Below, in pieces: positions 1-35,248 of a DNA stretch of 35,248 nucleotides. The position numbers and the translations under genes were made by a program. This stretch comes from a virus. Below the pieces are notes generated by a model. The model worked only from the letters and a program-made list of their open reading frames with translations, ran no database searches and was not told the origin of the DNA. Location: IMG/VR virus record IMGVR_UViG_3300045051_000222, positions 1-35,248 of that record. The stretch is one strand, 5' to 3'. The number at the start of each line of letters is the position of its first letter. Position 1 is the stretch's first letter.

Positions 1-127
1 CCACCTCCTATGACGCGAATGAATAGCGCACGCAATAGAAAAGCAAATAGTTTTTAAAAAATGATAAAAATTATTCCTGAAAATACAACGAGAAAAAAAA
101 TATCGAAAAAAAGTGAAAAAAGTTCGA
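1..127. repeat. Left copy of 127-bp terminal direct repeat (circular contig overlap)
   Basis: These bases are identical to 35122-35248. An exact repeat at both contig ends whose length equals a common assembler k-mer is the usual sign of a circularised or circularly permuted genome, so this is probably one locus read twice. The segment is very AT-rich and lies between the leftward gene 34604-35119 and the rightward promoter at 214. A physical terminal redundancy is less likely, because the repeat begins inside the ribosome-binding site of the minus-strand gene. Confidence 0.9.
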
Positions 128-213
128 TTTCTGTAAGTCACAGGATATCAACATAAATATGAGTTTTTGAGGGTATGGGGGGCCTGGATACACCTCAAGC
201 AGTGGCAATCGAC

Positions 214-242
214 TTGACATCGATGACGAAAAAGGCTATATT
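214..242 (+). promoter_or_regulatory. Strong sigma-70 promoter, rightward
   Basis: A perfect -35 box TTGACA (214-219) is followed by exactly 17 bp and a -10 box TATATT (237-242), predicting a start near 249-250. It is the only near-consensus promoter I found in the genome. It points into the whole rightward gene array, with the first intrinsic terminator at 476-517. It is probably the main early promoter or the promoter of a short leader RNA. The -10 box lies in the centre of a large dyad, so it is likely controlled by a bound protein. Confidence 0.8.
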
Positions 243-259
243 AGCCTCACTTCGTCATC
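222..259. promoter_or_regulatory. Nested dyad (operator-like) centred on the -10 box
   Basis: The outer arms GATGACGAA (222-230) and TTCGTCATC (251-259) are perfect 9-bp inverted repeats. Inside them AGGCTA (233-238) and TAGCCT (242-247) form a second perfect inverted repeat around TAT. Both share a centre near base 240, on the -10 box of the promoter. A dimeric or tetrameric repressor here would block polymerase. The arm GATGACG recurs at 339-345. No cognate repressor is identified; if read through from upstream, the same sequence would fold as an RNA hairpin. Confidence 0.65.
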
Positions 260-263
260 GCGC

Positions 264-340
264 TGTCGGGATGGTGAGAGTTGAACTCACGGCCTCTTGG
301 TCCCGAACCAAGAGACCGGAGAAAGACACTCGAATCCTGA
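264..340 (-). tRNA. tRNA-Pro(CGG)-like sequence with intact 3' half and degenerate 5' half; candidate attP
   Basis: Read on the minus strand, this holds a 5-bp anticodon stem (CTTGG/CCAAG, extendable to 7 bp) with loop TTCGGGA, the proline CGG anticodon loop. It is followed by a 5-base variable loop, a perfect T arm (GTGAG, loop TTCAACT, CTCAC) and a 3' acceptor strand CATCCCG plus A (266-273). The 5' half does not fit: the acceptor strand near 333-339 leaves two mismatches, and no D stem or GG-containing D loop can be drawn. CCA is not encoded. A good 3' half from the anticodon arm to the end is the classic footprint of a phage attachment site in a host tRNA gene, and a tyrosine integrase is present. 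A decayed phage tRNA is the alternative. Confidence 0.5.
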
Positions 341-475
341 TGACGCGAGGACGTTGAATACGTCGCTTGAGGTCGTCAATGATTCGTGGTGTTTCTGCTA
401 CTAGCTTTTCTTTTTCAAATTCAAATCATTCACACGGAAAAAAATCTGCTTTCACCGGCAGGTACACCACGAATA

Positions 476-517
476 GCCCCGTCATGTGTAGCAGCGTGAC
501 GGGGCCCTTTATTTTTT
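476..517 (+). terminator. Intrinsic terminator
   Basis: A perfect 9-bp stem GCCCCGTCA (476-484) / TGACGGGGC (497-505) with a 12-base loop is followed by CCTTTATTTTTT. It sits about 230 bases after the predicted start of the strong promoter, before the first candidate gene, so it would either end a short RNA or attenuate the early operon. Confidence 0.8.
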
Positions 518-530
518 GCGGGGTGTACCA

Positions 531-791
531 ATGCTCGACGAACGCAAGTTAAACCGCCTGACACGACTCCTGGCCGATGCTGTTGAGCCGGGACGAAATA
601 TCGGTGATGCCCAAACGCGGACTGCGGTGCCGGTGACGATCCGGCAGGGCCTCGGTAACAGCCAGACGCGTGATTCCTTAAATTGGTCCTCCGATTTCGT
701 GGGGGAACTATTTAAGGAGGGGGTCTCGGAATCCCCCCTCCTTACCCTTCTTTTGGATTCATTTTTCGGCTTTAAATACAGGAGGCAATAA
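531..791 (+). CDS. Small hypothetical protein (doubtful)
   Basis: An 86-residue reading frame begins MLDERKLNRLTRLLADAVEP. The ATG at 531 follows GGGGTGTACCA, which resembles the GAGGTGTACC ahead of the Erf gene at 2376. The stop at 789-791 overlaps the next ATG (TAATG), as in real gene pairs here. Against it, a strong GC hairpin (714-743) lies inside the frame, and the product from about residue 60 on looks like translated structure. The first half could be a short helical protein. The frame can be opened upstream with a TTG at 516, but that lies in the terminator T-run. No family is recognised. Confidence 0.3.
   Translation: MLDERKLNRLTRLLADAVEPGRNIGDAQTRTAVPVTIRQGLGNSQTRDSLNWSSDFVGELFKEGVSESPLLTLLLDSFFGFKYRRQ
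714..743 (+). promoter_or_regulatory. Strong hairpin with GGA in the loop; terminator or RNA-binding site
   Basis: AAGGAGGGGG (714-723) pairs with CCCCCCTCCTT (733-743) around a loop containing CGGA. The downstream tract ACCCTTCTTTT is only moderately T-rich, so it is at best a weak terminator. It lies about 48 bases before the ATG of the repeat gene at 791, whose ribosome site AGGAGG (779-785) is another GGA. A hairpin-loop GGA plus a GGA in the Shine-Dalgarno is the arrangement CsrA proteins bind, and this phage encodes a CsrA. Confidence 0.45.
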
Positions 792-1876
792 TGAAAAAAT
801 CAGAAATTTTTAAAGGTGATTTGGTTGCTGAACCTGGAAAGGTCTATAACTACAGCGAGATCACCGGCTACATCGACGCCCGCGGAGCGGACACGAAGAC
901 GGCATTCCCGAAGCTGACGAGCGTGGGCGGCTACATCGACGCCAGCGGAGCGGACACGAAGACGGCATTCCCGAAGCTGACGAGCGTGGGCGGCTACATC
1001 GACGCCCGCGGAGCGGACACGAAGACGGCATTCCCGAAGCTGACGAGCGTGGGCGGCTCCATCTACGCCAGCGGAGCGGACACGAAGACGGCATTCCCGA
1101 AGCTGACGAGCGTGGGCGGCTCCATCTACGCCAGCGGAGCGGACACGAAGACGGCATTCCCGAAGCTGACGAGCGTGGGCGGCTCCATCTACGCCAGCGG
1201 AGCGGACACGAAGACGGCATTCCCGAAGCTGACGAGCGTGGGCGGCTACATCGACGCCCGCGGAGCGGACACGAAGACGGCATTCCCGAAGCTGACGAGC
1301 GTGGGCGGCTCCATCTACGCCAGCGGAGCGGACACGAAGACGGCATTCCCGAAGCTGACGAGCGTGGGCGGCTACATCGACGCCAGCGGTGATTTTTCTA
1401 ACGTTAAACAAACCGACCAGACAGCATCGGCACGGTGCGAAAATGCCCTGCTCAAGTCGTTCGAGGCGCAGGGGTTCTCATACGCAGATAGAATCCTGGC
1501 CAAGATCATTTCCCGCAAGGGGCCAGTAGCTCACGTCCAGATATGCGGCAAGACTGAGATTTCGTGTCTCGTTACGGACGGCGAAGTGTTTTCGCACGGG
1601 AAAAACCTGCGCGAGGCCAGGGACGGGTTGCTATTCAAGATCGGCAAGCGTGATCCGTCAGAGTTCAAGTCCTGGACGCTCGACAAGGTTGTTACGAAAC
1701 GAGACGCGATTCGAGCCTATCGTATCATAACCGGAGCGTGTGAGGGTGGCGTCCGGGCGTGGATGGAACAGCGCGAAACACCGGAATCATTGAAGGTGAG
1801 CGAAATCATCAAGATCACGAAGGGCGCATATGGAGCGGATACGTTCTCCGCATTCTTTAATAAGGGGCAGAAATAA
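791..1876 (+). CDS. Tandem-repeat beta-solenoid-like protein with a conserved phage C-terminal domain
   Basis: The 361-residue protein has three parts: about 26 N-terminal residues, eight 21-residue repeats plus a partial ninth (residues 27-200), and a C-terminal domain (about 205-361). Each repeat carries the core GADTKTAFPKLTSVGG. A regular Leu/Val/Gly ladder of this kind suggests a beta-solenoid or LRR-like coil. The C-terminal part, with SHGKNLREARDGLLFKI and AYRIITGACEGGVRAWME, resembles a domain I recall in many phage and prophage proteins of unknown function, often after pentapeptide or other coil repeats. RBS is AGGAGG at 779-785. The stop overlaps the next ATG. Function unknown; a variable-length binding surface is an inference. 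Confidence 0.8.
   Translation: MKKSEIFKGDLVAEPGKVYNYSEITGYIDARGADTKTAFPKLTSVGGYIDASGADTKTAFPKLTSVGGYIDARGADTKTAFPKLTSVGGSIYASGADTKTAFPKLTSVGGSIYASGADTKTAFPKLTSVGGSIYASGADTKTAFPKLTSVGGYIDARGADTKTAFPKLTSVGGSIYASGADTKTAFPKLTSVGGYIDASGDFSNVKQTDQTASARCENALLKSFEAQGFSYADRILAKIISRKGPVAHVQICGKTEISCLVTDGEVFSHGKNLREARDGLLFKIGKRDPSEFKSWTLDKVVTKRDAIRAYRIITGACEGGVRAWMEQRETPESLKVSEIIKITKGAYGADTFSAFFNKGQK
869..1390 (+). repeat. 63-bp tandem repeats, 8 full copies plus a partial ninth
   Basis: Unit boundaries are 869, 932, 995, 1058, 1121, 1184, 1247 and 1310, with a partial unit from 1373. Differences between copies fall in one short window at the start of each unit, encoding YIDAR, YIDAS or SIYAS. The order is YIDAR, YIDAS, YIDAR, SIYAS x3, YIDAR, SIYAS, then a final YIDAS. 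The remaining roughly 47 bases appear identical in all copies, pointing to recent expansion or continuing homogenisation. Copy number may be collapsed or misassembled in short-read data. Confidence 0.95.
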
Positions 1877-2061
1877 TGAGCATCAAACCGGAAAGCGCGC
1901 GAGACTGGAACGCGGCCCGCGAGAGGCAGTTGACCGACTACCTGACCGAACACGATGAAATCGAATCGCCCGTTGAGTTCGTGTTCGTCGGGCTTGCGAA
2001 GGACCTGACCAGCGAGAAGATCGAGGAGCTGATGACGAATAAAAAAGGAGGCCAGAAATGA
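1876..2061 (+). CDS. Small acidic hypothetical protein
   Basis: This 61-residue protein (MSIKPESARDWNAARERQLT...) is rich in Glu, Asp and Arg and predicted helical. The region around LTSEKIEELM looks like an amphipathic helix. No family is recognised. Its ATG overlaps the stop of the repeat gene (TAATG), and its stop overlaps the next ATG (ATGA), so it sits in a translationally coupled run from 791 to 2363. Being bracketed by two such overlaps is the main evidence that it is real. Confidence 0.65.
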   Translation: MSIKPESARDWNAARERQLTDYLTEHDEIESPVEFVFVGLAKDLTSEKIEELMTNKKGGQK

Positions 2062-2363
2062 GCCCGCTATCTGAACTGTGTCAGGACTGCGGCGGGTTTG
2101 GTGTGAACCCTTCTCGATATCCGGAAGAGGATATATGCGCGAACTGCGCCGGAACTGGTGCGGAGCCCGCAGGTCCGATATCAGAGCAGATCGTATGCGA
2201 ACACGCCTTTCATTGCAATAACGTGGATTGCGTGGGGCAGACCGGCCGCCGCGCTGATCCCGACGAGGCCAAGTTTGGGCCAAATCTTTGCGGGCTTATT
2301 GGTGGCGTTGTCCAGGCCGTTGAGGACATAGCTCCAAATCCAACATTCGCAAGAAAAATTTAA
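2058..2363 (+). CDS. Cys-rich zinc-binding-like small protein
   Basis: The 101-residue protein carries two DnaJ-type zinc repeats, CQDCGGFG (about residues 8-15) and CANCAGTG (about 27-34), followed by VCEHAFHCNNVDC (about 46-58). The last motif closely matches one in the product of 6995-7243 (ICEHAYHCEEVDC). DnaJ-like CxxCxGxG pairs bind zinc. The second motif may be a separate metal knuckle. The C-terminal 40 residues have no recognisable fold. RBS AGGAGG lies inside the previous gene and the start overlaps it (ATGA). Function unknown. Confidence 0.7.
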   Translation: MSPLSELCQDCGGFGVNPSRYPEEDICANCAGTGAEPAGPISEQIVCEHAFHCNNVDCVGQTGRRADPDEAKFGPNLCGLIGGVVQAVEDIAPNPTFARKI

Positions 2364-2375
2364 ACGAGGTGTACC

Positions 2376-3113
2376 ATGAATAACGAGAACAACAAGGTTT
2401 TAGAATTGGAAAGGGGATCGTTAACGCCAATGGAATTGATCCGTCAGGCCGTGGAGAAAGGGACCGGCATCGACGTAGTCGAGAAGCTGATGGACCTCAA
2501 TGATAGGTTCCTGAAAGCGGAGGCGAAAAGGGAGTTCGACGAAGCCATGTCAAAATTTCAGGACAATCCTCCTATCATCTACAAGTCCAAGCAAGTGTCA
2601 TTCGACGGAGGATCGAACCCGGCCTATTCATTCGCACCGCTCCAGACAGTCATAACGGAGGTCCGGAAGGTTGCGTCCCCGCTGGGTCTGTCATTTCACT
2701 GGGAATCAGCGGTCAGCGGAGACAAGACCAGGATCACGTGCATCGTCACGCACACGAAGGGACATTCCAGGTCGAGCTATCTAGAGGCCGGTCTCGACCA
2801 GAGCGGAAAAAAGAACCCAATACAGGGTATGGGATCGAGTATTTCCTACATGAAGCGGTACACGCTGGAACTCGTTTTCGGTCTTTCGGCGTTCGATGAC
2901 GATACGGACGGCCACATCAAAATGGATACCAATGCGTTCACTGATTTCGTCAACGCGATGAAATCGGCATCCACCGTTGAGGAGCTGAAAGACAGGTACG
3001 CGGAAGCCTATAGGTCGGCGGTCAAGGCGAAGGACGGAAACGCCACACTCCAGATCATCGCCGCCAACCAGGCCAGGTACACCGAGTTGACAAAGGCGAA
3101 GGTGAAGAAGTGA
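2376..3113 (+). CDS. erf: Erf-family single-strand annealing protein
   Basis: At 245 residues this matches ERF-superfamily recombinases in size and motif. The central GMGSSISYMKRYTLELVFGL followed by DDDTDG (about residues 149-180) is the family's hallmark. Erf-like proteins form rings on single-stranded DNA and anneal complementary strands, in phage recombination and in genome circularisation or concatemer formation. The gene is followed, with a GTGA overlap, by a YqaJ exonuclease and then SSB: a classic annealase-exonuclease-SSB module like lambda Red or P22 Erf. RBS is GAGGTG ahead of the ATG. Confidence 0.92.
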   Translation: MNNENNKVLELERGSLTPMELIRQAVEKGTGIDVVEKLMDLNDRFLKAEAKREFDEAMSKFQDNPPIIYKSKQVSFDGGSNPAYSFAPLQTVITEVRKVASPLGLSFHWESAVSGDKTRITCIVTHTKGHSRSSYLEAGLDQSGKKNPIQGMGSSISYMKRYTLELVFGLSAFDDDTDGHIKMDTNAFTDFVNAMKSASTVEELKDRYAEAYRSAVKAKDGNATLQIIAANQARYTELTKAKVKK

Positions 3114-3730
3114 AAATCATCGATTGCGAACAAGGAAGCCTGGAGTGGCGCAAGGCCCGGGCCGGGCTGGTCACGGCCAGCATGGTCAGTTCGGTTACTG
3201 CCAAGAAGGACTCGGCCAAGAGGAACGACTACCTATTCCAGATTGTCAGCGAGATCCTGACCGGAGAACCCATCGAGGAGGGTTTCGTCAGCAAGCACAT
3301 GGAGTGGGGGACCGCTCACGAGCCTTTCGCGCGCGGTGCGTACGAGGTCAGGACCGGAGTGACAACCGAGCGCGTAGGTTTTTGCGCGCACGACACGTTG
3401 AGGTCCGGAGCAAGTCCTGACGGATTCGTGGGTAAACACGGACTGGTCGAGATCAAGTGTCCCAAGACCGGAACTCACGTCAAGTACCTTATCGACAACA
3501 AGCCTCCGACGCAATACCTGGACCAGATGCATTGGCAGATGGCTGTCACGGGGCGCAAGTGGTGCGATTTCGTCTCCTTTGATCCGAGGCTAGACGATGA
3601 CAATCAGCTGTTCATAGTCAGGCTCAACCGGGACGAGGAATACATCAACTACCTCACGAAGGAAATCATCGACTTTCTGGATGAGGTTGACTCGACAATC
3701 AAAAAACTAAAATCAAGGAGGTCTAAGTGA
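3110..3730 (+). CDS. YqaJ-like (lambda-exonuclease family) recombination nuclease
   Basis: This 206-residue PD-(D/E)XK nuclease is the exonuclease partner of Erf. Visible features are an N-terminal GSLEWRKARAGLVTAS, EWGTAHEPFAR (about 65-75), the catalytic SPDG with D104, and VEIKCPK with E114 and K116, followed by QYLDQMHWQMAVTG and CDFVSFDPR, all typical of YqaJ proteins. It would resect 5' strands of double-stranded DNA to give the tails Erf anneals. Start is GTG at 3110, overlapping the erf stop by four bases. The stop overlaps the GTG of ssb the same way. Confidence 0.92.
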   Translation: MKIIDCEQGSLEWRKARAGLVTASMVSSVTAKKDSAKRNDYLFQIVSEILTGEPIEEGFVSKHMEWGTAHEPFARGAYEVRTGVTTERVGFCAHDTLRSGASPDGFVGKHGLVEIKCPKTGTHVKYLIDNKPPTQYLDQMHWQMAVTGRKWCDFVSFDPRLDDDNQLFIVRLNRDEEYINYLTKEIIDFLDEVDSTIKKLKSRRSK

Positions 3731-4212
3731 AAGACGCCAACTTTTTGATCCTGACAGGGCGACTCGGGAAGGATTCGGAGCTGTCAAGTACCAGGAACGG
3801 CTCCGCTATCTTAAAATTCTCGATTGCCAACAACAGGCCTGACCGCAAACAGCAGGACGGGACATGGCAGAAGCAACCGCCAAACTGGTTCAACATCACC
3901 ATGTTTGGCACCAGGGCTTCCGCGCTCAATCCGTACCTGGTCAAAGGCCAGACCGTCGTGCTGGAGTGTCATCTGGACGCACGGTCGTGGGATGACAAGG
4001 CGACCGGCCAGAAGAGATACAACACCGGCATTATCGCCGACGAGGTGTATCTGACCGGGGGCAAACGGGATCAGTCCAGCGGAACGACAAACGCAAGACC
4101 GGCGGGCTCCGACTACAGGCAGAACGGAGCACAGGCGAGCCCGGCGGAAGTCCCCGAAGACGCGTTCCCGCCGCCAAACGACATCGCGCCAGACGAAGAA
4201 ATACAATTCTAA
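3727..4212 (+). CDS. ssb: Single-stranded DNA-binding protein
   Basis: The 161-residue protein has an N-terminal OB fold (about 1-112: NFLILTGRLGKDSEL, FSIANNRP, WFNITMFGTRA, VLECHLDARSW, EVYLTGG). A Pro/Gly/Ala-rich linker and an acidic tip ending PDEEIQF follow. The tip resembles the bacterial SSB tail DDDIPF that recruits partner enzymes. It coats single-stranded DNA made by the exonuclease and during replication. GTG start, overlapping the exonuclease stop (GTGA). An intrinsic terminator follows 40 bases later, closing the recombination operon. Confidence 0.95.
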   Translation: MKDANFLILTGRLGKDSELSSTRNGSAILKFSIANNRPDRKQQDGTWQKQPPNWFNITMFGTRASALNPYLVKGQTVVLECHLDARSWDDKATGQKRYNTGIIADEVYLTGGKRDQSSGTTNARPAGSDYRQNGAQASPAEVPEDAFPPPNDIAPDEEIQF

Positions 4213-4251
4213 CTAAGGAGGTCCCGAAGACGAATCTGCGATGACACTCGG

Positions 4252-4282
4252 TCCCCCGGTCTTCACGGGCCGGGGGATTTTT
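4252..4282 (+). terminator. Intrinsic terminator after ssb
   Basis: TCCCCCGG (4252-4259) pairs with CCGGGGGA (4270-4277), followed by TTTTT. It separates the recombination operon (791-4212) from the replication block. An unused AAGGAGGT Shine-Dalgarno lies just after the ssb stop, upstream of the hairpin. Confidence 0.8.
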
Positions 4283-4313
4283 AAACGCACTACTATCTGG
4301 GAGGATGGCAACG

Positions 4314-4469
4314 ATGGAACAGGTGATGCTTGTAGATCCGAAAGGGAAGGACGTCATGGTTATAAGCAGGGACGAGGCCGACATCATCACGGGCCTCGAC
4401 ATACACAAGGGCTGGACGACACGCCGGCTGACCACCGCGGAGCGGAAGATCTACGAGGTGGCGGCATGA
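4314..4469 (+). CDS. Small hypothetical protein
   Basis: This 51-residue protein begins MEQVMLVDPKGKDVMVISRD. The ATG at 4314 has GGGAGG nine bases upstream; an in-frame ATG at 4305 is too close to that site. It ends by overlapping the next start (ATGA). The N-terminal half looks like beta strands, and the C-terminal half (GWTTRRLTTAERKIYEV) looks helical. No family is recognised. It is the first gene after the ssb terminator and probably belongs to the replication operon. Confidence 0.6.
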   Translation: MEQVMLVDPKGKDVMVISRDEADIITGLDIHKGWTTRRLTTAERKIYEVAA

Positions 4470-4720
4470 AAAACCAGAAAGGCCGCATTATGGATCTGCT
4501 GTCGGACCGCAGACCCCACACCAACCGCGAGCTGAATCAAATATGTTTCGCCTACTCGCAACGGATAGGCGAACTCAACAAGACCCTGCTCGCCAAAGGG
4601 TTGGTAATCACATCACGGAACGCTCCGCATGATTCCTCGCTGTGGTTCTATCAGCTCGAGGAGATAGACGAGTTCCGCACCGACGCGCAGGGGAACGGAC
4701 TGCTGAAGGGGGTGGCGTGA
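4466..4720 (+). CDS. Small winged-helix-like DNA-binding protein
   Basis: The 84-residue protein (MKNQKGRIMDLLSDRRPHTN...) has the pattern of a winged helix. The segment RIMDLLSDRRPHTNRELNQI is followed by a recognition-like helix, RIGELNKTLLAKG, and a strand pair VITSRNAP...SLWFYQL. This resembles phage proteins that remodel replication initiation or regulate transcription. It overlaps genes on both sides (ATGA, TGATG), next to the helicase loader, which favours a replication role. A reading frame open from 4241 leads into it, but the ATG at 4466 fits the operon's coupling pattern. Confidence 0.65.
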   Translation: MKNQKGRIMDLLSDRRPHTNRELNQICFAYSQRIGELNKTLLAKGLVITSRNAPHDSSLWFYQLEEIDEFRTDAQGNGLLKGVA

Positions 4721-5055
4721 TGGAGCCGGACTACAAAGCCCTTCACAAAATCTACAGCGACCACCTCCGGAAGTGGGGACTGTACGACCCGAAGGATTAC
4801 AGGCGCAAGGCGTCCGGAATCACGAAGAAGTTCACCGAGCTGTCCGAGCTGGCCCCCGAGAACTGCATCACCCCGGCGAGATTGTCCGAGGTCCTGGCCA
4901 GCGCGGAGCGGGAGCAGTTCTATGCGAAGGTCGGCTACAGTTTCCACGTCATCGCCAATGCCTGGCTGACGCTGTTGAGGAAGCCCGCCCGGGTCAGCCC
5001 GCGGGCCGAGAGCAGCGTGGACAAGTTCCTGGCTATGGACGGGGGTGCCGCGTGA
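4720..5055 (+). CDS. Hypothetical protein of the replication block
   Basis: The 111-residue, helix-rich protein (MEPDYKALHKIYSDHLRKWG...) has no recognisable catalytic motif. It contains a Lys-rich helix around DYRRKASGITKKF and a hydrophobic helix around VGYSFHVIANAWLTLLRK. It sits between a winged-helix-like protein and a DnaC-like loader, with one- to four-base overlaps on both sides (TGATG, GTGA). That position suggests a replication-initiation accessory, such as an origin-binding or loader-partner protein, but no sequence motif proves it. Confidence 0.55.
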   Translation: MEPDYKALHKIYSDHLRKWGLYDPKDYRRKASGITKKFTELSELAPENCITPARLSEVLASAEREQFYAKVGYSFHVIANAWLTLLRKPARVSPRAESSVDKFLAMDGGAA

Positions 5056-5828
5056 ACAAGGTGTGCATCGGATGCGGAAGACCCGAGGACCAGTGTGACT
5101 ACAGGGAGAAACCCGCATACATCGCCGGGGAGTTGGTCGGCATCAACAAGTCGTGCCGGGGCCGGGATGACCGGAACGAGAAGTGGACCAGGGACTATCT
5201 GCGCGAGATGAACGAGAGCGCTGCCGTCCGGGCGGCGAAGCACAAGTCATGGAACAGCATCACGGAGATCATCCCCATGCGCCACCGGATCAACCTCAAC
5301 GGCGGGGAGGAGATGTCGCGGATTTCCTCAACAATCCAGTACGTGGTCAGTCACTGGGACACCTACATCAGCACGAACCTGCTGTCGGTCGGGTGTTCCG
5401 CGATAGGCAAGTCATTCGACTACGCCTGGGCGCTCACCGAGTTGGACCGGCAGGGTAAGTGGCGGGTTAGCGACGATTTCGCATGGACCACCGTGAAGGG
5501 GATGTGTTCCGACATCATCAACGGAGACCGGGACGTCGAGTTCTACGGCGAGTGCCGAATCCTGGTCATCGAGGATTTACAACAGTGCGTCGGGAACGAG
5601 GCGCACATCCTCCAGGAAGTCGCTGACTACAGGGCCAACGGGGTGAACTACCCGATCTGGATGACCGCCACGATCACCCCGGACGAGCTGGAGGACAAGT
5701 TCGAGAGCGTGTCCCTCATCAACCGGCTGTTCCAGGTGGACGATCTGGACAAGGTCCCGCGCTACCAGCTCATCAACAAGATGAAAGATTCCTACTACCT
5801 GAATAGACTGAAAGCGAGGGCAGGATAA
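5052..5828 (+). CDS. DnaC-like AAA+ helicase loader with N-terminal Cys motif
   Basis: The 258-residue protein has a Cys-containing N terminus (CIGCG at 5-9, then C15 and C35), an atypical Walker A GCSAIGKS (114-121), Walker B ILVIED (170-175), a sensor-1-like TATIT (205-209) and SLINRLFQV (221-229). This is the layout of DnaC/DnaI loaders; DnaI also has a zinc-binding N-terminal domain. It would load the host replicative helicase, since no phage helicase, primase or polymerase is visible. Walker B has ED where loaders usually have DE. GTG at 5052 is chosen because it overlaps the preceding stop (GTGA); the frame is open further upstream. Confidence 0.8.
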   Translation: MNKVCIGCGRPEDQCDYREKPAYIAGELVGINKSCRGRDDRNEKWTRDYLREMNESAAVRAAKHKSWNSITEIIPMRHRINLNGGEEMSRISSTIQYVVSHWDTYISTNLLSVGCSAIGKSFDYAWALTELDRQGKWRVSDDFAWTTVKGMCSDIINGDRDVEFYGECRILVIEDLQQCVGNEAHILQEVADYRANGVNYPIWMTATITPDELEDKFESVSLINRLFQVDDLDKVPRYQLINKMKDSYYLNRLKARAG

Positions 5829-6211
5829 TGGCTGTTGATTTTCGGAAGATGGATTTCGCGGAACTCCTGGCTGACGGACCGAAGTATCTGTGGGTCACCC
5901 AGCAGACATACGAGAACCAGATCCTGGTGCTGGCCCAGGCGCGGGAGGTGTTGGCCGATACAACCGTTGCCTACTTCAAGGCGATGGCTGACAATTACGC
6001 CAACTCGATCAAGCAGGGCGTGAAGGTCACAACGGCCAAGAAGGCGGCCGAGGAAGCCTCGGTGTCCGAATACGCCGCCATGATCAAAGCCGAACAGCAG
6101 AAGAAGACAATACAGGGCTACTGTGACGCCACGCGTGAAAGGCTGATGACGATCAAGATCCTCATGCGCGTGGACCCGAACTCGCTCCCGGTGACGGGAA
6201 GGGGGCAGTAA
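5828..6211 (+). CDS. Helical hypothetical protein
   Basis: The 127-residue protein is almost wholly alpha-helical by composition (MAVDFRKMDFAELLADGPKY...). Long Ala/Lys/Glu runs in the middle (TTAKKAAEEASVSEYAAMIK) could form a coiled coil. No family is recognised. It is coupled to the helicase loader (TAATG) and to a small Cys-rich protein downstream (TAATG), so it probably acts in DNA replication or repair. Confidence 0.65.
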   Translation: MAVDFRKMDFAELLADGPKYLWVTQQTYENQILVLAQAREVLADTTVAYFKAMADNYANSIKQGVKVTTAKKAAEEASVSEYAAMIKAEQQKKTIQGYCDATRERLMTIKILMRVDPNSLPVTGRGQ

Positions 6212-6366
6212 TGAAAATGATCTGTCCGAACCACAAAGACTGCAATTACGAGCACAAGTCCAACATTCCGGGATGCCATTGCGTTGAACACGAGAAGAAC
6301 CCGATATGCTCCGAATACCTCGAGGAAGGCAACTGCCCCAAGTGCGTTCCGGTCAAGGACGAGTGA
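6211..6366 (+). CDS. 51-residue Cys/His-rich mini-protein
   Basis: MKMICPNHKDCNYEH opens a protein with six further Cys, including CHC and CPKC. The spacing ICx5C resembles the N terminus of the protein at 6995-7243 and an internal motif of the one at 2058-2363, so these may share a metal-binding module. It overlaps the previous stop (TAATG) and its own stop overlaps the next start (TGATG), which supports it as real. Function unknown. Confidence 0.65.
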   Translation: MKMICPNHKDCNYEHKSNIPGCHCVEHEKNPICSEYLEEGNCPKCVPVKDE

Positions 6367-6752
6367 TGTTCAGGCAATCGTATTTCAAGGACCGCAGGTT
6401 CTCCAAGAGGTTACCGGGCAACCGTTCGACCAAGTACGGGAACGTCAGCAAGAACTACAACGGGTCGATGTATCACAGCCTCAAGGAGATGCGCTTCGCT
6501 ATGGACCTGGACCTCCAACTCAAGGGCAAGGCCATCGCCGGGTGGGAACGTCAGGTGAAGATGGATCTCCGGGTCCACGGCCAGCACGTGACGAATTACT
6601 ACGTGGACTTCCGCGTCACGCACCTTGACGGCCTGGTCGAATACGTCGAGGTCAAGGGGTATGAGACCCCGGAATGGAAGTTGAAGTGGAGGCTGTTCGA
6701 GATTCTGATGAACGCGGAACATCCGCTGGCAAAACTTACGGTAGTGAGGTGA
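6366..6752 (+). CDS. DUF1064-like nuclease
   Basis: The 128-residue protein fits the phage DUF1064 family, predicted PD-(D/E)XK endonucleases. It shows KYGNVSKNYNGSMYHSLKEM (about 18-37, including the conserved Ser-Lys-Glu), a YYVDFRV strand with the catalytic-type Asp, then EYVEVKGYETPEWKLKWRLF with the E-x-K pair. It may act on recombination or replication intermediates. The frame opens further upstream, but ATG 6366 overlaps the previous stop (TGATG) and is preferred. Confidence 0.82.
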   Translation: MFRQSYFKDRRFSKRLPGNRSTKYGNVSKNYNGSMYHSLKEMRFAMDLDLQLKGKAIAGWERQVKMDLRVHGQHVTNYYVDFRVTHLDGLVEYVEVKGYETPEWKLKWRLFEILMNAEHPLAKLTVVR

Positions 6753-6755
6753 ATC

Positions 6756-6998
6756 ATGGGACGCAGGGCGTACACGATGGACGATTGGAGACGGAGGCTG
6801 TCCGCGCTGGAGATTGAAAAGCGAACCGCCTCGACCAAGCGGCTGATCTGCATCAACGTGTCGATCTGGAAGATACGCCGGATGCTTCACGCCGCCAAGT
6901 CATCGCCGAACGTGGTGAGCGCGAGCGTCCTGGAGATGCGGAACAGCAGGGCCATACGGAGGATGTGGAGCACCGGGTGGGGCGAGGACGTGGCATGA
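6756..6998 (+). CDS. Small basic hypothetical protein
   Basis: The 80-residue protein is rich in Arg (MGRRAYTMDDWRRRLSALEI...) and predicted helical. The basic helices and small size allow nucleic-acid binding, but no fold is recognised. The ribosome site GAGGTGA overlaps the end of the DUF1064 gene. Its stop overlaps the next ATG (ATGA). Confidence 0.6.
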   Translation: MGRRAYTMDDWRRRLSALEIEKRTASTKRLICINVSIWKIRRMLHAAKSSPNVVSASVLEMRNSRAIRRMWSTGWGEDVA

Positions 6999-7243
6999 AG
7001 CGGATCTGCGAACACGCCTACCACTGCGAAGAGGTGGACTGCAACGCGCAAAAGGCGCACGGGTGCGTCAGTCCGTTTCTGACGAACTGCAACCTGACCG
7101 GGAAGAACCTCCAGCAGGTCGAGTGCGTAGAAATAGACCCGGCATACGAACGAATCGACCGCGCGTTGCGAATGACGCTCAACGATATCAGGCTGGTCAT
7201 CGCGTGTAGGTCGGCCAGCGAGGAATCCAGGAAGACGGCGTAA
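6995..7243 (+). CDS. Cys-rich small protein with CEHAYHC motif
   Basis: The 82-residue protein starts MKRICEHAYHCEEVDCNAQK. This motif is shared with the C-terminal half of the 2058-2363 product (VCEHAFHCNNVDC) and loosely with the 6211-6366 product. Cys at C-x5-C-x4-C plus a nearby His could bind a metal ion. The C-terminal helix (YERIDRALRMTLNDIRLVIA) is amphipathic. An upstream in-frame start exists at 6965, but ATG 6995 gives the usual four-base overlap. Function unknown. Confidence 0.65.
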   Translation: MKRICEHAYHCEEVDCNAQKAHGCVSPFLTNCNLTGKNLQQVECVEIDPAYERIDRALRMTLNDIRLVIACRSASEESRKTA

Positions 7244-7287
7244 TTTTAACCCCCCACGGCACGGAGCCTTGAGGTAGGAGGATTGAA

Positions 7288-7491
7288 ATGGAATTAATAA
7301 CCAAACAAGAACTTTTTGAGAGATTTATTTTGCACCGTGATATTTGGGGTCATGCCTCAAAACTTAAAACAAATAAAGAACAACAGGAGTATTTAATTTT
7401 ATGCGAAAAAACGGGATATATGAAAAGGTTGAATGAATTAGAAAGAAAGGCAAGTGCGACAAGAATGGCCTTAGGTGTAATTCCACACTAA
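7288..7491 (+). CDS. AT-rich small hypothetical protein
   Basis: The 67-residue protein (MELITKQELFERFILHRDIW...) is helical and charged. A TAGGAGG ribosome site lies 9 bases upstream of ATG 7288. Its codons favour A/T (AAA, TTA, ATA, AAT), unlike the G/C-ending codons of nearly every other gene here, which suggests recent acquisition from an AT-richer source. It is flanked by 44 and 29 bases of noncoding sequence rather than overlaps, consistent with insertion between two older genes. No family recognised. Confidence 0.65.
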   Translation: MELITKQELFERFILHRDIWGHASKLKTNKEQQEYLILCEKTGYMKRLNELERKASATRMALGVIPH

Positions 7492-7520
7492 ACCCGGGCG
7501 CGGATACGCAGGAGGAGCAA

Positions 7521-7805
7521 GTGAAGAAGCAACCAACAGTTAGGGATGTTATTAAATTATGGCTTGTTACAAAGGGATGTGACGGACTGGCGGGTTACGA
7601 CTGCGGGTGTGGTCTTGATGATTTGATGACCTGTGACTCCGACCCATCGAATTGTGTTGCTGGGAAATGTCGTCCGGTCACGGAAGAAGAGCGAGGGGAA
7701 ACCGAGTATGATTACATCGTTGATCCTGTTTATTTCGAGGAAGAAGAAGACCACCCGTCCACCGCGGCCCAGTTGCTCTCCAAATCTGACGGGGGTGGGA
7801 AGTAA
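7521..7805 (+). CDS. Acidic Cys-containing hypothetical protein
   Basis: The 94-residue protein (MKKQPTVRDVIKLWLVTKGC...) begins with a helix like those of small phage proteins. It contains a Cys cluster (GCDGLAGYDCGCGLDDLMTC, about 19-38; then C45 and C50) and a strongly acidic tail. GTG start at 7521, five bases after AGGAGGAG. The stop overlaps the csrA ATG (TAATG), so it may be translationally coupled to it. No family is recognised; metal binding is possible. Confidence 0.65.
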   Translation: MKKQPTVRDVIKLWLVTKGCDGLAGYDCGCGLDDLMTCDSDPSNCVAGKCRPVTEEERGETEYDYIVDPVYFEEEEDHPSTAAQLLSKSDGGGK

Positions 7806-7966
7806 TGCTCGTGCTGTCGCGAAAGGTCCAGGAGAGGGTGACGGTAAAGATATTCGATGTCGAGTTCGATATCGTCATCTGCGAACTGCTGCCCTCTGGT
7901 GTGAAACTCGGAATCGACGGTGACAGCGAGCTGGTCAAAGTGCAGAGAAAAGAAAAATCAACATAG
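7805..7966 (+). CDS. csrA: Phage-encoded CsrA/RsmA-type translational regulator
   Basis: The 53-residue protein begins MLVLSRKVQERVTVK, the nearly invariant CsrA start (MLVLSRKVGE...). It keeps the second half as well: SGVKLGIDGDSELVKVQRKE against the family VrlGIeAP..vsVhREE. L4 and R6 and the later Arg (R48, at the position of CsrA R44), which form the RNA-binding face, are conserved. CsrA dimers bind GGA motifs in hairpin loops and Shine-Dalgarno sites and change translation. The ATG overlaps the preceding stop (TAATG), and the ParB-like gene starts 11 bases after the stop. It could retune host metabolism or time phage genes; the AP of the family is changed to DG. Confidence 0.9.
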   Translation: MLVLSRKVQERVTVKIFDVEFDIVICELLPSGVKLGIDGDSELVKVQRKEKST

Positions 7967-7976
7967 GAGGTCGGTT

Positions 7977-9407
7977 ATGAAGGTTTCGGAGTTGAAGGTC
8001 GCTGACTTGAAGGTCAGCAAGGACAACGTCAGGCAGATGGACGATTTGAAGGACCTGGCGGCCAGCATCAAGGAGAAGGGGATTTTACAGCCCCTGCTGG
8101 TGACGGACAAGGGCGAGATCATCGCCGGGGCCCGGCGGTTCAAGGCCGCGCAGATGGCCGGGTTGGAGACGGTCCCCTGCGTGGTCAGGGAGGACGCGGA
8201 GGAAGCGCAGGACCTGCGGGTCATCGAGAACCTGCAGAGGGAGAACCTGCCGCCCCTAGACGAGGCGCAGGCCATCGACAAGATGCGGAAGGCCGGGGTT
8301 GACATCGAGGAGATCTCCAAGCGGATCGGCAAGACGAAGGGCTACGTCTACCAGCGGCTCAGTCTCCTGGAGCTCCCGGCCTCGGCGCAGAAGCTCATCA
8401 AGTCGGGAGAGCTGCCCATCTCCTCGGCCCTGCTCCTGCTCCGGGTGGACCCGACCAGGCGCGAGGCGTTCTTCAAGGGGCTCGGCGAATGGAGGCTCAA
8501 GGATTTCGATATCGTGAAGGAAGCCGTCGAGGCCGAGAACCTGATCCTCAAGAAGGCCACGTGGAAGCTGAACGACCCCACGGTCCTGCCGGACGCGGGC
8601 GCGTGTTCGCAGTGCCAGAAGCGGACCGGGCGCGACCCTTCGCTGTTCCAGGGGCTGACCGAGAACGACACCTGCCTGGACATCAAGTGCTGGAAGAACA
8701 AGGAAAAGGCGGCGCAGGCCGTCAAGATCATGCAGTACGAGGCGAAGGGCAAGAAGCTGGTGGTCGGCGCGGAGGCGAAGCGGATCGAAAACGGAAGTGC
8801 CTACTGCGCCATGAACGAGCGGTCGTACCAGATCAGGAGCGACCTCCCCATGAAGCAGCTGCTCAAGGACAAGGAAGTCGAGACGGTGTTCATCGAGCGG
8901 GAGGACGGCAAGGTCGCGGAATACGTCAAGCTGTCCGATGCCATCAAGGTCCTGCCGAAGTCGGTGGTGGGTCAGCAGGTCGGCCGCCAGGAAGACCCGA
9001 AGGAGAGGGCGCGTCAGGAGAAAGCCGAAGCGATTGACGAGCTCGTCAGCAAGATGGCCCTCGGGCTCGTCATGGACAAGGTGGAGAAGTCCGGCCTGAC
9101 CACGGAAGTGCTCAGACTTCTGGTAGAGATGGTGGACGATAACGTCTACGCTGACGACAAGCCCGAGATCGACTACAAGAAGGCCAAGCCCTCCGAGATG
9201 CACCGTTTCCTGGCCGCGTGCCTGTTCCTGGAAAACTTCGAGGACCAGATGATCAAGCTGTGCAAGATCGACACAAAGGCCCTGCGGGAAAAGGCGAAAG
9301 AGGAGTACGAGGTCCAGCAGATCAAGGACAAGGCCGACGGGAAGAAGCCCGCGGCGAAGGCCGAGGAAGCCCCCGAGGAAAGCGAGGACGAAGAAGAAGA
9401 CTCATAA
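7977..9407 (+). CDS. ParB/Spo0J-like DNA-binding protein with Cys4 insert
   Basis: The 476-residue protein has an N-terminal ParB domain with GEIIAGARRFKAA (about 46-58) and ENLQREN (84-90), then a helix-turn-helix (about 108-132, ISKRIGKTKGYVYQRLSLLE). A four-Cys motif (C210, C213, C233, C238) follows, as in plasmid and phage ParB-like proteins. The C terminus is long and acidic (EAPEESEDEEEDS). The first two motifs are those used for CTP binding in ParB. No ParA gene is present, so classic partition is doubtful; a transcriptional or maintenance role is as likely. RBS AGGAGG overlaps the csrA stop. Confidence 0.85.
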   Translation: MKVSELKVADLKVSKDNVRQMDDLKDLAASIKEKGILQPLLVTDKGEIIAGARRFKAAQMAGLETVPCVVREDAEEAQDLRVIENLQRENLPPLDEAQAIDKMRKAGVDIEEISKRIGKTKGYVYQRLSLLELPASAQKLIKSGELPISSALLLLRVDPTRREAFFKGLGEWRLKDFDIVKEAVEAENLILKKATWKLNDPTVLPDAGACSQCQKRTGRDPSLFQGLTENDTCLDIKCWKNKEKAAQAVKIMQYEAKGKKLVVGAEAKRIENGSAYCAMNERSYQIRSDLPMKQLLKDKEVETVFIEREDGKVAEYVKLSDAIKVLPKSVVGQQVGRQEDPKERARQEKAEAIDELVSKMALGLVMDKVEKSGLTTEVLRLLVEMVDDNVYADDKPEIDYKKAKPSEMHRFLAACLFLENFEDQMIKLCKIDTKALREKAKEEYEVQQIKDKADGKKPAAKAEEAPEESEDEEEDS

Positions 9408-9415
9408 CCAACCCA

Positions 9416-9460
9416 AGCCGGGCCGGGGTGTTGGGAGGCTCCCGGTCCGGCTGTATTTAC
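9416..9460 (+). terminator. GC-rich hairpin, probable terminator after the ParB-like gene
   Basis: AGCCGGGCCGGGG (9416-9428) pairs with TCCCGGTCCGGCT (9440-9452) over 13 positions with two G-T wobbles, followed by GTATTTA. The stem is strong but the T-run is poor. Its place between two separately started genes supports termination. Confidence 0.5.
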
Positions 9461-9490
9461 GCTTAAAGTTTAACCACTTTATGCCGTAAA
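9456..9490. promoter_or_regulatory. Nested dyad upstream of the integrase gene
   Basis: TTTACG (9456-9461) and CGTAAA (9485-9490) form an outer perfect inverted repeat. AAAGT (9465-9469) and ACTTT (9476-9480) form an inner one with the same centre near 9473. The block lies 17 bases before the integrase ATG, just ahead of its GAGGTGG ribosome site. It could be an operator for the integrase or a recombinase-binding site. I see no good -35/-10 pair here. Confidence 0.4.
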
Positions 9491-9506
9491 ACAAGCGAGG
9501 TGGAAC

Positions 9507-10496
9507 ATGAACTCGCGAGCTGTAGCAAGACAAAACAACCTCTCGAAGAACCTGGCGCATCTGGCAGTTCTTTCCAGCATTTCGATAAAGCTCAGAAAGT
9601 TTCCTGTGGGGGAAATACTACTGAAGCACTTCGACACCTACGTCAGAAGCAACTTGTTGAGCTGGAAGAATTATCGGTACATCCTGAACAACATATTAGC
9701 GTTTTACGGAAAATATGACCTTCCGGAGATCACGAACCAGTCCATCGAGGAGTTCAAGGCGTTCCTGATCCGGATGCATCCGAAGATGAGGCGAACGTCC
9801 ATCAACAGGCATTTGCAGTACCTCAGGTCGGCTCTGAACGTGATCCGGGGGTGGGATGAGAACTTACCTGTTCCGGAGCTTCATTTCAAGCTCTACCCGG
9901 AGAACGACATCCACGACACCGTGGCGTTCTCCGAGATGGAGGTGGCCCGGATGCTCCAGTACCTCCACGACAGACTGCCCAGGAGCGAGTATCTGCTGAC
10001 CTTCATGATGATCGCCCTCAACACGGGGCGCAGGAAGGGGGAGGTCCTGGGCCTGACCAGGGCTCGTGTAGACTTCGTCCGGGACATCATCCACCTGCCG
10101 AGGGGGAAGAACGGTAGGGTCAAGCGCGTCAAGATGAACCAGGTGCTCAAAGCCTACCTCCTGGACCTCAAGCCGAACGGGCCCTACTGGGTCAACATCG
10201 ACGGGGAGCGAATCCACGACATCCGGCACTCATTCAAGAATATGCTGGTAGCCCTCAACATCTACCGCCCCGGCCTGAGACCCCACTGCACGCGGCATAC
10301 GTTCGCCACGAAGGCGCGGGAAGAGGGGTGCGACCTCCTGACACTCAAGACCCTCCTGGGTGTCTCCTCTGTTGAAATGGTCGAGAGATACGCGGAGATC
10401 AGCAACAAAAGCCTGACGAAAGCGGTGGAATCGGCCTCATTCGACCTCCCAGAGCCAGCACCAAGACGTAAACAACAGAATAACAACAAAATATAA
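9507..10496 (+). CDS. int: Tyrosine recombinase / phage integrase
   Basis: The 329-residue protein has an N-terminal SAM-like DNA-binding region (about 35-120) and a catalytic domain. R176 lies in NTGRRKGEVLGL, a likely catalytic Lys near 201, H260 and R263 in HCTRHTFAT, and nucleophile Y295 in MVERYAE. The second His/Trp position usually in LGHSS is Val here (LLGVSS). A second, upstream HDIRHSF (237-243) echoes the HxxRH motif. It would integrate the phage, probably at a tRNA gene given the tRNA-Pro half at 264, or resolve genome dimers. An almost perfect inverted repeat follows the gene. Confidence 0.9.
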   Translation: MNSRAVARQNNLSKNLAHLAVLSSISIKLRKFPVGEILLKHFDTYVRSNLLSWKNYRYILNNILAFYGKYDLPEITNQSIEEFKAFLIRMHPKMRRTSINRHLQYLRSALNVIRGWDENLPVPELHFKLYPENDIHDTVAFSEMEVARMLQYLHDRLPRSEYLLTFMMIALNTGRRKGEVLGLTRARVDFVRDIIHLPRGKNGRVKRVKMNQVLKAYLLDLKPNGPYWVNIDGERIHDIRHSFKNMLVALNIYRPGLRPHCTRHTFATKAREEGCDLLTLKTLLGVSSVEMVERYAEISNKSLTKAVESASFDLPEPAPRRKQQNNNKI

Positions 10497-10513
10497 AATT
10501 AATAATCAGCAAA

Positions 10514-10557
10514 CTACAGAATGACAGCATTTTAAAAGTTATGTTGTCATTCTGTAG
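10514..10557. repeat. 17-bp inverted repeat with 10-bp spacer beside the integrase gene
   Basis: CTACAGAATGACAGCAT (10514-10530) faces ATGTTGTCATTCTGTAG (10541-10557). The outer 13 bp are perfect, one inner pair is G-T, and the spacer is TTTTAAAAGTT-like and AT-rich. No T-run follows on either strand, so it is not a good terminator. Arm and spacer sizes resemble tyrosine-recombinase sites such as loxP (13-8-13). It ends 20 bases before the ATG of the next gene, so an operator or an mRNA hairpin controlling that gene is the alternative. Confidence 0.6.
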
Positions 10558-10577
10558 GTTTACACATATTCTTCGGT

Positions 10578-10859
10578 ATGGCGAATAAACGAAGACTTCC
10601 GCTCACGGCTTCACAGACAGCACAAAAACCACTGACAAGTAAAATCGCCCAGCACAGGCAATTCATCGACAGCGAGATCCGGAATGCAAGCAAGGAGGCG
10701 GCGTTCAAGATCCTGGAGCGGGTTAGCCGTGATGGGTTCGAGGTCTTTCCGCGCGTTGAGATATTCAATGGCCCCAGAACCATCAAGGCGCATGTGACAA
10801 TCGTTGTCAAGCTCGACGATATCGACCAGGGATCAGAAGAAAACAAGGAGGCATCGTGA
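10578..10859 (+). CDS. Small basic hypothetical protein
   Basis: The 93-residue protein (MANKRRLPLTASQTAQKPLT...) has a basic N terminus, a helix (DSEIRNASKEAAFKILERVS) and a beta-rich C-terminal part (FEVFPRVEIFNGPRTIKAHV). No family is recognised. There is no clear Shine-Dalgarno before the ATG; the inverted repeat at 10514-10557 occupies the leader. The stop overlaps the next GTG (GTGA). Confidence 0.6.
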   Translation: MANKRRLPLTASQTAQKPLTSKIAQHRQFIDSEIRNASKEAAFKILERVSRDGFEVFPRVEIFNGPRTIKAHVTIVVKLDDIDQGSEENKEAS

Positions 10860-11281
10860 AGCGAGACATGAAGAGTCAGTATGGCGGAGACAGGTTCGTC
10901 TACGAAAAAACGAGGAAATCCGTTTCGGTCGCCACTGCTCGGGTGCAGGCGGCGGCTCACGCTTGCAGCCCTCTGCCGAAAGGTGAAGACTCCCTGTTCG
11001 GCAGGTTCTCCGTCTGGCTGGGCCGTACGTGGGTCGGAAAGCTCTGGCGGTCCATCGTATCTCCGTCCAGACGCGCTGCCATTCGTCTCGACTCGTCCAC
11101 GGTCCCCATCGGATTCGAGCATGCGTACTCCTGTTGCGGACAGAAACTGCGCCCCGTATGGAAGCGCAAGCGCAGGGGCGGGCGGTATTACATTCACCAC
11201 TTCAAGTGCCTGGTCTGCAAATCCACAACCGTCTATCGGTGGGATACCAGCTACCGCAGGATCTTCCAGGCGGATTTATGA
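10856..11281 (+). CDS. Zinc-ribbon-like hypothetical protein
   Basis: The 141-residue protein ends in a putative zinc ribbon: CCGQKL (about 103-108) and CLVCKS (about 127-132) separated by a basic, Tyr-rich hairpin. The first 100 residues are basic with a hydrophobic patch (LFGRFSVWLGRTWVGKLWRS). GTG start at 10856 overlaps the previous stop, with AAGGAGG six bases upstream. Nucleic-acid binding is plausible; no family is recognised. It lies in the gap between the early genes and terminase, where regulators are common. Confidence 0.65.
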   Translation: MKRDMKSQYGGDRFVYEKTRKSVSVATARVQAAAHACSPLPKGEDSLFGRFSVWLGRTWVGKLWRSIVSPSRRAAIRLDSSTVPIGFEHAYSCCGQKLRPVWKRKRRGGRYYIHHFKCLVCKSTTVYRWDTSYRRIFQADL

Positions 11282-11517
11282 AGCGAGGCCGAAAGCCGTT
11301 CACGCGGGAGCATCTTGCGCTCATCCTCCAGAATCTGGAGAAAATCCCGGACAAGACCCCGAAGGACCTAGCGCGAATAGGCACAATCCGGAGAAGACTG
11401 GGGATATTCACCTACGGGCGCGGGCAGACGAAGGACAACAAGCTCACGATTATCAAGGTCAAGGACTACATCAAAAACGGCGGCAGCCTCAGGGGATGCA
11501 AAGTGGTGGATCTGTGA
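11278..11517 (+). CDS. Small basic hypothetical protein, possibly DNA-binding
   Basis: The 79-residue protein (MKRGRKPFTREHLALILQNL...) is strongly basic at its start, with a segment IPDKTPKDLARIGTIRRRLG that could be a helix-turn-helix. It overlaps the preceding gene (ATGA). It is the last gene before a 105-base gap ahead of the packaging genes, a place where late-gene activators often sit, but this is only positional. Confidence 0.55.
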   Translation: MKRGRKPFTREHLALILQNLEKIPDKTPKDLARIGTIRRRLGIFTYGRGQTKDNKLTIIKVKDYIKNGGSLRGCKVVDL

Positions 11518-11622
11518 AGGGGGCAAGCGCTGACCTCGGATAACTCTTCGAAGATTCGACAAAAAACATCAACAAAAATCGACCTTCACAAGGAATCGGC
11601 TGTTTCGTGCTTACCTTCAAGC

Positions 11623-12027
11623 ATGCCCAAAAAGCAGAGCAACAGGGAATATGCAGGGAAGCCCTACGCTGTCGGAAAAGGCAAGCCCCCGAAGCACTCT
11701 CAGTTCAAGCCAGGCCAGAGCGGAAACCCGAAGGGGAAGCCCGCCATGCCGAAGGAAATCAGGGACCTCATCGGAACCCATGCCGTCGAAATCGTAAACG
11801 CAATGGCCAAGAAGGCGAAGGCCGGGAACGCCCGCGCCGCGGAAGTCCTGCTTAAGAGGCACACTCCCGCGTTGACCTCAATCGAATTCAAGGGGGAGAT
11901 GAAGGACAAGAGCGCGCCCCCCCTGATCCTGGCTCTCCAGAAGCTCGAACAGACAATCTCTCAGGATCCTGGGTCAACTCCTGAAAAGAAAGAGGAGGAC
12001 ACCAGCAACCCCCCTCCCGCGACGTGA
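11623..12027 (+). CDS. DUF5681-type protein, probable terminase small subunit
   Basis: The 134-residue protein contains QFKPGQSGNPKGKPAMPKEI (about 27-46), the signature of DUF5681 proteins. These are usually found directly before large terminase genes, as here, and probably recognise packaging sites. The middle is a helical region (IVNAMAKKAKAGNARAAEVL) and the C terminus is Pro/Glu-rich and disordered. No Shine-Dalgarno is evident before ATG 11623. The terminase starts seven bases after its stop. The role in pac/cos recognition is inferred from position. Confidence 0.75.
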   Translation: MPKKQSNREYAGKPYAVGKGKPPKHSQFKPGQSGNPKGKPAMPKEIRDLIGTHAVEIVNAMAKKAKAGNARAAEVLLKRHTPALTSIEFKGEMKDKSAPPLILALQKLEQTISQDPGSTPEKKEEDTSNPPPAT

Positions 12028-12033
12028 TATTCC

Positions 12034-13323
12034 GTGGAAGCGAACATCACATTTTCCCCAAAGCAATACGACCTGATATTCCGCGCCAAGGCATCGTATA
12101 TCGTCGCCAGCGGGCCCACGAGAACAGGCAAGACGCTGGCTACGTTGATGAGGTGGTATCGGTATCTGTACTCTGACGAGGTTCCGGAAGGCGTAGAGCT
12201 TCTGATGTCCGGGAGGACGCTGGGGAGTTTATACAGCAACTGTCTGCGGGAACTGCTGAAGTTTGACGGAGACTTCAACGACATGGAGTGGAGGTCCCAC
12301 AAGTCGATGCTCTATGTCAAGTCGAAGCGCTTGGAGATCAGGTGCGTCGGCTGTGACGACATCAACGCGAAGGAAAAGATCAAGGGCATGACCGCCTGGG
12401 GCTGGTATTGCGACGAAGCAACCGCCCACCTTGAGGATTTCTTCGACATGGCCAGCTCGAGGGCGACGCCGATCGGGAACGCCGGGCGCAGGCTGAAGAT
12501 CTTCACCACGAACCCAGACCATCCGTCCCACTGGTTCAAGACGCGAGTCATCGACTCAGCCAATCTCGACGTGAAGAACTACTTTTTCGAGTTCGATGAC
12601 AACCCCGCCCTGTCGAGAGAAGCAATCGAAGAACTCAAGCGTACGCATGTCGGCGTCTTCTTCGACAGGATGATCAGGGGCTTGTGGACAGTTGCCGAAG
12701 GCGCTATTTACGACCAGTTCGACAAGCGGAAGCTTTTGGTCATGGCCGATCAAATGCCGTGGAAGACGATTCAACGGTACATCATCGGCGCCGACTGGGG
12801 ATATGCGGAAGGTCACGCTCTCGCCCTGGTGCTCATCGCCGTAGACGCCAGCGGGACCCTGTACGTCATTGACGAGTTCGTCAAGGAACGGCAGCTCGTG
12901 GACAAGTCGCTGATTGACCAGCTCCAGATGAAGGGATGGTTCGAGCTCAAGCAGTGGTACTGGGATGGCCTGGCGTGGAAGAGCTGGAACGTCAAGCCGG
13001 ATGTTGCCTATTGCGATCCGGCCCGGCCTGAGTACCTGCGGATATTCCGGGACCTGACTGGGATCAGCACGGTCGGCGCGATTAAGAAGTCCAAGGTCGA
13101 GCTCATCCAGTCGGTTCAGCGCAGGATCGTCCCGGACCCGCAGGGACGGTACGGGATCTACTTCCTGGAGGGCAAAGCGCCGGTATCTGTTTCTGAATTC
13201 GAGGGCTACCGCTGGCAGCCGGGTACGCAGGAGCCCATCAAGGAGAAGGACAACTCACAGGATGCGATTCAGTACGCGTCGTCCATGGTCGAGCGCGGCG
13301 CTGTTAAGTTCGTCAAGAAATAA
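12034..13323 (+). CDS. terL: Large terminase subunit
   Basis: The 429-residue protein has an N-terminal ATPase with Walker A GPTRTGKT (27-34), Walker B WGWYCDE (122-128) and a coupling motif TTNP (158-161). An RNase H-like nuclease follows with IIGADWGYAEGHA (D254) and a late DNSQDAIQYA carrying acidic residues. Size and motifs match the PBSX/SPP1-like terminase groups. It cuts and pumps phage DNA into the prohead through the portal encoded at 13548. GTG start with no clear ribosome site, so probably coupled to the gene before it. Confidence 0.95.
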   Translation: MEANITFSPKQYDLIFRAKASYIVASGPTRTGKTLATLMRWYRYLYSDEVPEGVELLMSGRTLGSLYSNCLRELLKFDGDFNDMEWRSHKSMLYVKSKRLEIRCVGCDDINAKEKIKGMTAWGWYCDEATAHLEDFFDMASSRATPIGNAGRRLKIFTTNPDHPSHWFKTRVIDSANLDVKNYFFEFDDNPALSREAIEELKRTHVGVFFDRMIRGLWTVAEGAIYDQFDKRKLLVMADQMPWKTIQRYIIGADWGYAEGHALALVLIAVDASGTLYVIDEFVKERQLVDKSLIDQLQMKGWFELKQWYWDGLAWKSWNVKPDVAYCDPARPEYLRIFRDLTGISTVGAIKKSKVELIQSVQRRIVPDPQGRYGIYFLEGKAPVSVSEFEGYRWQPGTQEPIKEKDNSQDAIQYASSMVERGAVKFVKK

Positions 13324-13338
13324 TAGGAGGTCAAGGTC

Positions 13339-13518
13339 ATGATTGAAAACGCCATCGGAGGATTACTGAGTTTCGCTTTAGGCCTTTTGTGTGCGCGGTT
13401 GATACAGGTAATCATCCGGAACAACCACGCCGAGGCACCGAAAATTGACAAGTCGAGCGTGGTCAAGCCCGTTGATACGGCGTTCAGCACAAAGAACATC
13501 GGGTCATATACGAATTAA
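13339..13518 (+). CDS. Small single-pass membrane protein
   Basis: The 59-residue protein has one hydrophobic helix near its N terminus (AIGGLLSFALGLLCARLIQV), followed by a short polar tail (NNHAEAPKIDKSSVV). A strong AGGAGGTC lies 11 bases upstream of ATG 13339. Placed between terminase and portal, it has no obvious structural role; tiny membrane proteins in such spots are common and mostly uncharacterised. Confidence 0.65.
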   Translation: MIENAIGGLLSFALGLLCARLIQVIIRNNHAEAPKIDKSSVVKPVDTAFSTKNIGSYTN

Positions 13519-13547
13519 TTAAACGGAGGTCAAAGAGCAGGAACAAC

Positions 13548-14888
13548 ATGTACGAAAAAGGCGAAATCTTTCTCACCCCAGCCCAGCGCGGGCGCATCGA
13601 GCTCCAGAACAAGTGGGAGAAGATGCTGCACGGCGAGTATCACCACGTCATCCTCATCGACAACAAGGGCGCGAAGGTCCCCGTGGACCCGCTGATTCCC
13701 ATCCCGACCCTGCTCTCTGAGATCTCCGCGGACCTTCTGTTCGGAGAATTCCCCACACTCGATTTCGGCAACACCGACATGAACAAGAAGGTCGAAGCCT
13801 TCCTCCCGTTCGACTTTCCCACCCAGGCGATTGAGTCGGCAACCTACGTATCGGCCATCGGTACGATGTTCTGCTACCTGTTCAAGGCACAGGATCAGGA
13901 CCGCGTGAATTGGTCTTGGATCAGGTCCAATCGCTGTGTGTGGGAAATTGACCCGATCACGAAGAAGCTGAAAGCGTTCCTGATCTTCACGGACGTGTCA
14001 GAGCCGAACGAGCATTTTAATTCGTTCGCCATCCAGGAGCACCGGATCACGGAGGGTCGCTACGTCATCTGGGAATACACAATCAAGGTTCGCAAGGCCG
14101 ACAACGTCGTCGAGTCGCGCGAGATGACCGCGGAAAAGCGCATCGTTCCGTTCGATTTTATCCCGGTCGTCAAGATCGACAACCTGGGCTCGTTCAATTC
14201 CGTCATCGGGAAATCGGACTATTCCGGCGTCGAACAGCTCTTTGCGGAGCTCGACAACAGGATGGACCAGATCAATAACGTCCTGTCTGAGCATGCCGAA
14301 CCGTGGGTGGCCCTGCCGAGCGGGGTGCTTGACCAGAACGGCCAGTTCAACCGGAAGAACGGCAAGATGTTCGAGCGGCTTGCCGGGGATGAGAGCAACA
14401 TTTCCATCACCGCGTGGGATGCTCAGTTGTCATCGGCGTTCGATGCCGTTGACAAGATGATCGAGCTCATCCTGTTCACGCGCCGGATCAGTCCGGCTCT
14501 CGCGGGATATACGAAGGGCGGGTTCGCAGAGTCCGGCCGCGCGCTCAAGTGGCGCATGATCTCAACCCTCTCGATGATCCAGAGGAAGCGCCGATACTGG
14601 GACCAGTTTTTCAGGCAGTTCTTTGAGTTCCTGTTCGCCATGGAGCCGACCTTGAAAGGCATGAGCGCCGACGCCCTGAAACCGAGATGGCAGGACGGTC
14701 TTCCGCTCGATCAGACCGAGGAGATGAGCAACGTCACCTCCGCGGTCAACGCCGGGCTCATGTCGAAGAAGACCGGAATCGTCAAGACCCAGGAGGTTGA
14801 CCTGGACAAGGCCCAGGTGGAGCTCGATCAGATCAACCTCGAACAGCAGAAGGAAGCCGACATCGAGAACACGAAGTTCAGGATCTGA
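13548..14888 (+). CDS. Portal protein (SPP1 gp6-like)
   Basis: The 446-residue protein fits the SPP1 gp6 / Phage_prot_Gp6 portal family in size and order. Its N terminus includes IPIPTLLSEISADLLFGEFP, typical of these portals. VEQLFAELDNRMDQINNVLS and the GYTKGGFAESGRALKWRMIS region (about 322-341) form the clip/stem/crown core. The C terminus is a helical Gln/Glu-rich tail. Twelve copies form the DNA channel at one head vertex. It follows terminase and precedes a Mu F-like protein, the usual order. AGGA lies seven bases before the ATG. Confidence 0.92.
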   Translation: MYEKGEIFLTPAQRGRIELQNKWEKMLHGEYHHVILIDNKGAKVPVDPLIPIPTLLSEISADLLFGEFPTLDFGNTDMNKKVEAFLPFDFPTQAIESATYVSAIGTMFCYLFKAQDQDRVNWSWIRSNRCVWEIDPITKKLKAFLIFTDVSEPNEHFNSFAIQEHRITEGRYVIWEYTIKVRKADNVVESREMTAEKRIVPFDFIPVVKIDNLGSFNSVIGKSDYSGVEQLFAELDNRMDQINNVLSEHAEPWVALPSGVLDQNGQFNRKNGKMFERLAGDESNISITAWDAQLSSAFDAVDKMIELILFTRRISPALAGYTKGGFAESGRALKWRMISTLSMIQRKRRYWDQFFRQFFEFLFAMEPTLKGMSADALKPRWQDGLPLDQTEEMSNVTSAVNAGLMSKKTGIVKTQEVDLDKAQVELDQINLEQQKEADIENTKFRI

Positions 14889-14891
14889 TGA

Positions 14892-15776
14892 ATGGGTAAA
14901 ATGCCGAAGTACATCCTCGCCCGGTCACGCGCCCTTTCAACGCAGATGCTTGGCCTCATCATGGATGTCTTCGGGTTGAGGGCCGATACCGACAGGGCCA
15001 CGCTGACCAACATCAGAATCTGGGCGAAGAAGGTATCCGAGCAGTTCTACCACGGCGTCAGCATGCAGCTGAAGGACGTGGGGTTTCAGTCCTGGTCGAA
15101 GGTTCGCGCCGCGGCCGGCCTAAAGATCAAGGAGGCTGATTTCCTCGAGGCATGGTGGCACGAGATCAGGGCGCTCTCGTCTAAGGACCTCACCGAAGCC
15201 GGGATGATCCAGAAGACGATGATGAAGCGCCTCGGGACCGGGTGGAAGAAGTTCTACGAGGAATTCGACCTTTACTCCAAAACGAACCTCGGGATGTCTG
15301 GATACGACATCAAGAAGAAATTCCTGGAGACCACGGGCAAGCAGTTTGTTTCGTTCGTGGATAAGGGCGGCCGGGAGTGGGACGCCGCGTCGTACGCCGA
15401 GATGTGGGCCCGGACCAGGTCTGCTGAGATCGCTGACGTTGTGGTGCGAGACGAAATGGAAGTCCTGGACATGGACGTCGTTCAGGTGTCGAACGTTAAC
15501 GACACGTGCGAGACGTGCATGCTGTATGACGGCAAGTATTACTCGTTGACGGGCGAGACTGAAGGCCTGCCGGTACTGGACGTCAGGTTCCCGCTCCATC
15601 CGAATTGTCTTCATGACGTCCTGCCGGTCAATGACGATTCGGACAAGATCGACAGGTATATCAAGGTCAACAAGAAGCGTGACGCAAGGATAGAGCAGTC
15701 AAGCAAAAACTGGTCTGACGAGGCGAAAAGCCGCGTTGATCGGCAGCTCGACTGGAACAAAAAACACAGATCGTGA
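14892..15776 (+). CDS. Phage head morphogenesis protein (Mu F / SPP1 gp7-like)
   Basis: The 294-residue protein has the family's C-terminal signature: VSNVNDTCETCMLYDGKYYS followed by PLHPNCLHDVLPV, whose Cys and His residues resemble a metal site. The N-terminal half is helical, with many Lys/Arg. Proteins of this type are minor head components bound to the portal and act in DNA ejection or head assembly. The ATG follows the portal stop by three bases. Confidence 0.88.
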   Translation: MGKMPKYILARSRALSTQMLGLIMDVFGLRADTDRATLTNIRIWAKKVSEQFYHGVSMQLKDVGFQSWSKVRAAAGLKIKEADFLEAWWHEIRALSSKDLTEAGMIQKTMMKRLGTGWKKFYEEFDLYSKTNLGMSGYDIKKKFLETTGKQFVSFVDKGGREWDAASYAEMWARTRSAEIADVVVRDEMEVLDMDVVQVSNVNDTCETCMLYDGKYYSLTGETEGLPVLDVRFPLHPNCLHDVLPVNDDSDKIDRYIKVNKKRDARIEQSSKNWSDEAKSRVDRQLDWNKKHRS

Positions 15777-15885
15777 TGCCAGGGAATACAAATAGGTTCT
15801 GAAAACGGGTTCTGAATCGGTTGGAATCGGCACGGGTTTCAATCACAAGTAGGAATCGAAAGAGTAAGAATCGAGGAGAATTTCG
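15777..15885. repeat. Intergenic stretch with repeated GAATCG hexamers
   Basis: This 109-base gap between the head protein and scaffold contains GAATCG at 15814, 15824, 15853 and 15868, and GGTTCTGA-type units at 15795 and 15808. No gene or clear promoter boxes are seen. The hexamers are irregularly spaced (10, 29, 15 bases). They may be protein-binding sites for a structural-gene promoter or chance low-complexity sequence. AGGAG at 15874 serves the scaffold gene. Confidence 0.35.
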
Positions 15886-16437
15886 ATGGCTGATGAAAAA
15901 CCGAAGGACCAGGACGGAAAGGATACGAATCGGACGTTCACGCAGTCGGAGCACGACAAGGCGATCTCGGACGCCGTCAACAAGGCGCTCGAACCCTTCA
16001 AGGACTACGAAAGCGTGAAGACCAAGCTGGCGGAGCTGGACAAGGCCAAGGCGGCGGCTGATGCCGCGTCGATGACCGAACTCCAGAAGACCCAGAAGAT
16101 GGTCGAGGATCTCACGGGAAAACTGTCGCAGACGACCGCCGAGCTTTCGACGTGGAAAACCACCGCGGCGAAGGCCGAGGTGCTGTCGGCGCCGGAATTC
16201 GCGTTGCTCCCGAAGGCTTACAGAAACAGCATTTCGGGCTCGACAGCGGAAGAGATCGCGAAGTCAGCGAAGGACATCCTCGCCGAGTTCCAGGAGGACG
16301 TGAAGAAGCTGGGCGCGAAGCCCGGTAACCCGCCGCCTCCGCCCGACAGGCACCATTCCGAAACGGGTCCCAAGAAACCAGCGGAAGCGCTGGCAGAAAA
16401 TCTCGCAAGGAAATTTAATCCCTTCGCGAAAAAATAA
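15886..16437 (+). CDS. Scaffolding protein
   Basis: The 183-residue protein is highly charged and helical, with a long coiled-coil region (about 35-100, KTKLAELDKAKAAADAAS and MVEDLTGKLSQTTAELSTW). A Pro-rich linker (about 147-155) and a basic tail ending ARKFNPFAKK follow. This architecture, and the place just before the capsid gene, is that of DUF4355-type scaffolds. It would guide capsid assembly and leave the mature head; the basic tail probably contacts the coat protein. RBS GAGGAG. Confidence 0.88.
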   Translation: MADEKPKDQDGKDTNRTFTQSEHDKAISDAVNKALEPFKDYESVKTKLAELDKAKAAADAASMTELQKTQKMVEDLTGKLSQTTAELSTWKTTAAKAEVLSAPEFALLPKAYRNSISGSTAEEIAKSAKDILAEFQEDVKKLGAKPGNPPPPPDRHHSETGPKKPAEALAENLARKFNPFAKK

Positions 16438-16449
16438 CGAGGAAACACC

Positions 16450-17406
16450 ATGGGTTCGATGAATGACGTCCTGACGCAGTACAATGTGATCGGGACCAGC
16501 TTTTCCGGCATCAGTGTGAAACCGCTGCGGCCGAAGTACGTTTTCGACGCCGTCGCCAAGGCCAAGGAATGGAACCTCAATTCCAACCCGAACCGCGGAG
16601 ACGGGATCACCTTCCCCATCCTGGGCGCCCTGTCGTCCAACACCGCCGCGCTCTCTGCGACGGTCACCACGATCACCGCCGGCCAGAAGAACAGCTACAC
16701 GCGGCGCTCGATCAACCTGGAGCTCTACGGCGACCACATGCCCGTGGATACGCTCCAGCTCAAGGCCGAGACCTTCGTGGATGACATCTCGGACTACGCC
16801 TTCAGCATGACCGACCAGGCCATGAACTCGCTGAACAAGCTGGCCCGGAGCAAGATGGACCTGAACAAGTACAGCAATGAGGCCTCGGGGACCCTGTCCT
16901 CGACCTACCACGCGTACGGGTCCTACGGCTTCGGCGCCTCCACGGCGGGCCCCCTGAAGGCCAAGACGGTCCGCGCGGTCGTCGCGAAACTCCGCGGCGC
17001 CAACGTGCAGCCCTTCGCCGATGGCCTGTTCTACTGGGTCCTCCCCAGCGCCCAGTACACGCAGCTCCGCGCCGACTCCGGCACGGGCTCCTGGACGTCC
17101 AGCAAGCAGTACGTCGATGCCGGCGTCTCCGAGATCATGAACGGCGACGCGGGTGTCTTCGAGGGGGTGCGCTTCATCATCAACGATGAGGTGAAGGGCG
17201 CCGGGACGAACACGCTGTCGTCCTACTGCTTTGGCCAGGAATTCCTGGGCAAGGCCATCGGGTACGACGTGCGCGTGAAGACCAAGTCCACGCTCGACGG
17301 CCCGCACGAGAACATCCTGACCTTCTTCTGGGATGCGCTCGTCGGCTACAAGACCATCCGGCGCGACGCCGGCGTGGTCGTCCAGACCGTCAGCACCGTC
17401 CAGTAG
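16450..17406 (+). CDS. Major capsid protein (HK97 fold)
   Basis: The 318-residue protein follows scaffold and is ended by an intrinsic terminator, as expected for the most expressed late gene. Its sequence resembles the N4-gp56/P22-like group of HK97-fold coats: an N-terminal PKYVFDAVAKAKEWNLNSNP, a central DDISDYAFSMTDQAMNSLNK helix and a C-terminal GQEFLGKAIGYDVRVKTKST. No head protease is visible, which fits a coat without proteolytic maturation. RBS CGAGGA. Codons are strongly G/C-ending, as in a highly expressed gene. Confidence 0.92.
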   Translation: MGSMNDVLTQYNVIGTSFSGISVKPLRPKYVFDAVAKAKEWNLNSNPNRGDGITFPILGALSSNTAALSATVTTITAGQKNSYTRRSINLELYGDHMPVDTLQLKAETFVDDISDYAFSMTDQAMNSLNKLARSKMDLNKYSNEASGTLSSTYHAYGSYGFGASTAGPLKAKTVRAVVAKLRGANVQPFADGLFYWVLPSAQYTQLRADSGTGSWTSSKQYVDAGVSEIMNGDAGVFEGVRFIINDEVKGAGTNTLSSYCFGQEFLGKAIGYDVRVKTKSTLDGPHENILTFFWDALVGYKTIRRDAGVVVQTVSTVQ

Positions 17407-17421
17407 TCGGAACATCACAAG

Positions 17422-17447
17422 CCGGGGGCCTTCGGGCTCCCGGTTTT
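17422..17447 (+). terminator. Intrinsic terminator with UUCG tetraloop after the capsid gene
   Basis: CCGGGGGCC (17422-17430) and GGCTCCCGG (17435-17443) pair with one wobble around TTCG, followed by TTTT. The stable loop and short T-run suggest partial termination that sets capsid expression above downstream genes. Confidence 0.85.
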
Positions 17448-17462
17448 AATAAGAGGTCCATC

Positions 17463-19481
17463 ATGAAGATTTCAGCCTGTCTGGTTTTGAAGAACGAGGG
17501 AGAGACGATACTGCGTTGTCTCGATTCCCTTGTGGGTATCGCCGACGAGATCATAGTCGGCATCGACTCGGCCACATCCGACAACACAGCGCAGGAAGTC
17601 GAGAAATTCTTCAAGTTCCAGAAGGGCATTCCCCACGTCGTGTATACCTTCACCTGGGACAACGATTTCAGTAAGGCCAGGAACGAGGGCATGGACAAGG
17701 CCACGGGTGACTACATCCTCATCATGGACGGCCACGAATACTTCCCCGAGCGCTGGTATAACATCTCCGAGGGGTCCGTCATCCCTGTGCGCGATGTCGT
17801 GAAATCCATCGTCAAGAAGACGATCGAGGAACAGAAGCCGGATGACTGCCTCATCCAGCTGTACCAGCAGCCGTTCATCGGCGAAACACCGAACAATTTC
17901 TTCATGCAGCCCAGGATCTACCGGAATGACCCGAAGATTCGTTTCGGCAGGGCCGCCCATAACACCATCAAGAACACGAATCCCGAGAAGTCCATCCATT
18001 TCCCTGAGATCATCCTGATCCACGACGCCCCCGAATCGAACAGGACAGAGCGGGCGAAACAGCGCGTCGAAATGAATATCATCGCGCTCAACAAAGACCT
18101 AGAGAAGGATCCCGCGGACTGGCGGGCGATGTTCTACCTCGGCAATACCCTGCTTGAGGCCGAGCGGTATCAGGAAGCCATCGGTGTCTACGACCGATAC
18201 TTCGAGACCGCGCCGTACGACAATTCCGAAAAATACCAGGCATACATCCATAAGGCGCTCTGCCTTCGCGGTGTCGATGAGTTCCCCAAAATGAGGGACG
18301 CGCTGTCGCTGGCAATAGGCATCGACCCGGTTCGGCGCGATGCGTACATCCTCATGGCCGAGGCGTACATCGGCAGGAAGGAGTATGACGCCGCGCTGTT
18401 CTACGTGAAACAGGCCCTCAGCCAGTCGCTCAAGACGTCGCGGATGTTCCAGTCCGGGTCCGCTTCGACATGGCATCCGCACTACCTTGCGGCTGTGTGT
18501 TACGAACAACTTAAGATGGTTCCCGACACCATCGCCAGTCTCAAGTCTGCGTACCGATACCAGCCCCGGCCAGAGTGGGCGGAGATGATCCGGAAACTCA
18601 GCGGCGCGTTCAACGTCCTCATCGTGGATTCTGTCGGTTCGTTCACCAAGAGCCTGTCCGACCACCTCATCAAGCGCGAGTACAACGTCTGCTCGAGCAA
18701 GTCTTACGTTCAGCGCCTGGGCGAGTGGGCGGATTTCATCTTCTGCGAGTGGGCTGACCCCGAGGCCGCCAAAGCAAGCCAGGATCAGCCTGAGAAGACG
18801 GTCATCCGGCTTCACGGTTACGAAGCATACGCGCTGGAGAACCTTTGGCCCCAGATCAGGTTCAACAACGTCAAGAAAACGATTTTCGTGGCGGGACATG
18901 TCCGGGACCGCATGGTCGAGAAGGCGGGTATCCGGCCTGATGCGACGGTGGTTATTCCCAACGGGGTGGATATCGACAAGTTCAAGATCACCACGCTCAC
19001 GCGGGACGAGCGGTCAATCGGATACGCCGGGTTCATCAACGAGAAGAAGAACCCGTTCCTGCTTCTCCAAATCATCAAGCGGAATCCCGGATTCATCTTC
19101 CACCTTCGGGCCGACTTCCAGTCCCCCTACTGGAAGGCGACATTTGACCACGAACTCCGGGACTGCCGGAATGTCGTATTCCACGGACGGTACGAAAACC
19201 TGTCCGAGTTCTGGAACCAAATGAGCGGCGTGATCTCGACGTCCATCATCGAATCGTTCAGCTTTAACGTGGCCGAGGCGATGGCCTGCGGGTGCGTCCC
19301 GTACATCTACTCCTGGAACGGAGCGCGGGATATCTGGGACCCCAAGTGGATCTTCGACACGTTCCCGGAATTCAGGGCGGACGTCACCCCGGAGGACCGG
19401 AGGGCGGTCAGGGAATACGTGGCCGAGCGCTATCCGCTCGACAAGAACCTCGCTGAACTCGAAAAGGTGCTCGTGTCATGA
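17463..19481 (+). CDS. Two-domain glycosyltransferase: GT2, TPR linker, GT4-like
   Basis: The 672-residue protein has an N-terminal GT2 (GT-A fold) domain (1 to about 200) with ISACLVLKNEGETILRCLDS, DEIIVGIDSATSDNT and NEGMDKATGDYILIMDGHEY, the acidic DXD-like site. Tetratricopeptide repeats follow (about 210-325, WRAMFYLGNTLLEAERYQEA). The C terminus is GT-B/GT4-like (about 385-672) with VIPNGVDIDKF, IGYAGFINEKKNPFLLLQII and the sugar-nucleotide-site-like SIIESFSFNVAEAMACGCVP. It could make two linkages. It heads a cassette of four glycosyltransferases placed just after the capsid terminator. RBS AGAGG. Target may be virion protein or host surface glycan. Confidence 0.88.
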   Translation: MKISACLVLKNEGETILRCLDSLVGIADEIIVGIDSATSDNTAQEVEKFFKFQKGIPHVVYTFTWDNDFSKARNEGMDKATGDYILIMDGHEYFPERWYNISEGSVIPVRDVVKSIVKKTIEEQKPDDCLIQLYQQPFIGETPNNFFMQPRIYRNDPKIRFGRAAHNTIKNTNPEKSIHFPEIILIHDAPESNRTERAKQRVEMNIIALNKDLEKDPADWRAMFYLGNTLLEAERYQEAIGVYDRYFETAPYDNSEKYQAYIHKALCLRGVDEFPKMRDALSLAIGIDPVRRDAYILMAEAYIGRKEYDAALFYVKQALSQSLKTSRMFQSGSASTWHPHYLAAVCYEQLKMVPDTIASLKSAYRYQPRPEWAEMIRKLSGAFNVLIVDSVGSFTKSLSDHLIKREYNVCSSKSYVQRLGEWADFIFCEWADPEAAKASQDQPEKTVIRLHGYEAYALENLWPQIRFNNVKKTIFVAGHVRDRMVEKAGIRPDATVVIPNGVDIDKFKITTLTRDERSIGYAGFINEKKNPFLLLQIIKRNPGFIFHLRADFQSPYWKATFDHELRDCRNVVFHGRYENLSEFWNQMSGVISTSIIESFSFNVAEAMACGCVPYIYSWNGARDIWDPKWIFDTFPEFRADVTPEDRRAVREYVAERYPLDKNLAELEKVLVS

Positions 19482-20134
19482 ATCAGGTCACAGCCATCAT
19501 CATTCACTACCGCAGGCAGTCTAACATCCCGCACATCGTCGGCGCCATCATGGAGCAGACGGTCCCGGCTGATATCTGGATCTGGGATAACCAGAACGTG
19601 TTCACCGAGATAAACGGGGTCACGCTCTTCAGCTCCAGCAAGAACTTCGTCTGTCGCCCCCGGTTCATCCTGGCGGGTATGGTCCAGACTCCGTACGTGT
19701 TCAACTGCGACGATGACCACATCGTCAAGGACAAGCAGTTGTTCGAGAAGATGATCGCGCTCTCGAAGGAGAAGCCCGACTGCTTCTGGGGCTGGCCGGC
19801 GCGGAAGGAATACAACAACTCCCCCCAGAGGGACGCAGAGGGCATTCCCGCAGACCTGGTCAATACTGGGATCAGCTTCTACCCGACACGGCTCATCAAC
19901 AAGATCATGGCGAATCCGTACATCAACGATTCCGACAAGTTCCAGATGACCGAAGAAGAGTACAGATACGCGGACGACCACTGGATCTCAGCCCAGCTCC
20001 CGCTCAAGATCGCGCACCCCACGCTGGAAGCGGGTATCGGTAAGATGTATGACCACGGCGTGGCTCTCAGCAGGGACCCGAGGCACATCCCGATACGCGA
20101 GGCCGCGGCCCGCAAGTTCTGGGGGAACGCATGA
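19478..20134 (+). CDS. GT2-like glycosyltransferase, short
   Basis: The 218-residue protein is a GT-A fold enzyme. It shows TAIIIHYRRQSNIPHIVGAI, WIWDNQN and FNCDDDHIVKDKQLFEKMIA with an acidic DDD that would bind metal and UDP-sugar. A helical C terminus follows. It is shorter than free-standing GT2 enzymes, and the acceptor part looks reduced. The start overlaps the preceding stop (ATGA), so its synthesis is coupled to the big glycosyltransferase. Confidence 0.78.
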   Translation: MNQVTAIIIHYRRQSNIPHIVGAIMEQTVPADIWIWDNQNVFTEINGVTLFSSSKNFVCRPRFILAGMVQTPYVFNCDDDHIVKDKQLFEKMIALSKEKPDCFWGWPARKEYNNSPQRDAEGIPADLVNTGISFYPTRLINKIMANPYINDSDKFQMTEEEYRYADDHWISAQLPLKIAHPTLEAGIGKMYDHGVALSRDPRHIPIREAAARKFWGNA

Positions 20135-20847
20135 AGCTCTCGGTCATCATGCCTTTCTTCAACCGCCCGCAGTACATGCGGCAGGCCATGGATTCGTTCG
20201 TCGATCAGAGCATCAACGGCGAGTTCGGAAGCGCAGACGATATCGAGCTCGTTGCGGTCAACAACGGCGGGACCATCCCCGAATACATCGGCGAGTACAG
20301 GAGCAAGATCAAGCACTTTGTCCTGGTCGATAAGACGGCAGGCAACTCCATCACGCCGATCAACACGGGTATCTTGCGCTCGTCCGGGGAATGGATTACC
20401 CAGCTCCACGACGATGACACGCTGACGCCGGATTCAATCCAGACAAGGCTCGAATACATCAAGGCCGCCGAAAAACTCGGCATCGAAGTTCTGTGCTTTG
20501 GCATGCACAAGATGAACAATGCGGGGAACAGGACGGGGTACTACCCGGCCCTCCCCATCTCGGCCATCGGGATGCTCGGCAAGGAGTTGGTCCCGTTCGC
20601 CGTCATGACGTGGAAGGCCTCCATCATTAAGCGGTTCGGACCGCTTGATGAATCGCTCCCGATGCAGGCGGACTACCTCTTCAAGATCCGTTGCGCGATG
20701 GAGTGTTCGTGCGCCTCGATCAATATTCCCGTCTATAACTACAGGAGCCATCCCGGACAGGAGTCCGTCAGGCTCCGGAGCGTCAAGGACGCCGAAACTG
20801 AACGTCTTGCTCAGATCGTAAACCAGCTTTATGGAGGTCATCGATGA
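20131..20847 (+). CDS. GT2 glycosyltransferase
   Basis: The 238-residue protein has the family's opening KLSVIMPFFNRPQYMRQAMD, a VAVNNGGTIPEYI strand, and WITQLHDDDTLTPDSIQTRL with the DXD acidic triad (about 92-94). A later GPLDESLPMQADYLFKIRCA matches the GT2 acceptor-side region. Probably a cytoplasmic sugar transferase. Start overlaps the previous stop (ATGA); the end overlaps the next start (ATGA). Confidence 0.85.
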   Translation: MKLSVIMPFFNRPQYMRQAMDSFVDQSINGEFGSADDIELVAVNNGGTIPEYIGEYRSKIKHFVLVDKTAGNSITPINTGILRSSGEWITQLHDDDTLTPDSIQTRLEYIKAAEKLGIEVLCFGMHKMNNAGNRTGYYPALPISAIGMLGKELVPFAVMTWKASIIKRFGPLDESLPMQADYLFKIRCAMECSCASINIPVYNYRSHPGQESVRLRSVKDAETERLAQIVNQLYGGHR

Positions 20848-21716
20848 AGGTCACCATTTGTGTCATCAACTACAACGACAAGACCAGGGTTTCGCGCGCC
20901 ATCACATCGGCGTTGAACCAGACCTGGCATGACAAGGAAGTCATCGTCGTGGACGACGGGTCGGACGCGGAGACAAGGAACATCTACGGTCAGTTCTCGG
21001 ACCGTATCAAACTAATCCAGTTGGAGCGCGAAGACGTCAGGGAGCGGAACCCCTCGCGCCCGCGCAACGCAGGTCTCAAGGCCGCCTCGGGAGAGTTCAT
21101 CTGCTTTCTGGATTCGGACAATTACTATGACTCCCGCTTCGTCGAGGAGTCCATGAGGGACATCGTTGACGTGTCGTTCTGCGACTGGGAGATCATCGGC
21201 CTCGACAACTACAAGATCAGAATGATGGACGCGTGGGATCTGAAGCGCGGCATCTTGGAGAACTACCTGTCGAAAAACCACTTGGACCACCAGTGCCTAC
21301 TGATCCGGACCGAGGTCATGCGGAAGGTCGGCGGGTACGACGAGCGCTTCCCTAGGTCCCAGGACTGCGACCTCATGGTCAGGCTCATGCTGGGAACGTC
21401 GAGCTGGGTCTACGTGGATAAGCCCCTGTTCTTCTTCGAGAAACACGAGAAGGGCCAGACCAAGGGGTTAGCATCCATCTACGGAAAGACCCTGTGGACA
21501 CTGAAGAACCAGTTGAATGCAACATGGCTCTTTCCGTACATGAAGACTCCCGCCGCGCTCCTGGCATACATCCAGGCGTTCAACACGTTTTTGACCGATC
21601 CCGCGTGGTCGAACGACGCTGAGAAACTGAGGGCCGCGGCCAAGAACGTGGCGGACGAGATCACGGAACAGAGCAGCGAACCGGCCCCCGCCGGGTTTGC
21701 GGTAGTCAAGGAGTAA
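20844..21716 (+). CDS. GT2 glycosyltransferase
   Basis: The 290-residue protein is the most canonical GT2 of the set: VTICVINYNDKTRVSRAITS, KEVIVVDDGSDAETRNIYGQ, then RPRNAGLKAASGEFICFLDS with the SDN acidic site, and GGYDERFPRSQDCDLMVRLM, the usual acceptor/base motif. The C-terminal 60 residues are helical with no membrane segment. RBS GGAGG, ATGA overlap. The cassette ends here; the connector gene begins five bases later. Confidence 0.9.
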   Translation: MKVTICVINYNDKTRVSRAITSALNQTWHDKEVIVVDDGSDAETRNIYGQFSDRIKLIQLEREDVRERNPSRPRNAGLKAASGEFICFLDSDNYYDSRFVEESMRDIVDVSFCDWEIIGLDNYKIRMMDAWDLKRGILENYLSKNHLDHQCLLIRTEVMRKVGGYDERFPRSQDCDLMVRLMLGTSSWVYVDKPLFFFEKHEKGQTKGLASIYGKTLWTLKNQLNATWLFPYMKTPAALLAYIQAFNTFLTDPAWSNDAEKLRAAAKNVADEITEQSSEPAPAGFAVVKE

Positions 21717-21720
21717 GTAT

Positions 21721-22221
21721 ATGCCCATCCATCTATCGATTGCGACGGCCACGGCGGACAGCTATATCAGCGTCTCCGCGGCGAACACCTATTTCCTGAC
21801 CCGGTCAGGTTCTGAGGCTTGGACCAAGGTCGTGCAGAACTCGACAGGGACGCTGTCGGCAACCTCCAAGAAGGAACGGCTCCTGGTGCAGGCCTGCCGC
21901 GAGATCGACCGTTCGTTCCGTTTCTACGGGGCGAAGTACAACGGTGGTCAGGTCGGAGACATCGACTACCAGGCGATGGAGTTCCCGCGGTCGGGCGACA
22001 TCAACGCCAGCGGAGATCCATACATCAAGCAGGAATTGAAGGACGCCGCCTGCGAGCAGGTTCTGTGGATATTGGAACGCGGCGGGAAGCGGACCGAGGA
22101 GAACGGAAGCGTCTCCTTTCCCGCGGTCATCGGCGCCAGCGTTACCCCGCTCATGCGGAAGCTCTCGACGCGCGTTGTGACGGCGACCGGCAGGCCCCCG
22201 TGGGCCGGGAGCGACTACTGA
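21721..22221 (+). CDS. Head-tail connector (DnaT-like-annotated adaptor family)
   Basis: The 166-residue protein resembles the family often named putative DnaT-like ssDNA-binding protein, which in phages sits at the head-tail connector position. Visible matches are DSYISVSAANTYFLTRSG, KKERLLVQACREIDRSFRFY, then DYQAMEFPRSGD and LKDAACEQVLWIL. It probably forms the adaptor ring below the portal rather than acting in replication. RBS AAGGAGT. The glycosyltransferase cassette separates it from the capsid gene, where it would normally follow directly. Confidence 0.78.
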   Translation: MPIHLSIATATADSYISVSAANTYFLTRSGSEAWTKVVQNSTGTLSATSKKERLLVQACREIDRSFRFYGAKYNGGQVGDIDYQAMEFPRSGDINASGDPYIKQELKDAACEQVLWILERGGKRTEENGSVSFPAVIGASVTPLMRKLSTRVVTATGRPPWAGSDY

Positions 22222-22610
22222 TGGAGCGCTTCGAGGATTTCATGAAGAAGTTCCCCACGTGGCCAGCGACGCTCCAGAGTCGGGCCATCGAGCTGTTCAG
22301 CCAGAGGACCATGGAAGCTATGGGGACGTCAAAGCGATTCGCTCCGAAACGGAAGGGTTTCTTGATCCGTTCAGCACGGAGAATCGCCGCCAAGATCACC
22401 CCGGCAGGTGTGCGGTCGGCATATCAGTTCATCGTCCCGTACGCCGCCGAGATGGAGAGCGGGATGCGGAAGGGCAAGCCGTTGAACATTTCACAGCGCG
22501 TCAATCCGGAGGCTCAGAGCGGCTTCGGACAGAAAGGCATCGACGAAGCGACACCCGCTATCCTAGGTGATCTCAAGACCCTCGTGGGTCTGACGTTCGG
22601 AGACCTATAA
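22221..22610 (+). CDS. HK97 gp10-like neck / head-closure or minor tail protein
   Basis: The 129-residue protein (MERFEDFMKKFPTWPATLQS...) has the pattern of HK97 gp10-type neck proteins: an N-terminal helix, a Lys/Arg middle, then AYQFIVPYAAEMESGMRKGK, typical of these folds, and a C-terminal amphipathic helix. The frame is open further upstream, but ATG 22221 overlaps the connector stop (TGATG). It follows the connector and precedes the tail terminator, the usual neck position. Confidence 0.7.
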   Translation: MERFEDFMKKFPTWPATLQSRAIELFSQRTMEAMGTSKRFAPKRKGFLIRSARRIAAKITPAGVRSAYQFIVPYAAEMESGMRKGKPLNISQRVNPEAQSGFGQKGIDEATPAILGDLKTLVGLTFGDL

Positions 22611-22996
22611 TGGCAAAAACATCAATCGAAATACTGAAAGACCTGATGGACGGCAAGATCTCGGACCGGACATCCAAGATGTCGGTGTACATCAACGAGA
22701 ACGAACCCTCCGAGTCTAACTGCATCCTACTGTTTTATATGCCGGGGTCATCGTTCACCAGTCAGACTAAGGCGCCGTATTACACCCTGGAGATCCAGAT
22801 CGCCGTCAGGCACGGGGACTACGACACCGCGAGGACCATGGCTTTTACCGCCCTTGAATATATCAACTCGAATCGCCACAAATCGTCCGGCGTCTATTTC
22901 ATCCCGTCCGCCTCCGTGCCGAGGTACCTGGGAGAAGATAAGTCTGTCGGAGGATACATCTGGGGGTTCGAGATTATGAGCAAGGGTGCAAAATAA
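22610..22996 (+). CDS. Tail terminator / minor capsid protein (neck)
   Basis: The 128-residue protein (MAKTSIEILKDLMDGKISDR...) shows the alpha-beta pattern of tail-terminator proteins: an N-terminal helix, a strand with FYMPGSSFTSQTKAPYYTLE, a helix TARTMAFTALEYINS and a closing strand VGGYIWGFEIMSKG. The middle resembles minor-capsid/tail-completion proteins of siphoviruses. It comes directly before the major tail protein, the usual location. TAATG overlap with the previous gene. Confidence 0.7.
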   Translation: MAKTSIEILKDLMDGKISDRTSKMSVYINENEPSESNCILLFYMPGSSFTSQTKAPYYTLEIQIAVRHGDYDTARTMAFTALEYINSNRHKSSGVYFIPSASVPRYLGEDKSVGGYIWGFEIMSKGAK

Positions 22997-23016
22997 AAAG
23001 GCAAAGAGGTGATTAG

Positions 23017-23619
23017 ATGACAGTCTCAAAACTCGACGATCTCGGAGAACTCACGACGAACTTTCTGTTGAACGACATGTCCCTGTACGTGATCAACACC
23101 ACGGCCACGGGCGGGTACGCTTCGACGGACTGGAAGCTGGTGGGATACACCTCTCCCGAGAAGGAGATCGATCCGAAAACCGAGAAGTACAAGCGCGAGG
23201 ACAAAATCCCCCGCGTCCTCACCTACATCAAGACGATCCGCAAGGGTCTCTCGATCAAGTGCGGCCTCTCGAACCAGACCCCCAGCATCGACGCCCTGAT
23301 CAACCAGGGGACGAAGACGTCGCTCGGCGCGACGGGGACCAGGATCGCCGTCGGCATCACGGAGGCCGCGAAGGAGTACCGCGCGGTCAGGTTCGTGGCG
23401 ACGCTCGACAGCGGAGTGAACTTCGCGCTGACCATCCCGAAGTGCGACATCAGCCAGGACGGAGCGCAGAAGATCGGCGGCGAATCGGAAACGGTCACGC
23501 CTCTTGTTTTCGAGGCCATGTACAACCCCGCCGTGTCGGGGACGGCAAGCCTCTATTACAAGAACTACTGGGCCGCGGGAATCAGCGTCACCGCTGACGT
23601 CCCTCCCGGTTACAGGTAG
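23017..23619 (+). CDS. Major tail (tube) protein
   Basis: The 200-residue, beta-rich protein (MTVSKLDDLGELTTNFLLND...) has the size of siphovirus tube proteins and sits between the tail terminator and the chaperone/tape-measure genes. Its middle, RKGLSIKCGLSNQTPSIDAL, and final FEAMYNPAVSGTASLYYKNY have the Gly/Ser/Tyr content expected of stacked hexameric rings. Codons are G/C-ending like the capsid gene, which suggests high expression. RBS AAGAGG. Confidence 0.8.
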   Translation: MTVSKLDDLGELTTNFLLNDMSLYVINTTATGGYASTDWKLVGYTSPEKEIDPKTEKYKREDKIPRVLTYIKTIRKGLSIKCGLSNQTPSIDALINQGTKTSLGATGTRIAVGITEAAKEYRAVRFVATLDSGVNFALTIPKCDISQDGAQKIGGESETVTPLVFEAMYNPAVSGTASLYYKNYWAAGISVTADVPPGYR

Positions 23620-23636
23620 AAAACAATTTCTGGGGC

Positions 23637-23675
23637 GGGGCGGTCCGTTGCTTGACCTCCTTCGGGCCGCTCCCC
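23637..23675 (+). other. GC-rich hairpin between tail tube and chaperone genes
   Basis: GGGG-CGGTCCG (23637-23647) pairs with CGGGCCG-CT-CCCC (23663-23675) with a two-base bulge and one wobble. It is not followed by a T-run, so any termination is weak. The loop contains CCTCCTT, which could pair with a Shine-Dalgarno. Position after an abundant structural gene suggests expression tuning or mRNA 3' protection. Confidence 0.35.
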
Positions 23676-23696
23676 CTGGATCTTATTGAGGTATAA

Positions 23697-24401
23697 ATGG
23701 GCATTTATAACGACAAAGACGTCGAGCGGATGCTGAAATCTGTCAAGGTGTCCGATGACCACATCCTCCTCGGCGGGTCCGTTGAAAAGGAATTTTACGG
23801 GAAGAAGTTCATCATCCGTCAGATCGACTGGTACTGGAAGTGGGAGAAGTTCGTATACTGGCTGGGCCTGTTTCTTACGTGCTACCACAACGTCTGCGAC
23901 GCCCTCGGGTTGGACGGCGCCGACAAGTCGCTGGCCTCATTCCGGAAGGCCGTCAGGGTTACGTTGTCGAACACGGTACACGGGAAACTGGCGCTCCGGG
24001 CCCTCTGCCGGATGGCTGGGTTCTTCGGTTTCCAGTCCGGGTGGATGAAGCGTCATTTCAAGATCGACGATTATGTCGAGTTGTTCATCTACGTGTACAT
24101 ATACAATGTCATCGGCGTTCAGCGGAGGTTAGTTCGACGCGTTCGATCTGCTTTCAAAAGTCCGGTAGAGCTGAGACAGACGAAGACGGATATTTTCTCG
24201 ATCCTGCACAAGGATCTGAAATTCACGGAGAGAGAGATCAAGGGTTTACGAATTTTCGGGGTCACGCTGAAACCGGGACTCACGACGCTCCAGGTGAACC
24301 TTCACCTTCAGCGGATGATGGAGCCAGTGTACAAGGCAGAACTGGACGCGGAGATCCAGAGAATAGAAAGAGCCTCGGAACCGAAAACGAGCAGGAAGTG
24401 A
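23697..24401 (+). CDS. Probable tail assembly chaperone (position-based)
   Basis: The 234-residue protein lies between the tube and tape-measure genes, where siphoviruses encode tail assembly chaperones. It is rich in aromatic residues (QIDWYWKWEKFVYWLGLFLT, VELFIYVYIYNVIGVQRRLV) and basic at the end. Those hydrophobic stretches could be membrane-prone, but charges interrupt them. No family is recognised. I see no slippery site with an overlapping second frame; the tape measure starts two bases after its stop. Confidence 0.55.
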   Translation: MGIYNDKDVERMLKSVKVSDDHILLGGSVEKEFYGKKFIIRQIDWYWKWEKFVYWLGLFLTCYHNVCDALGLDGADKSLASFRKAVRVTLSNTVHGKLALRALCRMAGFFGFQSGWMKRHFKIDDYVELFIYVYIYNVIGVQRRLVRRVRSAFKSPVELRQTKTDIFSILHKDLKFTEREIKGLRIFGVTLKPGLTTLQVNLHLQRMMEPVYKAELDAEIQRIERASEPKTSRK

Positions 24402-24402
24402 C

Positions 24403-26505
24403 ATGGCCGACGAAACGACGAAATCACTGCTGATCGAGCTGGTCCTCGAGAACGGCAAGCTCAAGAATGGCCTGGCTGAAGCGAACGCCGAGCTTTCAAA
24501 GCACGAGAAGAAAGGCAAGGACGCGTTCGGCACACTAAAGGCCGGGTGGCTTGCGGTCGCGGCCGCTGTTGCCGCTGTTGTGGCCGCAGTATCTGCTTCG
24601 GTCCGCGCCTACATCGAGGCCGAGAAAGCCCAGGTCAGGCTGACGTCTGCCCTCCGGGCTCACGGGAACGCGTCAAAGGACACCATCGACGCGCTCAACG
24701 ACCAGGCCAACGCCCTTTCGCGTATTACGAAATTCGAGGACGACCAGATCACCTCCCTCCAGGGAACCTTCGCCCAATACGGGCTCAATAAGGCGCAGAT
24801 CGAGAAGGCCACGAAGGCGACGCTCGATTTTGCAGAAGCAAAAGGCATGGACCTGTCCACGGCCGGCGAAATCGTCGGTAAGTCAATCGCCACGGAAAAC
24901 AACATGCTGTCCCGCTACTCCGACATCGCCGTGGATGCGACTGGCAAGTCCGCGAGGCTCGACCAGGTCGTCGCTGGGCTGGAGAGCAGGTTCAAGGGCG
25001 CCGCCGAAGCCGCGGGCGACACCATGGGTGGCAGGCTCAAGATCCTGGAGAATAACATCGGCAACATCCAAGAAGGCCTTGGTGAAGCCGTCATGAGGGG
25101 AATCCAGCCAGCCGTGAAGGCTCTGAATGAGTTCTTCGCATCTGCCGATGGGGCCGACAAGATGGGCAAGGCCCTCCGGGGCATCGGTATTGTCGTGGGT
25201 GTCCTCGGCGTATCGCTAGCCGGGATGGTTCGCGCGTGGATCACGGCCTTCTCTGCCGCAGTGGACGCGGTCTCTTCGCTCTCCGAGGTGTTCAAGGAAC
25301 TGTTTTCGGATCAGCCTGGCCACTGGAAGAGGGCCGGGGAAGCCTGCGTCAAGTTCAATGGCGTGGTCAAGGACTTCGTAATCGACGAGGCCAAGATCGT
25401 CGGAACCACATATAAGGACGCGTTTGTTCTCGTGACGAAGGGCATGAAGGAAGGCGAACAAGCAGCCGAAAAACTGAATACCGAAGTTTCCAATACCGGG
25501 GAGAACGTCGAGGCCGTTGCGGAATCCGTCAAGAAACTCAACGATGAAATCGGCAAGCTGTCAAAGGAGGCGCAGGGCCTCTCGGGAACGGACGCCGAAC
25601 TGGCGGCCATCGACGAGAAAATCGAGCGCGTGGCCGAGCTTATGCGCCTAGAGACAACGTCCATTGAACAGCGAAAAAAACTCGAAGAGGCGCTGACGGG
25701 GTTCGTGGAGAAACAGGAAGACATCAAATTACAGGCCAGGCTGAAGGCTTTCGACGATCTCATGGGTCAGGTATCACAGGCCGAGAACAGGATGGCTGGT
25801 ATCATAGACGGCATCTTCAACAACATCCTGCAGAACATGGAGTATAAAAAGCAAGCCGCGACGGAAGCTCTTGAGGCGACATACGACGCGGACAAGGCCG
25901 CGCTTGATGATAGGCTTGCCAAGAAGGCCATTTCACAGGAAGACTACGACGAGCAGATTCGTCAATTGGACGCAAAGCGGGCCGCCGACTCGACCGCGCT
26001 TGAGAAAAAAACGGCACGGGAAACAGCCGTCATGAAGCGCAGGCAGGCGGAGTTCGCAAAGGCAGCCGCCATCATCGACTCCATCATAAATACCGCACGG
26101 TCTGTCGCGGCCGCGTACGCACTTTCGCCTGGGACCTTTGGACTGCCGTGGTCCGCCGTCAACGCCGGACTAGGAGCCGCGGAAACTGCCGTCATCGCGG
26201 CCCAGCCCCTCCCGCCGGTCCCCGCCTTCGCGTCCGGCGGTATGATCGACAGCGTGGCTCTTTCGCACCTGGCGCCTTCGGGCGAGGACGGCTTTATCGC
26301 GGCCCGCAGGGGCGAATCGGTACTCAACCAGCAGGCTACCGCGATCCTGGGCGAGGACGCTATCAACGCGCTCAACTCGGGCAGGCAGATCGGAGGCAAT
26401 ACGATCATTTTCAACATCGAGACCGACAACGGACGGGAAATCGTTGACCACCTGAACTCCTATTTCAGGCAGTACGGCACAAGTCAGCGGGGGGTTTCAG
26501 TATGA
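24403..26505 (+). CDS. Tape measure protein
   Basis: The 700-residue protein is helical and Ala/Lys/Glu-rich throughout. A hydrophobic run LAVAAAVAAVVAAVSASV lies near residue 50. Long coiled-coil stretches occupy about 340-560 (VESVKKLNDEIGKLS, QAATEALEATYDADKAALDD), and a Gly/Pro-containing C terminus follows with FASGGMIDS and LAPSGEDGFIAARRGESVLN. Tape measures set tail length at roughly 0.15 nm per residue, so about 100 nm if fully used. It is the longest gene, between the chaperone and distal tail proteins. Tail and cell-wall degradation roles are possible, but no enzyme domain is visible. Confidence 0.92.
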   Translation: MADETTKSLLIELVLENGKLKNGLAEANAELSKHEKKGKDAFGTLKAGWLAVAAAVAAVVAAVSASVRAYIEAEKAQVRLTSALRAHGNASKDTIDALNDQANALSRITKFEDDQITSLQGTFAQYGLNKAQIEKATKATLDFAEAKGMDLSTAGEIVGKSIATENNMLSRYSDIAVDATGKSARLDQVVAGLESRFKGAAEAAGDTMGGRLKILENNIGNIQEGLGEAVMRGIQPAVKALNEFFASADGADKMGKALRGIGIVVGVLGVSLAGMVRAWITAFSAAVDAVSSLSEVFKELFSDQPGHWKRAGEACVKFNGVVKDFVIDEAKIVGTTYKDAFVLVTKGMKEGEQAAEKLNTEVSNTGENVEAVAESVKKLNDEIGKLSKEAQGLSGTDAELAAIDEKIERVAELMRLETTSIEQRKKLEEALTGFVEKQEDIKLQARLKAFDDLMGQVSQAENRMAGIIDGIFNNILQNMEYKKQAATEALEATYDADKAALDDRLAKKAISQEDYDEQIRQLDAKRAADSTALEKKTARETAVMKRRQAEFAKAAAIIDSIINTARSVAAAYALSPGTFGLPWSAVNAGLGAAETAVIAAQPLPPVPAFASGGMIDSVALSHLAPSGEDGFIAARRGESVLNQQATAILGEDAINALNSGRQIGGNTIIFNIETDNGREIVDHLNSYFRQYGTSQRGVSV

Positions 26506-26876
26506 GCGAATTTATCATCAAGACCGTTGACAACGCCTATCTCTACGAATCCGTGATCCCTGTGACTGTCGCCTTTAATCCGAAGAACAACATCCGCACC
26601 GCTGACACGCAGGGGTTCTTGAGGAAGACCCAGAAGGGCAAGATCAGGCATGACGTGACAGTCCTATTGAAAGTCGTACGCGCGGATTACGAGAACACGT
26701 TCCTGCCCATGCTTGAATACCCCGACGATGTGTATGTAACGTTCGACAGGACGATCCCTGGCCGAGATTCTACGAGCGGTACATTCACGCTCGAGGAAAT
26801 GTCCATCGTCCAGGAGTTCGACAACGGAGACGAGTATGAGATCGAACTGAAGCTCGTGGAGGTCCTGGCGCTTTGA
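26502..26876 (+). CDS. Distal tail-associated protein
   Basis: The 124-residue beta-rich protein (MSEFIIKTVDNAYLYESVIP...) directly follows the tape measure, overlapping it (ATGA), and precedes the large hub protein. Size and position suit a distal-tail or baseplate linker, although no Dit fold signature is certain. The C terminus VQEFDNGDEYEIELKLVEVL is typical of small beta-barrel tail proteins. Confidence 0.65.
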   Translation: MSEFIIKTVDNAYLYESVIPVTVAFNPKNNIRTADTQGFLRKTQKGKIRHDVTVLLKVVRADYENTFLPMLEYPDDVYVTFDRTIPGRDSTSGTFTLEEMSIVQEFDNGDEYEIELKLVEVLAL

Positions 26877-28789
26877 AGTCGATGTTCGGAAATACAATCA
26901 GCGAGACCATCCAATACGACGAGGTTGGCGGCGCCACCTCGAAGCCCGTAGTCCGCACTGAATACTACGACGAGGCCTCCGCATCCTGGAAGGAACTGGA
27001 AGACGTCGAAAGCCGCACCATCGAGATCAGCAACGAAAACAAGCGTTACGGGTCCTATTCTTTCCTGCCCCCCTCCAAGACCGTCGAACTGATGCTGAAC
27101 AATTTCGGCCAGGTCTACTCCACCGGGTCGGGAGATATGAAGGCCAGCATCCTCAAGAACAATATGCTGATACGGTGCTGGAGCGGGTACGAGCTGGCGG
27201 CGTCAGGGCGAAACTCGTACACCGACGATTTCACAACTGGCGTGAAGTTCATCCATGCTGTGAAGTCGGGGTCCGCCGTGGTCCCGTCCATTTCCGTGAC
27301 CGGCACGGTGTCGAAATACTCCGATATCGTAACGATGGACGCGGTCGAATACGGGTCCCGGAAGTATGATGCAGCAGGGTACTACTACAAGCACCACGCG
27401 CTACCGAATACGGCGTATGACAGCATTGAGAAATTGCAGATCACCGCGGCGACGAACAAGTGCGACGTCAGGTTCAGGGTCGGCAAGCTCGGGTGGTCAC
27501 CCATCTACCCGATGGCTACCGGGGCGAACGAGATCAACATCAACAGCGCCGGCGGGGTTCGGACGTTCGAATACATGGTCCGGTTCAGGAACACGAATTG
27601 GGGAACCGCTGACAGAATATCGAACGTGAAGATCCATACGCGCAGGAAGGCGTATCTGTTCAACCGCGGGACGTTCGTGGCCGATGAGCCCGAATATGCC
27701 GAGAAGGTCAAGATCCGTGGCCGCGACTACCTGAAAAAAGCCCTGGAAACTGAAATCAACCTCCCGGCCATGACGGCTGTCAACATCGGGACCGCGGTGT
27801 CGTACGTCCTTGACAGGTGCGGAATCCCCTATTCAGGGAGCTCGTGGGATTCATCCTCCGCCTCGATCACGGTAAACGGAACTCTGGCCGAGTCGTTGAA
27901 CAATATCTCGGGGTGGAAAGCACTAGGCCACATGATGGATGCCTTGAACGCGGGGGATGATGACTGGCGGATCAGATGGGATGATGACGGCGAACTGATG
28001 CTGAAGAAGATTCCCACCGATGTCGAGGCCGACTGGACCGCTCATTATTTCCTTAATATCGAGGACGTGCAGAAAAACTTTTCGAGCGACAAGCAGCTCC
28101 AGCGCGTGACGGTAATGAACAAGGACGTCGTTGTCGAGCCTGAGACGTTGCTGAAAACCCTGTCCGGGACATCGAGCGCGGCGTTATCCGCGACATACCC
28201 TCCGTCTGTTTACGTCCGGTATACGGACCCGAACTCGGTTCTGCTGACAGAGTCGGCGAGGTCAAATACCGGAGTTCATTTCACCGCCACGCCGGGTATG
28301 CCGTTCACCGTCAGGGTGTATGGATGCAGGCCGAAGAATGCGATCACCGTTGAGAAGTGGGCGGAGCGCGGACACGCCAGGAACATTATCCGTAACGATG
28401 GCCAGACACACAAGATCATCAATCCGGTCGTATCGCAGGACCAGGCGCTGGCTCTGGCCGGGTACATCATCGGCCAGTACGGAGAACCCGCGAAGGCCGT
28501 CTCTCTCTCTCTGAGGTCGAATCCGTACCTGGAACTGAACGACAACGTCCTGGTGTTTGACAGATTCACGAACACGGACGACATCTTCATCCTGAATTCA
28601 ATCAAAGAAACGTGGAACGATCCCGGGCTCGTCGATTCGCTGGAGCTCAAGGACCGAGGTTTCGACCTTGGCGCGTTTACGTGGGACCGGCACGGGTGGG
28701 ATACGGGAGCGAATGACATTAAATGGGACACGGGATTCGTGTTCGACCAAGATCTCGATATTGGCGGGTCGGACCCGACGGAATACTAG
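26873..28789 (+). CDS. Tail hub / tail-associated protein (Tal-like)
   Basis: The 638-residue protein is in the hub position after tape measure and distal protein. It is beta-rich, with repeated Asp/Gly/Trp turns and a middle (about 290-420) resembling the adaptor part of hub proteins. The C terminus (EKWAERGHARNIIRNDGQTH, QALALAGYIIGQYGEP, VLVFDRFTNTDDIFILNSIK) matches the pattern of siphovirus tail-hub proteins that carry the needle. A TTG start at 26873 overlaps the previous stop (TTGA) with GGAGG about nine bases away; an ATG at 26882 is the alternative. Confidence 0.7.
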   Translation: MKSMFGNTISETIQYDEVGGATSKPVVRTEYYDEASASWKELEDVESRTIEISNENKRYGSYSFLPPSKTVELMLNNFGQVYSTGSGDMKASILKNNMLIRCWSGYELAASGRNSYTDDFTTGVKFIHAVKSGSAVVPSISVTGTVSKYSDIVTMDAVEYGSRKYDAAGYYYKHHALPNTAYDSIEKLQITAATNKCDVRFRVGKLGWSPIYPMATGANEININSAGGVRTFEYMVRFRNTNWGTADRISNVKIHTRRKAYLFNRGTFVADEPEYAEKVKIRGRDYLKKALETEINLPAMTAVNIGTAVSYVLDRCGIPYSGSSWDSSSASITVNGTLAESLNNISGWKALGHMMDALNAGDDDWRIRWDDDGELMLKKIPTDVEADWTAHYFLNIEDVQKNFSSDKQLQRVTVMNKDVVVEPETLLKTLSGTSSAALSATYPPSVYVRYTDPNSVLLTESARSNTGVHFTATPGMPFTVRVYGCRPKNAITVEKWAERGHARNIIRNDGQTHKIINPVVSQDQALALAGYIIGQYGEPAKAVSLSLRSNPYLELNDNVLVFDRFTNTDDIFILNSIKETWNDPGLVDSLELKDRGFDLGAFTWDRHGWDTGANDIKWDTGFVFDQDLDIGGSDPTEY

Positions 28790-28798
28790 GAGGATACC

Positions 28799-29782
28799 AT
28801 GTCATCGTCAGATTTGAGTCTTCACACCATCAGCTTCCAGGACACACTCAGAAGCAAGCCTATCCGCGAGAACTTTACGGACATTCAGAACGAGCACAAC
28901 CTCCTCAGGCATGAGTTCTACGCATCTGTCGCTTCTACCGCGACCGAGATCACGAACGCCAGGGACTTTTACCCGTCGCTGGTCGAGCGCGAACGCGGCG
29001 TGGCGAAGGGAAACTTCAACAGCTGGGTCGATGGCCTTGCCGTGGGTCCCGACACCGAGGACTGGTGCGTCACTGTAGATCCTGGTGAGGCAATCGTCAA
29101 CGGCGTAGGTTGCTACAACGAAAACGGCATTGATCCTCTGATCCTCAACGAGGGCATGCCTGCGGGGAGAAGCGTCGCGGCTATTGTCATCAATTCGGAT
29201 AATTCAATTTCGTGCGTCAACGGCGGCAACAAGTACAAGGGCGAATACCCGACCATCGCGCAGACGCAGAAACTGCTGGCGTACGTCCAGCTCGACGATG
29301 CCATCCCCGCTATGACCGCAGGGATGATCGAGGACCGGAGACAGGACCGGCAGATCACGGTATCGAAACTGAAGTATGCCGGGTATCACAACATCCTCCG
29401 TTCCCCCGCGGCCGCGTACGCCCCCGTGAAGGAATTCTATCTCAACTGGGACATCGACGACCTGCACCACGTCAATGCCACGTACAACACCGGCGGTTCG
29501 CTGGAGAAGGTCAGGGTCAGGGGTGTCGAGCCTGGCGTGAAGTCCATGATCGTCAAGCACCCCCGCAAGGGCTCGACCGACCTCTGCTTCCTTTCCGCGA
29601 CGCTGCATTTTTGGCACATCAATCATACCGGATATACCACGTCAGGGACGACCATGAAGTATCACCTAGCTACGGGCGGGACCGCCGGCACCCACGAAAA
29701 GCATACGGTGTTCCAACTGTTCACTCACGACTCGGTCAATGTGTTCGTCGCCCAGAACCCGTTCCACAAAGTCACCATCTAA
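28799..29782 (+). CDS. Tail tip / fibre-associated protein
   Basis: The 327-residue protein begins MSSSDLSLHTISFQDTLRSK, a start typical of tail tip proteins that dock to the hub. The middle, EDWCVTVDPGEAIVNGVGCY, resembles the first domain of baseplate upper or receptor-binding proteins. The C-terminal 100 residues (HHVNATYNTGG, CFLSATLHFWHINHTGYTTS) are beta-rich and may be a carbohydrate-contacting domain. It is followed by a glycine-rich adhesin candidate. RBS AGGAGG overlaps the hub stop. Confidence 0.65.
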   Translation: MSSSDLSLHTISFQDTLRSKPIRENFTDIQNEHNLLRHEFYASVASTATEITNARDFYPSLVERERGVAKGNFNSWVDGLAVGPDTEDWCVTVDPGEAIVNGVGCYNENGIDPLILNEGMPAGRSVAAIVINSDNSISCVNGGNKYKGEYPTIAQTQKLLAYVQLDDAIPAMTAGMIEDRRQDRQITVSKLKYAGYHNILRSPAAAYAPVKEFYLNWDIDDLHHVNATYNTGGSLEKVRVRGVEPGVKSMIVKHPRKGSTDLCFLSATLHFWHINHTGYTTSGTTMKYHLATGGTAGTHEKHTVFQLFTHDSVNVFVAQNPFHKVTI

Positions 29783-29792
29783 GGACATCAAG

Positions 29793-30431
29793 ATGCACTG
29801 CGGCGCCATGACATTCGGATTTATGAACAACAACATCGTCGAACATTCGGCGATTTATACTCCCGGCGTTCATCAATTCGGATCGTCGAATATTCAAAAG
29901 AAAAAATTCTTTGTCTCGCTCGACATGTCTGCGGGAAGCGGAGCAACCGGAAGCAACGGAGAAGCGTCTGCGCTTTATAGCGGCGGTGGTGGCGGGGAAG
30001 GCGGTCGTGGCGATAGCGAAGTCCCGTATGCCGGTGTGGTGGACGGTATGCTCTGCCAGGTCAACGTTGGTGCTGGCGGAGGGGTGGGGGGCGGTGATCC
30101 CGGGCAATCTGGTGTTGGCGACGGGGCTCCGGGCGGAGCTGGTGGTGGCGCTGGTGAAGAATCAATTTTCATCGTTGACGGCGTCGCAGCGCAAACACTC
30201 CACGGCGGGGCTGGTGGCGGTGGAGGCGGTGGTGGGGCGGGCAGCAGTGGTGGATCGCCCGGAGGCACGGGCGGAAACGGGGCTGATTCCGTTCACTACG
30301 ATGGCGGGGCTGGTGGGGCGGGCGGGGACCCGCCGTTCCACGGAGAGGGATTCCCTGGAGATCCCGGTCAACCCGAAGGCGGAGACGGAGAAGATGGGTT
30401 GGCAACGGTTTACGCTTATCAGATTATTTAA
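29793..30431 (+). CDS. Glycine-rich protein, candidate tail adhesin
   Basis: The 212-residue protein has a 60-residue ordered N terminus (MHCGAMTFGFMNNNIVEHSA...), then glycine-dominated blocks such as YSGGGGGEGG, GAGGGVGGGDPGQSG and GAGGGGGGGGAGSSGG, closing with a short AYQII. Stacked polyglycine helices of this sort build the receptor-binding domains of T-even gp38 adhesins. The place after the tail tip gene fits a host-range determinant. An earlier in-frame start at 29739 lies inside the previous gene; ATG 29793 has AAGGA seven bases upstream. Confidence 0.75.
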   Translation: MHCGAMTFGFMNNNIVEHSAIYTPGVHQFGSSNIQKKKFFVSLDMSAGSGATGSNGEASALYSGGGGGEGGRGDSEVPYAGVVDGMLCQVNVGAGGGVGGGDPGQSGVGDGAPGGAGGGAGEESIFIVDGVAAQTLHGGAGGGGGGGGAGSSGGSPGGTGGNGADSVHYDGGAGGAGGDPPFHGEGFPGDPGQPEGGDGEDGLATVYAYQII

Positions 30432-30446
30432 ACAGAAGGAGTAGCC

Positions 30447-30863
30447 ATGTACATCGCAGTACCGACACGGACAACGGACGATCCGAACAGCGCGGCGGAC
30501 ATCAACCAGCTTCAGGCGAACATCGACGCGACGCGAAGGATGGGAATGGCTTTCTTCATCCTCGGGACCGTCAACACGGGGACCGACCTCGCGGTGGGAC
30601 TCCTGCCTAAGGCGACGGTTTTCACATCGATCCGCGGAAAGCTGACATCCGGAATATCAAACACCGCGTGCGTATTCCAGCTTTTCAACAACACGTCTCT
30701 TGTGGGAACGGTAACCATCCCGCGGGGTTCGACGAACGGGACCCTCGGCTCGCTCCGGACCACGTCCGGGTCGGCGTGGACCACGTTGAGGCTCCGCGCG
30801 TCGAAGGCCTCCGCGTCGGGCTCCATCGCCAAGGACCTGGCCGTGGGGGTTGAGTTCCAGTGA
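30447..30863 (+). CDS. Small tail-tip-region hypothetical protein
   Basis: The 138-residue protein begins MYIAVPTRTTDDPNSAADIN, an N-terminal helix common in phage tail fibre and head decoration proteins (dimerising LQANIDATRRM). A beta-rich Thr/Ser/Gly part follows (LTSGISNTACVFQLFNNTSL) that resembles a small jelly roll. It may be a fibre adaptor or trimeric spike. RBS AAGGAG six bases before ATG. Confidence 0.6.
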   Translation: MYIAVPTRTTDDPNSAADINQLQANIDATRRMGMAFFILGTVNTGTDLAVGLLPKATVFTSIRGKLTSGISNTACVFQLFNNTSLVGTVTIPRGSTNGTLGSLRTTSGSAWTTLRLRASKASASGSIAKDLAVGVEFQ

Positions 30864-31030
30864 AGTACGAACTAGTCATCAACACGCAGTGCGCCTGCGG
30901 AGACAACGTGGTCTCCGGAGGCATTACGGACGAAGACCCACAGGGCAAACCTCTTCCCCCCATACCGCCGTGCCGCGTGTGCAACAAGCCACGCAGGGTC
31001 ATCGATACCGTGATCCTGGAGATTAAATGA
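30860..31030 (+). CDS. Mini zinc-ribbon protein
   Basis: The 56-residue protein contains CAC (about 12-14) and CRVC (about 38-41) separated by a Pro/Gly loop, the arrangement of a small zinc ribbon. GTG start at 30860 overlaps the previous stop (GTGA); the stop overlaps the next ATG (ATGA), which supports it as real. Function unknown; a structural metal-stabilised peptide or regulator is possible. Confidence 0.6.
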   Translation: MKYELVINTQCACGDNVVSGGITDEDPQGKPLPPIPPCRVCNKPRRVIDTVILEIK

Positions 31031-31740
31031 ACGCGCCTGGCCTCTGGAGCAAATTCGAGGCGTCGAACCCGACGTGCGAGATCCCGCTGGGCGAGAGCTT
31101 CACAAACATCGGGTCTCCCACATTCGATGCGACGAACGGGAAGTGGAACAACGGCCTAAAGTGTGAAGCAGGGAAGGCCGTAAAAAAGACAGGTTTTAAT
31201 CCCGCCGGATACTCCAACTGGGGAAAGTTCTCCCTGGTCCTGAACATTAAAACATCGTATTCCGTTACCGCTGGCGTACCATCCGACGGGCTTGCACACA
31301 GCCTATTCACCGTCAGTAATGGAACGTTTGCGCGAGACTTCACGCTTTGGGATTCACTGTATGGTCTCGGGTGGGAGGGGACGGGCGGCCCTAATGTGTA
31401 CTCCTACTCAGCCGCCGCAGTTGCCTGGACCGCGAACGAATGGCACCAGATCGTCCTTGAAGTGGACAACACCGCAACAAAAAAAATACGGTTTCTTATC
31501 GATGGGACGGAAGTGTTCTCCAGCACCTCCGCAATGGCAACGAACACAAGCACGAACATCCTGTTCTTCGGCATCTTTTATGACAGTAGCTCCTACAGCT
31601 TGAAAGGCGCGATGGACAACCCAATGATGTTCGGATACATCCCGACCGCGTCAGACTATGCGCATCTCGCAACAAACGAGTCGTACGCATCAACTCCGGC
31701 CGCGGGGCGCAGGAAGCAACCCCAGATATTCTTCATGTGA
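31027..31740 (+). CDS. LamG/ConA-like jelly-roll protein, possible receptor binding
   Basis: The 237-residue protein has the beta-sandwich pattern of LamG-like domains. NWGKFSLVLNIKTSY and TANEWHQIVLEVDNTATKKI (the W-H-x-I/V motif of these folds) are followed by RFLIDGTEVFSS and a closing AMDNPMMFGYIPTASDYAHL. In phages these domains decorate fibres and bind sugars or surface polymers. A basic C-terminal tail (AAGRRKQPQIFFM) follows. Located after the adhesin region; overlapped start (ATGA). Confidence 0.7.
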   Translation: MNAPGLWSKFEASNPTCEIPLGESFTNIGSPTFDATNGKWNNGLKCEAGKAVKKTGFNPAGYSNWGKFSLVLNIKTSYSVTAGVPSDGLAHSLFTVSNGTFARDFTLWDSLYGLGWEGTGGPNVYSYSAAAVAWTANEWHQIVLEVDNTATKKIRFLIDGTEVFSSTSAMATNTSTNILFFGIFYDSSSYSLKGAMDNPMMFGYIPTASDYAHLATNESYASTPAAGRRKQPQIFFM

Positions 31741-31749
31741 GAGGACGCC

Positions 31750-32040
31750 ATGACCTTCATTGAATTCTGCAAAGACGCCGGAATAGTTCTAGGGGCCCTG
31801 CTTGCGCTTTGCGGAGTCGTTGGCGTTCTCAATAAATTACTGAAAAAGGCCATCGTTGATGAGATCAGGCCGGTCAAACACAAGATTAATGACATGTCCC
31901 TGAAGGTTGACGTCATCACTTCCGAGCAGAAGCTGATCAAAGAGAACCATCTTTTCCACATTGAGCGGAGCGTCGAATCACTGGGCAAGTCGTTTGCTGA
32001 AATCAAGACACGCTGCGACGAGCGGCACAGGATAGACTAA
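31750..32040 (+). CDS. Membrane-anchored coiled-coil protein, holin-like or lysis accessory
   Basis: The 96-residue protein has one N-terminal membrane helix (GIVLGALLALCGVVGVLNKL, about 11-30) and a long charged helix (HKINDMSLKVDVITSEQKLI) likely to be a coiled coil. Size and topology suit small phage lysis or tail-tip proteins. It sits between the LamG protein and the transglycosylase, so a holin or lysis accessory is plausible. RBS GAGAGGA. Confidence 0.55.
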   Translation: MTFIEFCKDAGIVLGALLALCGVVGVLNKLLKKAIVDEIRPVKHKINDMSLKVDVITSEQKLIKENHLFHIERSVESLGKSFAEIKTRCDERHRID

Positions 32041-32064
32041 TGACACGGACACAGGAGGCCACCA

Positions 32065-32682
32065 TTGCCCCCCCCCATAATCAGACGGCTGGTCGTTAGC
32101 GTCATGGCTATACTGAGTATCTACATGAGCGACGCGACCTGCGAAACCTACCGGACCATGCGCGAGAAGTACATCGCCAAGTTCTCCGTCGAGTTCGGCA
32201 TCAACCCGATCCTGCTCAAGGCCATCATCCGGCACGAATCACAGAACAACCCCCACGCGACCCGGGATGACAAGGCGGTGCTGGACAACCCCAAGAGCTG
32301 GACCGCCGAGGTCATCCGGCGCTACGCCATCGACACCACGAACACGGACCTTGTGTTCGCCTCAATCGGTTACCCGCAGATGCTCTGGTTGACCTGTATG
32401 GACATGGGCTACAAGGAATGGGCGGTCGCCCGAGGGCTGTCGTGGGGCCCCGAGTCGCTTTTCTGCGTCGAGACCGGCATCTACTGGATGTGCAAATACA
32501 TCAAGAAGCGGATCCTGAACAGGTATAGCAAGGTCGAGGATATCGTCTCGGCGTACAACCAGGGCAACAACGGCTGGTTCGACCTGGACAAGGACGGCAT
32601 CAAAGACGCGAACGAGAAGTACAAGAACCAGGAATACGTTGACGAGGTGATGAGGTTTTACAGAGAATACGGCGGCAAGTAG
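32065..32682 (+). CDS. Lytic transglycosylase (endolysin-like), SLT fold
   Basis: The 205-residue protein opens with a basic, hydrophobic signal or anchor (RRLVVSVMAILSIYMSDA, about 6-24). An SLT-type domain follows: ILLKAIIRHESQNNPHATRD with the catalytic-type Glu, ASIGYPQML in place of S.GLMQI, and VSAYNQGNNGWFD in place of AYNAG. It would cleave glycan strands in peptidoglycan during lysis. The start is TTG 32065, with AGGAGG six bases upstream; ATG 32104 would cut off most of the signal. Confidence 0.8.
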   Translation: MPPPIIRRLVVSVMAILSIYMSDATCETYRTMREKYIAKFSVEFGINPILLKAIIRHESQNNPHATRDDKAVLDNPKSWTAEVIRRYAIDTTNTDLVFASIGYPQMLWLTCMDMGYKEWAVARGLSWGPESLFCVETGIYWMCKYIKKRILNRYSKVEDIVSAYNQGNNGWFDLDKDGIKDANEKYKNQEYVDEVMRFYREYGGK

Positions 32683-32703
32683 CCGCAACACGGGAGGTCA
32701 GCA

Positions 32704-32937
32704 GTGTCGGACAAAATATTGAGGCTTTTCTGGACGCCTGAAGAGAAGGACGCGCTCAAGAAGTTAATGCCGCTCCTCTATGACAAGATAACCATCGAGG
32801 AAATGGAGGCCGTCTTTGGCAGGAACTGGAACTCGATTTCGATATCTGCCCGCCGATTGAATATCCCCATACCAAAACCGAAGGCCGTGATGAACATGAA
32901 TCTCTACCGTGATTTATGCAAGAGGCACAAAATATGA
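32704..32937 (+). CDS. SANT/GcrA-like small DNA-binding protein
   Basis: The 77-residue protein contains WTPEEKDALKKLMPLLYDKI then IEEMEAVFGRNWNSISISAR and RRLNIP. The spacing and the final RRLxI motif are those of phage homeodomain/SANT-like DNA-binding proteins that regulate packaging or late genes. GTG start, RBS GGGAGG seven bases ahead. Its stop overlaps the next ATG (ATGA). Its place inside the lysis genes suggests timing control, which is inference. Confidence 0.65.
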   Translation: MSDKILRLFWTPEEKDALKKLMPLLYDKITIEEMEAVFGRNWNSISISARRLNIPIPKPKAVMNMNLYRDLCKRHKI

Positions 32938-33725
32938 AACGCAAAATCAAACGGAAGATCCTGAAGGTGGCGGACCTCCATGCCGGGTCGGTGTTCGGAC
33001 TGCTGAAGCCGGGGACCAAGACGAAGGACGGCCAGGTCATCCAGCTCACGCAGGGCCAGGAGATCATGTGGGAGCACTGGTTGAAGTGCCTGAAGTTGAA
33101 CCGGGACTGCGACTCGACCGCGCTCGTGGGCGACCTGATGCAGGGCCAGCATTACAAGGCGGGGGGGGAAGGGAATTGCCTCGTCTCCCTGGGAGACCAG
33201 CAGAGGGCCGCGACAGAGATCCTGAAGGACTGCCCCGGCAATATCTTCGGCGTATCCGGAACCGGATACCACACCAGTCGGGACACCAGCCCCGAGCACC
33301 AGATCATCAAGGACCTCAAGGGCGAGTATATGGGGTACGTCGCCAACGTCAAGATCACCGGAACCCCGTACACCATGAACATGATCCACAAGGGGTCGGC
33401 CGCGATGTACAAGGGCATGACCGCGGAGCGGGACATCATCTTCGGGAACGATGCCCAGGTGAACGGCAAGCTCGACCCCACGCAGATCTTCGTCCGCGCT
33501 CACTCGCACACGTTCCGGTACTACCGCAGGCCGAACGACCACTGGATATACTGCCCGTGCTTCCAGGCCATTCAGCCGGACGAATACACGTCAGCCGCAT
33601 ATACCCGCTGGCAGCCGGATATCGGTGTGGTCGCGATGACCATCTACAACAACGGAGACATCGAGGTTCAGCCGTTCTTATTGAACCGCATCATCCACAT
33701 CAGGGATTTCCTTCGGGACGTGTAA
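32934..33725 (+). CDS. Calcineurin-like metallophosphoesterase
   Basis: The 263-residue protein has the ordered metal motifs: VADLHAG (about 12-18, D-x-H), VGDLMQG (about 61-67, GD), a GTGYHT segment (about 100) where most members have GNH(D/E), and VRAHSHT (near 200, GHxH variant). These support a phosphodiesterase or phosphatase on nucleic acid or nucleotides. The substrate is unknown. Altered GNHD and GHxH motifs suggest a divergent subfamily. ATG 32934 overlaps the previous stop (ATGA). Confidence 0.8.
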   Translation: MKRKIKRKILKVADLHAGSVFGLLKPGTKTKDGQVIQLTQGQEIMWEHWLKCLKLNRDCDSTALVGDLMQGQHYKAGGEGNCLVSLGDQQRAATEILKDCPGNIFGVSGTGYHTSRDTSPEHQIIKDLKGEYMGYVANVKITGTPYTMNMIHKGSAAMYKGMTAERDIIFGNDAQVNGKLDPTQIFVRAHSHTFRYYRRPNDHWIYCPCFQAIQPDEYTSAAYTRWQPDIGVVAMTIYNNGDIEVQPFLLNRIIHIRDFLRDV

Positions 33726-33737
33726 GACAGGCGCGAC

Positions 33738-33887
33738 ATGGACCCGTTCGTGGAGTGGCAGGCATCGGAAAGCCTGGAAGCGGAGGAGACGGGACGGATA
33801 TTCGATTTAATCAGACCGAAAGGAGAACGAAATGAAAAAGCCATTCACCCAGCAACTCGCCGCCCGAATCCGGGGGCTGGTGCTTAA
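33738..33887 (+). CDS. Small overlapping hypothetical frame (weak)
   Basis: A 49-residue frame starts at ATG 33738 (MDPFVEWQASESLEAEETGR...). Its last 56 bases overlap the next gene in another frame. The first 30 residues are acidic and look protein-like, while the end (HPATRRPNPGAGA) looks like a shadow of the downstream gene. No clear ribosome site. It could be the remnant of a small protein or only a spacer. Confidence 0.25.
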   Translation: MDPFVEWQASESLEAEETGRIFDLIRPKGERNEKAIHPATRRPNPGAGA

Positions 33888-34047
33888 AGTCCTCAGTCCG
33901 TCCTTCCTGACGTGGGGTCTCCTGTTCTGGGCCCTCGCCACAAAGCGAATCCCCTTTGACCCCCAGATGTTCCTGCTGTTCACCGCCACGGTCATCGGGC
34001 TCAAGAAGTATCTGGAGAAAGACAAACCTACAGGAGGTATGCCATGA
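33832..34047 (+). CDS. Two-helix membrane protein, candidate holin
   Basis: The 71-residue protein has two hydrophobic segments (SFLTWGLLFWALAT, about 24-37, and MFLLFTATVIGLKKYL, about 46-61) joined by a basic turn (KRIPFDP), with a positively charged N terminus and a charged tail. Small class-II-type holins have this layout. It begins the last lysis gene set, with AAGGAG seven bases before ATG 33832. The stop overlaps the next start. Confidence 0.65.
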   Translation: MKKPFTQQLAARIRGLVLKVLSPSFLTWGLLFWALATKRIPFDPQMFLLFTATVIGLKKYLEKDKPTGGMP

Positions 34048-34274
34048 AACGGAAACTGACCATCAAGGGATTTTTCATCATGCTCGGGGCCATCATCACC
34101 GCGGTCCTCGCCGGGTTCCTGGTCCTCCTGACGTGCCGCGGCCGCGACCCGGTCCTTGAGGCGAACAAGACGTGGAACGACATCATCCGCGGTGCCCGGG
34201 ACCGGCTGAGGACCAGGCCCACGGACGAGGAGATCCGGGACCGGATTCTCGACAAGTACCGGAAGCCCCGATGA
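34044..34274 (+). CDS. Small N-terminally anchored protein, possible spanin or lysis partner
   Basis: The 76-residue protein begins with basic residues and a membrane helix (FIMLGAIITAVLAGFLVLLT, about 11-30), then a charged helical tail (WNDIIRGARDRLRTRPTDEE). An LLTC sequence ends the helix and could be a poor lipobox. Topology matches an inner-membrane spanin subunit. ATGA overlap with both neighbours; AGGAGG nine bases before the start. Confidence 0.55.
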   Translation: MKRKLTIKGFFIMLGAIITAVLAGFLVLLTCRGRDPVLEANKTWNDIIRGARDRLRTRPTDEEIRDRILDKYRKPR

Positions 34275-34603
34275 GGTCCGCAATCGTCCTTATTTGCCTA
34301 CTGGCCTGCACGGTTTCGGCCAGGTTCAACGTCTGGGAGGGGGGGCGCTGGTATGACTACGGGACCTTCACCAACTACCAGACAGCGCATCAGGAAGCGG
34401 ACGCGGCGGTATCGGCATCCAACCGGGCTGTCCGGGCCGACCTTGAGCAGATCACGAACGCTCTGGCTAGGCAGCTCGACTACGAACGCGTCGCCCGCGC
34501 CGAGGCCGTGACGAAGGGCCGCGTCTCCTGGTGGACCGGGTTCCTGTGCGGCATCATCCCGGCCCTGTCCTTCATGCTCGGAGTCTACGTGGCGGGGAAG
34601 TAG
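34271..34603 (+). CDS. Candidate unimolecular spanin (lipoprotein with C-terminal membrane helix)
   Basis: The 110-residue protein starts MRSAIVLICLLACTVSA. LLAC (10-13) is a plausible lipobox placing acylated Cys13 in the outer membrane. The C terminus has a membrane helix (WTGFLCGIIPALSFMLGVYV, about 87-106), with a helical periplasmic linker between. An outer-membrane lipoprotein with a C-terminal inner-membrane anchor is the design of u-spanins such as T1 gp11, which fuse the membranes in the last lysis step. Position at the end of the lysis genes agrees. The alternative is a Sec-exported membrane protein cut after TVSA. Confidence 0.6.
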   Translation: MRSAIVLICLLACTVSARFNVWEGGRWYDYGTFTNYQTAHQEADAAVSASNRAVRADLEQITNALARQLDYERVARAEAVTKGRVSWWTGFLCGIIPALSFMLGVYVAGK

Positions 34604-35119
34604 TTACCAGTTCGTAGACACCGCCGATCCGTTGGTCAGCGATTTCACTAGAGACACGTAAAGCAACATGCAGTCGATATCAAGTCCGCTGTTGAATTTA
34701 TCGACCTGCTTCTTGAAGCCCTTCACCGGCCACGGTTCCCGCGTGGGGTGTTGTGCCGTGCCGAGATTGACGAACTGATTCATCTGATACCTGACCTTCC
34801 CGTTTTTCGCGCTGATCTGGATGAAGAACTCTACCCTCATCACCGCCAGAGCAAGGACCACGTTGCAGATTCCCCGGCCCGCGATGACGAATTTTTCAGG
34901 ATCGTCGATCTGGATGACTGACCTTGCCGACACGAATTCCTTGGCAAACCACAGTTTCGACAGTTGGTATATTTCCTTCGTCTGCTTGCCGGGGATCTCC
35001 TTTACCACGTCAGCGGACGGGATACCCTCCTCCGACCAGTCGAGAATGAAATCAGCCGACACGGCAGGGGCGAAAAACGTCAGCGCGACAACCCCGAGAA
35101 GCAAAAATAATTTTTTCAT
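34604..35119 (-). CDS. Exported DUF4468-like protein, the only minus-strand gene
   Basis: The 171-residue protein has a clear Sec signal peptide (MKKLFLLLGVVALTFFAPAV..., cut expected after VSA near residue 22). A domain follows resembling DUF4468 (TBP-like fold), with IYQLSKLWFAKEFVSARSVI, IQIDDPEKFVIAGRG and RVEFFIQISAKNGKVRYQMN. Such proteins are known from secreted bacterial proteins of unknown role. The start is ATG at 35119, with AGGAGG upstream; an in-frame GTG at 35125 overlaps that site. It converges with the spanin gene with no gap and reads opposite to every other gene, as cargo (moron) genes do. It may change the infected cell's envelope. Confidence 0.78.
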   Translation of the reverse strand: MKKLFLLLGVVALTFFAPAVSADFILDWSEEGIPSADVVKEIPGKQTKEIYQLSKLWFAKEFVSARSVIQIDDPEKFVIAGRGICNVVLALAVMRVEFFIQISAKNGKVRYQMNQFVNLGTAQHPTREPWPVKGFKKQVDKFNSGLDIDCMLLYVSLVKSLTNGSAVSTNW

Positions 35120-35121
35120 GA

Positions 35122-35248
35122 CCACCTCCTATGACGCGAATGAATAGCGCACGCAATAGAAAAGCAAATAGTTTTTAAAAAATGATAAAAATTATTCCTG
35201 AAAATACAACGAGAAAAAAAATATCGAAAAAAAGTGAAAAAAGTTCGA
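35122..35248. repeat. Right copy of 127-bp terminal direct repeat
   Basis: This segment is identical to bases 1-127. It begins just after the A preceding the ATG-proximal ribosome site of the minus-strand gene and covers its leader and promoter region. In the closed molecule there is one copy. Confidence 0.9.
35182..35209 (-). promoter_or_regulatory. Possible leftward promoter for the DUF4468 gene
   Basis: On the minus strand TTGTAT (35209-35204) is followed 16 bases later by TATCAT (35187-35182), giving a start near 35175 and a 5' leader of about 55 bases. The -10 box matches five of six consensus bases; the -35 only three. The same boxes occur at 61-88 in the left repeat copy. With the promoter at 214 it would make a divergent control region. 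Confidence 0.35.

Follow-up and report, generated by a model that had tools for sequence, protein, structure and literature searches.

Why would a phage place glycosyltransferase genes between its major capsid protein (MCP) gene and its connector genes, and on what substrate would the encoded enzymes act? The locus that raises this question lies in a linear IMG/VR viral record of 35,248 bases, the whole of which was analysed and is referred to here as the window. A preliminary description of this DNA had reported a cassette of four glycosyltransferases between capsid and connector genes, and its boundaries are exact (17463–21716, with the MCP gene before it and the head-tail adaptor gene Ad1 after it). 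The region contains the following features:

12034: terminase, upstream flank of the cassette
13548: portal, upstream flank
14892: minor head protein, upstream flank
15886: scaffold, upstream flank
16450–17406, + strand: MCP, the proposed substrate (phrog_1357 major head protein, E = 4.8e-17)
17419–17446, + strand: hairpin terminator or attenuator between MCP and GT1 (GC-rich stem of 12 pairs, U tail)
17463–19481, + strand: GT1, 672 aa, GT2-TPR-GT4 (Pfam)
19478–20134, + strand: P0002, possible GT-A enzyme, accessory and variable (sub-threshold GT2 match)
20131–20847, + strand: P0003, GT2 glycosyltransferase, accessory (PF00535, E = 1.7e-14)
20844–21716, + strand: P0004, GT2 glycosyltransferase, conserved last glycosyltransferase of the cassette (PF00535, E = 3e-22)
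21721–22221, + strand: Ad1, head-tail adaptor (phrog_477, E = 2.8e-11; 42–52% in relatives)
24403: tape measure, downstream of Ad1

Each pair of neighbouring cassette genes shares four bases (ATGA) and Ad1 begins four bases past P0004, so the cassette is coupled to the connector genes; there is no terminator in this four-base spacing. The GC content of the cassette (0.57–0.58) is the same as that of its flanks and thus gives no sign of recent insertion. As first described, the cassette follows a capsid terminator: the hairpin at this position is strong (ΔG −24.6 kcal/mol, z −3.7) and carries a U tail. A GC-rich hairpin with a U run is found in 17 of 18 distinct MCP–GT1 gaps, the exception being the relative L004. 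A consensus scan of the + strand between 12,000 and 26,000 gave no promoter-like site. The cassette therefore lacks the features of a prophage moron (own promoter, own terminator and sporadic presence); in contrast to such sporadic presence, GT1 was found in all close MCP relatives whose sequence allowed a reading. An antisense ORF of 384 aa across the MCP gene (16264–17418) was taken as a reading-frame artefact.

The preliminary description had raised the question of whether other phages carry the same insertion, and approximately 20 divergent phages do carry the MCP–GT1 pair. In each of the 25 viral contigs that show both genes, GT1 is the gene immediately after an MCP homologue, with a gap of 45–282 bases. 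Because these contigs include near-identical copies we quote ∼ 20 distinct phages, and a pair that recurs in so many divergent phages is not due to chance. Three more GT1 contigs begin inside GT1 and are uninformative on MCP adjacency. Direct searches with GT1 and MCP gave the window's own species from two other samples (L002 and L003) and also L004, the first of the distant relatives; alignment-based scans widened the set. About nine distinct near phages have MCPs that are 48–62% and GT1s that are 43–53% identical to those of the window (blastp), and about 11 distinct far phages have MCPs at 23–31% and GT1s at 28–32% to the near phages. The lowest identities to the window are 25% (MCP) and 28% (GT1). 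All relatives are metagenomic and many are fragments. A pattern scan of 84,980 species genomes detected relatives of neither MCP nor GT1, and a full-length GT1 was not found in any isolate phage. Pattern-based scans, here and elsewhere in the analysis, detect only those MCPs in which the patterns are retained.

Contigs found through GT1 necessarily have GT1, and MCP-first scans were therefore run to control for this bias. GT1 was the next gene in 10 of 10 informative contigs of the near clade and in all 12 far-clade contigs running past the MCP gene, that is, in 22/22 informative contigs of the two close clades. It was next in none of six cases where the MCP is 31–43% identical to the far clade, and was absent from those isolate phages of Streptomyces, Bacillus, Vibrio, Bacteroides and Escherichia with a related MCP that were examined. 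GT1 is therefore bound to two MCP clades. The identities of MCP and GT1 correlate overall (r = 0.89) and within clades (near, r = 0.77, Mantel p = 0.012; far, r = 0.65, p = 0.0004). The two trees have 7 of 13 splits in common and conflict mostly at weak nodes; since the conflicts at L019+L033 (support 100 for GT1) and L004+L015 (98 for MCP) are well supported, some exchange may have occurred. In relatives GT1 (46–53%) and MCP (51–62%) are more conserved than terminase (30–44%) and portal (36–45%), and in far-clade records of 72–87 kb all GT2-domain genes found sit in the cassette. The cassette has long been in a fixed association with the capsid gene, and this linkage across deep divergence strengthens the earlier claim that it is co-expressed with the virion genes.

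GT1 comprises a GT2 domain (approximately residues 1–215), TPR helices (∼ 190–380) and a GT4 domain (382–672). These Pfam domains, together with fold matches for both halves, uphold the GT2-TPR-GT4 fusion described earlier. An AlphaFold model was built from 11 homologues (pLDDT 88.7). In this predicted model residues 1–302 superimpose on SunS (7msp_A; Z 24.4, rmsd 2.7, 275 aligned) and residues 382–672 on the GT4 enzyme 2jjm_A (Z 28.2, rmsd 2.5). The best Foldseek matches of GT1 were SunS (7msn first) and ThuS, followed by SPY and OGT. The latter two are TPR protein glycosyltransferases; their likeness was dropped as family evidence, with an rmsd of 17–20 Å over the whole chain. In sequence comparisons the front half matches SunS (E = 2e-17) and GmaR (22ao; 6e-18 for the single sequence, 1e-30 for the profile). 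The metal motif of the GT2 domain, D89-G-H91 (DGH), is invariant in the 11 homologues and, since polypeptide GalNAc-transferases use a DxH motif, is consistent with an active enzyme. E597 and E605 are also invariant in the 11 homologues, and the C-terminal half has both the GT-B fold and the EX7E motif that mark a GT4 enzyme.

SunS and ThuS are peptide S-glycosyltransferases, SunS being encoded by prophage SPbeta. GT1 shares with them a GT2 domain followed by TPR helices, but it is fused to a GT4 domain and scores far under the curated cut-off of the SunS family TIGR04195 (46.4 against 350 bits). Like GmaR, the Listeria flagellin O-GlcNAc transferase, it is a TPR protein with a GT2 domain, and the two GT2 domains are homologous; however, GmaR has a DxD motif where GT1 has DxH, and a C-terminal antirepressor domain where GT1 has GT4. 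GmaR acts on a protein, with its TPR region as the proposed binding site for the substrate (PMC9638930). In sequence and in its predicted model, the lead enzyme of the cassette thus resembles the GmaR/SunS group of protein or peptide glycosyltransferases, which lends weight to the cytoplasmic location and protein target suggested previously.

The count of four glycosyltransferases holds clearly for three (GT1, P0003 and P0004) and weakly for P0002, which had no curated family match by hmmscan. P0002 gave a sub-threshold GT2 match (18.4 bits), a 7% probability in comparison with the P0004 profile and a predicted structure with pLDDT 40. It is likely a GT-A enzyme, because it has a DDD motif and a homologue that is 53% identical and occurs only in L013. 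P0003 and P0004 are GT2 proteins with a DxD motif, in P0004 the invariant D90/D92. P0003 has weak matches to TarP and PglI (best PDB match TarP, 1.2e-6) and the P0004 profile matches TarP, TarS and chondroitin synthase. P0004 homologues are 47–60% identical in near relatives and ∼ 30% in far ones; a P0004-type GT2 ends the glycosyltransferase run in near phages with a complete cassette, and a more distant one is found in most far phages. The cassette has no membrane segments, as had been stated: the maximum 19-residue hydropathy is 1.58 and falls inside the GT2 core fold.

Where the window has P0002 and P0003, its relatives have other middle genes. L004 encodes a methyltransferase, an MptE-like protein and a sulfotransferase. 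Methyltransferases also occur in L006, L008, L013, L014 (by similarity to L006, at the start only) and L015, the last of which has a pyruvyl transferase in addition. L018 and L034 carry an extra GT4 and an NAD epimerase, and L034 also a DegT aminotransferase. A fixed starter with exchangeable finishers fits a glycan with a constant acceptor linkage and a variable outer part.

We consider it likely that the cassette is a cytoplasmic virion-glycosylation system, most likely acting on the capsid. What is observed is the gene order and its coupling, the folds with their motifs, and the conservation and co-divergence with MCP; from these we infer which substrate is modified, through which linkage, in what sequence of steps and to what end. 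A leaky terminator after the capsid gene would let some transcripts continue into the enzymes and connectors, and a small amount of enzyme would serve many capsid subunits. In the cytoplasm, the TPR region of GT1 would hold a virion protein, most likely MCP, since this is the sole constant neighbour of GT1 and co-diverges with it. The SunS/GmaR-like GT2 domain would then put the first sugar directly on a side-chain and the GT4 domain would add the second. P0004 and the variable enzymes may extend or decorate the glycan, which could shield the particle or change its surface. In contrast to SunS/ThuS targets, the MCPs of the set have no conserved cysteine (0–3 each); a Ser/Thr acceptor is therefore probable and Cys unlikely. 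A Ser/Thr tail at the MCP C-terminus, the end that bears the glycans in mycobacteriophages, does not discriminate as a glycosite signature: the last 12 residues hold 3.8 Ser/Thr in GT1-bearing and 2.9 in GT1-lacking relatives (p = 0.09). Ser/Thr columns that are kept in GT1-bearing MCPs and rare in others correspond to S142, T152, S158 and S257 of the window but are confounded by phylogeny, because the GT1-lacking MCPs are also more distant. More tentatively, and leaning slightly against its holding in full, we propose that the cassette may be a capsid-glycosylation machine that belongs to the core genes of a broad clade of uncultured phages and is inherited vertically. Its single-chain GT2-TPR-GT4 enzyme would start and extend a glycan directly on the capsid without a lipid carrier and co-evolve with MCP, and exchangeable tailoring would yield sulfated, methylated or pyruvylated coats.

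The main rival is that the cassette alters a cytoplasmic cell-wall or envelope glycan precursor, blocking superinfection or re-adsorption of released phage. It ranks first among the rivals because GT2 and tailoring genes have a similar appearance whether they serve virions or host surfaces, and because TarP-type enzymes, too, are soluble, so that a host-surface role is compatible with a cassette that has no membrane segments. TarP, which is prophage-borne, modifies wall teichoic acid. Like TarP and TarS, P0003 and P0004 are GT2 enzymes, and by sequence they match teichoic-acid and exopolysaccharide glycosyltransferases about as well as protein-glycan ones. The sulfo-, pyruvyl- and methyltransferases, epimerase and aminotransferase of the relatives are also typical of surface polysaccharides. 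With an integrase in the window, a role in lysogeny is also conceivable, and adjacency to MCP could reflect late co-expression and not a pairing of enzyme and substrate. However, GT2 cross-matches are generic, whereas the conserved lead enzyme groups with protein glycosyltransferases, and its place behind MCP is fixed with no promoter-like site there on the + strand. TarP and TarS are not known to work with a GT1-like partner or to be linked to a capsid gene. GtrA (PF04138) was not found in the window or in the records, possibly fragments, of eight relatives, which argues against Gtr O-antigen conversion. Among nine GT1-bearing records searched, many of them fragments, only the window has an integrase; as far as fragments show, a temperate lifestyle is therefore not a common trait. 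We regard modification of the host surface as unlikely. Of the alternative targets for sugar addition named in the preliminary description it nevertheless stays live, whereas DNA is disfavoured.

Less probable still is that the glycosylated protein is a tail, fibre, decoration or host protein and not MCP. TPR enzymes can serve several proteins, and plausible substrates, large structural or Laminin_G-like proteins, lie between the cassette and Ad1 in some relatives: a phrog_1645 head 'virion structural protein' directly after the cassette in L006 (3.5e-89) and Laminin_G_3 proteins in L004 and L014. The position of the L006 gene also speaks for virion glycosylation as such. In the window this interval is empty of such genes although GT1 is kept, so these structural or lectin-like genes are not required partners, and the only partner always adjacent to GT1 is MCP. 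Glycosylation of modified bases in phage DNA, for which virus glycosyltransferases are known (Pyle et al. 2024, as cited in PMC12619734), is scarcely credible given the head-operon position, the protein-type GT1 and the larger genes of the left arm, none of which is a base-modification gene. A thymidylate-synthase-type hydroxymethylase (PF00303) was not found in nine records; as these include fragments and other routes exist, its absence tells against DNA glucosylation without being final.

Capsid glycosylation, the reading we prefer, has a precedent. The phage glycosyltransferases of mycobacteriophages Che8 (gp110), Corndog (gp38) and Myrna glycosylate capsid and tail-tube proteins (Freeman et al. 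2023, via PMC12363180 and PMC12619734). As reported there, the enzymes are phage-encoded, several are coupled in Che8 (gp108–110), and the proposed targets are capsid and tail proteins. Unlike the cassette, the Che8 genes lie at the right genome end, and in Che8 the adaptor gene comes immediately after the capsid gene. A TPR or GT4 fusion was not seen in Che8, and its glycosyltransferases do not match the GT1, P0002 or P0004 profiles (best single match P0004 against gp108, E = 0.001). The suggestion of an undescribed virion-glycosylation system thus stands in part: the class of function is known; new, set against these accounts, are the type of enzyme and its fixed place behind MCP, together with the tailoring genes and the group of phages. 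In the same accounts, virion glycosylation has so far been shown in a few mycobacteriophages. If our reading is true, sugar-coated capsids would be a lasting character of an entire phage lineage other than these, across MCPs that are only 25–30% identical. For laboratory tests the cassette would offer a small group of enzymes and a predicted protein for them to act on, and the relatives a set of naturally occurring capsids on which the surface glycan would vary with exchange of the middle genes.

The window and its relatives hold other genes of possible interest. No tRNA was found in the window and PADLOC gave no match for a defence function. A tyrosine integrase (9507–10496) and a ParB-like protein (7920–9407) indicate that the phage is possibly temperate or plasmid-like, and a recombination set at 2376–4212 comprises an Erf annealing protein, a YqaJ exonuclease and SSB. 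Variable structural or Laminin_G-like proteins in the cassette–adaptor interval (L006 9727–11532, L008 12127–13893, L014 6759–7874, L004 17054–18543) are candidate head fibres or decoration proteins. L004 combines an upstream APS kinase (3395–3883) with its sulfotransferase (14460–15152), a possible route to sulfated glycans, and L008 encodes a PAPS reductase-domain protein upstream of terminase (69–881). By eye, the L075 cassette has a sulfotransferase-like protein (IPKTAGTF; 8752–9339) and a GT8-like protein (9332–10093). Near the scaffold gene of far relatives we observed a ketoacyl synthase III (L021, 3143–4057) and an AMP-ligase with a hexapeptide protein (L017, 5872–7901).
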